Shown: positions 1 through 64,000 of the stretch, in pieces | Layout: every line of letters begins with the position of its first letter | Numbering within the stretch: the first letter of the stretch is position 1 | NCBI GenBank assembly: GCA_017404985.1 | Contig: JAFRBK010000052.1 | Coordinates: forward strand, 62,001-126,000 | Reading direction: 5' to 3' | Origin: Clostridia bacterium | Lineage (GTDB): Bacteria; Bacillota; Clostridia; Christensenellales; Aristaeellaceae | DNA length: 64,000 nucleotides | Notes under the pieces: model-generated | The model's input: the letters and a program-made list of their open reading frames with translations, nothing else | Databases searched by the model: none | Told to the model about the DNA's origin: nothing | Made by a program: the position numbers and the translations under genes

Positions 1-2414
1 TTTTCCAGAACAAGCAGCCGCATATGCCCCGGGAAGTCATCAGCAAATACCGGGAGGGGCTGATTCTGGGCAGCGCCTGCGAGGCGGGAGAACTCTTCCG
101 GGCAGTGGCTTCCGGGGCGGACAGGGAGAAGCTGAAAGCCATCGCCTCCTTCTACGACTATCTCGAAATCCAGCCGATCGGCAACAACGCCTTTATGATC
201 CGGGACGGGGAAGTATCCTCCGAGGAGGACCTGCGAAACCTGAACCGGGTGATCGTGGGGCTCGGGGAGGAGCTGGGCCTGCCCGTGGTAGCCACCGGAG
301 ACGTGCATTTCCTGGATCCCAAGGACGCGATCGGCCGGGCGATTCTGCAGGCCGGCAAAGGCTACGACGATGCAGACCGCCAGCCACCCCTGTATTTCCG
401 GACGACGGACGAGATGCTGGAGGAGTTCGCATATCTGGGGAAGGAGAAAGCGCGGGAGGTTGTGATTGACAATCCCCGGAAAATCGCGGACCAGGTGGAA
501 AAAATGCAGCTCTTTCCCGTGCATCCCAAGGGAGAGGATACTTTTCAGCCCTTCTGGGACGACGCGGAGGACATGATTCAGGAGATGAGCTGGTCCACCG
601 CGGAGGACATGTACGGCAGCCCGCTGCCGGAGATCGTGGACGCCCGGCTGCGCAAGGAACTGAAATCCATCGTGGGCTACGGATACTGCACGCTCTATGC
701 CATCGCGCAGAAACTGGTGAGCCGCAGCCTGCTGGACGGATACCTGGTGGGCAGCCGGGGCAGCGTGGGCTCCAGCCTGGTGGCCCGCATGTGCGGGATT
801 ACCGAGGTGAACGCCCTGCCGCCGCATTATCGCTGCACACACTGCCACAAGGGCTTCTTCGACGTCGACAAGAGCAAATACCACGTGGGGGTCGACCTGC
901 CCGACCGGGACTGCCCGGACTGCGGAAGGCGGCTGACCAAGGACGGTTTTGATATTCCCTTTGAGGTTTTTCTGGGCTTTGAAGGAGACAAGGTGCCGGA
1001 TATCGACCTGAACTTCAGCGGAGAATACCAGAACAGGGCGCACCACTATGTGGAGGAGCTGTTCGGCCACGACCACGTGTTCCGCGCGGGAACAATCACC
1101 GGCCTGGCAGACAAAACCGCTTTCGGCTATGTCTCCAAATACCTGGAGGAGCGGGGAATCCAGGCCGGAAACGCGGAAAAGGACCGGCTGGCGCTGGAAT
1201 GCACCGGCGTCAAAAAGACTACGGGCCAGCACCCGGGCGGCATGGTGGTCGTGCCGCTGGAATACGAGATCTATGATTTCACGGCGGTGCAGCATCCCGC
1301 GGACGACCTGGAAAGCGATTTCACCACCACGCACTTCGACTTCAACTCCATGCATGACATCCTGGTCAAGCTGGACTGCCTGGGGCACGACGATCCCACG
1401 ATGATGCATGAACTGGAGAAGCTGACGGGGATCAACTTCCAGGACGTGCCGCTGGATGACCCCGGCGTCCGCAGCCTGTTTACCTCCCCGGCGGCGCTGG
1501 GCGTATCCCGGGAGGAGATCCTCTGCAACACGGGAACCTACGGCGTGCCTGAATTCGGGACCGGCTTTGTCCGCGGGATGCTGGAGGAAACCCGGCCGAA
1601 GACGATGGAGGAGCTTCTGCGGATTTCCGGCCTGAGCCACGGCACCGATGTATGGCTGGGCAACGCCCAGGAGATCATTGCCTCCGGCGTGGCGACGCTG
1701 AGCGAATGCGTCTGCTGCCGGGACGACATCATGAACTACCTGATGGACCAGGGGGTTGCGCCGAAACTGGCTTTCACCACCATGGAAAGCGTCCGGAAGG
1801 GCAAGGGGCTGAAGCCGGAGATGGAACAGGCCATGGTGGACGCCGGGGTTCCCGACTGGTTCATGGACAGCTGCAAAAAAATCAAATACATGTTTCCGAA
1901 GGGACACGCCGTGGCCTATGTGACCATGAGCCTGCGGGTGGCGTGGTTCAAGCTCCATGAGCCGCTGGCCTACTACTGCGCCTATTTCACGGTCCGCGGG
2001 GACGGCTTCGACGCAAGCACGATGCTGATTTCCCCGGATACCGCCCGGGCCAGGATCCGCGAAATACGGAACATGGACAAGCCCGGCGCCCGGGAAAAGG
2101 AAATCGCCACCTGCCTGGAACTGGTGCTGGAAATGAACATGCGGGGCATCCGTTTCCTGCCGGTGGACCTGTACCGCAGCGAGGTGAACAGCTTCCGGAT
2201 CGAGAATGGGAACATCCGCTGCCCCTTCACCAGCCTGCCCGGGCTAGGGGAAAGCGCCGCGGTGCCGATTGTGGAAGCCCGGAAAAACGGGGATTTCCTG
2301 AGCGTGGAGGATCTGAAGACCCGCGGACGGGTCGGGTCCTCGGTGATTGAGCTGCTGCGGGCCCACGGCGCGCTGGAAGGGATGACGGAAACCAACCAGC
2401 TCAGCATGTTCTGA
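1..2414 (+). CDS. polC: DNA polymerase III alpha subunit, PolC type (3' part; start lies upstream of window)
   Basis: Replicative polymerase of low-GC Gram-positives. The frame is open from base 3 and already reads conserved PolC sequence (KYREGLILGSACEAGELF) right after the first in-frame ATG at 24, so the gene starts before the window and that ATG is not its start. Seen here, numbering from that ATG: the rest of the PHP domain (about 1-150), the palm/finger region with GSRGSVGSSLVARM (about 243), a Cys4 zinc knuckle (CTHCHKG...CPDCGRR, about 271-302) that marks PolC rather than DnaE, the catalytic acidic motif PDIDLNF (about 325) and a C-terminal helix-hairpin-helix region. The OB fold and 3'-5' exonuclease would lie in the missing part. 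The stop at 2414 is followed 83 bases later by a DivIC-like gene on the same strand. Confidence 0.97.
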   Translation, partial: FQNKQPHMPREVISKYREGLILGSACEAGELFRAVASGADREKLKAIASFYDYLEIQPIGNNAFMIRDGEVSSEEDLRNLNRVIVGLGEELGLPVVATGDVHFLDPKDAIGRAILQAGKGYDDADRQPPLYFRTTDEMLEEFAYLGKEKAREVVIDNPRKIADQVEKMQLFPVHPKGEDTFQPFWDDAEDMIQEMSWSTAEDMYGSPLPEIVDARLRKELKSIVGYGYCTLYAIAQKLVSRSLLDGYLVGSRGSVGSSLVARMCGITEVNALPPHYRCTHCHKGFFDVDKSKYHVGVDLPDRDCPDCGRRLTKDGFDIPFEVFLGFEGDKVPDIDLNFSGEYQNRAHHYVEELFGHDHVFRAGTITGLADKTAFGYVSKYLEERGIQAGNAEKDRLALECTGVKKTTGQHPGGMVVVPLEYEIYDFTAVQHPADDLESDFTTTHFDFNSMHDILVKLDCLGHDDPTMMHELEKLTGINFQDVPLDDPGVRSLFTSPAALGVSREEILCNTGTYGVPEFGTGFVRGMLEETRPKTMEELLRISGLSHGTDVWLGNAQEIIASGVATLSECVCCRDDIMNYLMDQGVAPKLAFTTMESVRKGKGLKPEMEQAMVDAGVPDWFMDSCKKIKYMFPKGHAVAYVTMSLRVAWFKLHEPLAYYCAYFTVRGDGFDASTMLISPDTARARIREIRNMDKPGAREKEIATCLELVLEMNMRGIRFLPVDLYRSEVNSFRIENGNIRCPFTSLPGLGESAAVPIVEARKNGDFLSVEDLKTRGRVGSSVIELLRAHGALEGMTETNQLSMF

Positions 2415-2497
2415 CAGGTGAGGAAGGATTTGTCAAAGGGCACGGAGAAATATCTACAACAACCCATTTCCGGAAGCCGGGGAAAGGAGGATGAACC

Positions 2498-2836
2498 GTG
2501 AACAGAACCATGAACCTGAAGGGGTTTGTGCTGATCCTCGCGATTGCACTGATCATTTTTCTGACGTTTCATCTGATCCTGCAAAACTCCCTGGGCAGGA
2601 AAACAGAACAGGAGCGGGCGCTGCAGGTGGCCCTGACCGCCCTGGAAGAACAGAACAAAGACCTGAACGCCCGGCTGAACGTGGTGGGGACGGACGAATA
2701 CGTCGTGTCCAGCGCGATACAGAATTACGACTTCATGAACAAGAACGACATCCGGTTTGAATATGAGAATCCGGAAGCGCTCTATGCTTATTCCGAGCAG
2801 GAGATCCGGATTCTGATGGACGAGATGACGGAATAA
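2498..2836 (+). CDS. small membrane protein, divergent DivIC/FtsB-like (septum formation initiator family)
   Basis: A 112-residue single-pass membrane protein. After a short basic N-terminus comes one hydrophobic helix (about 8-28), then a coiled-coil stretch rich in Glu, Gln and Leu (about 34-65). A short C-terminal segment (GTDEYVVSSAIQNYDF...NDIRFEY) has the spacing of the region after the zipper in DivIC/FtsB proteins. Those proteins join the FtsL/FtsQ division complex; that role here is inferred from architecture and weak motif likeness. GTG start chosen because GGAAAGGAGG ends 7 bases upstream; an ATG at 2491 is in another frame. It lies 12 bases before the Ppx/GppA gene, an arrangement compatible with co-transcription. 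It could also be an unrelated membrane-anchored coiled-coil protein. Confidence 0.6.
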   Translation: MNRTMNLKGFVLILAIALIIFLTFHLILQNSLGRKTEQERALQVALTALEEQNKDLNARLNVVGTDEYVVSSAIQNYDFMNKNDIRFEYENPEALYAYSEQEIRILMDEMTE

Positions 2837-2848
2837 GAGGAGGCTTCC

Positions 2849-3754
2849 ATGATACTTGCCGTGATCGGGATCGGATCCAACTCTGTGCGCATGCTGACGG
2901 CGGAGGCGGAAGGCGGCGATTTCCGCCGGATGGCCCGGGACCGGGCCGGAACGCGCCTTTTCGCAGGTCTGGACGAACAGGGAAACCTGAGCGCGGAAAG
3001 CATGGCAAGGACGCTGGAAGCCATGAGCCAGATGGCGCAGGAAGCCCGGCGGCGGCGGGCGGAGCGGCTGCACGCCTTTGCAACGAGCGCGGCACGGGAC
3101 GCCCGGAACGGAAAGGAATTCATGGCAGCGGCAGAACAGGCTACCGGCGTGCCGCTGGAGATTCTGAGCGGGGAGGAAGAGGCGGAACTCAGTTTTCTGG
3201 GGGCCCGGGATGTTTTCCCGGACGGCCGGCGGTGCGGCGTGATTGACATCGGCGGCGGAAGCACGGAGATCGTGACGGGTGAGGGCCAGGGAACCGACTG
3301 CGCGTTTTCCTGCCAGATGGGTGCGGTGCGGCTTTTCAGGGCCATTCCGCTTACCTGCCGGGCGGACATGACGGCGGTGGAGGCGGAGGCAGACGCCATC
3401 CTGGCGGACAACCTGCGGAAGCATCCGGAATTCCGGAATCCCGGCACCTGGGTCGGCACCGGCGGAACATTCACCACGCTGGCCGCCATGGCGAAAAACA
3501 TCCCCTGGCAAAGCCGGGAGGGCATGCACGGGACCCGGGTGACCGCGCAGGAGATCCGCCGGATCGGGGAAAGCCTGGCAGACATGAATCTGGAAGAACG
3601 GAAACAGCTGCCCGGCCTGCAGCCCGGACGGGCGGACATTGTGGTGCACGGTATCTGCATCCTGCTGGCGGTGATGAACCGGCTGGAGGCGGAAGACATC
3701 ACCGTGAGCGAATACGGAAATCTGGACGGATATATCCGAAAACATTACAGCTGA
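2849..3754 (+). CDS. Ppx/GppA family phosphatase
   Basis: A 301-residue member of the exopolyphosphatase/guanosine pentaphosphatase family, actin-like ATPase fold. Motifs: phosphate-1 loop near the N-terminus (IGIGSNSVRM), the FATSAARDA segment (about 75), the ILSGEEEAELSF stretch (about 105) and the phosphate-2 loop VIDIGGGSTEIV (about 131), all diagnostic. It has only the two-lobed catalytic core, like short bacterial Ppx1/GppA-like proteins, and no HD-like C-terminal domain. Substrate (polyphosphate or pppGpp) cannot be decided from sequence. GAGGAGG sits 5 bases before the ATG. It lies between the DivIC-like gene and the Sms pair, all on the same strand with short gaps. Confidence 0.88.
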   Translation: MILAVIGIGSNSVRMLTAEAEGGDFRRMARDRAGTRLFAGLDEQGNLSAESMARTLEAMSQMAQEARRRRAERLHAFATSAARDARNGKEFMAAAEQATGVPLEILSGEEEAELSFLGARDVFPDGRRCGVIDIGGGSTEIVTGEGQGTDCAFSCQMGAVRLFRAIPLTCRADMTAVEAEADAILADNLRKHPEFRNPGTWVGTGGTFTTLAAMAKNIPWQSREGMHGTRVTAQEIRRIGESLADMNLEERKQLPGLQPGRADIVVHGICILLAVMNRLEAEDITVSEYGNLDGYIRKHYS

Positions 3755-3793
3755 AGGAAAACGCACTTCAGCGGAAAGAGGAAACCTGAAAAC

Positions 3794-4561
3794 ATGCTGG
3801 AACTGAAAAATATCTCCTTTCAGGTGCCCGCCGGCGGGGCGGACAGGGAAATTGTCCGGAATGTCAGCCTGACGATTCCGGACCGGAAACTGGTCGTGGT
3901 GACCGGGCCCAACGGCGGCGGAAAATCCACTCTGGCGAAGCTGATTGCCGGGATTGAAAAGCCGACCGAAGGCCGGGTTTTTTTTCAGGGCGAGGATATC
4001 ACGGACCTTTCCATCACGGACAGGGCGCGGCGGGGGATCGCCTTTGCTTTTCAGCAGCCGGTGCGCTTCAAGGGCATCCGGGTGCTGGACCTGATCCGGA
4101 TTGCGGCGGGAACCAGCCTGTCCGCGGCGGATGCCTGCGTGTATCTGAGCGCGGTCGGCCTGTGCGCCCGGGACTATGTGGACCGGGAAGTGAACGCGAG
4201 CCTTTCAGGCGGGGAACTGAAGCGGATCGAGATCGCCACGGTGCTGGCCCGGAAGGCCGGCCTGTCGGTGTTCGACGAGCCGGAGGCCGGGATTGATCTG
4301 TGGAGCTTCCGGAACCTGATTGAGGTATTCGAGAGAATGCGGGAGGAGATCCGGGACAGCTCCATCCTGATCATTTCCCATCAGGAACGGATCCTGAACA
4401 TCGCCGACGAGATTATCGTGCTGAAGGACGGCGCGGTACAGAAACAGGGCAGCCGGGAAGAAGTGTATCCGGAGCTGATCGGGGACGCGGTTTCCGGGAC
4501 AATGCGGGAATGCGAGGGCCGGACCCGGGCCCTGGGAATGGAGGCGGGAGACAGATGCTGA
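3794..4561 (+). CDS. SufC-like ABC ATPase of a two-gene minimal SUF (SMS) system
   Basis: A 255-residue cytosolic ABC ATPase of the SufC family, which powers the SufB scaffold in Fe-S cluster assembly. Walker A GPNGGGKST (about 37-45), a Q-loop in AFAFQQPVRFKG, signature LSGGELKRIE, Walker B LSVFDEPEAGID with the family-typical DEPEAG, and H-loop ISHQER. SufC proteins typically carry LSGGEKKR and DEPDSGLD, so this one is divergent, as expected for the SMS branch. The end overlaps the start of the SufB-like gene by 7 bases (shared ATGCTGA), so translation is probably coupled. No SufS, SufU, SufD or SufE is adjacent; the sulfur donor must be elsewhere. Confidence 0.85.
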   Translation: MLELKNISFQVPAGGADREIVRNVSLTIPDRKLVVVTGPNGGGKSTLAKLIAGIEKPTEGRVFFQGEDITDLSITDRARRGIAFAFQQPVRFKGIRVLDLIRIAAGTSLSAADACVYLSAVGLCARDYVDREVNASLSGGELKRIEIATVLARKAGLSVFDEPEAGIDLWSFRNLIEVFERMREEIRDSSILIISHQERILNIADEIIVLKDGAVQKQGSREEVYPELIGDAVSGTMRECEGRTRALGMEAGDRC

Positions 4562-5481
4562 AAATGGATGAGATTCAGAAACGCCTGCTGCGGGAAATCG
4601 CAGACCTGCATGAGGTTCCGGAAGGCGCATACAATATCCGCTCCAACAGCCAGTCGATCGGGCGCCGCTCCTCAGCGAATATTGAGATTGTTTCCAAGAC
4701 AGATGTCAGCGGCATGGATATCCATATCAAACCCGGTACAAAGCGGGAAAGCGTGCATATTCCCGTGGTGCTGACCCAGAGCGGCCTGAAGGAAGTGGTC
4801 TACAACGATTTCCATATCGGAGAAGACTGCGATGTGGTGATCGTGGCAGGGTGCGGCATCGACAACTGCGGGAACCAGGACTCGCAGCACGACGGAATCC
4901 ACCGGTTCTGGGTCGGGAAAAATTCCAAGGTGAAATATGTGGAGAAGCACTACGGCTCTGGGGAGGGAAAGGGAAAGCGGATCCTGAACCCCGGCACCGA
5001 AGTCTATATGGACGAGGGCAGCTCCATGGAAATGGAAATGGTCCAGATCAAGGGCGTGGATGACACGGAGCGGACGACGGTGGCGGAGCTGGCGGCCGGC
5101 GCCCGGCTGGTGGTGCGGGAGCGGCTGATGACCCACGAGGACCAGCGGGCCATCAGTACCTATAGCGTGAACCTGAACGGCGCAGGCGCGACCGCAGATA
5201 TCGTTTCCCGCTCCGTGGCCCGGGACCGCTCCTTCCAGAAATTTGACGCGAAGATCGCGGGCAACGCCCCCTGCCAGGGCCACACGGAGTGCGACTCCAT
5301 TATCATGGACCAGGGCCGGATTCTGGCGGTGCCCGGCCTGGAGGCCAACCATGTGGACGCGGCCCTGGTGCACGAGGCGGCCATCGGTAAGATTGCCGGC
5401 GAGCAGCTGATTAAGCTGATGACTCTCGGCCTGACCGAGGCGGAGGCGGAGGAACAGATTATCAACGGCTTCCTGCAGTAA
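4555..5481 (+). CDS. SufB/SufD-family Fe-S scaffold protein of the minimal SUF (SMS) system
   Basis: A 308-residue SufB/SufD-like protein, much shorter than SufB (usually about 470). It contains the beta-helix core and the C-terminal part with CQGHTECDSIIM (about 240), then EANHVDAALVHEAAIGKI and the final LGLTEAEAEEQIINGFL helix that binds SufC in the family. It probably forms the scaffold for the ATPase encoded immediately upstream. Start chosen at 4555 because it overlaps the SufC stop in an ATGCTGA junction and has GGAGGCGGG about 8 bases upstream; an earlier in-frame ATG at 4510 would extend into the SufC coding region with no ribosome site. Whether it uses the Cys and Glu/His of the SufB active site needs alignment. 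Confidence 0.85.
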   Translation: MLKMDEIQKRLLREIADLHEVPEGAYNIRSNSQSIGRRSSANIEIVSKTDVSGMDIHIKPGTKRESVHIPVVLTQSGLKEVVYNDFHIGEDCDVVIVAGCGIDNCGNQDSQHDGIHRFWVGKNSKVKYVEKHYGSGEGKGKRILNPGTEVYMDEGSSMEMEMVQIKGVDDTERTTVAELAAGARLVVRERLMTHEDQRAISTYSVNLNGAGATADIVSRSVARDRSFQKFDAKIAGNAPCQGHTECDSIIMDQGRILAVPGLEANHVDAALVHEAAIGKIAGEQLIKLMTLGLTEAEAEEQIINGFLQ

Positions 5482-5501
5482 CAGGGAAGAAGGGGAACGG
5501 G

Positions 5502-6146
5502 ATGAAAGTGAATCTGTCGGACGACGCCTCCGGATTCGTCCTGCTGGCCGAGGCCGTGCCGGACGCGATCCTGGAAATCCGGTATTATTCCACCTACAAT
5601 TTTATCGGGGAGCGGATCGACGGCTACGAGCAGCCTGTGGCCCTGCTGACGAAGGAAGCCGCGAAAGCGCTTCGGGCTGCCGGCAACGAACTGGCCCTGC
5701 AGGGATACCGGATGAAGATTTTTGACGCTTACCGCCCGCAGAAGGCCGTGACCCATTTCATGCGATGGGCGCAGGACGAAAAAGATGTCCGGATGAAGGC
5801 GTGCTTCTATCCGGACCTGGAGAAGAACATGCTGATTCCGCAGGGATATATCGCTGAGCATTCCGGCCACAGCCGGGGCAGCACCGTGGATCTGACCCTG
5901 TTCAACATGGCTTCAGGGAAGGAAGAGGACATGGGCGGCCCGTTTGACTGGTTCGGCGAGCTGAGCCATCCGGACTTCCGGGGCATTACGGAGGAACAAT
6001 ATGCCCGCCGCATGCTGCTGCAGGCGGCCATGATGAAGCACGGATTCCGTCCGTTGGATTCGGAATGGTGGCATTTCACCCTGGAGAACGAACCCTATCC
6101 GGATACCTACTTCACCTTCCCGGTGAGCGCGGATTCCGTGAAATAA
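5502..6146 (+). CDS. D-alanyl-D-alanine dipeptidase (VanX/DdpX family)
   Basis: A 214-residue zinc D,D-dipeptidase of peptidase family M15D. Metal-binding motif EHSGHSRGSTVDLT (about 125-138) supplies His and Asp, and DSEWWHF (about 186-192) supplies the catalytic Glu and third zinc His, both as in VanX. An Arg in DAYRPQKAV (about 73) matches the catalytic Arg of the family. No signal peptide, so it is cytosolic like VanX. No vanH/vanA or other van gene is nearby, so a peptidoglycan-turnover or D-Ala-D-Ala recycling role is more likely than glycopeptide resistance. AAGGGGAACGGG precedes the ATG. Confidence 0.9.
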   Translation: MKVNLSDDASGFVLLAEAVPDAILEIRYYSTYNFIGERIDGYEQPVALLTKEAAKALRAAGNELALQGYRMKIFDAYRPQKAVTHFMRWAQDEKDVRMKACFYPDLEKNMLIPQGYIAEHSGHSRGSTVDLTLFNMASGKEEDMGGPFDWFGELSHPDFRGITEEQYARRMLLQAAMMKHGFRPLDSEWWHFTLENEPYPDTYFTFPVSADSVK

Positions 6147-6202
6147 GCACTGAAACCAAATCCCCAAATCAAAACTGAAACTTCCTGAGAATGGGCAAAT
6201 CG

Positions 6203-8395
6203 TTATCCGATTTGCTCATATTCATCCGCCGGCATCGGCTTATGGAAATAGAAACCCTGCATTTCAGAGCAGCCATAGCTCAAGAGGAAATCGGCCTGGG
6301 TAATGTTTTCCACTCCTTCGGCAATCACGTGCAGCCCCAGGGAGCGGATCATCTGAATAATATAACTGATGATGATCCGGCCTTTTTCCGGGTCGCCGCT
6401 GCCTGACAGGAAATGAAGGTCCAGCTTAATACGGTCCACAGGCACTTCCTTGAGCATATGGAGGGAGGAATAGCCGCTGCCGAAATCATCCATCTCCACA
6501 AGAAAGCCCATTTCCCGCAGCCGGACTGTTGTCTGGAGCACCAGGTTGGCATTTTCCGCAAACGCGGTTTCGGTGATTTCAATCCGAAGCTGGTCCTGCG
6601 AGAGGCCGTAGGTCCGGATGAGCTCCGAAAACTTTTCGGGGATATTCCGGTCTTCGCGGATATCACGGCGAGAGAGGTTTACCGAAACGGAGCGGCGCAT
6701 TCCCTGCCCGTTCCATTTCTGAAGATCCCGGCATACGGTTTCCCAGACGAAGCAGTCCAGATCAAAGATCAGATCCGATTCTTCCAGCAGGGGAATGAAT
6801 TCAGCAGGAGAGATCCAGCCCAGGCTGGCATGGTTCCACCGGCAGAGCGCTTCCGCGCCGATGATTTTTCCGGTTTCAAAGTTGACCTGGGGCTGATACC
6901 AGACCTGGATTTCGCCGTTCTGCATGGCGGCCGGCAGGTGGTTGCAGATATCCGAAACCTTCTGGCCTTTCTGCCACTGCTCCGGGTTATAGAACTCATA
7001 GCCTTCCTTTCGGGTGTCGCGCACCTTGCGCGCGGCGACCCTGGCGCAATCCAGCATGCGATCCACGTCAATTTCGCTGTAATCCTTCGGCGTCAGCACA
7101 TATATGCCGCTGCAGATCCGGACATGGTTTTCCTTTCCCTGGCTGATAAAATAATCCCTTACGGGATCGGCAACATCCCGGATATCCTGCAGGATCTTCT
7201 CATCGCCCGACGCGCGGTGGAGAATGGCAAAACGATCCCCCGCAGGACGGCCGATGGCTTCCTCCTCGGTCAAATGTTCCCTGGCTTTCTGCACCCAGAA
7301 GCGCAGGAGGTCATCCCCGGCCTTTCGGCCCAGGCTGTCATTGATATATTTGAAATTCTTGATGTTATTATAGGAAAGCAGATAGGGGATATCCGGATGG
7401 GCACGCAGCAGCTCCTCCACGCGCTTCCGGAAACCGGTCAGGCTGAGCGCGCCGGTCAGCGGATCCGTATCCAGCAGCTGCCGCATCTTTTCTTCCTGGC
7501 GAATCCGATTCATCCGCTGCTTCTGGATCAGGACCAGCAGGAGGAGGGCGATGAGCAGCCCGCCGGTGACCAGGACCCACCTGTACTGAAAAAGATAATC
7601 CGAAAAATCATACCGGTACAGCCTGCGGGAAGTATAATCCAGGGCGATCGCCTGACGGCGGGTTTCGGAAAGGGCGGCGATTCCTTCATTGAGGCGATCG
7701 ATCAATGCGCGCCCGGCCGGCGTATTCTGTGTGCCGGCCCGGAAATCTATCGTAAACATGGCGGACGGCTGAACGGCCAGATTCTCATAGGCGGGCTTTT
7801 GCAGCACATAGCTCCATATGTACGAGTTTTGCAGCAGCGCATCCACCTGTCCATCGCGGAGCGCTTTTACACATTCCGCCATGGTTTCATACATATTGAT
7901 CTCCATGCCGGGATAAAGCTGGCGGACGGTTTCCGCTACGCCGCCCTGGGATTTGAGCATCCCGACCCGGAGATGATTGAACTCCGGAAGTGCCCGTTTG
8001 CCTTCCGTGACAATGGTAAACGGCGTCTGGAACAGATTATCCGAAACAACGGTCGGATGGCCGGAGGCGCTGGCAATCGCACTGCCGAAGGGCATGACAA
8101 CATCATAATCCCCGTTGTCCAACGCCTCCTTCAGCGTCCCCTCCGTGATTCTTCTGAATTCGACGGCATAGCCCGCGTTCTCAGCGGCGGCACGCATCAG
8201 GTCCGCTCCGATGCCGATGATTTCGTTCGTCTTTTCATCCAGGTAGAAAATCGGACACCGGTCTACCGGCACGCCGACAGAGAGCACTTCGCCGGTGCCT
8301 TCGGAGGCAGCTGCAGCGCAAATAAGGCAAAGCAGCACAGGAAGCACGCAAAGCAGCTTCCTCATTTGCCGCTTTCGGGCCGATTTGCTTTTCAC
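6203..8395 (-). CDS. membrane c-di-GMP phosphodiesterase: periplasmic-binding-protein sensor + degenerate GGDEF + EAL
   Basis: A 730-residue signalling protein. Order: signal peptide (about 12-30), an SBP_bac_3-like extracytoplasmic binding domain (about 35-255, GVPVDRCPIFYLD...IGIGADLMRAAAENAG), one membrane helix (about 273-292), a GGDEF-fold domain (about 310-450) and an EAL domain (about 485-730). The cyclase motif reads AGDRF instead of GGDEF and no RxxD inhibitory site is visible, so cyclase activity is unlikely. The EAL domain keeps its catalytic set: GAEALCRW, SVNLSRRD, TETAF, MDDFGSGYSS, IKLDLHF, AEGVEN and QGFYF. It should degrade c-di-GMP in response to a small extracellular ligand, perhaps an amino acid. 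GTG start chosen because AAGGAGGG lies 9 bases upstream; an ATG at 8416 would put that site inside the gene. Confidence 0.9.
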   Translation of the reverse strand: MKSKSARKRQMRKLLCVLPVLLCLICAAAASEGTGEVLSVGVPVDRCPIFYLDEKTNEIIGIGADLMRAAAENAGYAVEFRRITEGTLKEALDNGDYDVVMPFGSAIASASGHPTVVSDNLFQTPFTIVTEGKRALPEFNHLRVGMLKSQGGVAETVRQLYPGMEINMYETMAECVKALRDGQVDALLQNSYIWSYVLQKPAYENLAVQPSAMFTIDFRAGTQNTPAGRALIDRLNEGIAALSETRRQAIALDYTSRRLYRYDFSDYLFQYRWVLVTGGLLIALLLLVLIQKQRMNRIRQEEKMRQLLDTDPLTGALSLTGFRKRVEELLRAHPDIPYLLSYNNIKNFKYINDSLGRKAGDDLLRFWVQKAREHLTEEEAIGRPAGDRFAILHRASGDEKILQDIRDVADPVRDYFISQGKENHVRICSGIYVLTPKDYSEIDVDRMLDCARVAARKVRDTRKEGYEFYNPEQWQKGQKVSDICNHLPAAMQNGEIQVWYQPQVNFETGKIIGAEALCRWNHASLGWISPAEFIPLLEESDLIFDLDCFVWETVCRDLQKWNGQGMRRSVSVNLSRRDIREDRNIPEKFSELIRTYGLSQDQLRIEITETAFAENANLVLQTTVRLREMGFLVEMDDFGSGYSSLHMLKEVPVDRIKLDLHFLSGSGDPEKGRIIISYIIQMIRSLGLHVIAEGVENITQADFLLSYGCSEMQGFYFHKPMPADEYEQIG

Positions 8396-8502
8396 AGCGG
8401 AGCGCCCTCCTTTCATATGTATGGGTGCTTCGAATCGTAATTCCGTTTCCTGTGTACATGCTGTTCTGAACGGAGATGGCTTTCCTGATTGCTGACATCG
8501 TC

Positions 8503-8531
8503 AGTATACCATACAGGGACAAGAATGTCAC
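8503..8531 (-). promoter_or_regulatory. sigma-A-type promoter for the EAL gene
   Basis: On the minus strand GTGACA (8531-8526), a 17-base spacer and TATACT (8508-8503) preceded by TGG, giving an extended -10. It leaves a leader of roughly 100 bases before the GTG start at 8395. It diverges from the promoter of the kinase/HD-GYP pair about 35 bases away, so the two c-di-GMP units share one control region. Confidence 0.6.
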
Positions 8532-8563
8532 GGGCAGATTCCGGCATGCAGCTTTTTTGTCCA

Positions 8564-8592
8564 TTGAAAAAAAGAACATTTTCTGGCATAAT
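8564..8592 (+). promoter_or_regulatory. promoter for the pseudokinase/HD-GYP operon
   Basis: TTGAAA (8564-8569), a 17-base spacer and CATAAT (8587-8592), with a TG dinucleotide before the -10. It lies about 95 bases upstream of the ATG chosen at 8690. The 8396-8689 intergenic stretch holds this promoter and the divergent one and no other gene that I can support. Confidence 0.5.
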
Positions 8593-8689
8593 GGCATGCG
8601 GTGAAACCTTGCCGGAAAAAGGGCCGGCGGTTTCCCGACTCCTGAAAGATTCTTTCTTTTGCTGCGATCGATGGTTCGGAGGGATGCAG

Positions 8690-10564
8690 ATGAAAGACCA
8701 GAACCGATTCAAACGGATCAGCATCATCTGTTTTATCGTGATGCTGGTGATGTTCATCGTACATGTCCAGATCCTGGTGACGTTCAACCGGAAGGTCCTG
8801 AACGTTCACGGAAACGACAGCAGCAGCCCGGCCTACTTGGATATCAACACCCGGGGCCAGAGTACCAGCCGCTGGGAGAAGCGGGATTACCCGCTGACGG
8901 AGGACCGGACGGTCACCTTGTTCGGCGAGACCATCGACCAGACCCTGTACAACAACAGCGGGGATTCGATCCGGGACTGGGGGCTGCGGATCAATATCGC
9001 CGGCGACTGTTTTATCAACCAGGCGTGGACCGGCGAAGTGGAGATCCACCAGTTTGTGGGAAGCGACCAGGAACAGGTGCAGCGGATTAACCTGCAGGAC
9101 TATGCCCTGGACGACGTGAAACTGGCGTACCGTTATGACGGGGATCTCCTGATTCCGCTGCAGAAGGGGGATTACCTGATCTACTTCCCCAACGAATACT
9201 ATACAGAGATGCCGGTACGCAGCGGGGACAAGGTCACAATCGGCATGATCTTCTACTATTTAGAGGAACTGGACCTATCGGACTATGACCTGACGATCCA
9301 TTTCAACCGCGGTTTCCATCAGGGATGGAGCTTTATCCCATTCATCGCGGCGGCGGTACTGTGGGTCCTGGCACTGGTGATGCACGGCACCAGCATCATG
9401 ATCTACCGCAATACGCAGAAGCAGCGGGAGCTGCGCAAATCCGGGCTTTCATACATGTCGGAACTCTATGAGGCGATTTATATCATCACCCTGTCCACGG
9501 GCGAGATCACACCGGTTTCATCGGGCGAATACATCGAAAAACTCCGGCAAAAACACAGCAACGCCAAGGACCTGCTGGATGCAGCCGTCCGGGGCGACGC
9601 GGATGAAAACGAACTGGACGCTACGCTGGCGTTCGTGGATACGGATACGGTGGCTGAGCGGCTGAAGGACCGGGACAGTATCACGCATGAGTTCCTCAGC
9701 AGCATACACGGATGGTGCCGTATCCGTTTCTTTGCCATGGACCGGACGGAAGGGAAACCCCTGGACAACGTAATCTTCGCCGTGCAGGATATCAACGATG
9801 AACGAAGCGAAGCGCAGAACCTGATGGAGCGCCTTGAAAGGGCAGAAGCCGCGACCACGGCCAGCAATTCATTCCTTTCCGGCGCATCCCGGGATCTGCA
9901 GGCCCCCGTGAAGGAAGTGCTGGCCCTGGATGAACAGATCCTGGGCGAGGCCGATCCTCAAAAGATCAGAGAATACGCAGAACGCATCCACGGAACCGCG
10001 GACAGGATGCTTTATCTGATCAACGGGCTGGCCCACCGGGCTGAAGCGGTTCGCGAGAAGGGGAAAGCTGCCGTGAAACGCTACTCCCTGAAACAGATTG
10101 CGGCAGAAGCGGTCGAAGCGGTACAGCCTATGGCGGAAAAGAAACAGATTCGCCTGGAGACAGAAATCCAGGAGAATATCCCGGACGCCCTGATTGGCGA
10201 CGCGGAAAAGCTGAAGGAAGCGACAGCGTCTCTGCTGGCCAACGCGGTCAGCCACGGCTCAGACGGAACTGTCAGGCTCTCCGTGTTTGGAAAGATCCTG
10301 GGGGAGACGGTCCATCTGCTGGTTTCCATCCGGGCGCTGCCGGAAAAGGAGGCATTCTCCGCCGGCCCGGTGGATGGGAAGGCAGTCCGCGCCGATTCCG
10401 ACCTGGACCTGGAGGTTGCCGGAGCGGTGCTGGCCAGCCTGGGTTCTGAACTGAAATCCGTACGTTCCACCGACGCCTGGAAGGACCTGTATTTTGAAAT
10501 CGAACAGCAGGCCGCAGATTTTACTCCGGCCGGAAAGACCACCGCGGAGGAGTTACACCAATGA
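8690..10564 (+). CDS. membrane sensor histidine-kinase-like protein lacking the phospho-acceptor histidine
   Basis: A 624-residue protein: a membrane helix (about 9-30), an extracytoplasmic domain of about 190 residues, a second helix (about 220-245), a PAS-like region ending in IFAVQDINDERS, a HisKA-like helix and an HATPase-like domain. The H-box reads LSGASRDLQAPVKEVL: Arg401 (codon 9890-9892) occupies the place of the phosphorylated His in SHDIRTP-type boxes. The N-box Asn is kept (LLANAVSHG, Asn518) but the G-box region looks eroded. It is therefore probably a pseudokinase or ligand-sensing scaffold. Start at 8690 rests on GGAGGG 6 bases upstream; the frame is open back to 8489 without a better start. 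It overlaps the HD-GYP gene by 4 bases (ATGA), so the two are probably coupled. Confidence 0.8.
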   Translation: MKDQNRFKRISIICFIVMLVMFIVHVQILVTFNRKVLNVHGNDSSSPAYLDINTRGQSTSRWEKRDYPLTEDRTVTLFGETIDQTLYNNSGDSIRDWGLRINIAGDCFINQAWTGEVEIHQFVGSDQEQVQRINLQDYALDDVKLAYRYDGDLLIPLQKGDYLIYFPNEYYTEMPVRSGDKVTIGMIFYYLEELDLSDYDLTIHFNRGFHQGWSFIPFIAAAVLWVLALVMHGTSIMIYRNTQKQRELRKSGLSYMSELYEAIYIITLSTGEITPVSSGEYIEKLRQKHSNAKDLLDAAVRGDADENELDATLAFVDTDTVAERLKDRDSITHEFLSSIHGWCRIRFFAMDRTEGKPLDNVIFAVQDINDERSEAQNLMERLERAEAATTASNSFLSGASRDLQAPVKEVLALDEQILGEADPQKIREYAERIHGTADRMLYLINGLAHRAEAVREKGKAAVKRYSLKQIAAEAVEAVQPMAEKKQIRLETEIQENIPDALIGDAEKLKEATASLLANAVSHGSDGTVRLSVFGKILGETVHLLVSIRALPEKEAFSAGPVDGKAVRADSDLDLEVAGAVLASLGSELKSVRSTDAWKDLYFEIEQQAADFTPAGKTTAEELHQ

Positions 10565-12264
10565 TTATCACCGGATATGGGATCTGTGCCGTGATCTCGG
10601 TCCTGGTGACGATGATTATGGCGCTGAGGAGCTATGACCATATTGACAGTTATGACTGGACCATCACAATTCTGCTGCCTTTCCTGATCATAGCCTATTG
10701 GCTGAAAGCACAGGTTTCCGAAGAGGAAGCGAGCCTGGTCCTGTTTGTGTTCATTGAGCTGATGACCTCGCTGCTGCTGGCGGTGGTCCTGTTCTCCATG
10801 CTTCACGGCATCGGGATCCGGGTGCGCCTGTGGACCAAGGCGATCGTGTACGGGGCCATAGGGCTGACGCTGTTTCCCATCGGAAGAATCTTTGCCAACA
10901 GGGTCGGCACGGGCAGCGTTGAGATTACGGACACCGGTGACGGATATGTTTCCCGGATGACAGGCATTTTCAACGCTTTTGAGCATTTTCCCTACCTGCT
11001 GGCAGCGATTATCTTTATCACCTGCATCATCGCTTTGATCCTGTCCGGAAAGAAAAAGATTTCCCGCCGCTCCGTTCTGGGATACCTGGCCTTCATTGGA
11101 ATATGGATCGCAATGTACACGGTGGAAGCCGCGGGGAAAACGGAGCTTTCCTATCTTCCGTTCCTGTATGTGCTGACCCAGTTCCTGCTTATGGCGTCCT
11201 ATGACCAGATGCGTACCCATGACATTTCCAACCTGATTACGGAAAACCAGAAAGACCACGCGGTCAGGAGCTATGTGGCCATCGGGCTGAACGGCAGATT
11301 TCTGGGGGCAAACGAGAAAAGCTACGACTTTTTTCCCGAACTCCGGAACAGGAAAGCCGAAACCCGGTTTACGGAGGACAGCGAGCTGGGGAGACGGTTT
11401 GCCCGCATCATCAGAAACTATACGGAAAACGGGATCGGGACAGGCTCGTTCCCATTCGGGAACCAAACCCTTGCTTACAGGATCTCCGGCTTTTCCGTGC
11501 GGAAAGGCGGCGCTGTCCGCGGCTACCTGATCGATATCCGCGACGCCACGGAGGAAAAGAAGAACCTGGAGCTGCTCACGGACTATAACGACCGGCTGAA
11601 CCGGGAAGTTGCGGAGAAGACCCGAAACATTGAGGCCATGCAGGAAAAACTGGTGCTGAGCATGGCGGACATGGTCGAAAACCGGGACGGCAATACCGGC
11701 GGCCATGTGCGGCGCACAAGCGACATCGTCGCGATCCTGGTGCGGACCATCACGGAGAACAACCTTTTTCCGCTGGATGAAGCCCTGGCACGGGACATTA
11801 TCCGAACCGCGCCCATGCACGACCTTGGAAAGGTCAGCATCGATTCCGGAATTCTCAACAAACCGGCACGGCTGACGCCGGAAGAATACGATATTATGAA
11901 AACCCATTCCACCATCAGCGGACAGATGGTCAAAATCCTGCTGGACGGGGTTGAGGAGGACCGCCTGGTGGAGACTGCCTACCGGTTGGCAAGGCACCAT
12001 CATGAACGCTGGGACGGGAAAGGGTATCCCGACGGCTTGGTTGGAGAGATGATCCCTCTGGAGGCCCGGATCATGGCTGTGGCGGACGTTTACGACGCAC
12101 TGGTCAGCAAGCGGGTATACAAAGAGCCGATGAGCTATGAAAAAGCAGCCAGAATCATGTGCGAAGGAATGGGAACGCAGTTCGATCCCAATATGCGGAA
12201 TGCATTCCTGTGCTGCCGGAAGGAACTTGAAGACTATTATTCGGTGGTCAACGAAGCCGTCTGA
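10561..12264 (+). CDS. HD-GYP domain c-di-GMP phosphodiesterase with multi-helix membrane sensor region
   Basis: A 567-residue protein. Seven or so hydrophobic helices fill residues 1-215. A PAS-like segment (about 235-325, ending in YLIDIRDATEEKK) and a short coiled coil lead to an HD-GYP domain (about 360-555). Metal and catalytic signatures are complete: GHVRRTS, MHDLGKVSI (His420-Asp421), MKTHSTISG, ARHHHERWDGKGYPDGL (about 477-493), MAVADVYDAL and GTQFDP. It should hydrolyse c-di-GMP to GMP or pGpG at the membrane. Its start codon overlaps the pseudokinase stop, suggesting that the degenerate kinase controls it. Downstream is a shared terminator facing degV. Confidence 0.93.
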   Translation: MIITGYGICAVISVLVTMIMALRSYDHIDSYDWTITILLPFLIIAYWLKAQVSEEEASLVLFVFIELMTSLLLAVVLFSMLHGIGIRVRLWTKAIVYGAIGLTLFPIGRIFANRVGTGSVEITDTGDGYVSRMTGIFNAFEHFPYLLAAIIFITCIIALILSGKKKISRRSVLGYLAFIGIWIAMYTVEAAGKTELSYLPFLYVLTQFLLMASYDQMRTHDISNLITENQKDHAVRSYVAIGLNGRFLGANEKSYDFFPELRNRKAETRFTEDSELGRRFARIIRNYTENGIGTGSFPFGNQTLAYRISGFSVRKGGAVRGYLIDIRDATEEKKNLELLTDYNDRLNREVAEKTRNIEAMQEKLVLSMADMVENRDGNTGGHVRRTSDIVAILVRTITENNLFPLDEALARDIIRTAPMHDLGKVSIDSGILNKPARLTPEEYDIMKTHSTISGQMVKILLDGVEEDRLVETAYRLARHHHERWDGKGYPDGLVGEMIPLEARIMAVADVYDALVSKRVYKEPMSYEKAARIMCEGMGTQFDPNMRNAFLCCRKELEDYYSVVNEAV

Positions 12265-12319
12265 GCCAGAAAACGACAAACCGTTTCATCACTCAAAAAA
12301 GCATCAAAAAGCATCAAAA

Positions 12320-12340
12320 GGCTCCGGACAAGCCGGAGCC
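12320..12340. terminator. bidirectional hairpin terminator between the HD-GYP gene and degV
   Basis: GGCTCCGG (12320-12327) and CCGGAGCC (12333-12340) form a perfect 8-bp stem with a 5-base loop. On the minus strand it is followed by CTTTTGATGCTTTTT, and on the plus strand by GATTGATTTTCTT, so it can serve both convergent genes. Confidence 0.65.
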
Positions 12341-12351
12341 GATTGATTTTC

Positions 12352-13230
12352 TTATATATTCCGGGGCTTGGTGCCAATATAGCACAAGGCCACGGTGCCG
12401 GGGCCGCAGTGGGCGCCGATGACCGGCCCCACGTTTTCAACCAGGATATCCGCGCCGGGAAGCTTCTGGGCTACCAGGGCACGGGCGCGTTCCGCGTCCT
12501 CAGGGCTGTCAGCGTGCAGGATCAGGAGGGGGCTTTCCTTCGGATCCGGCTCGAATTCAAGCATCTTATCCACGATGAAGCCGATTGCCTTTTTGCGGCC
12601 GCGGATTTTTTCAATGGCCTGCAGGCTGCCATCCTTCGCTTCATAGATGACGGGCTTCAGATCCAGCATGGAACCCACCGTGGCCGCCATGGGAGAGATC
12701 CGCCCGCCGCGCTTCAGGTATTTCAGGTCATCCACAACGAAGAGCGCCTGGGCCCGCATCTTGTTGTTTTCCAGCCAATCGGCAACCTCTTCAATGGAGG
12801 CGCCGTTGCGGTACATCGTATGGGCTTTCAGCACCAGCAGGGTCTGCGGCCCGGAAATGCTCAGCGTATCCACCACAACGAACTTGCGGCCGGGATAGGT
12901 TTTCAGCAGCTTTTCCCTGGCGGAATAAACCGCCTGCAGCGTGCAGGACAGCTTGCTGGAGAAGGCGACAAAGAGCAGATCCTTATCCTTCAGGATCGGA
13001 TCAAAATATTCCAGATAGGCTTCCTCATTCAGGGCGGAGGTCACCGGCACGGCACCGGCCCGCATTGCGTCGTAGTAGCTTTTATGATCCAGCATCTGGC
13101 CAAGATCGTCAAAATATTCCTTGCCGTTCAGCGCATAGGGCATGTACACGACGGGAATATCGTACTGCTCTTTCAGATGGTAGGGGAGATCGCTGTCACT
13201 GTCTGTCATGAAAACGTAATCCAGAGCCAT
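12352..13230 (-). CDS. DegV family fatty-acid-binding protein
   Basis: A 292-residue cytosolic DegV protein, the family that binds a fatty acid and, in FakB proteins, presents it to the fatty-acid kinase FakA. Motifs: N-terminal MTDSDSDLPY, VTSALNEEAY, the FSSKLSCTLQ loop, VVDTLSISG, the characteristic DDLKYLKRGGRIS (about 165-177) and near the end the ligand-head motif GPVIGAHCGPGT. No FakA homologue is adjacent. Start chosen at the ATG with AAGGAGG 7 bases upstream; the frame remains open for 38 more codons without a better site. Confidence 0.92.
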   Translation of the reverse strand: MALDYVFMTDSDSDLPYHLKEQYDIPVVYMPYALNGKEYFDDLGQMLDHKSYYDAMRAGAVPVTSALNEEAYLEYFDPILKDKDLLFVAFSSKLSCTLQAVYSAREKLLKTYPGRKFVVVDTLSISGPQTLLVLKAHTMYRNGASIEEVADWLENNKMRAQALFVVDDLKYLKRGGRISPMAATVGSMLDLKPVIYEAKDGSLQAIEKIRGRKKAIGFIVDKMLEFEPDPKESPLLILHADSPEDAERARALVAQKLPGADILVENVGPVIGAHCGPGTVALCYIGTKPRNI

Positions 13231-13317
13231 AAGGAATCCTCCTTCGAGCCAAATAATAGAATAAAAAAATGAACAAACCTTATTGTAAACTACATGCGGT
13301 GAAAATGCAACCCCGGG

Positions 13318-13351
13318 AAAAAACGCCTGCCCCTTGCACAGCAAGGGGCAG
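13318..13351 (-). terminator. Rho-independent terminator of the nfeD-floA operon
   Basis: CTGCCCCTTG (13327-13336) and CAAGGGGCAG (13342-13351) form a perfect 10-bp stem with loop CACAG. On the minus strand the stem is followed by GCG and six T (13323-13318), a classic intrinsic terminator, about 50 bases past the stop of the small gene at 13401. The rest of 13231-13400 shows no gene. Confidence 0.85.
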
Positions 13352-13400
13352 AGCGGGACGAACCAGCACAGGGCGCAAGGAACCGCGCACGGTTTGCTTT

Positions 13401-13859
13401 TCAGCGGCAGGGCCTGTTTTTTCGGTTCAGGATTTCACTCATGACTACACCCCGGACGATATCATTCGCGCTCCAATCCAGCTGCAGCGCCGGCGAAGGC
13501 CGGGCGGGGCGCGGGACCGGCTCCGAGGAAATCCGAGTCAGGGGTTCCATCTGGTCATCATGGCAGGGATCATAACCTTCGCCGGTTTCGGCATTCAGGC
13601 TGCCCCGGTACAGGGAGTCATCATGCCGGCCCAGGCCGACGGTGGGCTGAATCGTCTGATATACCTGCTGCGGAGACAGGCCTTCACCGGAGCCCTCCGA
13701 CGCCTCCTTCATCTGAGGATCTGCTTTCTGGTGATCCTCGGACGTCGGGGCGGAAGCCCGGCTGCCGCTCCGGTTCTTCTGCTTGGCCACTTTGGAAAGC
13801 GGGAGCCCGATAAGGAGCCAGATCAGCGCCAGTGCAAGCAGCACCGGAAATTCAGTCAC
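13401..13859 (-). CDS. small conserved membrane-anchored protein of the floA operon, function unknown
   Basis: 152 residues with an N-terminal hydrophobic helix (about 4-20), then a charged, Ser/Pro-rich, probably disordered linker. Two short islands look constrained: SLYRGSLNAETGEGYDPCH (about 82-100) and, at the C-terminus, LDWSANDIVRGVVMSEIL. I recall similar islands in unnamed clostridial proteins but cannot assign a function. GTG start with AAAGGAGGGG about 8 bases upstream. It follows floA by about 50 bases on the same strand and precedes the operon terminator, so it is the last gene of the nfeD-floA unit and may belong to the flotillin membrane domain. Confidence 0.7.
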   Translation of the reverse strand: MTEFPVLLALALIWLLIGLPLSKVAKQKNRSGSRASAPTSEDHQKADPQMKEASEGSGEGLSPQQVYQTIQPTVGLGRHDDSLYRGSLNAETGEGYDPCHDDQMEPLTRISSEPVPRPARPSPALQLDWSANDIVRGVVMSEILNRKNRPCR

Positions 13860-13910
13860 CGGAAATCCCCTCCTTTACTGCAACATTTTCTTCATCGGGC
13901 GGCAGGCGGC

Positions 13911-14921
13911 TTATTTCTTGGGACGAGCCTGCTGCGGTTCAGCAGTCTGCTGGGGCGCGCTGGCTTTGGCGATGGATTCGCGCATTTCCGTATCGGCGAT
14001 GGTGTTCTTCATCTGATAGTAATCCAGGACACCCATCTTGCCTTCCCGCAACGCGGTGGCCATGGCCCGAGGCACTTCGGCTTCGGCTTCGACGACCTTC
14101 GCGCGCATTTCCTGAACGGAAGCCTTCATTTCCTGCTCCCGGGCGACTGCCATGGCGCGGCGCTCTTCCGCCTTCGCCTGGGCGATCCGGCGGTCGGCTT
14201 CAGCCTGGTCCATCTGCAGCTGGGCACCGACGTTCCGGCCTACGTCCACATCCGCGATATCGATGGAAAGGATTTCGTAAGCGGTTCCGGCATCCAGGCC
14301 CTTGTCCAGCACGGTACGGCTGATCAGGTCCGGGTTTTCCAGCACCTGTTTATGGGTTTCCGAGCTGCCGACGGTGGTCACGATACCTTCGCCGACACGG
14401 GCGATGACAGTTTCCTCGCCGGCACCGCCGACCAGGCGCTCAATATTGGTGCGTACGGTGACCCGGGCTTTAGCCCGCAGCTCAATACCGTCCTTGGCGA
14501 TAGCCGCGACCACGGGCGTTTCGATGACCTTGGGGGTAACGCTCATCTGGACGGCCTGGAACACATCGCGGCCGGCCAAGTCAATCGCGCAGGCTTTTTC
14601 AAAGGCCATTTCGATATTGGCGCGCTGGGCGGCGATCAGGGCATTGATCACCCGGTCCACATTACCGCCGGCCAGGTAGTGGGTTTCCAGCTGGCTGATG
14701 GTCAGGTTCAGGCCGGCTTTGTTGGCTTTGATCAGGGGATAGACCAGCCGCTGCGGCTGGATGCGGCGGATCCGCATGCCGATCAGGGCGCTGATCGGAA
14801 TATGCACGCCGCTGGCCAGGGAGGAAATCCACAGGCCCATGGGCACAAAGTGCAGGAAGATCGCCAGGGCGATCAGCACGACGACGATAATCAGGGGAAT
14901 CATGATTGCAGGTTCCAGCAT
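13911..14921 (-). CDS. floA: flotillin-like protein FloA
   Basis: A 336-residue flotillin-like SPFH protein that forms membrane assemblies tied to functional membrane microdomains in Bacillota. An N-terminal membrane segment (about 6-28) is followed by the SPFH region: [69 protein letters not shown] long coiled coil follows ([18 protein letters not shown]...[14 protein letters not shown]). The tail is Gln/Pro/Lys-rich ([15 protein letters not shown]). It matches Bacillus FloA (YqfA) in length and motif order. AAGGAGG lies 10 bases before the ATG. The gene upstream is nfeD, the usual partner. Confidence 0.96.
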
Positions 14922-14994
14922 GGTGTATTAACCTCCTTCGGTTGTCGGACATCTGTATGAACAATGGTTTTGCTGCGGGAAGCGGCAGGGGCAT

Positions 14995-15489
14995 TTATTC
15001 CACGGGCTTAATCAGCAGGTGATCGCTCTCCGTGCCGATGACGCGGACCGCCCTCCCTTTTTCCAGGAAATCTCCTGCGCTGGAAGCGTTCAGGCGCTGC
15101 CCATCGATTTCAATGAAGCCGGCGGGACGCAGGGGCGTTACGACCGTGCCCTCCCGGCCGATCCAGGGATTGCTGCCGGCGGAGGGATTATTTTCCACCG
15201 GTTCCTCCGTATCCTTCAGCACCAGCGGGCTTTTGCTCAGGCGGCCTTTCATGGCGCTCCGGTACGAAATGAATACCGCCAGCCCGATCACGAGCAGCAC
15301 GCCAAAGAGCGCGATCAGCGCGGGAACTGTTCCGAAGCGCCGGCCGGTCAGGATAATTGCGACGATTTCCAGCACGACTCCGGAGATCCCGGCTATACCG
15401 AATCCGGGAATGAAGGCTTCCGTGATGACCAGCCCGGTTCCCACGACAAAGCAGAGAATCAGCAGCAGATTAGATGCAATCAGATCCAT
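14995..15489 (-). CDS. NfeD family membrane protein
   Basis: A 164-residue NfeD protein of the short type without a ClpP-like protease domain. It has an N-terminal helix (about 5-23), then a Gly-rich turn (FIPGFGIAGISGVV), two more helices (about 30-48 and 55-73), a linker and a C-terminal OB-fold (about 105-164) with GREGTVVTPLRPAGFIEIDG and EKGRAVRVIG, the family hallmarks. It is encoded directly upstream of floA; NfeD OB-domain proteins act with flotillin/stomatin partners. AAAGGAGG lies 8 bases before the ATG. Confidence 0.93.
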   Translation of the reverse strand: MDLIASNLLLILCFVVGTGLVITEAFIPGFGIAGISGVVLEIVAIILTGRRFGTVPALIALFGVLLVIGLAVFISYRSAMKGRLSKSPLVLKDTEEPVENNPSAGSNPWIGREGTVVTPLRPAGFIEIDGQRLNASSAGDFLEKGRAVRVIGTESDHLLIKPVE

Positions 15490-15598
15490 GACGTTTTCCT
15501 CCTTTCCTCGATCGATTCCGAATCAAGCATACCGAATATTTCCCGGCAGATAAAGGCCTTTTTCGGCAAAATAGCCGGGCTTATTTTTCTGATGCCTT

Positions 15599-15627
15599 AT
15601 TATAGCAAAGCACCGGAGATTAATCAA
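15599..15627 (-). promoter_or_regulatory. promoter of the nfeD-floA operon
   Basis: On the minus strand TTGATT (15627-15622), a 17-base spacer and TATAAT (15604-15599). It leaves a leader of about 100 bases that includes a CCCGGC/GCCGGG hairpin (about 15542-15579). The promoter overlaps the stem-loop at 15610-15637, so the hairpin's arm lies in the spacer. Confidence 0.6.
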
Positions 15628-15637
15628 TCTCCGGTGC
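15610..15637 (-). terminator. candidate terminator hairpin after the first MATE gene
   Basis: GCACCGGAGATT (15610-15621) and AATCTCCGGTGC (15626-15637) form a perfect 12-bp stem with a 4-base loop, 30 bases past the MATE stop. The following minus-strand bases are TTTGCTATAATAAGG, a poor T-tract, so termination may be partial. Confidence 0.5.
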
Positions 15638-15666
15638 GGGATGGGCAAAGGGGAGGAACGCCCGCT

Positions 15667-17082
15667 TCATGCGGCGCGCTTCAGGACGCGGAGGCCGCGC
15701 TTTTCGGGGAGTTTTCCGGCTTCCTGGCCGGGCATCAGACGCATCCGCAGGGTGCGCATGGTGCGGAAATAACAGGGAAAGAGGAAGGCATCCGCAGCGA
15801 TCCAGGCGGCGGGGTTGGCCAGGCAGGCGCCGGTGAAGCCCAGGGCTGGCACCAGGACCAGAGCCACGAGGATACGGGCGACCATCTCAAACAGGCCGGC
15901 AAACATGGCCACCCGGGTGAAACCCATGCCCTGGATGGTCAAGCGGACGATATTGACGAACAGCAGCGGAATATAGAATGCGGCGCAGATCGTGAGATAA
16001 CGGACGCCCATATCCGTGACATCCGGCGCGGCGGCGGGATCAATAAACAGGCCCAGCATTGGCCGGGTGAAGAAGAGAACCACGACAAAGGCGCCGATAC
16101 AGTAAACGACGCCGATCCGCGAAGCGGCCTTCAGCCCCTCATGCACCCGGTCCAGCTTCTTCGCCCCGACATTCTGGCCGGCAAAAGTCGCCATCGTGGT
16201 GGCAAGGGCGTCGAAAACGCAGGCGAAGAACATGCTGAGCTTGGAGGCGGCGCTGATGGCGGCAACGGCGCTGACGCCCAGGCCATTCACAGACCACTGG
16301 ACCACCACGGCGCCGATGGCCGTGATTGAAAACTGCAGGCCCATCGGCAGGCCGACACCCAGCATATGCTTTGCCATCGGAAGGGAAAAGACGCGATCCT
16401 CCCGGGACATGCGCAGAATCGGGAAACGGCGGACCATGACAATGACGCAGCCGATGCCGGACAGCAGCTGGCTGACCGCGGTGGCAACAGCGGCGCCGGC
16501 CACATCCATTTTGACGACGATGATCAGGAACAGGTCCAGGACGATATTGATGAGGGAGGCCATGACCAGAAACAGCACGGGCGTCCGGCTGTCCCCGAGG
16601 GAACGGAGGATGCCGCTGGCCATGTTATACAAAATGCAGCAGGGAATCGCGGCGAAGATAATCCTGATATAGGAAGCGGAATCGTCGATAATCTCCTCCG
16701 GCGTGTTCATCAGCCGGAGCAGGGGCTTGCACAGCAGCGAAGCAGAGACCGCGAAAATAACGGACAGCACCGCGCTGAGGACGATCGCATGAAAAACACT
16801 GCGGCGCACTTCGGCTTCATTGCGGGCGCCGAAGGCCTGGGCGACGGGAATCGCAAAGCCGGAGCACAGGCCCAGGCAGAGGCCGATGACCAGGAAGTTG
16901 ACGGAGCCGGTGGCGCCGACGGCGGCCAGCTTGTCCGGCCCGAGATAACGGCCGACAATGGCCGTATCCACGAAGGAATAGAACTGCTGGAAAAGCACTC
17001 CGAAAAGCAGGGGGGCAGCGAAGGAAAGAATCAGCTTCAGGGGCTTTCCTTCGGTCAGGTCACGGGTTAATGTACGGGCCAT
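15667..17082 (-). CDS. MATE family multidrug/cation efflux transporter
   Basis: A 471-residue polytopic membrane protein with about 12 helices, of the NorM/DinF-like MATE family. N-terminal features include KPLKLILSFAAPLLFGVLFQQFYSFVDTAIVGRYLG-type sequence with the family's paired-helix bundle and the AVGATGSVNFLVIGL motif. The second half repeats the pattern (GLPMGLQFSITAIGAVV, FAGQNVGAKK). It should export drugs or organic cations in exchange for Na+ or H+; substrate unknown. AAAGGA precedes the ATG by about 8 bases. It is monocistronic, with its own promoter upstream. Confidence 0.93.
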   Translation of the reverse strand: MARTLTRDLTEGKPLKLILSFAAPLLFGVLFQQFYSFVDTAIVGRYLGPDKLAAVGATGSVNFLVIGLCLGLCSGFAIPVAQAFGARNEAEVRRSVFHAIVLSAVLSVIFAVSASLLCKPLLRLMNTPEEIIDDSASYIRIIFAAIPCCILYNMASGILRSLGDSRTPVLFLVMASLINIVLDLFLIIVVKMDVAGAAVATAVSQLLSGIGCVIVMVRRFPILRMSREDRVFSLPMAKHMLGVGLPMGLQFSITAIGAVVVQWSVNGLGVSAVAAISAASKLSMFFACVFDALATTMATFAGQNVGAKKLDRVHEGLKAASRIGVVYCIGAFVVVLFFTRPMLGLFIDPAAAPDVTDMGVRYLTICAAFYIPLLFVNIVRLTIQGMGFTRVAMFAGLFEMVARILVALVLVPALGFTGACLANPAAWIAADAFLFPCYFRTMRTLRMRLMPGQEAGKLPEKRGLRVLKRAA

Positions 17083-17210
17083 TGTAAAAATCCTTTCTCA
17101 GCAACCAACGGACGATCTCAGCGGTTCCTTCGCGCGGACGAATGCCGGGAAGGCCGGAACGCGGGCGAAACAGGCAACCGCCAAGGACAGCTTTCGGGGC
17201 TGTCCGAAAG

Positions 17211-17239
17211 GTTATAGCATGTTTGCAGGGGGAAAACAA
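17211..17239 (-). promoter_or_regulatory. promoter of the first MATE gene
   Basis: On the minus strand TTGTTT (17239-17234), exactly 17 bases, then TATAAC (17216-17211). The leader of about 120 bases carries a short GGACAGC/GCTGTCC hairpin. Confidence 0.6.
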
Positions 17240-17364
17240 GTGAAAAAAACGATATAAATCAGGAAAAAAACGATGTTTTTCCGTCCGGGGCAGCGGGCGG
17301 ACGAAAATGGTTGAATCTGACCTGATCCGCAAAAGAAATGCGCATACACAGGCGGGAAAGAATA

Positions 17365-17373
17365 TGATAAAAT
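17365..17373 (+). promoter_or_regulatory. extended -10 promoter element for the GH4 gene
   Basis: TG-A-TAAAAT at 17365-17373, about 40 bases before the ATG. No good -35 is visible (TACACA at the right distance), so an activator or the extended -10 alone would be needed. Confidence 0.4.
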
Positions 17374-17413
17374 GATCAGGCTAAAACGAAGAAAGTGAGG
17401 GAAGCAGGATAAA

Positions 17414-18805
17414 ATGACCAGCGAAGAACGGGCAAAGACATTAACCGTCGCCTACATCGGCGGCGGATCCCGGGGATGGGCCTGGGGATTTATGAAAGAT
17501 CTGGCCATGGACGCGGATTTATGCGGAACGATCCGCCTGTACGACATCGATCGGGCGGCCGCGGAGCGGAACAAAACCATCGGGGAAAAGATCAGCGTCC
17601 ATCCGGATGCGGTTTCTCACTGGGAATACGAAGTGAGCGGAAGCCTGAAGGAAGCACTGACCGGGGCCGATTTTGTGGTGATCTCTATTCTTCCGGCCAC
17701 CTTCGACGAGATGGAGAGCGACGTTCATCTGCCAGAACGGGTCGGGATCTGGCAGCCGGTGGGCGATACTGTAGGCGCGGGCGGATTTATGCGCGCCATG
17801 CGGACGATTCCGATGTTTGTGACGATCGCTGAGGCGATCCGGGACTATGCCCCGGAGGCGTGGGTGATCAACTACACCAACCCGATGAGCCTCTGCGTAC
17901 GGACCCTGTACGAAGTATTCCCGGGAATCAAGGCTTTCGGATGCTGCCATGAGGTGTTCGGAACGCAGAAGCTGCTCTGCTTCATGCTCAAATCCGAGCT
18001 GGGGATCGAGGGCGTGAAGCGGCAGGAACTGTATACCACCGTGACCGGTATCAACCATTTCACCTGGATAACCCGGGCCAGCTGGAAGGGGATGGACCTG
18101 ATGCCCCTGTACGCGGCGTTTGCGGACAAGTATGCTGAATCCGGCTATACGGAGGGACAGGACGACAACTGGATGAACAACATGTTCGCCTGCGCACACC
18201 GGGTGAAAATGGACCTGTTCCGCCGTTACGGCGCCATCGCCGCCGCCGGTGACCGGCATCTGGCGGAGTTTATGGCGCCCTGGTACACAAAGGATCCGGA
18301 GACCGTAAAGGAATGGATGTTCTCGCTGACGACGGTTGCCTGGCGCAAGGAAGACCTGAAGAAGCGTCTGAAGCATTCCGATGACCTGATCAGCGGGGTC
18401 GAGGCCATTGAACTGAAGGGATCCGGCGAGGAAGGCCACCTGCTGCTGAAGGCCATCCTGGGACTGGGAGACCTGACTTCCAATGTGAATGTTCCCAACC
18501 GGGGACAGGTGGCCAATCTGCCGCTGGGCGCCGTTGTGGAAACGAACGCGCTGTTCGGACGGGACCGGATTGAGCCGGTGCTTGCCGGACCGATTCCCGG
18601 GAATATCCTGCCGCTGGTGGCCCGCCATGTGCATAACCAGGAGAATACCCTGCGGGCCGCGATGGCTTGCGACCGGAAACTGGGCTTCACCACATTCATG
18701 AATGACCCACAGCTGGCTGCAGTGACGCTGAAAGACGGGCAGAAGCTGTTTGACGACATGCTGGAAAACCAGCGGGCCTATCTGCCGAAAGCCTGGTTCC
18801 AATAA
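17414..18805 (+). CDS. GH4 family glycosidase, CHEV-type (probable alpha-galacturonidase, LplD-like)
   Basis: A 463-residue NAD- and Mn-dependent glycoside hydrolase family 4 enzyme. N-terminal Rossmann loop VAYIGGGSRGW (about 10-20), NYTNPMSLC (about 155-163), the metal/active-site motif GCCHEVFG (about 176-183) and GINHFTW (about 214-220). The CHEV tetrad is the signature described for GH4 alpha-galacturonidases (LplD group), as opposed to CHSV in alpha-galactosidases, so the substrate is probably a galacturonic acid glycoside from pectin. No transporter or pectin gene is adjacent. The gene is monocistronic, ending in a strong terminator at 18836. Function is inferred from the motif and not proven. 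Confidence 0.88.
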   Translation: MTSEERAKTLTVAYIGGGSRGWAWGFMKDLAMDADLCGTIRLYDIDRAAAERNKTIGEKISVHPDAVSHWEYEVSGSLKEALTGADFVVISILPATFDEMESDVHLPERVGIWQPVGDTVGAGGFMRAMRTIPMFVTIAEAIRDYAPEAWVINYTNPMSLCVRTLYEVFPGIKAFGCCHEVFGTQKLLCFMLKSELGIEGVKRQELYTTVTGINHFTWITRASWKGMDLMPLYAAFADKYAESGYTEGQDDNWMNNMFACAHRVKMDLFRRYGAIAAAGDRHLAEFMAPWYTKDPETVKEWMFSLTTVAWRKEDLKKRLKHSDDLISGVEAIELKGSGEEGHLLLKAILGLGDLTSNVNVPNRGQVANLPLGAVVETNALFGRDRIEPVLAGPIPGNILPLVARHVHNQENTLRAAMACDRKLGFTTFMNDPQLAAVTLKDGQKLFDDMLENQRAYLPKAWFQ

Positions 18806-18835
18806 AAGGCAGCCAATCGCCCGCAAAACGAAGAA

Positions 18836-18865
18836 AACGGATTCCGGAAGCTTCCGGAATCCGTT
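18836..18865. terminator. strong bidirectional terminator between GH4 gene and feo operon
   Basis: A perfect palindrome centred between 18850 and 18851: AACGGATTCCGGAAG and its complement. It is flanked by a T-run on the plus side (six T at 18864-18869) and A-run on the other, so it can end both the plus-strand GH4 transcript and the minus-strand feo transcript. Confidence 0.85.
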
Positions 18866-18886
18866 TTTTCAGGCATGAAGGGCGGC

Positions 18887-19048
18887 TCAGGGGCAGGAAC
18901 CGCCATGGCAGGAACAGCCGGAGCAGCCTGGACAACCGGAACAGCCGCAGCTGCAGCCGCCGGATTTTTTGACTTTGCGGACCCGGCGGAGGGCCAGGAA
19001 CACGAGGGCCAGGACCGCCAGAAGAATCAGAATATCAAAAATATTCAT
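18887..19048 (-). CDS. FeoB-associated Cys-rich membrane protein
   Basis: A 53-residue protein: short N-terminus, one membrane helix (ILILLAVLALVFLAL, about 6-20), a basic stop-transfer patch (RRVRKVKK), then a tail with nine cysteines in GCSCGCSGCPGCSGC-type spacing. This matches the small FeoB-associated Cys-rich proteins seen after feoB in many anaerobes. They are thought to help Fe(II) uptake or bind iron at the membrane; exact role unproven. GAGGAGG sits 7 bases before the ATG. It lies 46 bases downstream of feoAB on the same strand. Confidence 0.88.
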   Translation of the reverse strand: MNIFDILILLAVLALVFLALRRVRKVKKSGGCSCGCSGCPGCSGCSCHGGSCP

Positions 19049-19094
19049 ATTGCCGCCTCCTCATCAAACAACCTGCCGGCTTTGCTCCCGGGAA

Positions 19095-21455
19095 TCAAAG
19101 GCCCAGGGCGGAGCCAAGCTGATAAACCACGAGGGAAACCAGCCAGGCGAGAGCGCACTGGCCGAAGACAACGCCGAGGGCATATTTGCGGCCGAGCTCC
19201 CGGCGGACGGAGGCCACGGCAGCCACGCAGGGAGTATAGAGCAGGGAGAAGACCAGCATGACGCAGGCCGTCAGGGAGGGGAAAACAGCGGCGATTCCGC
19301 CCGGGAACATGCTCTCCAGGGAGGCAACCACGCTTTCCTTGGCCATAAAACCGCTGACCAGGCTGGTAATCAGCCGCCAGTCCCCAAGGCCGACCGGCCG
19401 GAAGACCGGCACCAGAAGCCCGGCCAGCGCGGCCAGGATGCTGTCCTGCGGATCCAGGACCAGATTCATCCGGAAGCTGCAGTGGCTCAGCAGCCAAACG
19501 ACCAGGGTGGCGACCAGAATGATGGAGAAGGCCCGCTGCAGGAAATCCTTGGCCTTTTCCCACAGGAGCTGAACCACATTGCGGGGGCTGGGGAGCCGGT
19601 AGTTCGGCAGTTCCATGACGAAGGGAACCGCCTCGCCCCGGAAGAGCGTTTTCTTATAAACCAGGGCGGCCAGAATGCCGAACACGATGCCCAGCAGATA
19701 GATGCAGGTGATGATCCACCAGGCATTGCCGGGGAAGAAGGCATCCACAAAGAAGCCATAAATCGGGAGCTTTGCGGTGCAGGACATAAAGGGCGTCAGC
19801 AGGATCGTCATCCGGCGGTCCCGCTCACTGGGCAGGGTGCGGGTGGACATGACGGCGGGCACCGTGCAGCCGAACCCGATCAACATGGAAACGATGCTGC
19901 GGCCGGAGAGACCGATTTTCCTGAGCAGCTTATCCATGAAGAACGCCACCCGGGCGATATAGCCGCTGTCCTCCAGAAGGGACAGGAAGAAGAAGAGCGT
20001 GACTACGATGGGCAGGAAACTCAGCACGCTGCCGACACCGGCGAAGAGGCCGTCAGAAACCAGGCTCTGGATCAGCGGATTGACTTCGGCCCGGACCATG
20101 GCGTCCCGCACCAGCGTATCCAGGGCGGAGATGCCCTGCTCCAGGAGATTCTGGAAGAAGGGGCCGATCAGGAAAAAGGTCAGGAAGAATACCGTAGCCA
20201 TGATCAGGATGAACATGGGGATGGCAGTGAACCGGCCGGTGAGCACCCGGTCGATCTTCCGGCTGCGCAGATGCTCCTGGCTTTCCCGGGGCTTGATGAC
20301 ACTGGTGTCGCAAACCTTGCGGATATAGTCAAAGCGCATTTCCGCCATGGCGGCGCTGCGGTCCAGGCCACGCTCCTTTTCCATCTGCAGGGCGATATGC
20401 TCCAGCATATCCCGCTCATTCTCATCCAGCGCCAGCTGCTTCAGAATGTGCGGGTCGCCCTCCAGCACCTTGGTGGCGGCGAAACGCAGGGGAAGGTCCG
20501 CCTGCCTGGCATGGTCCTCAATCAGGTGGGAGACGGCATGAATCGCCCGGTGGACCGCACCGCCGTGGTCATCGGCGCTGCAGAAATCCTGCATGGCGGG
20601 TTTTTCCTGATAGCGGGCGATATGTACCGCATGCTCCACCAGCTCATGAACGCCTTCGTTTTTACTGGCTGAAATCGGCACCACGGGCACGCCCAGCATC
20701 GCTTCCATGGCGTTGACATCCACTGTGCCGCCGTTGCCGGTCAGTTCGTCCATCATATTCAGGGCTACGACGACCGGAACATCCATTTCCAGCAGCTGCA
20801 TGGTCAGGTACAGGTTCCGTTCAATGTTGGTCGCATCCACGATATTGATGATTGCCTTCGGGTGATTCACGAGCACGAAGTCCCGACTGACCAGTTCCTC
20901 CCCGGAATAGGGGGACATGGAATAGATCCCGGGCAGGTCCGTGATGGAGGTGTTGGGCTGGCCGCGAATCGGGCCGTCCTTCCGGTCCACGGTGACGCCG
21001 GGGAAATTGCCAACATGCTGGTTGGCGCCGGTCAGCTGGTTAAACAGGGTGGTTTTGCCGCTGTTCTGGTTGCCGACCAGGGCGAAGGTCAGCTTTTCCG
21101 ACTCCGGGAGCGGCGTGCCGGTGCCTTTGGGGTGAAAACGGCCTTCCTCGCCGAGGCCCGGATGATGGACTGCGCTTTTTTCCCGGGAAGCGGATGGGCC
21201 CGGAAGCGGGCCGGTGGCCGGCTTCGAAGGGATCAGTACTGCTTCGATCTGTTTCGCGTCATCCCGGCGCAGGGTGAGATCATACCCTCGCAGGCGGAAC
21301 TCCATGGGATCTCCCAGCGGGGCGAGTTTGACCAGTGTAACTTTCACCCCGGGGATCAGCCCCATATCCAGAAAATGCTGCCGCAGGGCACCGCTGCCGC
21401 CAACAGTTTCAACACGGGCGGACTGGCCCGGCTTCAGGTCGTTCAGGTTCATCAT
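19095..21455 (-). CDS. feoB: ferrous iron transporter, FeoA-FeoB fusion
   Basis: A 786-residue protein with an N-terminal FeoA SH3-like domain (about 1-75, LKPGQSARVETVGGSGALRQHFLDMGLIPG) fused through a Pro/Ser linker to FeoB. The FeoB G domain starts about 125: G1 GNQNSGKTT, G2 GNFPGVTVD, G3 DLPGIYSM, G4 NMMD. Two Gate regions and about eight or more membrane helices follow (IGFGCTVPAVMSTRTL, YTPCVAAVASVRREL). It imports Fe(II), driven or gated by GTP. Start chosen at the first of two adjacent ATGs, with AAGGGAAG just upstream; the frame is open 33 codons further without a site. A 5' promoter is clear, and the Cys-rich partner follows. Confidence 0.95.
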   Translation of the reverse strand: MMNLNDLKPGQSARVETVGGSGALRQHFLDMGLIPGVKVTLVKLAPLGDPMEFRLRGYDLTLRRDDAKQIEAVLIPSKPATGPLPGPSASREKSAVHHPGLGEEGRFHPKGTGTPLPESEKLTFALVGNQNSGKTTLFNQLTGANQHVGNFPGVTVDRKDGPIRGQPNTSITDLPGIYSMSPYSGEELVSRDFVLVNHPKAIINIVDATNIERNLYLTMQLLEMDVPVVVALNMMDELTGNGGTVDVNAMEAMLGVPVVPISASKNEGVHELVEHAVHIARYQEKPAMQDFCSADDHGGAVHRAIHAVSHLIEDHARQADLPLRFAATKVLEGDPHILKQLALDENERDMLEHIALQMEKERGLDRSAAMAEMRFDYIRKVCDTSVIKPRESQEHLRSRKIDRVLTGRFTAIPMFILIMATVFFLTFFLIGPFFQNLLEQGISALDTLVRDAMVRAEVNPLIQSLVSDGLFAGVGSVLSFLPIVVTLFFFLSLLEDSGYIARVAFFMDKLLRKIGLSGRSIVSMLIGFGCTVPAVMSTRTLPSERDRRMTILLTPFMSCTAKLPIYGFFVDAFFPGNAWWIITCIYLLGIVFGILAALVYKKTLFRGEAVPFVMELPNYRLPSPRNVVQLLWEKAKDFLQRAFSIILVATLVVWLLSHCSFRMNLVLDPQDSILAALAGLLVPVFRPVGLGDWRLITSLVSGFMAKESVVASLESMFPGGIAAVFPSLTACVMLVFSLLYTPCVAAVASVRRELGRKYALGVVFGQCALAWLVSLVVYQLGSALGL

Positions 21456-21494
21456 TGCTTCCCTTCCGCTTCCTTTCTGGATGAAATCCGGCTT

Positions 21495-21523
21495 ATTATA
21501 TCCCAATTGGTTAGTCTTGTCTA
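21495..21523 (-). promoter_or_regulatory. promoter of the feoAB operon
   Basis: On the minus strand TAGACA (21523-21518), a 17-base spacer and consensus TATAAT (21500-21495), 40 bases before the feoAB ATG. The spacer (TTAGTCTTG and CCAATTGG on the plus strand) could hold an iron or manganese regulator site, but I see no clear Fur or DtxR consensus. Confidence 0.7.
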
Positions 21524-21610
21524 CTATTGACTTTTGTATTTTTGACCCTTGCAAAAAAGGCCATCATGCCGGCCGGAGGCCGCCCTCGGCGCGGGAAACG
21601 GGCGATGCGC

Positions 21611-21639
21611 TTGCAGGAAGGGAAGGAATATAGTAAAAT
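21611..21639 (+). promoter_or_regulatory. promoter of the esterase gene
   Basis: TTGCAG (21611-21616), a 17-base spacer and TAAAAT (21634-21639), about 56 bases before the ATG at 21696. It diverges from the feoAB promoter about 90 bases away. Confidence 0.55.
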
Positions 21640-21695
21640 ACAATTACACATTTGTACTGAAAACAAGTCTGGGACTGGACATTCAGGAGGAAACC

Positions 21696-23294
21696 ATGGG
21701 TATGAAACATAAGCCGGAGGTTCAGCTGCTGCCGGACGGGAGCCGGACCTGGGCAGCCCAGTTTGAATCATTCAGCGCACAGGCCTATGTGCCGGAAGAA
21801 GATCCCCGGGCAAATATGATTAATTACGGCTTTAAGGCGCCGTATCTGCTGGTCTTCGAAGAAGAGGAGACCGGGCTGGGGGAAAAGATCGAATTCGCGG
21901 AGCGTAGCGGGCTGGCCCGGATGGCGGCAAGTTTTTCCGGCAGCGTGGTTTTTATCCGCCCACTGAACGAAGGCGGATGGGAAACGGCGACGGAGGAACT
22001 ATTCACTGAACTGATTGCCGCTTCGGCCATCCGGCAGGATTACGAGGATGGCCTGGTGCGGGAGAGAAAACGGTTTACCGGCGAGATGGGGGACTGGCAG
22101 ATCCGGGGCGCTATTTTCCGGACCTTCCTGTTCGGCTTTGGCGCGAGCGCCGACTATATTGCCCGCTGCTGCATGAAAACGCTGCAGGGCCAGTATCTGT
22201 GGGGCCCGGGAGAGATTACGCCGACGGCGGTCATTCTGGAGAACCTGAGCACGGTTCCCACGCCGGAGCGCCGTGATATTCCAGTGGTATCCGTGAACAA
22301 TTCCCCGGAAATCAACCGTGCCCTGGAAGCTTCCTGCGACCATTTCCGGATGTGTGAGCATGCGGATTATCCCGAAATGTTTACTTCCTTCCTGGGACGG
22401 TACAAGCGCTGGTGCGGCGTGCTGGAACAGGAGGAAGACCTGGCAGCGCTGGGCATGGCGGAAGACGACCTCGTGATGACAGTCCGAACCTCAGAGGACA
22501 ACCGGGGAGATTTCACCGGCACCAAAGAGCATCAGACAGGCATGGTGGTCTGGTACCGCCATGAGCTGCGGGACCAGGGGCCGATGCCGCTGGTGCTGGC
22601 CTTCCACGGCGGCGGCGACTCCGCCTTCCACATCGGCTGGGTGTCCGGCTGGTGGCGCGTGGCGATGCGGAACGACTTCCTGCTGGCGGCGGTGGACAAC
22701 CATCTGAACTGCTCCGCCACGGAGATTCAGGATATCATCCGCCAGCTCAGGGAACAGTATCCGATTGACGAAACCAGAATCTATGCCACCGGCTTTTCCA
22801 TGGGAGGCTGCAAAACCTGGGACCTGTACCAGGAATACCCGGCGACCTTTGCGGCGCTGGCGCCGATGGACGCCACCTTTGAAGTGGGGAAAAACCAGTG
22901 GGGCGAGTATACGGACAAGCTGATTAACCGGATGGTGCCGGTACCTGTGTTCTATGCAGCCGGGGAAAAGACCCCTCTGCCGGAGCTACCGTGCCAGGCG
23001 GAAAAGTGCCTGGACCGGATTGCCTACGTATTCGGCGTAAACCAGGTCAAAAAGCCTTTTACAGCCGTTTTCGCGGAAAAAGACCAGTGGGAGGATCCGC
23101 TGTGGGGCATGGCGGCAGACCGGGTGAAGGAAATTCAGGATCCCTCACGGGGAAGCGTGCTGAGGCTGCATGAGTACGACAGCACGGATGGCAGGTGCAA
23201 AACGGTGCTGGCGGATATCAGCGGGCAGGGACATGAGTGCCGGGAGCACACGTGCGAGCACGCCTGGCAGTTTATGAGCCAGTTCCATCGATAA
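21696..23294 (+). CDS. alpha/beta-hydrolase esterase (PHB depolymerase / CE1-like)
   Basis: A 532-residue cytosolic protein without a signal peptide. The C-terminal half (about 260-520) is an alpha/beta-hydrolase: oxyanion strand VLAFHGGGDS (about 298), nucleophile elbow ATGFSMGGCKT (about 364-374) and a late His in ISGQGHECREHTCEHAW (about 508-524). This resembles esterases of the polyhydroxybutyrate-depolymerase/feruloyl-esterase clan, here probably acting on a small ester. The N-terminal 200 residues match nothing I recognise and may be a lid or binding domain. AGGAGG lies 5 bases before the ATG. Monocistronic; terminator follows. Confidence 0.78.
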   Translation: MGMKHKPEVQLLPDGSRTWAAQFESFSAQAYVPEEDPRANMINYGFKAPYLLVFEEEETGLGEKIEFAERSGLARMAASFSGSVVFIRPLNEGGWETATEELFTELIAASAIRQDYEDGLVRERKRFTGEMGDWQIRGAIFRTFLFGFGASADYIARCCMKTLQGQYLWGPGEITPTAVILENLSTVPTPERRDIPVVSVNNSPEINRALEASCDHFRMCEHADYPEMFTSFLGRYKRWCGVLEQEEDLAALGMAEDDLVMTVRTSEDNRGDFTGTKEHQTGMVVWYRHELRDQGPMPLVLAFHGGGDSAFHIGWVSGWWRVAMRNDFLLAAVDNHLNCSATEIQDIIRQLREQYPIDETRIYATGFSMGGCKTWDLYQEYPATFAALAPMDATFEVGKNQWGEYTDKLINRMVPVPVFYAAGEKTPLPELPCQAEKCLDRIAYVFGVNQVKKPFTAVFAEKDQWEDPLWGMAADRVKEIQDPSRGSVLRLHEYDSTDGRCKTVLADISGQGHECREHTCEHAWQFMSQFHR

Positions 23295-23302
23295 ATGAAA
23301 AC

Positions 23303-23342
23303 AAAACAGCCCGGAAACCGCAGCAGGTTTCCGGGCTGTTTT
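23303..23342. terminator. bidirectional terminator between esterase and Lgt-like gene
   Basis: AAAACAGCCCGGAAACC (23303-23319) and its perfect complement (23326-23342) with a 6-base loop form a 17-bp stem bordered by A/T runs on both sides, serving the convergent genes. Confidence 0.85.
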
Positions 23343-23349
23343 GTTTACG

Positions 23350-24444
23350 TCACAGGCATGGCTGCTCAGGATGCTCGCGGCCCATGTTCATGGAGAGGAC
23401 AGCGCCCATCGCGGTGACGGCATAGGCCATGATGGCATAGAGGACGAGAGAATCCGAGTTCCATTCGCCGAGAAAATGCAGAAGCGCCAGCAGGACGCCG
23501 CAGAGAATCATCAGCCCGCCGGGCAGTTTCCCGGCCTGGCCGCGCATCGCGCAGGCGAGGGCCGCGAAACTGACGGCGGAAGCCAGCACACAGATCCGCA
23601 TCCATACGTCAAAGCGGGGCTTGTCAAAGGCGAACTCAGCACAGACCACCGTCAGGGCGGCCAGGGTCATCGTCAGGAAAGACAGGATGACCTGCGCTTT
23701 TCCGGGCTTATGGCGAACCACCAGCAGCACCAACAGCACCACCAGGGAGACGAGGGCCGCCACCTGGGAAAACCGGACAAAACTGTTAAAGGTGCAGACA
23801 TACTCATCCCGCCGGAACTGCTCCAGCAGCATCTGGGTCGTGCCCAGAAGCGTGACGAAGACAGCGGTGACTTCCCCGCGGCGGGCCCGGCGGCCCAGAG
23901 AAAGCAGGACAGCGAGAATGACGAGGGCAGCCACAGCCTCCCAGAACCAGACGGCATAGGACCATTCCACCCAGTCCTCTTCCTGATAGGTGATATAGGC
24001 CAGGGGGAAGAATTTCGCTTTGTCCGGCTCCACGCCGATGCCGTAACCGGCACCGGAGAAGTATTCCGCCAGGCGGCCGAACAGGAGGGCAGCGGCGGCA
24101 CCGGGGGCCAGCGCATCCGTGATTTCCGCCAGGGGAAGCTTCAGCACACGGGAATAAATCCAGGCGGCCAGAAAACCGCCGATGACAGCGCCGTAAAGGG
24201 TGTAGCCGCCCCGCCAGAGCTCCAGGAACTGCATCAACGGAGATTCGGCATCCTCCATGTTAAACAGGCTCCAGAACCAATGGCCGAAGAGAATGGCGAA
24301 GAGAAGCACTGCCGGCAGCGCGGGACGGACAGCCTTTTTCCGGGCGGCCAGAAGGACGCCCACCAGCGCGCCAGCGAACATGAGCAGGCTGTAAGGGGTT
24401 ACCAGCAGCGGCCCCAGGGCCAGAATCGGTTCCCTCGAATCCAT
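23350..24444 (-). CDS. prolipoprotein diacylglyceryl transferase (Lgt)-like membrane protein, divergent
   Basis: A 364-residue polytopic protein of the Lgt fold. Recognisable are GGYTLYGAVIGG (about 78-89), matching the GGLxFHGGLIGG motif of Lgt, FGRLAEYFSGAGYG (about 121-134), matching GRxGNFxNGELYG, and LLEQFRRDE (about 210), matching VEFFRxPD. Two residues needed in E. coli Lgt differ: the His of the first motif is Tyr, and the Arg of the GxxRFxxE motif is Gln (TTQMLLE). The C-terminus has three to four extra helices. It is either a highly diverged Lgt or a paralogue with another job. AGGAG lies about 10 bases before the ATG; the phosphodiester glycosidase gene is 21 bases upstream, probably in one transcript. 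Confidence 0.75.
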   Translation of the reverse strand: MDSREPILALGPLLVTPYSLLMFAGALVGVLLAARKKAVRPALPAVLLFAILFGHWFWSLFNMEDAESPLMQFLELWRGGYTLYGAVIGGFLAAWIYSRVLKLPLAEITDALAPGAAAALLFGRLAEYFSGAGYGIGVEPDKAKFFPLAYITYQEEDWVEWSYAVWFWEAVAALVILAVLLSLGRRARRGEVTAVFVTLLGTTQMLLEQFRRDEYVCTFNSFVRFSQVAALVSLVVLLVLLVVRHKPGKAQVILSFLTMTLAALTVVCAEFAFDKPRFDVWMRICVLASAVSFAALACAMRGQAGKLPGGLMILCGVLLALLHFLGEWNSDSLVLYAIMAYAVTAMGAVLSMNMGREHPEQPCL

Positions 24445-24465
24445 AACAATACGCTCCTTTTCCGA

Positions 24466-25572
24466 TCAGGGCTCTGCGGTGACGAAATAAATCATATCGC
24501 CGATGGCGCGGTTGCTCTTGCCGCCGTTGCCCAGGGCATTGAGCCGGTCTGTGCCCAGCACCAGCGCGGCGGAGGAACCGCCGTCGAGGTTAAAGGCCTG
24601 CAAGGCGCCCATATCCCAGGCCATGCGGGCCATCTGATCGGTGGAGAAGCCGCCGCCTTCGGACTGCTCTGGGCCTTCGGCAGTGATGATCAGATAGCTC
24701 AGGGGGCCCATCTGGCAGAGGGTGGTACGCTGGGTTTGCTTGAAGGAGCCGATCTGGCGGACCAGGGTGTCGTCCACCTCTGTGCCTTTCTGCTTGCTGT
24801 ATCCGGGAGAGGTGTTCAGATGGACCAGCTCGCCGTCAATGACCAGCGCCGGCCCGAAGACAAAGCTGTTGACAATATTATCCGCAAAATCCGAAGAAGC
24901 GACCGTTTCCTTTTTGGCATGGCGGAGGATATGGAAATCCCCGGCGGTATCAATAAAGAGGCCGTCATAATAGCCGTAGTCCACATTGCGCTTCAGGACA
25001 CCGTTGCGGTAAATGACGCCGCGGCCCTGCTTCTCCTTGGCTTTGAACCAGTCGCCGTTGATGGCCAGGACGGACTTGACCCGCCCGGCCCGGTCCTTGA
25101 CGGAGGCTTCGCCGCCGAAGGTTTCCGTGCGCAGCTGGGAAGGGTCCGCAATCTGGACAAAGGTAAAGAAAACCTTGGTGTTCATGATGGTCCGGGTTTC
25201 GATCCGGACGGAGATCGTGCTGTCCGTATAGCCGGCATGGTCCGGCAGGAAGGCGCCGCTGTGCGGGGCATAGGGCGCGGGGATCGCAACGTTCTTCTTG
25301 CTTTCGCCTACCGGCAACGGATCCGGATTCGGATTGGCCAGATCCACCGGAACATATTCCGGCAGATCCTCCTTTGTCCATCCGATCGGGTGGCCGTCGT
25401 CGGTCATGAGGGATTCCCCGGCGGGCTCCTCCATCACGATTTCCTCGATGTCCGTATCCGAATCGCTGCCCTCGGCATAGGCATCCAGGGCGCCGGAAGG
25501 GATGATAAAGGGAATCAGCAGCAGAAGAATGACCAGGGGAATCAGCCAGAGCAGTTTGCTTTTATTGTGCAT
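24466..25572 (-). CDS. secreted/membrane-anchored phosphodiester glycosidase family protein (NAGPA domain)
   Basis: A 368-residue protein with an N-terminal membrane anchor or uncleaved signal (KLLWLIPLVILLLLIPFII, about 6-24), an acidic linker, and a NAGPA/DUF2233 phosphodiester glycosidase domain (about 110-365). Family motifs: SVLAINGDWF (about 168), FVFGPALVIDGE (about 243), a substrate loop TEGPEQSEGGGFS, and the terminal AFNLDGGSSAALVL (about 335-348). Related bacterial enzymes trim sugar-phosphodiester bonds in envelope polymers; a cell-wall polymer role is inferred. GGAGG lies about 9 bases before the ATG. Confidence 0.86.
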   Translation of the reverse strand: MHNKSKLLWLIPLVILLLLIPFIIPSGALDAYAEGSDSDTDIEEIVMEEPAGESLMTDDGHPIGWTKEDLPEYVPVDLANPNPDPLPVGESKKNVAIPAPYAPHSGAFLPDHAGYTDSTISVRIETRTIMNTKVFFTFVQIADPSQLRTETFGGEASVKDRAGRVKSVLAINGDWFKAKEKQGRGVIYRNGVLKRNVDYGYYDGLFIDTAGDFHILRHAKKETVASSDFADNIVNSFVFGPALVIDGELVHLNTSPGYSKQKGTEVDDTLVRQIGSFKQTQRTTLCQMGPLSYLIITAEGPEQSEGGGFSTDQMARMAWDMGALQAFNLDGGSSAALVLGTDRLNALGNGGKSNRAIGDMIYFVTAEP

Positions 25573-25629
25573 GCGGTTGCCTCCGAAATCAGTGCTTTTC
25601 CGACAATATCAGGGAAAAAAGCCGGGAAA

Positions 25630-25658
25630 ATGGTATCATGCGGCCCGGAAAAAGTCAA
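25630..25658 (-). promoter_or_regulatory. candidate promoter for the phosphodiester glycosidase-lgt-like pair
   Basis: On the minus strand TTGACT (25658-25653), 17 bases, then TACCAT (25635-25630), preceded by TGA. The -35 overlaps the stop of the MutS-like gene, so the pair may be transcribed both from here and by read-through. Confidence 0.45.
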
Positions 25659-27367
25659 TGTCCGGTCAATGCCTCATAGGTGACGCCATACTTTTCCGCG
25701 ATGTCCCGGGCGAAGGATTTTCCTTCCGGAGGCGCGATCCGGACCCGGAAGGAATGCCGGCCGTTGACGGTTTCCGATACCAGGGAAAGGGCCCTGCCGG
25801 GACGGGAAAGATCATTGACCGCCTGGTCCAGATCCCGGGCCAGCTTATGCATATGCGTGTTATAGATGGCACGGCAGTTCCGATCCAGCAGGGCTTTGAC
25901 GGAATCCACGGCAATATAGTATCCTTCCTCGAAGGATGTGGTGGAGAAGGTTTCGTTCAAAAGCACCAGGCTGTTTTCGGAACAGAGGGAGAAGAGCTCC
26001 TTAAACCGGCGGCATTCCTCCCCCAGGCGGCCCAGGTCCAGCGTTTTGTCCTCGTCAGCGGGGAAATGAGTCAGCACCTGGTCCGCCGGATCAAAGGCAA
26101 AGGATTCGCCGGGAACAAAAATCCCGCTCTGGGCCAGCAGGAACAGCTGCCCCACGGCCTGGGTGACCGTGGTTTTTCCGCCCCGGTTGGCGCCGGTCAG
26201 CACATAGATCCGCTTTTCCGCGTCAAAGGACAGGTCGTTGGGAACCACCCGCTCCGGCGGCTCCGCACCGATTAGCTTCAGGTTATAGAACCCCCGGGCA
26301 TCCATTCGGGTGGCAGTTTTCTCCCCGGGGAGCACCTGCGGTTTGCAGAAGCGCCAGCCTTTTCCATTCAGGACGGACAAATATTCTGCCCAGCGGGTAT
26401 AGAAAACCAGTTCGGGAATCAGATCGGCAATTTCCTTGACGCTGATATTGACATATTTGGCCAGGGTGGCCTTCAGTTTCCGGACAAGGCGGGACACCAG
26501 CATCGAAGCGGCGGAATCCATCTGGCGCGGCACATTGGCGGAACCGTCGGCTGCCGGGACGGAGGCCATCGTGAGCCCCAGCAGCGGATTGCGCAGAACC
26601 GCCGCGGTATGGCTCAGCTGGTCCAGGCCGGAGGACAGCGCGGAGCCCAGGGTGGCAGGCCAGGCAGAATAGCTGCCATTCCAGTCCGCCTCCTGATGAA
26701 TGTCATCCCTGGGGTTCACGGCGCTGACGAAGTGGCGCAGAATGCCGGAATAGGAGAAGGGCTTGGCGTTCACGGTAATCAGCCCCATGCTGACCGCTTC
26801 AAAGCGGTCATTCAGGTTTACGCCCAGCGTCAGGCTTTTGACCTGGGAAGCGGAGACCCGCATCTCCTCCACGTCTTTTTTCAGGGCGGCAAACCCGTTT
26901 TCCGCATAGATGCCATCCACGGTCTCCTTCAGCTGGACCAGGCCCCGGGAGGATAGGCTCGCATCGGAGAGACATTCCCGGATTTCCTCCACGGTGATGA
27001 TATAATCGTGGTATTCCTCCAGGCGGTGTAACAGGTCCCAGAGGCTGTCGTCCCGGTCGTTGGGGCGGACGGTGACGCCGTAATCATAAAAGGTTTTGAC
27101 CTGCTCGAGCAGCTTCATCAGCCGGTTCCGGATTTCCGGATGGGCCAGCAGATCCTCAAACACGTCCGCACGGAAGGCGCTGACCCGGGGATCGGGCGTC
27201 AGGCTGGTCATGACCCGGCGGATCAGGGGAACTTCCTGTGGCTGCGCTGCGATTTTTTCCGTCAGGACGTCCAGCCCCAGGTCATGCCAGGCGGTTTCCG
27301 GCAGCGGCCGGTATTCCACTTCCTCCTGCCAGGGGAAAAGAATGCTCAGATGGGATTTCGGGCTCAC
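25655..27367 (-). CDS. MutS-related ATPase lacking mismatch-recognition domains
   Basis: 570 residues. The C-terminal third is a MutS ABC-type ATPase: Walker A GANRGGKTTV (about 375-384), Walker B LVLLNETFSTTSFEEG (about 457-472), then YNTHMHKL as the His switch. The N-terminal part is helical and lacks the MutS mismatch-binding and connector domains, and there is no Smr nuclease domain, so it is neither MutS1 nor MutS2. The usual Walker B Asp is Asn (LLNET). The family is widespread in clostridia without a known role; DNA or RNA structure handling is a guess. GTG start with AAAGGAGG 10 bases upstream. It follows tex by 24 bases, in one operon. Confidence 0.85.
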   Translation of the reverse strand: MSPKSHLSILFPWQEEVEYRPLPETAWHDLGLDVLTEKIAAQPQEVPLIRRVMTSLTPDPRVSAFRADVFEDLLAHPEIRNRLMKLLEQVKTFYDYGVTVRPNDRDDSLWDLLHRLEEYHDYIITVEEIRECLSDASLSSRGLVQLKETVDGIYAENGFAALKKDVEEMRVSASQVKSLTLGVNLNDRFEAVSMGLITVNAKPFSYSGILRHFVSAVNPRDDIHQEADWNGSYSAWPATLGSALSSGLDQLSHTAAVLRNPLLGLTMASVPAADGSANVPRQMDSAASMLVSRLVRKLKATLAKYVNISVKEIADLIPELVFYTRWAEYLSVLNGKGWRFCKPQVLPGEKTATRMDARGFYNLKLIGAEPPERVVPNDLSFDAEKRIYVLTGANRGGKTTVTQAVGQLFLLAQSGIFVPGESFAFDPADQVLTHFPADEDKTLDLGRLGEECRRFKELFSLCSENSLVLLNETFSTTSFEEGYYIAVDSVKALLDRNCRAIYNTHMHKLARDLDQAVNDLSRPGRALSLVSETVNGRHSFRVRIAPPEGKSFARDIAEKYGVTYEALTGH

Positions 27368-27391
27368 TTGGAGATAACCTCCTTTCCGCGA

Positions 27392-29539
27392 TTACACCTT
27401 GTTTTTCACCATGGTCAGGGCGATGCGTTTTTTCTTTTCATCCACTTCCACGACCCAGACTTTGACGACATCGCCCACCTTGACGACCTCGGAGGGATGG
27501 CGGATGAAACGGTCGGACATGCGGGAAATATGCACCAGCCCGTCCTGATGCACGCCGATATCCACAAAGGCGCCGAAATCGATCACGTTGCGCACGGTGC
27601 CTGTCAGCTCCATGCCCGGGACCAGATCCTTCATATCCAGGACATCGGTGCGGAGCACCGGGCGAGGGAGCTCGTCACGGGGATCCCGGCCGGGCTTGGC
27701 GAGCTCGGAGAGCATGTCATTCAGCGTCGGGAGACCGACGCCGATTTCTTCCGCCAGTTTCTGATGGCCGTACTGCGAGGCCCGGTGAACAATATCCGGC
27801 ACGCCACCGCGGATTTCCTTCAGGTCATAGCCCAGTTTTTCCAGCAGGGCTTTGGCTGCATCATAGCTTTCCGGATGCACGGCCGTGGCGTCCAGCGGGT
27901 TTTTGCTGTCTGCCACCCGCAGGAAGCCGGCGCACTGCTCATAGGCGCGGGGCCCCAGTTTCGGCACTTTCTTCAGGGTGGCCCGGGAAGGAATGCCGTT
28001 TTCCTCCCGATAGGCCACGATATTTTTCGCCAGGGCCGGGCCGATGCCTGCTACATGGGAAAGCAGCTCCGCCGAAGCGGTGGATACCTCCACGCCCACC
28101 TGGTTGACACACTGTTCCACAACGCCGTCCAGCGCATCGGTCAGCTCCGCCTGCTTCAGGTCATGCTGGTACTGGCCGACGCCGATGGCTTTCGGGTCGA
28201 TTTTGACCAGTTCCGCCAGCGGGTCCTGCATGCGCCGGGCGATGGAAACGGCGCTGCGCTGGGTCACGTCGAAATCCGGGAACTCCGCCGCGGCCAGCTT
28301 GCTGGCGGAATAGACGGAGGCGCCGGCCTCACTGACGATCATGTAGGCGACGCCGGGGAGCTCCGGAAGCAGGGAGGCAATGAACTGCTCGCTTTCCCGG
28401 CTGGCGGTGCCGTTGCCGATGGCGATGGCCGTGACGCCGTATTTCTTGACAAACCCCTTGATCAGCCGGGCTGCGGCGGCCTTGCCGGCCTCCGCGCCGG
28501 GAAGGGTGAAATGGCCGACGCCCGTATCCAGCACCTTGCCGTTTTCATCGACAACGGCCAGCTTGCAGCCGGTGCGGAAGCCCGGGTCTACACCCAGGGT
28601 TACTTTTCCCTTGAACGGCGGCTGCATCAGCAGCTGATGCAGGTTCTGGGAGAAGACCCGGATGGCGGACACATTGGCCCGGTCCGTCAGCTCGTTGCGG
28701 ATTTCCCGCTCCAGGGAAGGGAAAACCAGACGCTCCAGCGCATCCTCGCAGGCCAGCGCCACCTGCCGGGAGGAGGCGCTTTCCCCGCGGACCCAGGTTT
28801 TCTTCACAATGGCATCCGCCTTGTCCATGGGCCCTTCCAGCGTGACTTTCAGGAACTCCTCCCGCTCGCCGCGGTTGACCGCCAGAATCCGGTGGGCAGC
28901 CATGGAACGGACGGGTTCGGAGAAGTCATAATACATGCTGTAAACGCTGTCCTCGTCCTTTGCGGCCTTCGTCCGAAGGATGCCTTCCCGCAGAAGCAGC
29001 TCCCGCAGGGCTTTGCGCACATCCGCGTCATCGCTGACGGTTTCCGCCAGGATATCCCGGGCGCCGGCGAGGGCGGCCTCCGCGTCGGGGACCTCCTTGT
29101 CGGGGTCAATATACTTCGCGGCTTCGGCTTCGGGATCCCCCTTCGGATTCTGGAGCATGAGCCAGAGGGCCAGCGGTTCCAGGCCCTTTTCCTTGGCGAT
29201 GGTGGCCCGGGTACGGCGCTTCGGGCGGAAGGGCCGGTACAGGTCCTCCAATTCCGACAGGGTGGCCGCAGCGGCCAGGCGCGCAGACAGTTCCTCCGTC
29301 AGCACATCCTGTTCGGTCAGGGCTTTTTCGATCTCTTCCCGGCGCTTTTCAAGATTCCGGAGGTATTCCAGGCGTTCGGCCATTTCCCGCAGGATCTGGT
29401 CATCCAGGGAGCCGGTGGCTTCCTTGCGGTAGCGGGCGATGAAAGGGATCGTGTTGCCGGCGTCCAGCAGATCAATGACGGCCTGAACCTGGGCGGGGCG
29501 CAGGGAAAATTCCCGGGCGAGAAGTTCTGTGAAGTTCAT
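27392..29539 (-). CDS. tex: RNA-binding transcription accessory protein Tex (YhgF family)
   Basis: 715 residues with the full Tex order: N-terminal helical region, YqgF/RNase H-like fold (GVDPGFRTGCKLAVVDENG, about 308), helix-hairpin-helix repeats (about 480-560) and a C-terminal S1 RNA-binding domain (GTVRNVIDFGAFVDIGVHQDGLVHIS, about 640-665). Tex/Spt6-like proteins bind RNA and act with RNA polymerase and, in some reports, the ribosome. Start chosen at 29539: AGGAGG lies 9 bases upstream and the codon overlaps the stop of the GTPase-NYN gene (ATGA). A 16-codon upstream extension lacks a site. The overlap implies translational coupling with that GTPase. Confidence 0.96.
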   Translation of the reverse strand: MNFTELLAREFSLRPAQVQAVIDLLDAGNTIPFIARYRKEATGSLDDQILREMAERLEYLRNLEKRREEIEKALTEQDVLTEELSARLAAAATLSELEDLYRPFRPKRRTRATIAKEKGLEPLALWLMLQNPKGDPEAEAAKYIDPDKEVPDAEAALAGARDILAETVSDDADVRKALRELLLREGILRTKAAKDEDSVYSMYYDFSEPVRSMAAHRILAVNRGEREEFLKVTLEGPMDKADAIVKKTWVRGESASSRQVALACEDALERLVFPSLEREIRNELTDRANVSAIRVFSQNLHQLLMQPPFKGKVTLGVDPGFRTGCKLAVVDENGKVLDTGVGHFTLPGAEAGKAAAARLIKGFVKKYGVTAIAIGNGTASRESEQFIASLLPELPGVAYMIVSEAGASVYSASKLAAAEFPDFDVTQRSAVSIARRMQDPLAELVKIDPKAIGVGQYQHDLKQAELTDALDGVVEQCVNQVGVEVSTASAELLSHVAGIGPALAKNIVAYREENGIPSRATLKKVPKLGPRAYEQCAGFLRVADSKNPLDATAVHPESYDAAKALLEKLGYDLKEIRGGVPDIVHRASQYGHQKLAEEIGVGLPTLNDMLSELAKPGRDPRDELPRPVLRTDVLDMKDLVPGMELTGTVRNVIDFGAFVDIGVHQDGLVHISRMSDRFIRHPSEVVKVGDVVKVWVVEVDEKKKRIALTMVKNKV

Positions 29540-32196
29540 GAATGGGGACCTCCTGAGGATGATGTTTTTTCGTGTTGCTTTTTCCAAGCCTCTTTATATG
29601 CCCGCTCCAGGGCTTTTTCGGCTCCGGGGCGGTTGTTCTTTTCCAGGAATGCGGCGATGCTTCCCCGAACCTTGATGATTTCCTCCCGGAATTCCCGGGC
29701 AGAGGTGCGCATCGCCGCATTTCCGCCGGCAATCAGCTGCTCCGGCTGGTCCGATGTCACCACCCGGATCCGGCCGGTATTCCTGCCCAGGAAAGTAGTT
29801 TGTTCGATGAAAGCATCCGCTGTCTGGGACTGGCGGGTATAGATGACGAAAATATTCTGGTACTTTTCGGCGGAACCGGGATTGCCGGGGACCCGGTAAG
29901 CATCGAAAACGAGGATGACCCGGTGGCCGGTGGCGCCGGAATAGTTGCAGAGCAGGTCGGCCAACGCTTTGCGGGCGGAATCCAGGGAAGAGTTCAAAAG
30001 GGGCTTCCATTCCTCCCAGGCATAGAGCACATTATAGCCGTCCACGAGGATAATCTCCCGATCGCCGGAAGGGGGCGCGGCCGGAGGGAGCACGGACGGC
30101 GCAGGATTTTCCCGGACCGGAGAAACCAGGCTGCGGGCTTTGACCGGGCCATATGTGCGCTCAAAGATCCGCTGCAACGCGGCATCCTCCTCGGCGGGAT
30201 CCATGCGGGAGGGAGGCGCACCGGAAACCATGGAAGGCGCGGCTTCCCGCCGTTCCCGCAGTTCTTTCCAGGAGGGAAGGTGCATGTGCTGCTCCACCTC
30301 GTTCCAGGGAACGGTATAGCCGGCGCCATGGGAACAGAAGACGGAGTCCGGACTGTTCTGCAGGTCTCGCAGGGGATCATACCCTTTCGCGGCAACCACT
30401 GCTTCCTGGTCCGGGCAGGGCTGCCAGGCCCTGAAGGAGGAAACCAGCTGACCCCGGCCCCGGGTAAACACCCGGAATTCCCGACCCCAGGAGGCACAGG
30501 CAGAGGCTGGCGCCTCAGCTGAAAGCTTTTTCATGCCTTCCCCGGCGTCTTCCGGGGGATCAAATCGGCCGTCCATGCGGTTCAGGTCCGTAAGCACCCG
30601 GCCCAGGTTTTCCTCCGGGACGATGATTTCCAGCGCCAGGGTTGGTTCCAGCAGCATGGCAGGGGCTTTCATCAGCCCCTGGCGCAGCGCCCGGTAAGTG
30701 GCCTGGCGGAAATCGCCCCCTTCGGTATGCTTGAGATGGGCTTTGCCGGCCACCAGCGTGATTTTCATATCCGTGATCGGAGAACCGGTCAGCACGCCGA
30801 CATGCACCCGCTCCCGCAGGTGGGTCATGATCAGCCGCTGCCAGTTCAGCGCCAGATCGTCCACCGGCACAGCGGAGGCGAACTGAAGCCCGCTGCCCCG
30901 GGGAAGCGGCGAAAGCAGGAGATGAACTTCGGCATAGTGGCGCAGCGGCTCATAATGACCGACGCCTTCGGTTTCCTCCAGAATGGTTTCCCGATACAGC
31001 ACGCCGCTGTCCGCAAAGGAAACCTCCAGGCCAAACCGGTCCCGCAGCTGGCGGGAGAGGACCTCCAGATAGACTTCGCCCATGGACTGGATGCGGATCT
31101 CCCGCCGGGGTTCCAGGTATTCCACCTGAATCAGAGGTTCTTCCTCCTCCAGGGCGCTGAGGCAATCCAGCACATAGTGCAGGTCGGCGCCGGGGGCGGG
31201 AACGAGGCGGCACTGCCAGCAGGGGCGAAGTTTCTGGTCCCGGCGGGGCGGGGCGGAACCCAGCCCGTCTCCGGGGCGGGTTTTGCTCAGGCCGACCACA
31301 CAGCACAATGTGCCGGCTGGCGCCTGGGAAACAGCGGTATACCGGGCGCCGGAATAGAGCCGGATTTCCGCCGCCTTTTCCGTCCACAGGATTTCGCCCG
31401 ATTCATCACGTAGGGACAACGGATCCCGGGCTTTCAGGAGGCCGCCGGTGACTTTCAGAAAGGTCAGGCGAGCGCCCTGGGGATCCCTGGCGACCTTATA
31501 AACCAGCGCCCCGAAATCAGGGCCGGAAGACGCGGCAGGCTCACATCCCGAGAGAAAATCCAGCAGCGGTTCCACCCCTTCATTCCGCAGGGCGCTACCG
31601 AAAAAACAGGGAACAAGCTTCCGCTCCCGGAACAGGGCCCGGATTCGGTGATCCGGCACCGTGCCCTCCCGAAGAAAGGCATCCAGGGCGGCTTCATCAC
31701 ACAGGGCGATTTTTTCGGGATCCGGATCCGGGAAAGGAATAATTCCCTCAGACAGCTGGTCGTGCAGGGAGGAAAGCAGATCATCCCGGTTTCCGTGGAA
31801 GCTGTCGGTTTTATTGACAAAAAGAACCACCGGGAGCCCGGCAGCGGCCATCAGTGCCCACAGGGTCCGGGTATGGCTCTGGACGCCTTCGGGGGCGCTG
31901 ATCACCAATACGGCCGCATCCATCACGCGCAAGGCCCGTTCGGTTTCCCCGGAAAAATCAGTGTGCCCGGGGGTGTCCACCAGGGTCAGGTCCGTCTTTT
32001 TCCAGGAAAGGCGGGCTTCCCGGGAGAAGATGGTGATCCCCCGTTCCTTCTCCATCTGTTCCGTGTCCAGAAAGGCGTCGCCATGGTCCACCCGGCCCTG
32101 GCGGCGAACGGCGCCGGAAAGATAAAGCATGGATTCGGACAGAGTGGTTTTGCCGGCGTCCACGTGGGCCGCCAGGCCGATAACCGCACCGAGCAC
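29536..32196 (-). CDS. TetM/EF-G-like translational GTPase fused to a C-terminal Rae1/YacP-like NYN endoribonuclease domain
   Basis: 886 residues in two parts. Residues 1-650 are a translation-factor GTPase of the ribosomal-protection (TetM/O) class: G1 AHVDAGKTTL (about 10-19), G2 RGITIF, G3 DTPGHTDF, G4 VNKTD, G5 FGSAL, then EF-G domains II-V, ending with PDSVFCSHGAGYTVPWNEV. Residues 711-850 are an NYN/PIN-like domain matching YacP/Rae1: ILVDGYNVLYAWEEW (Asp719), VILVFDAYRVP (Asp765), QTADAFIE (Asp794) and RVVTSDQPEQ (Asp816), so all four acidic positions are present. Rae1 of B. subtilis cleaves mRNA in the ribosomal A site, the site EF-G-type GTPases enter. GTG start with AGGAGG 7 bases upstream; the stop overlaps tex. 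Tetracycline resistance is not implied. Confidence 0.93.
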   Translation of the reverse strand: MLGAVIGLAAHVDAGKTTLSESMLYLSGAVRRQGRVDHGDAFLDTEQMEKERGITIFSREARLSWKKTDLTLVDTPGHTDFSGETERALRVMDAAVLVISAPEGVQSHTRTLWALMAAAGLPVVLFVNKTDSFHGNRDDLLSSLHDQLSEGIIPFPDPDPEKIALCDEAALDAFLREGTVPDHRIRALFRERKLVPCFFGSALRNEGVEPLLDFLSGCEPAASSGPDFGALVYKVARDPQGARLTFLKVTGGLLKARDPLSLRDESGEILWTEKAAEIRLYSGARYTAVSQAPAGTLCCVVGLSKTRPGDGLGSAPPRRDQKLRPCWQCRLVPAPGADLHYVLDCLSALEEEEPLIQVEYLEPRREIRIQSMGEVYLEVLSRQLRDRFGLEVSFADSGVLYRETILEETEGVGHYEPLRHYAEVHLLLSPLPRGSGLQFASAVPVDDLALNWQRLIMTHLRERVHVGVLTGSPITDMKITLVAGKAHLKHTEGGDFRQATYRALRQGLMKAPAMLLEPTLALEIIVPEENLGRVLTDLNRMDGRFDPPEDAGEGMKKLSAEAPASACASWGREFRVFTRGRGQLVSSFRAWQPCPDQEAVVAAKGYDPLRDLQNSPDSVFCSHGAGYTVPWNEVEQHMHLPSWKELRERREAAPSMVSGAPPSRMDPAEEDAALQRIFERTYGPVKARSLVSPVRENPAPSVLPPAAPPSGDREIILVDGYNVLYAWEEWKPLLNSSLDSARKALADLLCNYSGATGHRVILVFDAYRVPGNPGSAEKYQNIFVIYTRQSQTADAFIEQTTFLGRNTGRIRVVTSDQPEQLIAGGNAAMRTSAREFREEIIKVRGSIAAFLEKNNRPGAEKALERAYKEAWKKQHEKTSSSGGPHS

Positions 32197-32284
32197 CAGA
32201 ATGCCTCCTTTCTTTGGGGGCTTTCCGCAAGGTTTCGCACACGCACTGCGGACGGGATTCCCGTCTCGCGCGGCAGCGCCCCCT

Positions 32285-32388
32285 AAGCCCCCTTCGGCCT
32301 TTCCCTAAAGGGGGCTTTCAGGTTAGCCTCCCCCTTCGGACGCACGTAATAACGGAACGGGGGGACAGTCCTTTCGTCCCCCCGTTCC
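32285..32388. repeat. cluster of GC-rich intergenic palindromes
   Basis: Between the STAS gene and the GTPase gene. First stem: AAGCCCCCTT (32285-32294) with AAGGGGGCTT (32308-32317). Second stem: GGAACGGGGGGAC (32354-32366) with GTCCCCCCGTTCC (32376-32388), 13 bp, perfect. Neither is followed by a clear T-tract. The first part (GCACGCACTGCGG...GCGCCCCCTAAG) looks like the dispersed palindromic intergenic elements common in gut clostridia, but copy number cannot be seen from one window. The 32197-32414 stretch has no gene. Confidence 0.55.
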
Positions 32389-32414
32389 AATTCCATCCAG
32401 TTTGCCTTCCGGGA

Positions 32415-32711
32415 TTACTCGATATTCAGAATATCGGAGAAACCGGTTACGTCAAACACTTCGCGAACCATTTCGTTCACATTGGTGATCTTCATGCCGC
32501 CCTTGGAAACCATGGCCTTGTGGGCAGAGAGCAGCACGCGCAGGCCGGCGGAAGAAATGTAGTCCAGCTTGCTGAAGTCAAACACCAGGGAATCACAGTC
32601 GGCAAGGGACTTGCTCAGCTCCGCTTCCAGATCCGGAGCAGTCATGGTATCCAGACGGCCTTCAAGAGCAATGTTCAGGGTTTTGTCATTCATGGTTTTA
32701 GTGATGGTCAT
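32415..32711 (-). CDS. STAS-domain anti-sigma-factor antagonist
   Basis: A 98-residue single STAS domain of the SpoIIAA/RsbV type. Family signature FDFSKLDYISSAGLRVLL (about 45-62) contains the Ser that partner kinases phosphorylate; the N-terminal strand LNIALEGRLDTMTAPDLE is also typical. Such proteins free a sigma factor by binding an anti-sigma kinase when unphosphorylated. No sigma factor or RsbW/SpoIIAB homologue is adjacent, so the partner is elsewhere. AAGGAGG lies 6 bases before the ATG. Confidence 0.92.
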   Translation of the reverse strand: MTITKTMNDKTLNIALEGRLDTMTAPDLEAELSKSLADCDSLVFDFSKLDYISSAGLRVLLSAHKAMVSKGGMKITNVNEMVREVFDVTGFSDILNIE

Positions 32712-32793
32712 AATTAGCCTCCTTCAGAAGATGACCGCTTTCGGATTGCCTCCGGAAGGCGGCGCATTTTTCCAATACAACAGACATATGATA

Positions 32794-33804
32794 TCACAAG
32801 TTGTCAAAGGTCTGCAAGAGATTCTGAGAAGGTTTTGTTTTTCCTTTTTCCATTTCATGAATCAGGCAGACAACCCGGTCATTGACAGGGGTGGGGACGC
32901 CGGTTTTTTTGCCCCATGCGCAGACGACCCCGTTGATGGCGTCCACCTCGCAGGGCTTGCCGTGCTTCAGGTCCTGCAGCATGGAAGGCTCAATGGCAGC
33001 ATGCTTTTTCATGGCGGCAGGGAGGATCAGGGAGGCCAGCGCCCTTTTCAGGGGCGTTTTCCAGTAGAACAGGCTGACGATATCCTTGCCCTGGACGGGG
33101 GCGAAGGTGACGCCGGCAGCCCGGCCCACATCGATGACCTCCTTCATGCAGGCGGTGGCGGCTTTCCTGCCCAGGGGATCCCCGGTGACGCTGCCGAAGG
33201 TGCCGCCCATGACCGTGCCCAGCCCGGAGAAGGTGGCATTAATCAGCAGCTTGGACCAGCGGGCGCCGGGCAGGTTAGGCTCCAGCACTACGGGGCACAT
33301 ATGCTCCAGAACCTCTTTGACCGAAAGCAGCTGCGCTTCGGAGATACCGGGCATGCTGCCCATATGGAAAGAGAGGCTGTCCGGTTCGGACGTCAGAAGG
33401 CATTCCCCGGGGGCGGTTCGGGTGGCGCCCCATTCCACCACGCAGCCGACCGTGTGCTCCGGGCCGACAATTTCGGCGATCCCGTCCTCCGGGATCCCGT
33501 TCTGCATAGTGACAATCAGGCCGTCCTTCGACAAGTAATCTTTCAGGAAGGTGACGGTTTCCCGGTTGTTCAGCTGTTTGGTCATCAGGAAGACCAGATC
33601 ATAGACGCCGGACATCTGCTCCGGTAGCAGCGCGGTGACCGGGACTGTCAGGTCCACGGTTCCGGTAATCCGGGCGCCGCGGGCGTTCAGGGCTTCCACA
33701 TGTGCCTTATTCCGGTTGACCAGATCGGCGGGGACGCCGTTTTTGGCCAGGTAAGCTCCCAGTACCGTTCCCAGGGAACCGGCGCCGAAAATACAGATTC
33801 TCAT
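32794..33804 (-). CDS. ketopantoate reductase family oxidoreductase (PanE/ApbA-like)
   Basis: 336 residues. N-terminal Rossmann fold with FGAGSLGTVLGAYLAKNG (about 5-22), followed by VFLMTKQLNN (about 72) and MQNGIPED (about 100), matching the NADPH-binding core of the 2-dehydropantoate 2-reductase family. The C-terminal helical domain includes KLLINATFSGLGTVMGG (about 185-201), the LxxNxxxNxLxA-type catalytic Lys region. Whether the substrate is ketopantoate or another 2-oxoacid is open. It starts 36 bases after metI on the same strand with only a distant AAAGGA, so it may be read with the met operon. Confidence 0.85.
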   Translation of the reverse strand: MRICIFGAGSLGTVLGAYLAKNGVPADLVNRNKAHVEALNARGARITGTVDLTVPVTALLPEQMSGVYDLVFLMTKQLNNRETVTFLKDYLSKDGLIVTMQNGIPEDGIAEIVGPEHTVGCVVEWGATRTAPGECLLTSEPDSLSFHMGSMPGISEAQLLSVKEVLEHMCPVVLEPNLPGARWSKLLINATFSGLGTVMGGTFGSVTGDPLGRKAATACMKEVIDVGRAAGVTFAPVQGKDIVSLFYWKTPLKRALASLILPAAMKKHAAIEPSMLQDLKHGKPCEVDAINGVVCAWGKKTGVPTPVNDRVVCLIHEMEKGKTKPSQNLLQTFDNL

Positions 33805-33840
33805 GTTATTTTTGTTTTCCTTTGCTGTATTTTACGATTT

Positions 33841-34554
33841 TTACTGTTTCAGCCGCTTGTCGCACTTCCGGGCGAGCCGGGTGCCGACGCTCTGAAAGAC
33901 CTGCACCAGAATCACCAGCACGATCAGCGCGGCCAGCAGCACGGCCTGGTTATACCGCTGCTGCCCCTGGGTAATGGCCAGGTTGCCCAGGCCGCCGCCG
34001 CCTACCGCGCCGGACATGGCAGTATAGCCCAGAATGGTGGTAATCGCCGTGGTAAAGCTGGTAATCAGGGATGGAACGCTTTCCGGCAGCATGACATGGG
34101 TCACGGTCTGCCAGGTGCTGGCACCCATGGAAAGGGACATTTCAATGATATTCGGGTTGACCTCCCGCAGGGAGCCTTCCACCAGCCGGGCAACAAACGG
34201 AAACGCCGCAATAATCAGTGGAACGATGACGGCCGCATTGCCGACCGCACGGCCGACAATCGCCCGGGTGATCGGCATCAGCACGACAATCAGGATGATG
34301 AAGGGCGCAGAACGCAGCAGGTTGATCAAGCCGTTCAGGAAAGCCATCAGCGGCTTGGGCAGCGGCCGGATTCCCTTGCTGTCGCCTGTCACGAGGATCA
34401 CGCCCAGGGGCAGGCCGATCAGAATCGCGAAAAGCGTGGACATCAGGGTGATATACAGGGTGACGGCTGTTTCCTGAAGGAAGTATTCCCGGATGACATC
34501 CCAGGCCTTGGCCAGTTTTTCCGGGTTATAGTATGTGGCAATATAATCACCCAT
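33841..34554 (-). CDS. metI: methionine ABC transporter permease MetI
   Basis: A 237-residue inner-membrane permease with five hydrophobic helices. Typical: TLYITLMSTLFAILIGLPLG (about 30-49), RSAPFIILIVVLMP (about 85) and the ATPase-coupling EAA loop with EMSLSMGASTWQTVTHVMLP (about 140-160). C-terminal GYTAMSGAVGGGGLGNLA matches MetI. It forms the channel of the MetNIQ importer. Start at 34554 lies inside the last codons of metN (8-base overlap) with AAGGGGGAAG upstream; a longer frame to 34773 runs antisense-like through metN and lacks a site. Confidence 0.95.
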   Translation of the reverse strand: MGDYIATYYNPEKLAKAWDVIREYFLQETAVTLYITLMSTLFAILIGLPLGVILVTGDSKGIRPLPKPLMAFLNGLINLLRSAPFIILIVVLMPITRAIVGRAVGNAAVIVPLIIAAFPFVARLVEGSLREVNPNIIEMSLSMGASTWQTVTHVMLPESVPSLITSFTTAITTILGYTAMSGAVGGGGLGNLAITQGQQRYNQAVLLAALIVLVILVQVFQSVGTRLARKCDKRLKQ

Positions 34555-35593
34555 GAATCGCTTCCCCCTTTCCGGACGCAGTGCCCGCGTACTCCGCCTC
34601 CACCTGAACCGTAACATCCGGGGTGCCGGATAGATATTTGACCGCCCGGGCCAGTTCCTCCGGGCCTCCGGGAATGCCCAGCACCATATAACCGTAGGCC
34701 CGATCGCCGATGGAGCGGGTGGAGGCACCGAGAATGCTGGCCAGGATGCCGCAGTCCACCGCCATTTTGGCAATCAGCGGCTCCTTGGAAGCGATTGCCC
34801 CGTTGAAGATGACCCGGATATGCTGGCCGCTTTCCAGCGCTTCCGTGATGCTGTCCACCGTTTCCGGGAAGACCAGGGCCCGGGTGGCGGCAGCTTTGGG
34901 ATGGCTGAAGACCTCGCTGACGTCCCCTTCCTCCACGACGGCGCCGTTTTCCAGGATGGCTACCCGGTTGCAGATTTCCTGCACCACGCTCATCTGATGG
35001 GTGATGACAATGACCGTGATCCCCATGGTCCGATTGATTTCCCGGATCAGCTCCAGAATGGCATGGGTCGTTTTCGGATCCAGGGCGGAGGTGGCTTCAT
35101 CGCACAGCAGCACCTTCGGCTCCGTTGCCAGGGCACGGGCAATGGCGAACCGCTTCCTCTGGCCGCCGGACAGTTGCGCCGGGTAGGCATTGGCCTTGTC
35201 CGGCAGGCCGACTGTTTCCAGCAGCTCGGAGGCCCTGGCTTTGGCTTCCGCACGGGGCATATGGATCAGCTTCAGGGGCAGCATGATGTTTTCCAGGCAG
35301 GTGCGCTGCATCAGCAGGTTAAAGCTCTGGAAAATCATCGTGATCTGATGGCGGACCTGCTGAATTTCTTTTTTGTCCAGGGCCCCCAGATCGGTTCCGT
35401 CCCAGACGACAGAACCCTCGGTTGGCCGCTCCAACATATTGATACAACGAACCAGGGTGCTTTTCCCGGCTCCGCTCATGCCGATGATGCCGTAGATATC
35501 CCCGTCCCGGATGGTCAGGTTCACATGGCTCAGTGCGCTGACTGTGCCGTCCGATGTTTCAAAGTTTTTGCTCAGGTTTTTAATCTCAATCAT
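34547..35593 (-). CDS. metN: methionine ABC transporter ATP-binding protein MetN
   Basis: A 348-residue ATPase with Walker A GMSGAGKST (about 38-46), Q-loop IFQSFNLL, signature LSGGQRKRFAIARAL (about 140-154), Walker B LLCDEATSALD and H-loop VITHQM. A C-terminal NIL/ACT-like domain (about 265-345) normally binds methionine and inhibits transport when the cell is replete. The signature differs slightly from the usual LSGGQKQRVAIA. It is read after metQ (79 bases) and overlaps metI. Confidence 0.96.
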   Translation of the reverse strand: MIEIKNLSKNFETSDGTVSALSHVNLTIRDGDIYGIIGMSGAGKSTLVRCINMLERPTEGSVVWDGTDLGALDKKEIQQVRHQITMIFQSFNLLMQRTCLENIMLPLKLIHMPRAEAKARASELLETVGLPDKANAYPAQLSGGQRKRFAIARALATEPKVLLCDEATSALDPKTTHAILELIREINRTMGITVIVITHQMSVVQEICNRVAILENGAVVEEGDVSEVFSHPKAAATRALVFPETVDSITEALESGQHIRVIFNGAIASKEPLIAKMAVDCGILASILGASTRSIGDRAYGYMVLGIPGGPEELARAVKYLSGTPDVTVQVEAEYAGTASGKGEAIHG

Positions 35594-35672
35594 TTTTTTC
35601 TCCGGTTAAACACGAAAGCACACCGGCGGCGAAAATGCTGCCGGTGTGGCATGATGGCAGAACAGTCAGGAA

Positions 35673-36524
35673 TTACTTGCTGATTTTCAGGGCACTCAGG
35701 TCCGCCTGCTTCCCGCCGTAGAGCGCCATGGGCTCCACATGGATGCCGGCGATGGTGACCAGGTGTGTTCCGTTGCCGGCATTGAAGGAATCCTGATAGG
35801 GCTGATGGGCAAAGTAGTTCGCGAACACGTCGCCGTTTTCCACAAACTCATTGGGGGTCACATAGTCAGTGACTTCCTTGATGTCCAGGGTGATTTCCTT
35901 TTCCTTCAGGATTTCGGCGGCGACTTTCAGCACTTCCACATGGGGAACGGGGGTCGCGGCTACGGAGATAGTGGTGCCCTTCAGCGCTTCGTAATCCACG
36001 GTGGCATCGAAACCGTCGGTCACATTTTCCACGGTGGCAACCGCGGCGCCGGCATAGGTTTCATTGATGAAGTCCACCACTTTCTGGCTCTGCAGGGCAG
36101 CGGCCAGGGCCTTGGCGGCATCGGTGGTTTCATTGCCTTCCTTCACGCTGACCACGTTCACATAGGGCGAGTCGGCGCTTTCAATCAGCAGGGAATCCGA
36201 CACGGGATTCAGGCCCGCCTGAAGAGCGAAGTTGTTATTGATAATCGCATAGTCCACATCGGTGCGGATTTCCGGCACCAGGGCGGCTTCCACTTCGGTC
36301 AGCTCGATGTCAACCCCTTCCACCGTGGAGGCGATGTCGCCCTTGGTGGCTTCCAGGCCGGCGCCTTCCTTCAGCGTCAGCACGCCGGCGCTCTGCAGCA
36401 GAAGGAGGGCACGGCCTTCGTTGGTGGGGTCATTGGGAACAGCAATCGTAACGGTATCCGCCAGGGCGGCAGCAGCAGACAGGGTCAGAACCAGGGCCAG
36501 GACCAGAGCAAGAATCTTTTTCAT
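35673..36524 (-). CDS. metQ: MetQ-type methionine-binding protein with circularly permuted domain order
   Basis: 283 residues. A Sec signal peptide (MKKILALVLALVLTLS, cleavage near ALAD) without a lipobox Cys, so it may not be a lipoprotein. Residues 25-165 correspond to the second half of normal MetQ: VTIAVPNDPTNEGRALLLLQ, GAGLEATKGDI, AIINNNFALQAGLNP, DSPYVNVVSVKEG, ALQSQKVVDFI. A linker (about 166-183) then leads to the first half: TTISVAATPVPHVEVL (about 184), EVTDYVTPNEFVENGDVFAN, HQPYQDSFNAGNG, VEPMALYGGK. Normal MetQ has the opposite order, so the gene is permuted at the hinge before AVPNDP. Neighbouring metN and metI are normal. AAAGGAGATTTCCC precedes the ATG. Confidence 0.9.
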   Translation of the reverse strand: MKKILALVLALVLTLSAAAALADTVTIAVPNDPTNEGRALLLLQSAGVLTLKEGAGLEATKGDIASTVEGVDIELTEVEAALVPEIRTDVDYAIINNNFALQAGLNPVSDSLLIESADSPYVNVVSVKEGNETTDAAKALAAALQSQKVVDFINETYAGAAVATVENVTDGFDATVDYEALKGTTISVAATPVPHVEVLKVAAEILKEKEITLDIKEVTDYVTPNEFVENGDVFANYFAHQPYQDSFNAGNGTHLVTIAGIHVEPMALYGGKQADLSALKISK

Positions 36525-36544
36525 GGGAAATCTCCTTTCAGTAT

Positions 36545-36663
36545 ATCAAAACAGTATTGTAATCAGGTTCAGGCAAAGCACCGCATTCGGACTTCAAGGC
36601 ACATTCGGCCGTCATGCCAGACCGCTTTTCCGTTCACGGTGACTCCCTCCTTCGTGTTTTGAT
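36545..36663 (-). promoter_or_regulatory. metQ leader RNA with long-range closing helix
   Basis: On the minus strand the predicted transcript begins near 36664 with ATCAAAACA (36663-36655), perfectly complementary to TGTTTTGAT (36553-36545), which lies just before the metQ ribosome site (AAAGGAG). The 9-bp helix would close a leader domain of about 119 bases that contains the small ORF. I find no match to the S-box (SAM-I) core or other methionine riboswitch I know. Pairing state could control access to the metQ start. Confidence 0.5.
36569..36637 (-). CDS. candidate 22-residue leader peptide in the metQ leader
   Basis: A GTG-started ORF with a strong AAGGAGGG 7 bases upstream, encoding MNGKAVWHDGRMCLEVRMRC plus FA before TGA. 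It has two internal Met and two Cys codons in its second half and ends 45 bases before metQ. Position and ribosome site suggest it is translated; a role in methionine or cysteine sensing is inference. It could also be a chance ORF beside an unrelated structure. Confidence 0.45.
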   Translation of the reverse strand: MNGKAVWHDGRMCLEVRMRCFA

Positions 36664-36670
36664 GTCCTGT

Positions 36671-36700
36671 ATTGTAGCCAAAGCAGCGGAGTTTGTCCAA
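36671..36700 (-). promoter_or_regulatory. promoter of the metQNI operon
   Basis: On the minus strand TTGGAC (36700-36695), an 18-base spacer and TACAAT (36676-36671). Transcription would begin near 36664, exactly at the 5' arm of the leader closing helix, leaving a 5' UTR of about 140 bases. Confidence 0.6.
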
Positions 36701-36718
36701 TATGCGAAAACAATAAGC

Positions 36719-36741
36719 AGTTATAGATTCAATCTATAACT
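36719..36741 (-). terminator. AT-rich 11-bp palindrome after the 98-residue gene
   Basis: AGTTATAGATT (36719-36729), a single C, and AATCTATAACT (36731-36741) form a perfect inverted repeat overlapping the stop codon of the gene at 36734. On the minus strand GCTTATTGTTTT follows. It may be a weak terminator, or an operator upstream of the metQ promoter. Confidence 0.4.
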
Positions 36742-37030
36742 TTGCAGGTTGGTTCCAGTCAATGGACAGGGTCCATTTCGTGGGCCGGATATAGTGAAAA
36801 TCCGATTCGAAGCTTACCCGATATCCCTGGCCTTCGTACAGCTTCAGAAACAGGTCCCGGTGCTGCGCCACGTAATGCTTCGGCGGAAAATCCAGCTTTA
36901 CCTGCTTCTCCCCCAGCTTTGCCGCGCTCCGGATTTTTCCGTTGATGATCCCGCAGTGCCAGATGCAGCGCAGGGAACGGCTTCCCGGATGCCGGCGTTC
37001 GCTTTCCCTGTAGGCATCTTCCCGGTCCAT
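36734..37030 (-). CDS. small protein of unknown function
   Basis: 98 residues, no membrane helix or signal peptide, basic with many aromatic residues. It has GSRSLRCIWHCGIINGKIRSAAKL (about 16-39) split by two Cys three residues apart, then FPPKHYVAQHRDLFLKLY and a C-terminal PTKWTLSIDW. I do not recognise the family. A clean AAGGAGGGG lies about 7 bases before the ATG, and codon use resembles its neighbours, so I take it as real. Its stop is embedded in an AT-rich palindrome, and the divergent thrE promoter overlaps its upstream region. Confidence 0.6.
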   Translation of the reverse strand: MDREDAYRESERRHPGSRSLRCIWHCGIINGKIRSAAKLGEKQVKLDFPPKHYVAQHRDLFLKLYEGQGYRVSFESDFHYIRPTKWTLSIDWNQPAKL

Positions 37031-37043
37031 GAATTTCCCCTCC

Positions 37044-37071
37044 TTGAACTTCCCTGATTCCCGTGTATAAT
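37044..37071 (+). promoter_or_regulatory. promoter of the thrE gene pair
   Basis: TTGAAC (37044-37049), a 16-base spacer and consensus TATAAT (37066-37071), 38 bases before the TTG start at 37110. Confidence 0.6.
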
Positions 37072-37109
37072 GAAGGCTGATTTTTGAGCAAAAAGGGAGG
37101 CGGCGCCGA

Positions 37110-37904
37110 TTGGAAACGGAAAACCGGTCATTCTCCCCGGATCAGATGATGGAAACGCTGCAGCTGGCTGCCCAGATTATTATGGAAAGCGGCGGGGAAA
37201 CCTTCCGGGCGGAGGAAACCGTCTGCCGCATGGGAGCAGGTTTCGGCCTGCAGCAGGTGGAAAGCTTTGCCGTTCCCAGCGGCCTGTTCATCAGTTACCG
37301 CACTGCGGACGGCCGGCTGGAAACAAGCGTTCGGCGGGTCCATCCCGGAAGGACGGATCTGACAAAGGTGAACCAGGTCAACGGCATTTCCCGGCAGGCG
37401 GCGGCAGGGCGGCTTTCAGCTGAGGAAGCGCTGCAGCAACTGAAAGCGCTGGATATGCTGCGGAAAACGCCGGCAGGATTCGGCGCCCTGGGGGCCGCGG
37501 CGGTCTGCGCCGCCGGCTTCTGCTTCCTGTTTCGCGGCAACTGGCCGGAAGCGCTGCTGGCCGCGGCCATCGCCGCACTGGTGCAGGGGATCCGACTTTT
37601 TTCGGAGAGGATGCACGGCCACGGAATTATTTCCAATATTCTGGGCGGCCTGCTGACCGCCTTTCTGCCGGCGCTGGCCGCCGGCTGGATTCCCGAACTT
37701 ATGACGGAAGCCGTTGTTGCCGGGGCGCTGATGCCCCTGGTGCCCGGCGTGGCTATGGCAAACGCGGTGCAGGACAGCCTGCGGGGCGATATGTTTTCGG
37801 GCCTGTCCCATGGGGCGCAGGCCCTGCTGACTGCCTGCCTGATCGCCGGAGGGGCGCTGCTTTCCCCGCCGCTGCTTCGGCTGCTGAAAGGAGGAGGATT
37901 ATGA
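37110..37904 (+). CDS. threonine/serine exporter family protein, N-terminal component (ThrE/YjjP-like)
   Basis: 264 residues of the DUF1212 part of the ThrE family. A cytosolic N-terminal domain (about 1-120) has AAQIIMESGGETFRAEETVCRM and VPSGLFISY, as in YjjP. Five or so membrane helices follow (about 123-258). A split ThrE needs the small partner encoded just downstream. The family exports threonine, serine or, in other members, dicarboxylates, so substrate is uncertain. TTG start with AAAGGGAGG about 9 bases upstream. The stop overlaps the next start (ATGA). Confidence 0.88.
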   Translation: METENRSFSPDQMMETLQLAAQIIMESGGETFRAEETVCRMGAGFGLQQVESFAVPSGLFISYRTADGRLETSVRRVHPGRTDLTKVNQVNGISRQAAAGRLSAEEALQQLKALDMLRKTPAGFGALGAAAVCAAGFCFLFRGNWPEALLAAAIAALVQGIRLFSERMHGHGIISNILGGLLTAFLPALAAGWIPELMTEAVVAGALMPLVPGVAMANAVQDSLRGDMFSGLSHGAQALLTACLIAGGALLSPPLLRLLKGGGL

Positions 37905-38350
37905 TTTCCTTCTCCGATGTGCTGCGGTATCTGCTGGGCTCCTTTTTCGGGACGATCGGCTTTGCCTGGCTGACCCGTGTGCCGAAAAGAGCCTGGCTAC
38001 CATCCGGCATCATTGCCGCCGTGGTATATATGATTTACTGGCTGCTGCCGCAGGCCGGGGTTTCGGAAAGCATGGCGGTGTTCCTGGGATCGCTTTTCGG
38101 ATCGCTGGCAGGGCATGTATGTGCCCGGCGGATACACATGATCAATACGGTTTTTCTGATGTCCGCTATTGTGCCGGTGGTGCCCGGACTGGGGCTGTAC
38201 CGGATGATGGCGTATCTGGGGCAGGGGCAGACGGCGCTGGGCGCCGACCAGGGGGTCAGGGCGATGATTATTATAGCTATGACGGCTTTAGGGCTGGTCA
38301 TGGGCGGCTTTGCGGAAAGGCTCATTCACAGAGATGGGGGGAGCCATTGA
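37901..38350 (+). CDS. threonine/serine exporter family protein, C-terminal component (ThrE2/YjjB-like)
   Basis: 149 residues and four to five hydrophobic helices, matching the DUF3815/YjjB half of ThrE. Signature stretches: LLGSFFGTIGFAWLTRVPKRAW (about 9-30), the SLFGSLAGHVCARRI motif (about 62-76) and IVPVVPGLGLYRMM (about 87-100). It pairs with the upstream protein through a 4-base overlap. Together they rebuild a full ThrE. Confidence 0.88.
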   Translation: MISFSDVLRYLLGSFFGTIGFAWLTRVPKRAWLPSGIIAAVVYMIYWLLPQAGVSESMAVFLGSLFGSLAGHVCARRIHMINTVFLMSAIVPVVPGLGLYRMMAYLGQGQTALGADQGVRAMIIIAMTALGLVMGGFAERLIHRDGGSH

Positions 38351-38411
38351 ACTCTATCGGGATCGTGATGGGCAGCTCTGCCGAACGGCACATCCACAGG
38401 GAAGGGAAGTT

Positions 38412-39320
38412 CTATTTAAAACCTTTCTGCATTTTCCGGATCACGTCCGATGGGAGGCCGACCATATCCGCCAGCTGGTTCGCGGCGAACTGGGCATCGT
38501 GCTCGTAGGTTTTGGGGGCCTTGGTTTCAAAATTGTAATTGGCCAGGATTTCAGGCGCATAGCCTCCGCGCATCCGGTTGATTTCCGCCAGGGTGTAGTA
38601 AATCATCTGGCCCCAGCGCTGGTGATAGGAGGAGGTGACCAGGGTAATGGTTTCGATTCCCTGCCTTTCCAGGATCGCAAAGGTGTTCACCGCGTTTTTC
38701 AGGGTGCTCAGCGCTTTCTCGTCTGAAAAAACCCGGGAGGGCTCAATGCCGCATTTTTTGATCAGATAGCTTCTCATCAGCCCGCCCTCGGTGTGCCGCT
38801 GGGGATTGTTGGACCCCGTAGCCCCGCCGGAGACGACCAGAATGGCGCCGGGAAAGGACCGGGCCGCCGCGGCCGCTGCCCTGCAGCGGTTTTTCAGCTC
38901 GTTGGTCATCTCACCGTCTTTAAGTTTGTAGCCCAGGACGACGAAGGCGTGGGTATCGCTGTCCTCAAAGCCGGCATCCTCCAGCGCGGATGCTTCCTTT
39001 TCGCCGGACTGCCACAGATACAGACAAAAATCCGGGTTCAGGTAGGTTTCCAGCCAGTGGCCCGCGATGAGGTCCGCTACCAGGCCGTCGGTTTCATTTT
39101 CCGCCCGGATTTCCGCCAGCAGCGCATCGATGGTTTCCGCGTCCTGGCCGGAAGGATGCTCGTAGGCTTTGACCAGGCAGCCCAACAGATCCCCAAACCG
39201 CGGCGCGTTGGCTTCCGCGGCCTGATAGACCGGCTCATCCGCGGCGAGGGCCGCGGCGCCGGCCAGGCAGAGAACCGCCAGCAGCAATGCCGCCAGCTGT
39301 TTTCCGATGGTTTTCATCAT
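38412..39320 (-). CDS. secreted YdcF/SanA-like DUF218 protein
   Basis: 302 residues. Signal peptide (about 3-26, ending ALAADE), then a helical region of about 85 residues I do not recognise, and a DUF218 domain (about 120-270). The domain begins HAFVVLGYKLKDG, then AILVVSGGATGSNN, EGGLMRSYLIKKCGIEPSRVF, STLKNAVNTFAIL and TLVTSSYHQRW, the order seen in YdcF/SanA/ElyC proteins linked to envelope integrity. Enzymatic role unknown. Start at 39320 (first of two adjacent ATGs) overlaps the stop of the second MATE gene (ATGA), with GAAGGAAA upstream, so the two are coupled. Confidence 0.82.
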   Translation of the reverse strand: MMKTIGKQLAALLLAVLCLAGAAALAADEPVYQAAEANAPRFGDLLGCLVKAYEHPSGQDAETIDALLAEIRAENETDGLVADLIAGHWLETYLNPDFCLYLWQSGEKEASALEDAGFEDSDTHAFVVLGYKLKDGEMTNELKNRCRAAAAAARSFPGAILVVSGGATGSNNPQRHTEGGLMRSYLIKKCGIEPSRVFSDEKALSTLKNAVNTFAILERQGIETITLVTSSYHQRWGQMIYYTLAEINRMRGGYAPEILANYNFETKAPKTYEHDAQFAANQLADMVGLPSDVIRKMQKGFK

Positions 39321-40711
39321 GCTTTTCCTTCTTCCGAATCGGTTTTGGGTTTCCGAATTGCCATCTTCTTCCAACGCCCGGACAGAAGGTATCCGAAGCC
39401 GCACAGAAATGGAACCAGCCCGGACAGAGCATTGCCGTACCAGAAGCCGCGGATGCCCCAGGACAGCACCACGCCCAGCAGCAGAGACAGGCCGATGCGG
39501 CAGAAGATGCCGTCCGCCAGCGCCACCAGCAGATTCATCCGGGAATTGCCGGACCCGTTAATCAGGGCGAAGCTCGGCGGCCGCAGGGTGCAGCCGAGAT
39601 ACTGAACCATGGCGACGGGAATATACGTGATGGCCATGGCCAGCACATCCGGGTCCGAGGAGAACAGGCCGAACAGCCATTCCGGCTTCAGCCAGGTGAT
39701 TACCGCAAAAATGGCGGAGGGAATTGCCACTATCCACAGGGCGTGGAAGACGATTTTCGGCACCCTTTTTATCTTCCCGGCACCGAGCGCCTGGGCCACC
39801 ATGGCGCCGCCGGCGGAAGAGATGGCCTGGGATACGACGCCAATCATGTTTTCCAGCTTCCGGGCCACGCCGGTCACTGCTACGGCAACGGTGCCGTAAG
39901 CGTTGATATAGGAATTGACGAACAGCATGGAGAAGGTAATCGCCGCGCTCTGGATCACCATGGGAATGCCCAGGGACAAAAGCGGCCGGCTCACGCTGCG
40001 GTGAATCCGAAAATGCCGGGGCTGAAAATCAAAATGGATCTGCTCGCGGTTTCGGTACAAAAGGCGCAGGGCGAAGAGAAAGCTGACAGCCTGGCCCAGC
40101 ACGGTGGCCAGCGCGGCACCCAGGGGACCCATGCCCAGCGGGCCGACAAAAAGGATATCCAGCGCCACATTGATCACCGAGGCCAGGGCGATAAACTGGA
40201 ACGGATGCCGGGAGTCGCCCATTCCCCGCAGAATGGCGGAAACCAGGTTATACCCATAGATAAATACGACCCCGTAAACACAGGTGACGCTGTACTGCCG
40301 GGTGTAGTCCCAGATTTCGGGGGGAGTATTCAGCCAGCGCATGATCTCCTGATAGGAAAAGAGAAAGATGACCATAATCACAACCGCCAGCCCCTCCAGC
40401 AGGGTGAACAGCGTGCCGACCATCTCACCGACGAGATCTGTCCGGTTCTGGCCCACGTAGCGGGAGATCAGGATCTGGCCGGCATTGGAAAAACCCATGG
40501 CCACAAAGGTGATGAGCATGAGGATTTCCCCGCCGATGGAAACGGCAGAGAGGCCCTCCGTGCCGACGAAGCGGCCTACGACGATCATATCCACCATGTT
40601 GTAGACCATCTGCAGCAGGCCGGACAGAAACAGGGGCAGCGAAAAACTCAGCAGCGTTTTCGGCACGCTGTCGACGGTCAGATCCCGGATGATTTTTCTG
40701 TTCTGCACCAT
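39317..40711 (-). CDS. MATE family efflux transporter (second copy)
   Basis: 464 residues, about 12 helices. MATE features include KTLLSFSLPLFLSGLLQMVYNMVD, with VGRFVGTEGLSAVSIGGEI (about 45-63) and the repeat half SLGIPMVIQSAAITFSMLFVNS plus MVAQALGAGKIKR. It differs clearly from the copy at 15.7-17.1 kb. ATG at 40711 chosen with AGGGGGAAACC upstream; the frame is open 13 codons further. Translation is coupled to the YdcF-like gene. A terminator from the copA unit lies just upstream, so it probably has its own promoter in the 100 bases there. Confidence 0.92.
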   Translation of the reverse strand: MVQNRKIIRDLTVDSVPKTLLSFSLPLFLSGLLQMVYNMVDMIVVGRFVGTEGLSAVSIGGEILMLITFVAMGFSNAGQILISRYVGQNRTDLVGEMVGTLFTLLEGLAVVIMVIFLFSYQEIMRWLNTPPEIWDYTRQYSVTCVYGVVFIYGYNLVSAILRGMGDSRHPFQFIALASVINVALDILFVGPLGMGPLGAALATVLGQAVSFLFALRLLYRNREQIHFDFQPRHFRIHRSVSRPLLSLGIPMVIQSAAITFSMLFVNSYINAYGTVAVAVTGVARKLENMIGVVSQAISSAGGAMVAQALGAGKIKRVPKIVFHALWIVAIPSAIFAVITWLKPEWLFGLFSSDPDVLAMAITYIPVAMVQYLGCTLRPPSFALINGSGNSRMNLLVALADGIFCRIGLSLLLGVVLSWGIRGFWYGNALSGLVPFLCGFGYLLSGRWKKMAIRKPKTDSEEGKA

Positions 40712-40748
40712 GGTTTCCCCCTGTTCCCTCTCTGAAGGACTCCGAAAC

Positions 40749-40777
40749 AAAAAAGCAGCCCTCCGGATTCCCGGAGG
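40749..40777 (-). terminator. Rho-independent terminator of the csoR-copA operon
   Basis: CCTCCGG (40760-40766) and CCGGAGG (40771-40777) with a 4-base loop; on the minus strand GCTGC and six T (40754-40749) follow. About 42 bases past the copA stop. Confidence 0.8.
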
Positions 40778-40818
40778 ACTTTATCATACCATGGTTTCGA
40801 AAGAAAAAGAAGGGATTC

Positions 40819-41028
40819 TCAGGCGATTCCGAGGAAAGTATATCCCTTTTCTTCCACTACGGCTTTGACTGCTTCCGCGTCCGCAGGGCCGGAAAGCGTC
40901 AGAACCGCCTGGTTTTGCTCATGGCTGGCCTCAGCGTTTTCCACAAAGGGAAGGCTTTCCAGCGCCTTTTTGACGTTGGCTTCGCAGTGGCTGCACATCA
41001 TGCCTTCGATTTTGACTGTAGCGGTCAT
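40819..41028 (-). CDS. internal in-frame start for a free CopZ-like copper chaperone
   Basis: Within the copA frame, ATG at 41028-41026 is preceded by AAAGGAGG (41045-41038) with a 9-base spacing, as good as any start in the window. From it a 69-residue protein is encoded with the CopZ fold and MxCxxC metal site (GMMCSHCEAN). It has the normal CopZ length (about 69). Free chaperone may thus be produced along with the fused form, comparable in effect to the E. coli CopA(Z) product made by frameshifting. Confidence 0.65.
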   Translation of the reverse strand: MTATVKIEGMMCSHCEANVKKALESLPFVENAEASHEQNQAVLTLSGPADAEAVKAVVEEKGYTFLGIA

Positions 41029-43380
41029 GGGATCGGGCCTCCTTTCTGTTTTATTCTCGTTGGGGCCGCCGGCCGGGGAAACGGCGGCAGCCTTGTTCCG
41101 CAGGGGCTTATCGTGGGATGCGTCCCGGAGCCGGAAACGGTTCAGGCGCAGGGCATTCATACATACCGTGAAGCTGGAGAGGCTCATGGCCGCGGCACCG
41201 ACCATCGGGTTCATTTTCCAGGAGAACAGGCCGGCTGCCAGGGGAATGCAGACCGCATTATAGAAGAAGGCCCAGAACAGGTTCTCATGGATGTTCCGGA
41301 GGGTTGCCCTGGACAGGCGGATGGCCGCCGCCGCATCCGTGAGGGAGCTGTTCATCAGGACGATATCGGCGGAATCGATGGCCACGTCTGTTCCCGCGCC
41401 GATGGCGATGCCGGTGTCGGCCCGGGCCAGGGCCGGGGCGTCATTGATGCCGTCGCCGACCATGGCGACCTTTCCGCTTTGCTGCAGGGTCCGGATGACG
41501 GCTTCCTTCCCCTCAGGAAGCACGCCGGCCACCACTTCATCCACGCCTGCGGTGCGGCCGATGGCTTTTGCTGTCCGCTCATTATCACCCGTCAGCATGA
41601 CCACGCGGAGGCCCAGGCCCCGCAGCTGGCGGACCGCTTCCGCCGAGTCGGATTTGACGGTATCCGCCACGGCGATAATGCCGAGCAGCGACCCGTCCTC
41701 TTCAAAGAACAGAGGGGTTTTTCCCTGCTCCGAAAGCTGCTCCGCCAGGGCGGACAGTTCCCCGGGAACAACGGCAAGGGTGCGGATATAGGTTCCGCTT
41801 CCCCCGTGCAGCGTATGATCCCCAAGCGTGCCGGCCAATCCGTTTCCCGGCAGGGCGGAAAAACCGGACACCGGTTCAAGAACTATCTGCCGCGCAGCCG
41901 CTTCGGCAACGACGGCTTTCGCCAGCGGGTGCTCGCTCTTCTGTTCCAGGGCGGCGGCTTTGGAAAGCAATTCGGCCTCATCGTGCCCCGGCGCAGGGAA
42001 AAGATCGGTGACCTTCGGTTCCCCGGAGGTGATGGTCCCGGTCTTGTCCAGGGCGATGATCTGCGTTCTGCCGGTATTCTCCAGCGCTTCGCCCGTTTTG
42101 AACAGGATGCCGTTTTTCGCTCCCAGCCCGTTGCCGACCATGATGGCGACGGGGGTGGCCAGGCCCAGGGCACAGGGGCAGGAAATCACCAGCACGGAGA
42201 TAGCCCGGGCCAGCGCGAAGCTTACCGATTCCCCAGCGGCCAGCCAGCCGACAAGAACGACCAGGGAAATGCCGATGACCGCAGGAACAAAGACGGCGGA
42301 AACCCGGTCTGCGATCCGCGCAATCGGTGCCTTGGTGGCGGCTGCATCGGAGACCATGCGGATAATCTGCGCCAGGGCTGTGTCTTTGCCGACGCGCACC
42401 GCCCGGCAGACCAGATAGCCGGAGGTGTTGATCGTGGCCGCGCTGACGGGGTCGCCTTTTGCTTTGTCCACCGGGATGGATTCACCGGTCAGGGCTGCTT
42501 CGTTGACAGCGCTGCTGCCTTCCACCACTATTCCGTCTACCGGAATGCTTTCGCCGGGACGGACGGCAAAAAGGTCGCCGGCCTGAACGGTTTCAACCGG
42601 TACAACGGTTTCCTGCCCGTCCCGGAGCAGCACGGCGGTTTTCGGCGCCAGGCGCATCAGGCTTTTCAGCGCGTCCGTCGTCCGGCCTTTGGACCTGGCC
42701 TCGAGCATCTTGCCGACGGTAATCAGCGCCGGAATCATGGCCGCGGATTCAAAATAGAGCTGATTGTGATACAGATCCATGAGCTCCGCATTGGCGGCGC
42801 CGGCCGTGACCATGCCGCACATCCGGTAAAAGACGAAAAGGCTCCAGCCAAAGGAAACAGAGGAACCCAGGGCGACCAGGGTATCCATATTCGGCGCACC
42901 GTGCCGGAGCGAACGGAAACCGCTCACAAAGAACTGGCGATTGACGGCCATCACCGCTGCCGCCAGCAGCATCTGGGTCAGGGTCAGGCCCAGATGGTTA
43001 TGGACAAGCCAGGCGGGGAGCGGCCAGCTCCACATGTTATGGCCCATGGTTATATACATCAGCACCAGCAGAAAACCCAGCGACCATGCCAGCCGCTTTT
43101 TCAGCTTCGGGGTTTCCCGGTCCTTCAGGGCATCTTCCTCGGCGGCAAAGCTGCTTTCCGGGGCAGCTTCGGCTGCGCCAGCCCTTTTGAGACCGGCACT
43201 GTAGCCGGCTTTTTCCACGGCGCGGATAATGTCTGCCGGCGCGGCCGACCCCTCCACGCCCATGGAGTTGGTCAGCAGGCTGACGGAAACGGAGGTTACG
43301 CCCGGCACGCTGCCGACCGCCTTTTCAACCCTTGCCTGGCAGGCTGCGCAGCTCATTCCGGTTACCAGATACTGTTCCAT
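40819..43380 (-). CDS. copA: copper-exporting P1B-type ATPase CopA with N- and C-terminal HMA domains (copA-copZ in-frame fusion)
   Basis: An 853-residue Cu(I) pump. N-terminal HMA with GMSCAACQARV (about 8-18), eight membrane helices, actuator GES-type loop ALTGESIPVDK, the copper-site motif SCPCALGLATP (about 398), phosphorylation motif ALDKTGTITSG (about 443) and hinge VGDGINDAPALARAD (about 640). After the last helix comes about 30 residues of low-complexity linker (KAAAVSPAGGPNENK...), then a second HMA with GMMCSHCEANVKKAL (about 793). A C-terminal HMA is unusual for CopA. Linker DNA holds an AAAGGAGG and ATG, so it reads like an old copA-copZ intergenic gap. It follows csoR by 13 bases. 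Confidence 0.96.
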   Translation of the reverse strand: MEQYLVTGMSCAACQARVEKAVGSVPGVTSVSVSLLTNSMGVEGSAAPADIIRAVEKAGYSAGLKRAGAAEAAPESSFAAEEDALKDRETPKLKKRLAWSLGFLLVLMYITMGHNMWSWPLPAWLVHNHLGLTLTQMLLAAAVMAVNRQFFVSGFRSLRHGAPNMDTLVALGSSVSFGWSLFVFYRMCGMVTAGAANAELMDLYHNQLYFESAAMIPALITVGKMLEARSKGRTTDALKSLMRLAPKTAVLLRDGQETVVPVETVQAGDLFAVRPGESIPVDGIVVEGSSAVNEAALTGESIPVDKAKGDPVSAATINTSGYLVCRAVRVGKDTALAQIIRMVSDAAATKAPIARIADRVSAVFVPAVIGISLVVLVGWLAAGESVSFALARAISVLVISCPCALGLATPVAIMVGNGLGAKNGILFKTGEALENTGRTQIIALDKTGTITSGEPKVTDLFPAPGHDEAELLSKAAALEQKSEHPLAKAVVAEAAARQIVLEPVSGFSALPGNGLAGTLGDHTLHGGSGTYIRTLAVVPGELSALAEQLSEQGKTPLFFEEDGSLLGIIAVADTVKSDSAEAVRQLRGLGLRVVMLTGDNERTAKAIGRTAGVDEVVAGVLPEGKEAVIRTLQQSGKVAMVGDGINDAPALARADTGIAIGAGTDVAIDSADIVLMNSSLTDAAAAIRLSRATLRNIHENLFWAFFYNAVCIPLAAGLFSWKMNPMVGAAAMSLSSFTVCMNALRLNRFRLRDASHDKPLRNKAAAVSPAGGPNENKTERRPDPMTATVKIEGMMCSHCEANVKKALESLPFVENAEASHEQNQAVLTLSGPADAEAVKAVVEEKGYTFLGIA

Positions 43381-43393
43381 TGAGATTCCTTTC

Positions 43394-43717
43394 TTATTTC
43401 ATCAGCTTCTGAAGCATTTTGACAAAGTCGTCAATGGCTTCATCATTTCCGGCACGGATATCCTCTGCGACGCAGCTTTTGATATGGCAGGCCAGCAGCT
43501 CCTTGCTGAAGCTGTTCAGGGCGGCGGTAACGGCGGAAACCTGGACCAGGATCTCCGGGCACCAGGCATCATTTTCCACCATGGCCTGGATCCCGCGGAT
43601 TTGCCCTTCCGCGAGGCGCAGCCGCTTCAGCAGCGCCTTCTGCTCCTTCGGGCTCCTTTTCTTCTTTCGTGGTTCATTGCAGGGGCATTTTTTATCCTCT
43701 TTATCTTTCTCTTTCAT
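43394..43717 (-). CDS. csoR: copper-sensing repressor CsoR family
   Basis: A 107-residue all-helical DUF156 repressor. After a Lys-rich, Cys-containing N-terminal tail (about 1-24) come LLKRLRLAEGQIRGIQAMVEND (about 29-50), the first Cu(I) ligand WCPEILVQVSAV (Cys53) and LACHIKSCVAED (His78, Cys82), giving the C-H-C set of CsoR. Cu(I) binding should release it from the two operators upstream and open the csoR-copA operon. AAAGGA lies upstream of the ATG. Confidence 0.95.
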   Translation of the reverse strand: MKEKDKEDKKCPCNEPRKKKRSPKEQKALLKRLRLAEGQIRGIQAMVENDAWCPEILVQVSAVTAALNSFSKELLACHIKSCVAEDIRAGNDEAIDDFVKMLQKLMK

Positions 43718-43738
43718 ACAGCGGGTCCTTTCTTCAAA

Positions 43739-43795
43739 ATACCCCCATGGGGTATCTGACAGGGATAGTATATACCCCCGTGGGGTATCTGTCAA
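43739..43795 (-). promoter_or_regulatory. csoR-copA promoter with two CsoR operators
   Basis: On the minus strand TTGACA (43795-43790), 17 bases, TATACT (43772-43767). Operator 1, ATACCCCCGTGGGGTAT (43772-43788), fills the spacer almost exactly; operator 2, ATACCCCCATGGGGTAT (43739-43755), lies just downstream of the start site. Both match the GTACCCN-GGGGTAT-type pseudo-palindrome of CsoR sites, so copper-free repressor should block polymerase directly. Confidence 0.9.
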
Positions 43796-43823
43796 GAAGA
43801 AAACGGAATCCTGTTTTTCCCCC

Positions 43824-43853
43824 TTGTGAAAACCCCGGAGCCTATGGTATAAT
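43824..43853 (+). promoter_or_regulatory. promoter of the Na/Pi symporter gene
   Basis: TTGTGA (43824-43829), an 18-base spacer and TATAAT (43848-43853) preceded by TGG (extended -10). It gives a leader of about 75 bases. Confidence 0.65.
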
Positions 43854-43936
43854 CCGCCCGGAACAAAGAATGAAGGGGAACGGCAGGGGCGTTCCGGGAA
43901 CGCGAGAGGAAGCCTGCCGGCGGAAACGGGAAAACA

Positions 43937-45697
43937 ATGGAGATTTCGAACGTAATCAAGCTCCTCGGAGGCGTGGCGATGTTCCTGTTCGGAATGTCGC
44001 TGATGGGAGACGGGCTGAAGAAGGTGGCGGGCAATAAGCTCGAACTGATTCTGTACCGGCTTTCGAGCACGCCGCTGAGGGGCATTTTGCTTGGTACGGG
44101 CGTGACCGCGGTGATTCAGAGCTCCAGCGCCACCAGCGTGATGGTGGTCGGCTTTGTGAACTCCGGCATGATGCGGCTTCGCCAGGCAATTGCGGTGATC
44201 ATGGGCGCAGTCATCGGCACCAGCATTACCGGCTGGGTGATTTGCCTTTCGGGTGTGGGCGGCGACGGGGCGTCGGCGGCGCTGAAGCTGCTGAGCACGG
44301 AGTCCCTGAGTGCCATTACCGCGGTGGCGGGCATCCTGATGCGGATGGTCGGCAAAAAGAAGAGCATCCAGCATGCGGGAGACATCCTGATGGGATTTGC
44401 GGTGCTGATGTTCGGCATGAAATCCATGAGCACTGCGGTGGAAGACCTGCGGGACAATCAGACTTTCCTGAACCTGATGACCAATTTCAGCAATCCGCTT
44501 GTGGGCGTCCTGATCGGCGCGCTGTTTACGGCGGTGCTGCAGAGCGCATCCGCCTCCATCGGTATTCTGCAGGCCCTGTCCAACACCGGGGTGATTACCC
44601 TGGAGGCCGCTCTGCCGATGATCCTGGGCATCGCCATCGGCGCCTCAGTGCCGGTGCTGATTTCCGGCGTCGGTTCCGGGAAGGACGGGAAGCGGGCAGC
44701 GCTGTTCTACCTGGTGCTGGAAGTGATCCGGGTGGTGCTGTTTGCCACGGTGTTCTATACCCTGAATGCCATTCTGCATTTTTCCTTCATGGACAAAACG
44801 ATGAACATGTTCACCATTGCGCTGGCCAACACCCTGTTCCGCCTGTCGACGGTGCTGGTGCTGGCGCCCTTCATTCCGCTCTTCGAAAAGCTGATGAACC
44901 GGCTGATTCCGGACAGCCCGGATGACGAGGCGGAAACGGAGGACATGAACCGGCTGGAGGAACGTTTCCTTGCGTATCCGACGCTGGCGGTGGAGCAGAC
45001 CCGGCTGACCATCAACCAGATGGCGCGGCTGACCCGGAAATCCATGGAATGCGCGATCCGGCTGCTGGAGGACTACAGTGAAAAGGGGTTCCTGGAGGTT
45101 GAAACCCTGGAGAGCGTGGTGGACCGGTACGAGGACAAGATCGGCAGTTACCTGATGCGCCTGACGGGCCAGGAAATGACCGAAACCCAGAACCGGGCCG
45201 TCAGCCAGTATCTGCGGGCCATCACGGACCTGGAACGGATCAGCGACCATGCCCTGAATATTGCCGAACGGGCCCAGGAAATCCAGGAAAAGAACATTCA
45301 CTTCAGCGACAAGGGCACGAAGGAAATGCAGAACCTGGAAGCGGCGATCAGCGAGATTCTGGATATCACCTTTGAAAGCTTCCTGAACGACGACGCGGAA
45401 ACCGCCTGCCGGGTGGAACCACTGGAACAGGTCATCGACCGGATCTGCCGCAAGATGCGGGAGCGCCACACCGCCCGGCTGCAGAAAGGAAAATGCACCA
45501 TCGGCAACGGCTATGTCTTCAACGACCTGATTGCTGACTTTGAGCGGGTGTCCGACCACTGCTCGAATATCGCCATCGTGATTGTCGAACTGGAGGACAA
45601 CGCCATGGACGTGCACGAGCTCAGCGGCGCGATCAAGCAGGACCATACGCACCATTTCGAGGAGTATTTTGCCGAATTCCAGGCAAAATACCTGTAA
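43937..45697 (+). CDS. Na+/phosphate cotransporter family protein with PhoU-like domain
   Basis: 586 residues. The membrane part (about 1-310) has the two inverted Na/Pi repeats with VTAVIQSSSATSVMVVG (about 55-71) and LFTAVLQSASASIGIL (about 195-210), the QSSS/QSAS hallmark. The cytosolic C-terminus (about 345-580) is PhoU-like helices with TDLERISDHALNIAERAQEI and ADFERVSDHCSNIAIVIVE, each with a metal-binding ExxxD-type motif. It imports phosphate with Na+. Only a weak GGAAACGGGA lies before the ATG. No pst or pho gene is nearby. Confidence 0.93.
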   Translation: MEISNVIKLLGGVAMFLFGMSLMGDGLKKVAGNKLELILYRLSSTPLRGILLGTGVTAVIQSSSATSVMVVGFVNSGMMRLRQAIAVIMGAVIGTSITGWVICLSGVGGDGASAALKLLSTESLSAITAVAGILMRMVGKKKSIQHAGDILMGFAVLMFGMKSMSTAVEDLRDNQTFLNLMTNFSNPLVGVLIGALFTAVLQSASASIGILQALSNTGVITLEAALPMILGIAIGASVPVLISGVGSGKDGKRAALFYLVLEVIRVVLFATVFYTLNAILHFSFMDKTMNMFTIALANTLFRLSTVLVLAPFIPLFEKLMNRLIPDSPDDEAETEDMNRLEERFLAYPTLAVEQTRLTINQMARLTRKSMECAIRLLEDYSEKGFLEVETLESVVDRYEDKIGSYLMRLTGQEMTETQNRAVSQYLRAITDLERISDHALNIAERAQEIQEKNIHFSDKGTKEMQNLEAAISEILDITFESFLNDDAETACRVEPLEQVIDRICRKMRERHTARLQKGKCTIGNGYVFNDLIADFERVSDHCSNIAIVIVELEDNAMDVHELSGAIKQDHTHHFEEYFAEFQAKYL

Positions 45698-45716
45698 AAA
45701 GAAGTTTTTGTTCGCC

Positions 45717-45745
45717 TTGAATTGCCCCATGCCTGCTTTTATAAT
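45717..45745 (+). promoter_or_regulatory. promoter of the mrfAB operon
   Basis: TTGAAT (45717-45722), 17 bases, consensus TATAAT (45740-45745), about 50 bases before the mrfA ATG. No LexA-type box is evident. Confidence 0.7.
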
Positions 45746-45795
45746 ATAGAAGCAAACAGGACGGAAACGAAAAAGCAGGGCGGAGGGATGCGGCG

Positions 45796-48066
45796 ATGAA
45801 CGCAGCACAGCTGGCGGACCAGCTCAGACGCGACAACCATTTCATGAAAAATGTGACCCGGTGGGAGGTGCTGCCTGCCCGCCCGGCCAGGACGTTGCCT
45901 TTTCCTTCCGGCGTGGATGAACGGCTGAAGGCAGTGCTCGCCGCCCGGGGGATTCACCAGCTGTACACCCACCAGGTGCACAGCCTGGAAGCCGTGTCCC
46001 GGGGCGAGGACGTGGTGGTTGTGACGCCGACGGCCTCCGGGAAAACCATGTGCTATAACCTGCCTGTCCTTTCCGCCATCCTGAAGGATCCGGATGCCCG
46101 GGCCTTGTATCTTTTTCCCACAAAGGCCCTTTCGGCGGACCAGGTCAGCGAGCTCTATGAGATGATCGAGGAGACCGGCGCCGACATCAAAACCTATACA
46201 TATGACGGGGATACGCCGGCGGCGGCCCGGAAGGCAGTGCGCCAGGCAGGGCATATTGTGGTGACCAATCCGGACATGCTGCATTCCGGAATTCTGCCCC
46301 ACCACACCAAGTGGGTCAAACTGTTTGAAAACCTGAAATATATCGTGATCGATGAGATACACAGTTACCGCGGCGTTTTCGGGAGCAACCTGGCGAACGT
46401 GCTGCGGCGGCTGATGCGGCTTTGCGATTTTTACGGAAGCCATCCGCAGTTCATTCTCTGCAGCGCGACGATCGCCAATCCGGCGGAGCTCGCGCAGACG
46501 CTGACCGGCCGGCCGGTGACGTTGGTGGACGACAACGGCGCGCCCATGGGCGAGCGGCACTTCGTCTTCTACAACCCGCCGGTGGTGAACCGGCAGCTGG
46601 GCATCCGGGAGGGGAGCATTCCCGTGACCCGCTTCATCTCCGGGCTTCTGCTGAAAAACGGTATTCAGGCGATCACCTTTGCCCGGAGCCGGCTGACGGT
46701 GGAAGTGCTGACCCGGTACCTGAAGGATATGGTTCGGGACCCGCTGGGGAACGCGGGCCGGGTCCGCGGATACCGGGGAGGCTATCTGCCCCGGGAGCGG
46801 CGGGAAATTGAGCGCGGCCTCCGGGCAGGGCAGGTGGACGCCGTGGTGTCCACCAACGCGCTGGAGCTGGGCATCGATATCGGCGCGTTGGACGCCTGCG
46901 TGATGTGCGGCTATCCGGGAACGATTGCCAGCGCGTGGCAGCAGGCCGGCCGGGCGGGCCGCCGGAAGGGGACGAGCCTGATTTTCTTTGTGGCGTCTTC
47001 GGCGGCGATTGACCAGTACATTGTGAACCATCCGGATTATTTCCTGCACAAAAGCCCGGAGAATGCCCTGCTGAATCCGGACAACCTGTATATCCTGCTG
47101 AGCCACTTCAAGTGCTCCGCCTTCGAGCTTCCCTTTGCCGACGGGGAAGCCTTCGGCAACGCGCCGGGCGCGGAGGAACTGAAGGAATACCTGAGCGACG
47201 CGGGAATCCTGCACCACGTGGAGGGAAAATACCACTGGAGCGCCGAGGATTTCCCCGCCAGTGAAATCAGCCTGCGGTCCGCCGCATCGGAAAATTTCAT
47301 TATTACAGACATCACCGATCCGGCCAACCACCGGGTGATCGGGGAGATGGACCGCTTTACCGCGCCGATGCTTTTGCATGAGAACGCGATCTACATGCAC
47401 GAAGGCAGGCAGTACCAGGTCGAGAAGTTGGATTTCGACGCCTGCAAGGCCTTCGTCCGCACCGTGGAAACCGGCTATTATACCGACGCGGACCTGAACA
47501 TCAACCTGAGCCTGCTGGATATAGAAAAGGAAGAGCCGTTTGCGGGGACTGCGTCGGCCGCGCTGGGCGAGATCAAGGTGACCGCCCTGGTGACCATGTT
47601 TAAAAAAATCCGCTTCGATACCCATGAAACCCTGGGCTTCGGCCACGTGCGCCTGCCGGAGACGGACATGCATACCACGGCCGCCTGGTGGACGCTGCCG
47701 GACAGGCTGGCAGCTTCCTTTTCCAGCGATACGCTGAAAAACGGCATGATGGGAATCGCCAACCTGCTGCGGATCGTCTGCCCGCTGTATCTGATGTGCG
47801 GGCCGCAGGATATCGCCGTGGTATACCAGGTCAAGAGCCCGCTGACGGACAAGCCGACCCTGATTCTGTACGACAACTGCCCGGGAGGCATCGGGCTGGC
47901 CCTGAAGGCTTTCGGCATGCGGGACGTGCTGCTGGGAAAGGCCCTGCAGGTGGCGGAGGACTGCCCCTGTGAATACGGCTGCCCCTCCTGCGTTGGCCCG
48001 GTGGGCGAGATCGGGGAGGATGGCAAGAAGACGGCCATCCGCCTGCTGAGGGAGCTGACGAAATGA
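45796..48066 (+). CDS. mrfA: DEAD/DEAH-box DNA helicase MrfA (YprA family)
   Basis: A 756-residue SF2 helicase with a C-terminal DUF1998 domain. Walker A VTPTASGKTMC (about 77-87), Walker B VIDEIHSY (about 184-191), motif III SATIANP (about 223-229), motif VI QQAGRAGRRKG. DUF1998 ends in a Cys4 site, EDCPCEYGCPSCVGP (about 720-734). In B. subtilis MrfA with MrfB removes mitomycin C lesions independently of UvrABC. GGAGGG lies 8 bases before the ATG. It overlaps mrfB by 4 bases. Confidence 0.95.
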   Translation: MNAAQLADQLRRDNHFMKNVTRWEVLPARPARTLPFPSGVDERLKAVLAARGIHQLYTHQVHSLEAVSRGEDVVVVTPTASGKTMCYNLPVLSAILKDPDARALYLFPTKALSADQVSELYEMIEETGADIKTYTYDGDTPAAARKAVRQAGHIVVTNPDMLHSGILPHHTKWVKLFENLKYIVIDEIHSYRGVFGSNLANVLRRLMRLCDFYGSHPQFILCSATIANPAELAQTLTGRPVTLVDDNGAPMGERHFVFYNPPVVNRQLGIREGSIPVTRFISGLLLKNGIQAITFARSRLTVEVLTRYLKDMVRDPLGNAGRVRGYRGGYLPRERREIERGLRAGQVDAVVSTNALELGIDIGALDACVMCGYPGTIASAWQQAGRAGRRKGTSLIFFVASSAAIDQYIVNHPDYFLHKSPENALLNPDNLYILLSHFKCSAFELPFADGEAFGNAPGAEELKEYLSDAGILHHVEGKYHWSAEDFPASEISLRSAASENFIITDITDPANHRVIGEMDRFTAPMLLHENAIYMHEGRQYQVEKLDFDACKAFVRTVETGYYTDADLNINLSLLDIEKEEPFAGTASAALGEIKVTALVTMFKKIRFDTHETLGFGHVRLPETDMHTTAAWWTLPDRLAASFSSDTLKNGMMGIANLLRIVCPLYLMCGPQDIAVVYQVKSPLTDKPTLILYDNCPGGIGLALKAFGMRDVLLGKALQVAEDCPCEYGCPSCVGPVGEIGEDGKKTAIRLLRELTK

Positions 48067-49211
48067 ACCTGCGGGACAAGCTGAGAGCGGTGGGCGGGGA
48101 ACCCGGCAAGACCGCCCGGCCGCAGCGGGAACAGAGCGAAGACTGCCGCCACTTTGCGGTATACCGCCCGCTGGAGGAGTTTCCGGGCGCGGAGGGTCTG
48201 ACCGGGGAAACCCTGAGCCTGATGACGGAAAAGGAAATGCCGGAGAACCTGGATCCCCGGAAAATCCTGTATCTGGATACGGAAACCACCGGCCTGGGCG
48301 GAAGCGGCAGCGTGGCTTTTCTGGTGGGGATGGGCTACCTGACAGAGGACCGCTTTGAGGTGCACCAGTTTCTGATGCGGGATTATCCGGAGGAACCGCA
48401 TCTTCTGCGGCATGTGGCTGCGGGGCTGGGCAAGTTTGAAGCGGTCTGCACGTTTAACGGGGCGGCCTTCGACATTCCGCTGCTGGAAAGCCGTTTTCTG
48501 ATGAACCGGATGGATCGGAGCTGCCTGGAAATGCCCCATCTGGACCTTTTGCACCTGTGCCGCCGGCTGTGGAAACTGCGGCTCGGGCGGTGTAACCTGG
48601 GGCGCCTGGAGGAAGTGATCCTGGGCAGGCCGCGGGAAGAGGACCTGCCGGGCAGCGAGGTGCCGGCAAGGTATTTTGCTTATCTGAAAACAAGGCAGGA
48701 AGAACTGCTGAAGGATGTGCTGGAACACAACGCGCAGGACATCGCCTCCCTTTGCGTGCTGCTGAACCACATGGCGTACCTGTATCTGCATCCGGAAAAA
48801 ATCGCCTTCAGCGAGGACGTCTACTCCATGGGACGGGCGCTGGAAAAAACCAGGCATCCGGAGGAAGCGCGGCGCTGCTACACGCTGGCCCGGGAAGGCC
48901 GGATGGGGACGGACGCGGGCCGCGCCCTGGCCGCCAGCCACCGGCGGAGCGGAGAGCGGGAGGAAGCGGCCCGGGTCTGGCGGGAAATGATCGCCTGCCG
49001 CCAGGGCGGCGCGGAGCCCTATATCGAGCTCGCCAAGTATGAGGAACATGTCCGGAAGGACCCGGCGGCGGCGCTCCGGCTGACGGAACAGGCCCTGGCG
49101 CTGCTCAGCGAGCCGGGGCTGGAAAACGGCTTTGCTGTACAAGAAGCCAAAAATGAGGTACAATACCGCTATCAACGGCTGAAACGCAAGCTGAAGGAGC
49201 AGAGACCATGA
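48063..49211 (+). CDS. mrfB: MrfB (YprB) 3'-5' exonuclease, DnaQ-like, with TPR-like tail
   Basis: 382 residues. N-terminal DEDD exonuclease (about 65-240): ILYLDTETTGLGG (Asp/Glu), CTFNGAAFDIPLLESRF (Asp) and VLEHNAQDIASL with His and the final Asp, so the catalytic set is present. A C-terminal helical region (about 260-375) has repeated A/R/E-rich helices resembling TPRs. It pairs with the helicase MrfA in interstrand or bulky-adduct repair. Its stop overlaps the start of the next gene (ATGA), so the TPR protein belongs to the same unit. Confidence 0.93.
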   Translation: MNLRDKLRAVGGEPGKTARPQREQSEDCRHFAVYRPLEEFPGAEGLTGETLSLMTEKEMPENLDPRKILYLDTETTGLGGSGSVAFLVGMGYLTEDRFEVHQFLMRDYPEEPHLLRHVAAGLGKFEAVCTFNGAAFDIPLLESRFLMNRMDRSCLEMPHLDLLHLCRRLWKLRLGRCNLGRLEEVILGRPREEDLPGSEVPARYFAYLKTRQEELLKDVLEHNAQDIASLCVLLNHMAYLYLHPEKIAFSEDVYSMGRALEKTRHPEEARRCYTLAREGRMGTDAGRALAASHRRSGEREEAARVWREMIACRQGGAEPYIELAKYEEHVRKDPAAALRLTEQALALLSEPGLENGFAVQEAKNEVQYRYQRLKRKLKEQRP

Positions 49212-50206
49212 GTTTTATGACGGGAATCAAGGCCAACAAGGCCTACAGGCTGCAGAAAAGCGGCGCGACGGAAGAGGCAAAACGCCTGTATGATGAATGC
49301 TTTGCCGAAGGGCTGAACGACGCACGGTATGTGCTGTCCTACGCCCTGCTGATGATCCGGGACGGGGAATACCAGCGGGCGAAGGAATTTCTGGTGAAGC
49401 ACCAGAAGGCGCCGGGCATGACCGGAGAGCAGCGGGTCAACCTGCTGGTGGATTACGCGGCGTGCTGCTTCCGCCTCGGGGACCTGGACAAGGGGATCAG
49501 CACCCTGGAACAGCAGTTCCGGAAAGGCGAAACCGGCCTGATTTACCAGACGCTGGGATACCTGTATGTGGAAAAATACGACGCGGCGAAAAAACCAGAC
49601 TTCGCGGCGGAGCGCGCAGCGGCAGAAGCGGAGACAGCGGCCGCGGAGACTGCGGCGGCAGAAACCGGGGATACGGCCACGGAGACACCGGCAGATGAAG
49701 CCGGGGATACCGCCGGAGAGACGCCGGCGGAAGAAACCGTGGACCAGACCGCGGAGGGGGCCGGAAACAAGGCCGCAGAGGATGGCGGCACGGCCGCGGA
49801 AGCGCCCGGGGAGGAATCCGGCCCGGCGGCGGCTTCCGCACCGGAAGAAAAGCAGCTGACACCGGAAGAAGAATGGAACGCCGGCGTGGAGAAGGCGGAA
49901 GCTTTCCTGCAGAAAGCCGTGGAATACGATGACGAGGACGCGATCTGCCTGGACAACATGGGGCAGTTTCTCTATCGGGTGAAGGAGGATAAAGCGGCGG
50001 CGAAACCTTACTTCGAGAAGGCGCTGGCGATCAAGGACACCCAGATTGATACCCTGTATTTCCTTTCCCGTTATGACGAGGAAGCCGGGGACAGGGCAGC
50101 GGCTGTCGCAAAACTCGAAAAGGCGCTGACCGGGCGGTTCTCACCGCTGAATTATCTGACGAAGGACATGGCGGAGCAGGAAATTGCCCGGCTGAAGGGA
50201 GAATAA
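49208..50206 (+). CDS. tetratricopeptide-repeat protein with long acidic Ala/Glu/Thr-rich insert
   Basis: 332 residues. TPR-like helices at the N-terminus (about 5-120: AKRLYDECFAEGLNDARYVLSYALL, EYQRAKEFLVKHQ) and C-terminus (about 225-325: EKAEAFLQKAVEYDDEDAICLDN, KPYFEKALAIKD). Between them lies about 90 residues of low-complexity Ala/Glu/Thr/Pro (roughly 49608-49850), probably disordered. Function unknown; TPRs scaffold proteins. Coupled to mrfB by ATGA overlap and followed 4 bases later by lepB. No signal peptide. It may serve either the repair or the secretion gene next to it. Confidence 0.8.
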   Translation: MSFMTGIKANKAYRLQKSGATEEAKRLYDECFAEGLNDARYVLSYALLMIRDGEYQRAKEFLVKHQKAPGMTGEQRVNLLVDYAACCFRLGDLDKGISTLEQQFRKGETGLIYQTLGYLYVEKYDAAKKPDFAAERAAAEAETAAAETAAAETGDTATETPADEAGDTAGETPAEETVDQTAEGAGNKAAEDGGTAAEAPGEESGPAAASAPEEKQLTPEEEWNAGVEKAEAFLQKAVEYDDEDAICLDNMGQFLYRVKEDKAAAKPYFEKALAIKDTQIDTLYFLSRYDEEAGDRAAAVAKLEKALTGRFSPLNYLTKDMAEQEIARLKGE

Positions 50207-50210
50207 GACG

Positions 50211-51344
50211 ATGAACGAGACCGATAAAGCGAAGGAAACCACGGCGGCGGAACAACCGGCGGAGAACGTTCAGGAAAGGCCCGCGGCGGAACAACCGGCG
50301 GAGAACGTTCAGGAGAGGACTGCGGAGGAGCAGCCGGCGGAAAACGTTCCGGAAAAACCCATGGCGGAACAGCCGGCGAAAAACGTTCCGGAAAAGCCCG
50401 CGTCGGAACAGCCAGTGGAAAATGCACAGGAAAAGCCCGCGGAGGGACCGCAGGCGGCGGAAGCAAAGGCTCCGACCAACGGAAAAAAGCGCAGAAAAGG
50501 CAAGAATGGGAAGGAAAAAACATTGGGGCAGGAAATCCTGAGCTGGGTATGGACGCTGCTGGGCGCCGTGCTGATTGCTCTCACGATCCGGGCATTTATT
50601 TTCGAACCGGTGCGGGTGGACGGCCATTCCATGGACGATACCCTGGCGGACGGGGAAATCATGTTTGTCAGCAAGTTTGACTATTCGAGCAACTGGCTGA
50701 GCTTCTTCTGGCAGGATGATGAAACGAAGGAAAACGCTCCCCGGCTCACGCTGGGCGGAAACCCGTCCGTGAACGATGTGGTGGTCTGCCGTTATCCGGA
50801 CCGGGGCGACACGAATTTCGTCAAGCGGGTGGTCGGCCTGCCCGGGGACACCCTGGAGCTGAAGGAGGGCGTGCTGTACCGGAACGGGGAAAAACAGGAG
50901 GAGGCCTTCCTGAATGACGCGTACCGGACCGGAAGCCTGAACGAGATGAATTCCTATGTCGTTCCGAAGAAGGGCGATAAACTGACCTTCAAGGAAGGAA
51001 ACGGGTATTACATGCTTTTGCTGAACGGGGAACTCTGGGACGTCCGGAATACCCGGCTTTTCTGCAAGGATCCGGAAGGAAAGGACATGATCTTCTCCAG
51101 CCGGGGCGCGGAAATCGTGTATAAGGGAACTACCTATAAAAACTCGGAACCCGGTTTCACGGACCTGCTGAAAACCCTTTCTGAAACCGAGTTCACCATT
51201 GACCGGGATTATTTCTTCCTGATGGGCGACCACCGGAACAACTCCAACGACAGCCGGAGCGTCGGCGCCGTGGACCGCAGCATGATCGTCGGCCATGTCC
51301 GCCAGATTGTCTTCCCCTTCAACAAGTGGCGGGGCGTGAAATAA
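50211..51344 (+). CDS. lepB: signal peptidase I with repetitive cytosolic N-terminus
   Basis: 377 residues. After a repeat-rich hydrophilic N-terminus (about 1-103) comes one membrane helix (WVWTLLGAVLIALTIRAFIF, about 112-131), then the S26 protease: catalytic Ser140 in VDGHSMDDTL, Lys205 in FVKRVVGLPGD, and the GDHRNNSNDSR box (about 345). It releases secreted proteins from their signal peptides, with the active site outside the membrane. An insertion of about 40 residues separates box C and box D. GGGAGAA lies about 9 bases before the ATG. Confidence 0.95.
   Translation: MNETDKAKETTAAEQPAENVQERPAAEQPAENVQERTAEEQPAENVPEKPMAEQPAKNVPEKPASEQPVENAQEKPAEGPQAAEAKAPTNGKKRRKGKNGKEKTLGQEILSWVWTLLGAVLIALTIRAFIFEPVRVDGHSMDDTLADGEIMFVSKFDYSSNWLSFFWQDDETKENAPRLTLGGNPSVNDVVVCRYPDRGDTNFVKRVVGLPGDTLELKEGVLYRNGEKQEEAFLNDAYRTGSLNEMNSYVVPKKGDKLTFKEGNGYYMLLLNGELWDVRNTRLFCKDPEGKDMIFSSRGAEIVYKGTTYKNSEPGFTDLLKTLSETEFTIDRDYFFLMGDHRNNSNDSRSVGAVDRSMIVGHVRQIVFPFNKWRGVK
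50247..50441 (+). repeat. five tandem 39-bp in-frame repeats inside lepB
   Basis: Units of 13 codons reading AEQPAENVQERPA with small changes (AEQPAENVQERTA, EEQPAENVPEKPM, AEQPAKNVPEKPA, SEQPVENAQEKPA). The first two copies are nearly identical at DNA level, suggesting recent slippage or unequal crossing-over. The encoded region is acidic, Pro-rich and likely disordered, on the cytosolic side of the peptidase. Confidence 0.9.
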
Positions 51345-51358
51345 CAAACAGCAACATT

Positions 51359-51393
51359 CTCCCGGCGGGCCTGGAAAAAGCGCCTGCCGGGAG
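51359..51393 (+). terminator. GC-rich hairpin after lepB
   Basis: CTCCCGGCGGGC (51359-51370) pairs with GCCTGCCGGGAG (51382-51393) with one wobble; only TTT follows. It lies 15 bases past the stop and may attenuate or partially end the lepB transcript. Confidence 0.4.
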
Positions 51394-51413
51394 TTTCAGA
51401 AAAGGAGATCGCT

Positions 51414-52529
51414 ATGGGAAATCTCGTCATGGGATACTGGGACTGCCCTTTTTGCGGGTCGAAAGGCATTGCCGGCACGACGATGAACTGCCCAGCCTGC
51501 GGCCGTGCCCGGGGTGACGTCAAGTTTTATATGAAAAATGTTGCCGAAGGGGAAATCCGGGAGCAGAACGAGCGGGGCGATGTGGAATACCTGAAGGAAG
51601 AGCAGGCAAAATATGTCAGCAAGAACCCGGACTGGTACTGCTCCTTCTGCAATTCCCTGAACAGCGACAATGCCCAGTTCTGCGGGAACTGCGGTGCTTC
51701 CCGGGCGGATTCGGAAAGCAACTATTTTGACATGCTCCAGAAAAAGGAAGAGCGGGAACGCGCCGCAGCCGCAGCACAGCAGCCCGAGCAGAAGCGCCGG
51801 AATCCCCTGGTCATCCTTCTGATTATCGCTGCCATTATTGCCGGGGTTGTCTTTTTCCTGAACAGCAACAAGACGTCCGGCGATCTGAAGGTGACCGCCC
51901 TGAACTGGGACAGGTCCATCAGCATTGAGAAGAACGTCCAATGCAGCGAATCCGGCTGGGAGCTTCCGGAGGGTGCGGAGCTCACGGAGAAAAAGAGAGA
52001 GATTCACCACTACGACAACGTGGTTGACCATTATGAAAAGCGGGAAGTGAAACGATCCCGGCAGGTGGTGGACCACTATGAGACATACTACACCTACAAG
52101 GACAACGGAAACGGCACCTTCACGGAGGAACCGAACGAGCGGCCGGTCTATACCACGGAGTACTATACCGAGACGGTTTCGGAGCCGGTCTATAAACAGG
52201 TTGCGCGTTACGCCACGAAATATTATTACACAATCTGGCGATGGAAGCAGGACCGCGAAGAGAAGGCGGCCGGCAATGACCATAACGCCTACTGGCCGGA
52301 GCTGAACCTGGGCGGAGACGAGCGGGAAGCGGGACGGACGGAGGAATACCGCTTCACCGTGGAGGACCAGAAGAAGAATACCACGACTACTTACCGGCTC
52401 GCAGAGGCTGACTGGCGCAATATCCATGTGGACGATACCCTGAACATTACCGCCAAGCGAACCGGAAAAAGCGCATTCATCTCCGACGAAAAGGGAAACA
52501 AAATCGCGGATGTTGAAGCGGTGCGGTAA
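51414..52529 (+). CDS. membrane protein with two N-terminal zinc ribbons, function unknown
   Basis: 371 residues. Two zinc-ribbon/RanBP2-type fingers: WDCPFCGSKG...MNCPACGRA (about 9-34) and WYCSFCNSLNSDNAQFCGNC (about 75-94). Then an Ala/Gln/Arg-rich coiled segment, one membrane helix (PLVILLIIAAIIAGVVFFL, about 126-144) and a C-terminal domain (about 150-371) rich in Tyr, Lys and Asp. That domain repeats VVDHYE twice (about 203 and 222) and looks all-beta. It may link a cytosolic zinc sensor to an extracellular domain. AAGGAG lies 6 bases before the ATG. Between lepB and the ATP synthase operon. Confidence 0.8.
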   Translation: MGNLVMGYWDCPFCGSKGIAGTTMNCPACGRARGDVKFYMKNVAEGEIREQNERGDVEYLKEEQAKYVSKNPDWYCSFCNSLNSDNAQFCGNCGASRADSESNYFDMLQKKEERERAAAAAQQPEQKRRNPLVILLIIAAIIAGVVFFLNSNKTSGDLKVTALNWDRSISIEKNVQCSESGWELPEGAELTEKKREIHHYDNVVDHYEKREVKRSRQVVDHYETYYTYKDNGNGTFTEEPNERPVYTTEYYTETVSEPVYKQVARYATKYYYTIWRWKQDREEKAAGNDHNAYWPELNLGGDEREAGRTEEYRFTVEDQKKNTTTTYRLAEADWRNIHVDDTLNITAKRTGKSAFISDEKGNKIADVEAVR

Positions 52530-52532
52530 TCG

Positions 52533-52561
52533 TTGCAAAACCCCTGCGGATTTGGTAAAAT
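52533..52561 (+). promoter_or_regulatory. promoter of the atp operon
   Basis: TTGCAA (52533-52538), 17 bases, TAAAAT (52556-52561) preceded by TGG (extended -10), beginning 4 bases past the previous stop. Confidence 0.7.
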
Positions 52562-52595
52562 AATCTATAAAGTGTCAACAGGGAGGAATGGGCCG

Positions 52596-53022
52596 GTGGC
52601 GGGGATGGATCCTGCAGTCAAGAAGGAGACGCTGTACACCGCGTCCTGGGTGATTCTGCTCAGCCTGCTTTTGCAGGCAGTATTCCTGGTCATCGGAGAA
52701 TGGGATCTGTCCGTGCTGCTGGGGAACCTCGGCGGCGCCGCAGCGGCGATCGGCAGCTATTACCTGCTGGCCCGGACGGTGAGCCGGGCGGTGGAAAAAG
52801 GCACGCCGGAGGACGCCGCGAAGATGGTTAAGGCATCCGCGGGCCTGCGCCTGGCGGGTTCCGCCCTGGTTTGCGTTCTGCTGATTGCCGTGCTGAAAAC
52901 CAATGTTTATGCTACGCTGATTCCGCTGCTGTTTCCCCGGATCGGGCTGATGTTCCGCCCGATGATCGACCGGAAACGCGGCGCGGCCTCTCCGGAAACG
53001 GGGACTGAAGGAAGTGATCTGA

Positions 53023-53030
<8 letters not shown>
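52596..53030 (+). CDS. ATP synthase subunit I-like membrane protein
   Basis: 144 residues with four hydrophobic helices (about 14-34, 38-58, 75-97, 100-118) in the pattern of AtpI, the membrane chaperone that helps assemble the c ring. Sequence is weakly conserved in the family; the assignment rests on helices, size and place as first gene of the operon. GTG start preferred: GGAGG ends 9 bases before it, whereas the next ATG (52605) is too far. Overlaps atpB by 8 bases. Confidence 0.7.
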
Positions 53031-54262
<1,232 letters not shown>

Positions 54263-54307
54263 CCGGAGAGAATGTCCGTACCCACTGCGGACAGAACGGG
54301 GATTGAC

Positions 54308-54817
54308 ATGCAGAACTTAGAAGTGATTTCCGTCAACATCTGGGCGATTCTGGCTTCCCTGGCCAATCTGCTCCTGTTGACGCTGATCGTGAAGAAGTTC
54401 CTCTTCAAGCCGGTAAAGAAAGTGCTGCAAAGCCGCCGCGCCGCCATTGATGAGGACTATGACCGGGCGAAGACTGCCCGGGAGCAGGCGGAGGAAAGCC
54501 GCGAGCACTATGAGGCTGCCATGGCAGCGGCCCATCAGACGGCGGACCAGATGATTTCCGAAGCCGCCCGGACCGCGGAGCGCCGCGGCAACGACATCGT
54601 GGCCGAAGCCAGGGAACGGGCTTCGGAGATTCGCCGTCAGGCGGAAAACGACGCGGAGCTGGAGCGGAAGAAGGCGGCGGACGACATGAAGCGGGAAATC
54701 GCCGACGTATCCGCGCGGCTGACCGGCAAGCTGCTGGAGCGGGAGATCAACGAGGAAGATCACCGCGCATTGATCGACTCCTTCCTGCAGGAGATAGACC
54801 ATGACGACGACAAGTAA
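54308..54817 (+). CDS. atpF: F-type ATP synthase subunit b
   Basis: 169 residues: a membrane helix (about 9-28, WAILASLANLLLLTLIV), then a very long charged helix (about 35-155) with KPVKKVLQSRRAAIDEDYDRA, the stator stalk. Start chosen at 54308, since LEVISVNIW at the very N-terminus is typical and ACGGGGATTGAC precedes it. An earlier in-frame ATG at 54272 has its GGAG site too close. Overlaps atpH by 17 bases. Confidence 0.92.
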   Translation: MQNLEVISVNIWAILASLANLLLLTLIVKKFLFKPVKKVLQSRRAAIDEDYDRAKTAREQAEESREHYEAAMAAAHQTADQMISEAARTAERRGNDIVAEARERASEIRRQAENDAELERKKAADDMKREIADVSARLTGKLLEREINEEDHRALIDSFLQEIDHDDDK

Positions 54818-55327
54818 GGAATACGCGCACGCGCTGTTTGCCCTGGCGGCGGAGAACGGCATCATCCGGGAAACGATGGATGGGCTGGTGACCGTACAGA
54901 GCGCCCTGCTTCAGGCGCCGGAATACCGGCAGCTGCTGCAGAGCCCTGCCATCCAGAAGCAGGAGCGGACCCACGCGCTGGAAGACGTGTTTCAGGGGAA
55001 GATCCCGGACGTGCTCCTGGTGCTGCTGAAGATGATGGTATCCCGGGGACAGATGAACGCCTTCAGCGGAATGGTCCGGGAATATGAAATCCTGGCCCGG
55101 CATTACCAGGGAGAATCCCTGGCCCTGGTTACTTCCGCGGTTCCCCTGAAAGAGGCGGAAACAGTCGCGCTTCGGGCGGCCCTCGAAAAGAAGCTGGGAC
55201 GGAAGGTGGTGCTCCACTGCGCCGTGGATCCCGCCCTGATCGGCGGGATGCGCGTGGAAGTAGACAACCAGGTGATCGACGGCAGCATTCGGAACAAGCT
55301 GCAGCAAATCAAGGAAGTGATGAACGC

Positions 55328-55331
<4 letters not shown>
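54801..55331 (+). CDS. atpH: F-type ATP synthase subunit delta (OSCP)
   Basis: 176 residues. N-terminal helical domain ([20 protein letters not shown]) and C-terminal [32 protein letters not shown] (about 134-165, read in two parts), the delta/OSCP signature. It ties the b stalk to the alpha3beta3 head. Starts inside atpF and overlaps atpA by 4 bases. Confidence 0.93.
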
Positions 55332-56821
<1,490 letters not shown>

Positions 56822-56824
56822 GCC

Positions 56825-59339
<2,515 letters not shown>

Positions 59340-59340
59340 A

Positions 59341-59368
59341 CAGGGCGGACGGGCAACCGTCCGCCCTG
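59341..59368 (+). terminator. 12-bp GC hairpin with GCAA tetraloop after the atp operon
   Basis: CAGGGCGGACGG (59341-59352), loop GCAA, CCGTCCGCCCTG (59357-59368). Perfect stem starting one base past the atpC stop, but no T-tract follows, so it may mark the mRNA 3' end or only pause polymerase before the peptidase gene. Confidence 0.5.
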
Positions 59369-59395
59369 CCTGCAATGAAGAAGGAGAGAAATCCT

Positions 59396-60655
59396 ATGGA
59401 TCAGCTGGAACGGTTTTTAACCTTCGCGGAACAGTCCCCCACCGCTTTCCACGCGGCGGCCAACCTGGCGGAAATGCTGGAAAAGCACGGCTTTGCCCGC
59501 CTGACGGAAACAGACCCGTGGCTGGTGGACGCCGGCGGAAAGTACTATGTGGTGCGGAACGATTCCGCCGTGATCGCCTTCAGCGTGCCGGAAACCGGCT
59601 TTGCTTCCTTCCGGATCGCAGCGGCGCATTCGGATTCGCCGGCTTTCAAGCTGAAAGAGCATTTTGAGGACGCTTCCGGGGATTATTGCCGGATCAATGT
59701 GGAGAAGTACGGCGGGATGATCATGTCCTCCTGGCTGGACCGGCCCCTTTCGGTCGCCGGGCGGCTGGCGGTCCGGGAGGGGGACGGGGTCGGCGTCCGG
59801 CTCGTGAACCTGGACCGGGACGCGCTGCTGATTCCGAACCAGCCGATCCATTTCAACCGGGAGATCAACGACGGCTTTAAATACGACCCCCAGACGGACC
59901 TGATGGCGCTGTACGGGCCGAAGGAAAAAGCGGGCGCCCTGATGAAGGAGATCGCGGAAGCGGCCGGAGTGGAGGAAAAGGACGTGCTGAGCCACGACCT
60001 GTTCCTTTACAGCCGGCAGAACGCCAGCATCTGGGGCGCGGAGGACGCTTACTTCTCCTGCGGGAGGATTGACGACCTGGAATGCGCCTGGGCGGCGATG
60101 ACGGCGATGACGGAAAGCCCGGCCCGGGACGCGATCAACGTCTGCGCCGTTTTCGACAATGAGGAAGTGGGCTCGGGCACCCGGCAGGGCGCGGATTCGG
60201 GCTTCCTGTACGATACCCTGACGCGGCTGGGCTTTGCCCTGGGCGCCTCTGACGGGGAAATCCGGGCGGCGGTGGCCGGCGGGTTTTTGGTTTCCGCGGA
60301 CAACGCCCATGCGGTCCATCCCAACCATCCGGAAAGATTCGACAAACAGAACCGGGTGTATATGAACAAGGGCGTGGTAATCAAACACAACGCCAGCCAG
60401 AAATATTCCACGGACGCGGTATCCGGCGCCCGGTTCTCCCTGATTTGCGAAAGGGCGGGCGTGCCGGTGCAGCATTTTGCGAACCGCAGCGACCTGCCCG
60501 GCGGCTCCACGCTGGCGACCTATTCCGTCCGCCATGTGTCCATGGAAACCGTGGATATCGGCCTGGCCCAGCTGGCGATGCATTCCGTCTGTGAAACCGC
60601 CGGGACAGCGGACCTGGAGTACCTGATTGCTGCCCTGAAGGAATTCTGGAACTGA
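59396..60655 (+). CDS. M18 family aminopeptidase
   Basis: 419 residues of the aspartyl aminopeptidase/ApeB family. Zinc and catalytic motifs: AAHSDSPAFKLK (His and Asp, about 82-93), CAVFDNEEVGSGTRQGADS (about 254-272, Glu-Glu) and, near the end, VIKHNASQKYSTDA (about 328-341). Cytosolic, probably dodecameric; trims acidic or neutral N-terminal residues. Start at 59396 with AAGGAG 9 bases upstream; an in-frame ATG at 59375 lacks spacing. It may be co-transcribed weakly with the atp operon. Confidence 0.94.
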   Translation: MDQLERFLTFAEQSPTAFHAAANLAEMLEKHGFARLTETDPWLVDAGGKYYVVRNDSAVIAFSVPETGFASFRIAAAHSDSPAFKLKEHFEDASGDYCRINVEKYGGMIMSSWLDRPLSVAGRLAVREGDGVGVRLVNLDRDALLIPNQPIHFNREINDGFKYDPQTDLMALYGPKEKAGALMKEIAEAAGVEEKDVLSHDLFLYSRQNASIWGAEDAYFSCGRIDDLECAWAAMTAMTESPARDAINVCAVFDNEEVGSGTRQGADSGFLYDTLTRLGFALGASDGEIRAAVAGGFLVSADNAHAVHPNHPERFDKQNRVYMNKGVVIKHNASQKYSTDAVSGARFSLICERAGVPVQHFANRSDLPGGSTLATYSVRHVSMETVDIGLAQLAMHSVCETAGTADLEYLIAALKEFWN

Positions 60656-60700
60656 AGACGGCGGCGCGATCCAAAATACAGGCAAAAAACAATCGGCCGC

Positions 60701-60729
60701 TTGACAGAATCCGGACAGAAGCGTATGCT
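60701..60729 (+). promoter_or_regulatory. promoter of the trp ABC operon
   Basis: Consensus TTGACA (60701-60706), 17 bases, TATGCT (60724-60729). Transcription would begin just before the T-box stem I. Confidence 0.8.
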
Positions 60730-61010
60730 TTCCTCAAACCGATGAGGGAGAAGAGTAGCTTCCCCGCGGCACGGTACAGGGAGCCGCCGACAGTGGAACG
60801 GCGGTCCGTGCGGAGGATGTGAATGGACTTCCGAGGGTGCACCGAAAGGCAGCGAGTAGGATGCAACGGGGACCGTACCCGTTATCCGGGCGGCACGTAT
60901 CAGGGGTACGTGAAGAAAGAGAAGGTTTTCCTCCGGGAAGGCCAAGCTGAGTGGCACCGCGAAATATCCGCCTCAGTACGCTGTAAACAGCGCGCTGGGG
61001 TTTTTTGTTT
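60730..61010 (+). ncRNA. T-box leader, tryptophan-type
   Basis: A tRNA-sensing antitermination leader. Stem I begins with GATGAGGGAGAAGAGTAGC and contains the distal T-loop module AGGGAGCCGCCG/TGGAACGGCGG. The specifier loop reads GAA-TGG-AC with TGG at 60824-60826 (Trp). The T-box AGCTGAGTGGCACCGCG (60945-60961) forms an antiterminator: CTGAG pairs with CTCAG (60972-60976) and GCG with CGC, leaving the 7-base bulge TGGCACC. Bulge TGGC pairs with GCCA of tRNA(Trp), whose discriminator is G. The competing terminator (60971-61000) is followed by six T. Uncharged tRNA(Trp) should turn the operon on. Confidence 0.96.
60971..61006 (+). terminator. T-box-controlled intrinsic terminator
   Basis: CCTCAGTACGCTG (60971-60983) pairs with CAGCGCGCTGGGG (60988-61000) with one mismatch and two wobbles, then TTTTTT (61001-61006). 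Mutually exclusive with the antiterminator. Confidence 0.9.
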
Positions 61011-61062
61011 CGCTTCCCCTGAACAACACATTACTATTTCAGGTGAAAGGAAGGACAAAACA

Positions 61063-62079
61063 ATGAAAAAGGCACTGGCACTGGTTCTCTCCATGATCAT
61101 GGCATTCTCCCTGGTTTCCCTTGCTTCCGCGGAAGCGAAAACGAACTTCACCATCGGCATCTGCAACTTTGTGGATGACGCGAGCCTCAACCAGATTATC
61201 GCGAACATCCGGGAGCGCCTGGGCGAAATCGCCGCGGAAAAGGGCGTCACCTTCGACATCAAAGAGGACAACTGCAACCTGGACGGCAGCGTGATGCAGC
61301 AGATTATTTCCAACTTCCTGGCGGATGAAGTCGACCTGATGGTCGGCGTGGCCACCCCGGTGGCGCTGACGATGCAGGGAATGACGGAAGACAAGCCGGT
61401 GCCGGTGGTATTCGCCGCGGTGTCCGACCCGGTCGGCGCCGGAATCGTCCAGAGCCTGGAGGCGCCCGGCGCCAATCTGACCGGCACATCGGACTACCTG
61501 GACACCGGCGCCGTGCTGAACCTGATCTTCGCCGCGAATCCGGACGCGAAGAAGGTAGCGCTCCTGTACAACCCCTCTGAGGATGCCTCCACGGCGCCGA
61601 TTGCCGCCGCGAAGGAGATCCTGGGCGGAAAAGGCATTGAAGTGAAGGAATACACCGGCAGCAACGCTTCCGAGGTTATGCTCGCGGCTGACGCGATCGT
61701 GAACGACGGGATGGACGCGGTGTTCACTCCCACGGACAACACGATCATGAGCGCGGAGCTTTCCATTTATGAAAAGTTTGCCGAGGCGAAGATTCCGCAC
61801 TATACCGGGGCCGACTCCTTCGCCCTGAACGGCGCGTTCCTGGGCTACGGTGTCGACTACGCGAACCTGGGCCGCGAAACCGCGGACATGATCGCCGCCA
61901 TTCTGGTGGACGGCGCGGATCCGGCAGCTACGCCGGTCAAAACCTTTGACAACGGCACGGCCACGGTAAACACCGAGATCTGCGCGGCGATCGGATTCGA
62001 CTTAGAAACGATCCGGGAAGCGTTCGCCCCCTACTGCACCCAGGTGAAAGAAATCAAAACCGCTGAAAGCTTTGAGTAA
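61063..62079 (+). CDS. trpX: ABC transporter substrate-binding protein, TrpX-like (probable tryptophan)
   Basis: 338 residues. Sec signal peptide (MKKALALVLSMIMAFSLV, cleavage near ASAEA) with no lipobox Cys. Mature part is an ABC_sub_bind (DUF534) fold: ADEVDLMVGVATPVAL (about 85-100), PVVFAAVSDPVGAGIV (about 112-127), GTSDYLD, KVALLYNPSEDAS (about 165) and the C-terminal GYGVDYANLGRETADM. In firmicutes this family with a Trp T-box is the trpXYZ system. AAGGAAGGAC precedes the ATG. Lack of a lipobox means it may be freely secreted or held otherwise. Confidence 0.88.
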   Translation: MKKALALVLSMIMAFSLVSLASAEAKTNFTIGICNFVDDASLNQIIANIRERLGEIAAEKGVTFDIKEDNCNLDGSVMQQIISNFLADEVDLMVGVATPVALTMQGMTEDKPVPVVFAAVSDPVGAGIVQSLEAPGANLTGTSDYLDTGAVLNLIFAANPDAKKVALLYNPSEDASTAPIAAAKEILGGKGIEVKEYTGSNASEVMLAADAIVNDGMDAVFTPTDNTIMSAELSIYEKFAEAKIPHYTGADSFALNGAFLGYGVDYANLGRETADMIAAILVDGADPAATPVKTFDNGTATVNTEICAAIGFDLETIREAFAPYCTQVKEIKTAESFE

Positions 62080-62081
62080 TC

Positions 62082-63020
62082 ATGATGAGTATTGACAAAT
62101 GGCTGGCGCTGGGGCAGACGGCGGCAGAGCTGGGGCTGGTGAACGCCCTGACCGTGCTGAGCCTGTTCCTGAGCTATTCGATGCTGAATGTCTGCGACCT
62201 GTCCACGGACGGATGCTTTACCCTCGGCGCGGCGGTGGGTGCGCTGGTGGCGATTGCCGGGTTTCCCTGGCTTTCGCTGCCGGCCGCCATGCTGGCCGGC
62301 GTGGTTTCCGGCTTTGTGACGGCGACCCTGCAGACCCGGATGGGCGTGCAGAGCCTGCTGGCGGGCATTGTGGTGAAAACCGCCCTGTACTCCGTGAACA
62401 TGGCGCTGACCGGCAACAAGGCCACGCTGAGCATGAACAAGGTGCCGACCGTGTTTTCCATGGCCAAAACGGCCCTGAAGGATACGCCTCTGGCCGGACA
62501 GAGCACGCTGATCGTGATGCTGGTGATTGTCGCCCTGGCCGCCTGGTTCCTCTGCGCCTTTCTGAAGACCAAACTGGGGCTGGCCATCCGCGCCACCGGA
62601 AGCAATGCGGATATGGTGCGGTCCTCCTCTATCAATCCCACGTTCACGACGACCGTGGGGCTTTGCGTTTCCAACGCGTTCACGGCGCTGAGCGGATGCC
62701 TGATGGCCCAGCAGCAGAAAAACTTTGAAATCAATATGGGCTCCGGCATGGTGACGGTGGCCCTGGCCAGCCTGCTGATCGGCGGCGTGTTCGTTGCGAA
62801 ACACCGGCCGGTGCCGCTGCGCGCGCTGGGCGCCGTGCTCGGCGCGATCCTGTTCCGGATTGTCTATGCGCTGGCCCTCCGGTTCAATATGCCGGCCTTC
62901 ATGCTGAAGGCAGTGTCCTCGGTGATCGTGGTTCTGGCGATTTCCGGCCCGTACCTGCGCAGCCAGCTGCCGCTGATCCTGCGGCGGTGGAAGTATTCCC
63001 GGGAAGGGAGGGACGCCTGA
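62082..63020 (+). CDS. trpY: ABC transporter permease, TrpY-like
   Basis: 312 residues with about eight to nine helices, of the BPD_transp_2 (livH/branched amino acid) type: LSYSMLNVCDLSTDGCFTLGAAVGA (about 28-52, in parts), TRMGVQSLLAGIVVKT and the coupling region FLKTKLGLAIRATGSNADMVRSSS (about 165-188). Membrane part of the T-box-controlled importer. Starts 2 bases after trpX; overlaps the ATPase start by 1 base (TGATG). Confidence 0.9.
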   Translation: MMSIDKWLALGQTAAELGLVNALTVLSLFLSYSMLNVCDLSTDGCFTLGAAVGALVAIAGFPWLSLPAAMLAGVVSGFVTATLQTRMGVQSLLAGIVVKTALYSVNMALTGNKATLSMNKVPTVFSMAKTALKDTPLAGQSTLIVMLVIVALAAWFLCAFLKTKLGLAIRATGSNADMVRSSSINPTFTTTVGLCVSNAFTALSGCLMAQQQKNFEINMGSGMVTVALASLLIGGVFVAKHRPVPLRALGAVLGAILFRIVYALALRFNMPAFMLKAVSSVIVVLAISGPYLRSQLPLILRRWKYSREGRDA

Positions 63021-63808
63021 TGCTGGAGCTGAGGAACGTCTGCAAAACCTTCCATGCGGGAACGCCGGACGAGAAACGGGCGCTGATTGACGTGTCCCTG
63101 CAGGTTGCGGACGGGGACTTCATCAGCATTATCGGGGCGAACGGCGCCGGAAAATCGACGCTGTTCAACGCGATCTGCGGCAGCTTTTTTGTCGATTCCG
63201 GCAGCATCCTGCTGGACGGGAAAAACGTAACAATGACGCCGGAGCACCAGCGCGCCCGGGTGATCGGGCGGCTGTTCCAGGACCCGATGCGCGGCAGTGC
63301 CCCGGATATGAGCATTGAGGAAAACCTGGCGCTGGCGGCCGGCATCGGCGGCTGGCTGTCCCGGGTTTCCGCTTCGGACCGGAAAGCTTTCCGGGAACGG
63401 CTGAGCCTGCTCGGCATGGGGCTGGAGGACCGGATGCGCCAGCCCGTCGGCCTTCTGTCCGGCGGCCAGCGCCAGGCGCTGACGCTGCTGATGGCAACCT
63501 ACCAGGTTCCGAAGATTCTCCTGCTGGACGAGCATACCGCCGCCCTGGACCCGGGCACCGCGGAAAAGGTGCTGGCCCTGACCCGGCAGATTGTCAGCGA
63601 GCACCGGATCACCTGCCTGATGATCACCCATAACATGCAATCCGCCCTTGACCTGGGCAACCGGACGCTGATGATGGACCAGGGGCAGATCATCTATGAC
63701 GTGACCGGGGAGGAACGGGCCGGACTGACCATCGGGGACCTGACGGAGAAATTCCGCCAGCTGAGCGGCAAGACCCTGGACAACGACAGAATGCTCCTGA
63801 GAAAATGA
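63020..63808 (+). CDS. trpZ: ABC transporter ATP-binding protein, TrpZ-like
   Basis: 262 residues. Walker A GANGAGKST (about 39-47), Q-loop RLFQDPMRG, signature LLSGGQRQALTLLMA (about 144-158), Walker B ILLLDEHTAALD (about 166-177) and H-loop MITHNMQ. The helical subdomain is extended (EENLALAAGIGGWLSRVS). Powers the Trp-type importer. ATG at 63020 with GGGAGGGACG upstream; overlaps the permease stop. Confidence 0.92.
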   Translation: MLELRNVCKTFHAGTPDEKRALIDVSLQVADGDFISIIGANGAGKSTLFNAICGSFFVDSGSILLDGKNVTMTPEHQRARVIGRLFQDPMRGSAPDMSIEENLALAAGIGGWLSRVSASDRKAFRERLSLLGMGLEDRMRQPVGLLSGGQRQALTLLMATYQVPKILLLDEHTAALDPGTAEKVLALTRQIVSEHRITCLMITHNMQSALDLGNRTLMMDQGQIIYDVTGEERAGLTIGDLTEKFRQLSGKTLDNDRMLLRK

Positions 63809-63860
63809 AAACGGGAAAACAATCATAAAACAACGCGGAAGCGGGAAACTGTGATAAAAT

Positions 63861-63926
63861 AACCCATCAGACCGGATGCACCCCGGCTGTATTGACGGAG
63901 TGGGGGAGCATGCGGTAAGATGGGTT
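63861..63926. promoter_or_regulatory. nested inverted repeats upstream of dapA
   Basis: Outer arms AACCCATC (63861-63868) and GATGGGTT (63919-63926); inner arms CCGGATGCACCCC (63872-63884) and GGGGAGCATGCGG (63903-63915) with two mismatches and an 18-base loop; TTTT overlaps the end. It could be a terminator for the trp operon or a dapA leader structure. A TG-containing -10 (TAAAAT at 63855-63860) abuts the left arm. No lysine riboswitch consensus. Confidence 0.4.
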
Positions 63927-63954
63927 TTACCATTTCAGACGGAGGTGTTTGCCT

Positions 63955-64000
63955 GTGCGGCACACAGTGTTTACAGGGGCCGGAACTGCCATCATCACCC
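63955..64000 (+). CDS. dapA: 4-hydroxy-tetrahydrodipicolinate synthase, first codons only
   Basis: GTG start with GGAGG 9 bases upstream; the visible codons read MRHTVFTGAGTAIIT, the typical DapA opening (xxxFxGxGxAxxTPF). The gene continues beyond the window. It would make the first committed intermediate of lysine and diaminopimelate. Confidence 0.75.
   Translation, partial: MRHTVFTGAGTAIIT

Follow-up and report, generated by a model that had tools for sequence, protein, structure and literature searches.

The window analyzed here, a stretch of 64,000 nucleotides from a Clostridia bacterium, encodes on its minus strand (32196→29536) a protein of 886 residues in which a translational GTPase is followed by a nuclease domain (Table 1). 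The gene starts at a GTG (position 32196), with the AGGAGG of its ribosome-binding site 8 to 13 bases upstream, and ends in a TGA stop codon (29538-29536). An earlier note, made from the sequence alone, had read the product as an EF-G/TetM-type GTPase complete with domains II to V, joined to a C-terminal YacP/Rae1 NYN domain with four acidic residues, and Pfam and structure-database matches bear this out. Pfam profiles match the GTPase half from the G domain to domain V, with domain II scoring below threshold in the right place, and a motif check found the P-loop, RGIT, DTPGH, and NKxD; in a search of solved structures this half matches EF-G (E = 1e-73) and TetM (7e-68). The nuclease part scores 141.6 bits with the NYN_YacP profile (PF05991; cut-off, 24.6), and its only solved relative with a meaningful E value is YacP/Rae1 from Bacillus subtilis (5mq8/5mq9, E = 1e-22), with which all four aspartates align.

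Table 1. Features of the fusion gene and the adjoining tex gene (window positions)
Feature	Position	Strand	Remarks
Whole fusion gene, 886 aa	29536..32196	-	GTG start; Shine-Dalgarno AGGAGG, 32209-32204
G domain, residues 6-218	31543..32181	-	Pfam PF00009 GTP_EFTU, E 4e-50; AHVDAGKTT, RGITI, DTPGH, NKTD
EF-G-like domain II, residues 228-312	31261..31515	-	PF22042, 20.4 bits, below the 27-bit cut-off; position right
EF-G-like domain III, residues 325-394	31015..31224	-	PF14492 EFG_III
EF-G-like domain IV, residues 399-511	30664..31002	-	PF03764 EFG_IV; own tip GHYEPLRHYAEV and KHTEGGDF
EF-G-like domain V, residues 515-597	30406..30654	-	PF00679 EFG_C
Family-specific GTPase C-terminal extension, about residues 598-640	30277..30405	-	SVFCSHGAGYTVPW; C621 and H639 nearly invariant
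Linker, about residues 641-715	30052..30276	-	Short motif IFERTYGPVK
NYN_YacP (Rae1-type) nuclease domain, residues 716-873	29578..30051	-	Pfam E 3e-41; Asp 719, 765, 794, and 816 invariant in alignment
tex	27392..29539	-	Start overlaps the fusion stop (ATGA); neighbor not conserved in loci examined

The ATGA overlap between the fusion and tex, pointed out in the earlier note, is real; the suggestion that Tex is a coupled partner found no echo elsewhere. No tex gene lies beside the fusion in 9 genus mates (1.5-kb flanks), in 59 loci whose flanks reach at most about 5 kb, or in another 84 loci drawn in part from the same genomes, and Tex was dropped from the model because the adjacency was seen only in this genome. 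ORF clustering of the 59 loci gave no conserved neighbor; the best recurring clusters, by our reading of their sequences, belong to an ABC transporter family in 7 loci and to a MATE-like family in 6. In the window, the region upstream of the fusion (32794-36524, minus strand) holds a reductase of the PanE/ApbA type together with the permease, ATPase (with a NIL domain), and NlpA lipoprotein of an ABC transporter that looks methionine-type. A role in antiphage defense was rejected, there being no PADLOC match, and no structured RNA in the window matched Rfam at gathering scores. Several very long antisense open frames of up to 900 aa (27140-29842 and 40915-43383, both on the plus strand, and others) are probably codon-usage artifacts.

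A GTPase family beside Tet(M) and EF-G

Searches with the GTPase half also retrieved relatives that lack the NYN domain; these are about 645 to 685 residues long and end near residue 640 of the query. In a tree of 108 GTPase rows, 96 family members form a single clade (support, 100); 10 RPP-type rows, including Tet(M), stand apart from it (support, 85; 73 in a 63-row subset tree), and the remaining 2 are EF-G types. Duplicates and near-identical sequences had been removed before this tree and the NYN tree described below were built, and in both sets a full-length filter left out loci with a GTPase truncated at the stretch end, together with one that has an internal stop (L121). The label RPP-type is our own, except for L155, which is tet(M), and L156, a predicted tetB(P) with 38% identity.

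In the alignment, the histidine of DTPGH is present in all 60 fused and all 36 NYN-less rows, and the motif HTxGGDF at the tip of domain IV occurs in 57 of the 60 and 35 of the 36, respectively, and in none of the 10 RPP-type or 2 EF-G rows. Lysine (Lys489 in the window protein) occupies the column of Tet(M) Pro509 in 55/60 fused and 35/36 NYN-less rows; proline is found there in only 2 of the 10 RPP-type rows, so that the column distinguishes the family from Tet(M) but not from all RPP-type proteins. Toward the end of the GTPase, C594, C621, and H639 are each kept in 58/60 fused and 36/36 NYN-less rows; these nearly invariant residues could be a metal or redox site.

Curated profiles place the protein outside both named groups. 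With NF012153 (tet_protect; cut-off, 775 bits), the window protein scores 359.6 bits; Tet(M) itself (L155) passes with 880, and an RPP-type protein (L093) fails too, with 510. The score with the EF-G profile TIGR00484 is 265.1 bits, against a cut-off of 659.4, and the GTPase is about 25% identical to the two EF-G-type proteins of its own genome (L157 and L158). The GTPase half is a clade of its own beside Tet(M)-type proteins, without the Pro509 loop of Tet(M); the term "ribosomal-protection-type" in the earlier note fits the fold but neither the clade nor the loop. Two family members (L033 and L034) are annotated as TetM/TetW/TetO/TetS resistance proteins, yet they reach only 389 and 378 bits against the same curated cut-off of 775. 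NCBI also assigns relatives H2, H5-H8, and H10-H20 to the TetM/TetW/TetO/TetS family, and counts of resistance genes may be inflated by such names on members of this family.

Distribution, origin, and selection

Both halves are encoded in all 19 genus genomes searched, including that of the window, and in 3 of them as contig fragments; the fusion is therefore not a chance product. Beyond the genus, a scan of named genomes gave at least 589 relatives. The best 80 of these all run to at least residue 834, which takes in the four NYN aspartates; they come from Intestinimonas, Butyrivibrio, Fusibacter, Anaerovorax, and many Lachnospiraceae and Oscillospiraceae bins; the nearest named relatives are Clostridia bins. 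A sample of the order gave NYN_YacP matches in 41 of 200 genomes, one match each, of which 12 lie in ORFs of at least 700 aa, 25 in ORFs of at most 230 aa, and 4 between. The class sample had matches in 249/391 genomes, and the best 150 rows divide into 79, 63, and 8 by the same length limits. For the phylum sample the figure is 134/249 genomes; among the matches listed, 16 rows are in ORFs of 863 to 922 aa, 11 of them in genomes outside the class (counted by eye).

Across the class sample, 156 genomes have both GTPase and NYN (15 as separate genes and about 141 fused, the latter obtained by subtraction and not by looking at every ORF), 9 have the GTPase alone, 93 have NYN alone, and 133 have neither. 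These counts take in 15 of 17 genomes with weak GTPase matches that had first been set aside; a second search of the 15 found six fused genes in contig pieces, three NYN-less family members (G454 and G377, with NYN, and G442, without NYN), and six RPP-type genes. The other two (G049 and G072), whose 32% matches end at residue 600 and are of the RPP type, were excluded from that search. GTPase without any NYN_YacP match thus occurs in 9 of the 165 GTPase genomes, of which G341 is cut by a contig end and G442 may be broken, and NYN without the GTPase occurs in 93/249, so that neither needs the other. When fused genomes were left out, free yacP was present in 17/18 NYN-less GTPase genomes of the order versus 12/170 genomes without the GTPase (Fisher P = 1e-15) and in 15/23 versus 93/226 genomes of the class (P = 0.045, with G341 omitted for its contig end), with kinship uncorrected in either test. 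As separate genes, the GTPase and yacP are associated strongly in the order and weakly in the class.

All 60 fused rows of the GTPase tree fall within one clade of 63 (support, 99), a result also obtained with the 63-row subset. Only three NYN-less rows lie inside it, one from a plasmid of Ligilactobacillus and the others from two genomes in the same order as the window, and a clade of fused rows only is weakly rejected in the subset (p-AU, 0.034). The simplest reading of these trees is that NYN was fused a single time and afterward lost about three times. Of the 41 free domains in the NYN tree, 40 group together in one clade (support, 99) apart from the fused ones. The exception, L057:1486-2055 (minus strand) in genome G448, is a free gene whose NYN is of the fused type and whose stretch contains no rlmB; its domain seems to have split off again from the fusion.

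The plasmid gene, from Ligilactobacillus salivarius (L034), sits NYN-less inside the fused clade and among transposase genes. Genome G083 (L164 and L144) likewise has a GTPase inside the fused clade without NYN, and its free yacP stands in the usual rlmB-yacP-sigma order. Two different fused genes (L106 and L169) are carried by G343. At G006:C56:8569-9226, pieces matching fusion residues 3-118 and 774-879 lie end to end, either an internal-deletion remnant or an assembly error; that genome also has a full-length gene elsewhere.

The linker measures 59 to 113 residues (median, 73) in 63 fused rows, and a short motif such as IFERTYGPVK was found in 34 of these and in none of 53 rows without NYN; duplicates are counted in both row sets, and RPP-type and EF-G rows are among the 53. 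Five comparisons with genus mates gave dN/dS values of 0.17 to 0.19 for the NYN domain, 0.20 to 0.25 for the GTPase, and 0.17 to 0.34 for the linker, all of them rough, as dS is about 1 or more. The fusion NYN domain is under purifying selection. Its catalytic competence, which the earlier note had wanted checked by alignment, is borne out to the extent that the four aspartates are invariant, in 58/58 fused and 41/41 free domains, and the active site looks competent.

The rlmB-yacP locus in genomes with the fusion

One of the papers on B. subtilis Rae1 (PMC6613710, PMC10100781) describes yacP as cotranscribed with rlmB (yacO). The gene directly upstream of free yacP encodes a SpoU-type methyltransferase in all nine loci that were scanned by Pfam; by tblastn, rlmB is directly upstream in 36 of 41 loci, and a sigma-factor gene follows yacP in 32. 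We take the two flanking genes to be rlmB and sigH from their Pfam domains and a paper on B. subtilis Rae1.

In 38 genomes with the fusion, none of the 38 rlmB loci has yacP after rlmB, and 36 of them leave over 500 bp in which it could lie. Of the 38, 21 have the sigma gene after rlmB, 17 of them within 200 bp; the other 17 loci have no sigma gene within the stretch covered (about 1 kb or less), and there the empty slot is read solely from the absence of yacP. No free yacP was found in the genome of the window (2.98 Mb, 85% complete): the fusion is its only NYN_YacP match, and about 40 bases separate rlmB from the start of the sigma gene. The earlier note had named a stand-alone YacP, together with an NYN domain lacking a competent active site, as a finding that would weaken its model; neither the search nor the usual locus showed such a gene, and the active site looks competent, so the model passes this check. 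Only 1 of the approximately 141 fused genomes of the class (G530) also has a free yacP above the cut-off, beside rlmB. It is one of five class genomes with two NYN matches; the second match is weak, partial, and below the cut-off in G346, G408, and G447, and the pair in G343 consists of two fused genes.

In many Clostridia, the fusion has apparently supplanted the stand-alone gene for Rae1. The missing yacP is a matter of synteny; by extension, the fused NYN domain would have taken over the function of Rae1, and the empty rlmB slot is the strongest new evidence for this.

Proposed function and known systems

We give about even credence to the proposal that the fusion is this genome's Rae1, tethered to a translational GTPase that delivers the NYN domain to the ribosome. 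In this reading, a GTPase from the clade adjoining the tetracycline ribosomal-protection proteins, with a domain IV tip of its own in place by then, gained a Rae1-type NYN domain once at its C terminus, through a linker of some 59 to 113 residues; the fused gene would then have taken over from free yacP. To judge from its fold, the GTPase half would bind ribosomes, presumably those with an empty or blocked A site; family folds would put it on the A-site side with domain IV in the decoding center. On GTP hydrolysis domain IV would withdraw, making way for the tethered NYN domain to enter, or reach beside, the A site and cut the mRNA, as proposed for B. subtilis Rae1; by simple length, the linker should suffice for such a hand-over. 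We infer A-site cutting by the fusion from what is described of Rae1, an A-site endoribonuclease proposed to enter stalled ribosomes, in passages of two papers (PMC6613710, PMC10100781).

The earlier note had counted it as support that Rae1 cuts exactly where EF-G-class GTPases dock. This is a difficulty as much as an argument, since domain IV would exclude the Rae1 domain: the two probably cannot both fill one A site, so that they would have to act one after the other, next to the A site, or on a neighboring ribosome, and a hand-over is favored. In favor of a Rae1 tethered to a GTPase we count the architecture, the catalytic residues, dN/dS, the single origin, and the replacement of yacP; against it we count the genomes with GTPase and no NYN (9/165) or NYN and no GTPase (93/249), the weak association in the class, and the probable mutual exclusion of domain IV and NYN in one A site. 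A bolder form of the proposal, which we regard as possible but doubtful, makes the fusion the principal Rae1 in a large part of the Clostridia, a ribosome nuclease that is driven by GTP and delivers itself, and whose KHTEGGDF tip would sense a stalled or empty A site and hand over, whereupon the NYN domain would cut the mRNA and start rescue and decay.

It is rather unlikely, in our judgment, that the halves are joined but separate in function, with NYN doing ordinary Rae1 work, the GTPase having an unrelated ribosome job of its own, and the fusion fixing only their ratio. The domain IV tip is the same in NYN-less GTPases, 93 of the 249 NYN genomes have free YacP and lack the GTPase, the linker is long and variable (59 to 113 residues), and a fused-type NYN domain exists as a free gene (L057 in G448), all of which would fit such independence; it is less easily squared with one origin and few losses, with a linker motif in 34/63 fused rows, and with the loss of free yacP beside rlmB.

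A role in antibiotic resistance, in which a tetracycline-protection-like protein adds RNase action, has been proposed in print, in a brief passage of Atkinson 2015 (PMC4342817), and agrees with a fold that is the same as that of TetM and with the NCBI annotation of relatives as TetM/TetW/TetO/TetS family. We consider it improbable, given the 359.6 bits with NF012153 against a cut-off of 775 (880 for Tet(M) L155, although RPP-type L093 fails as well, with 510), the lysine at the Pro509 column in 55/60 fused and 35/36 NYN-less rows (proline in only 2/10 RPP-type rows), a GTPase clade separate from Tet(M), and the presence of the fusion in 19/19 genus genomes, 3 of which have a further RPP-like gene. 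No more credible is a nuclease whose ribosomal substrate is rRNA or tRNA, to be matured or trimmed, instead of mRNA. Earlier work cited in PMC4342817 had proposed a part for NYN domains in the maturation of rRNA and tRNA, and free yacP adjoins an rRNA methyltransferase gene; the B. subtilis Rae1 papers, in the passages concerned, describe translation-dependent A-site cutting of mRNA (PMC6613710, PMC10100781).

The same brief passage of Atkinson 2015 reports the gain of a YacP-like RNase domain of the NYN type by Tet proteins in ten clostridial species, for which it suggests antibiotic resistance by RNase action (PMC4342817). Our literature searches on both domains together returned this paper alone and found no functional test of the fusion. 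The architecture is already published, and its function is without a reported test as far as the searches reach; the earlier note, which knew of no described function and supposed an unnamed GTPase, was fair on the first count and had missed the published description. The fusion is real and widespread, and its sequence makes it look active. New here are the evidence for replacement of yacP and the evidence against filing the protein as a tetracycline resistance protein. If the fusion is indeed a tethered Rae1, a widespread Clostridia protein sometimes labeled as tetracycline resistance would be a ribosome-directed mRNA nuclease; Rae1, known as a free protein in B. subtilis, would also exist in a GTPase-driven form, offering a natural system for the delivery and timing of an A-site nuclease, and fusion genes should not be counted as resistance genes.

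Among known systems, the Tet-NYN proteins of Atkinson 2015 (PMC4342817) share the two-part architecture and the bacterial group: compared by description, the window protein is of that type, an EF-G/Tet-type GTPase with a C-terminal YacP-like NYN domain in a clostridial genome. They were treated there, in the passage concerned, as a short note under Tet, whereas here the GTPase is a separate clade with one origin of the fusion, subsequent losses, and replacement of yacP. Tet(M) and Tet(O) have domains G and II to V and a similar length to about residue 640 in common with the fusion, and differ in loop III (YYSPVSTPADF in Tet(M), KHTEGGDF in the fusion); the fusion family has its own C-terminal extension, forms a separate clade, and scores below curated cut-offs. 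EF-G has the same domain order and GTPase motifs, at about 25% identity for the EF-G types of this genome and a profile score of 265 bits against a cut-off of 659. B. subtilis Rae1/YacP (5mq8) matches the fusion over the whole NYN domain and shares its four aspartates; Rae1 is free-standing, whereas the NYN domain of the fusion is tethered, and fused NYN domains stand apart from 40 of the 41 free ones.
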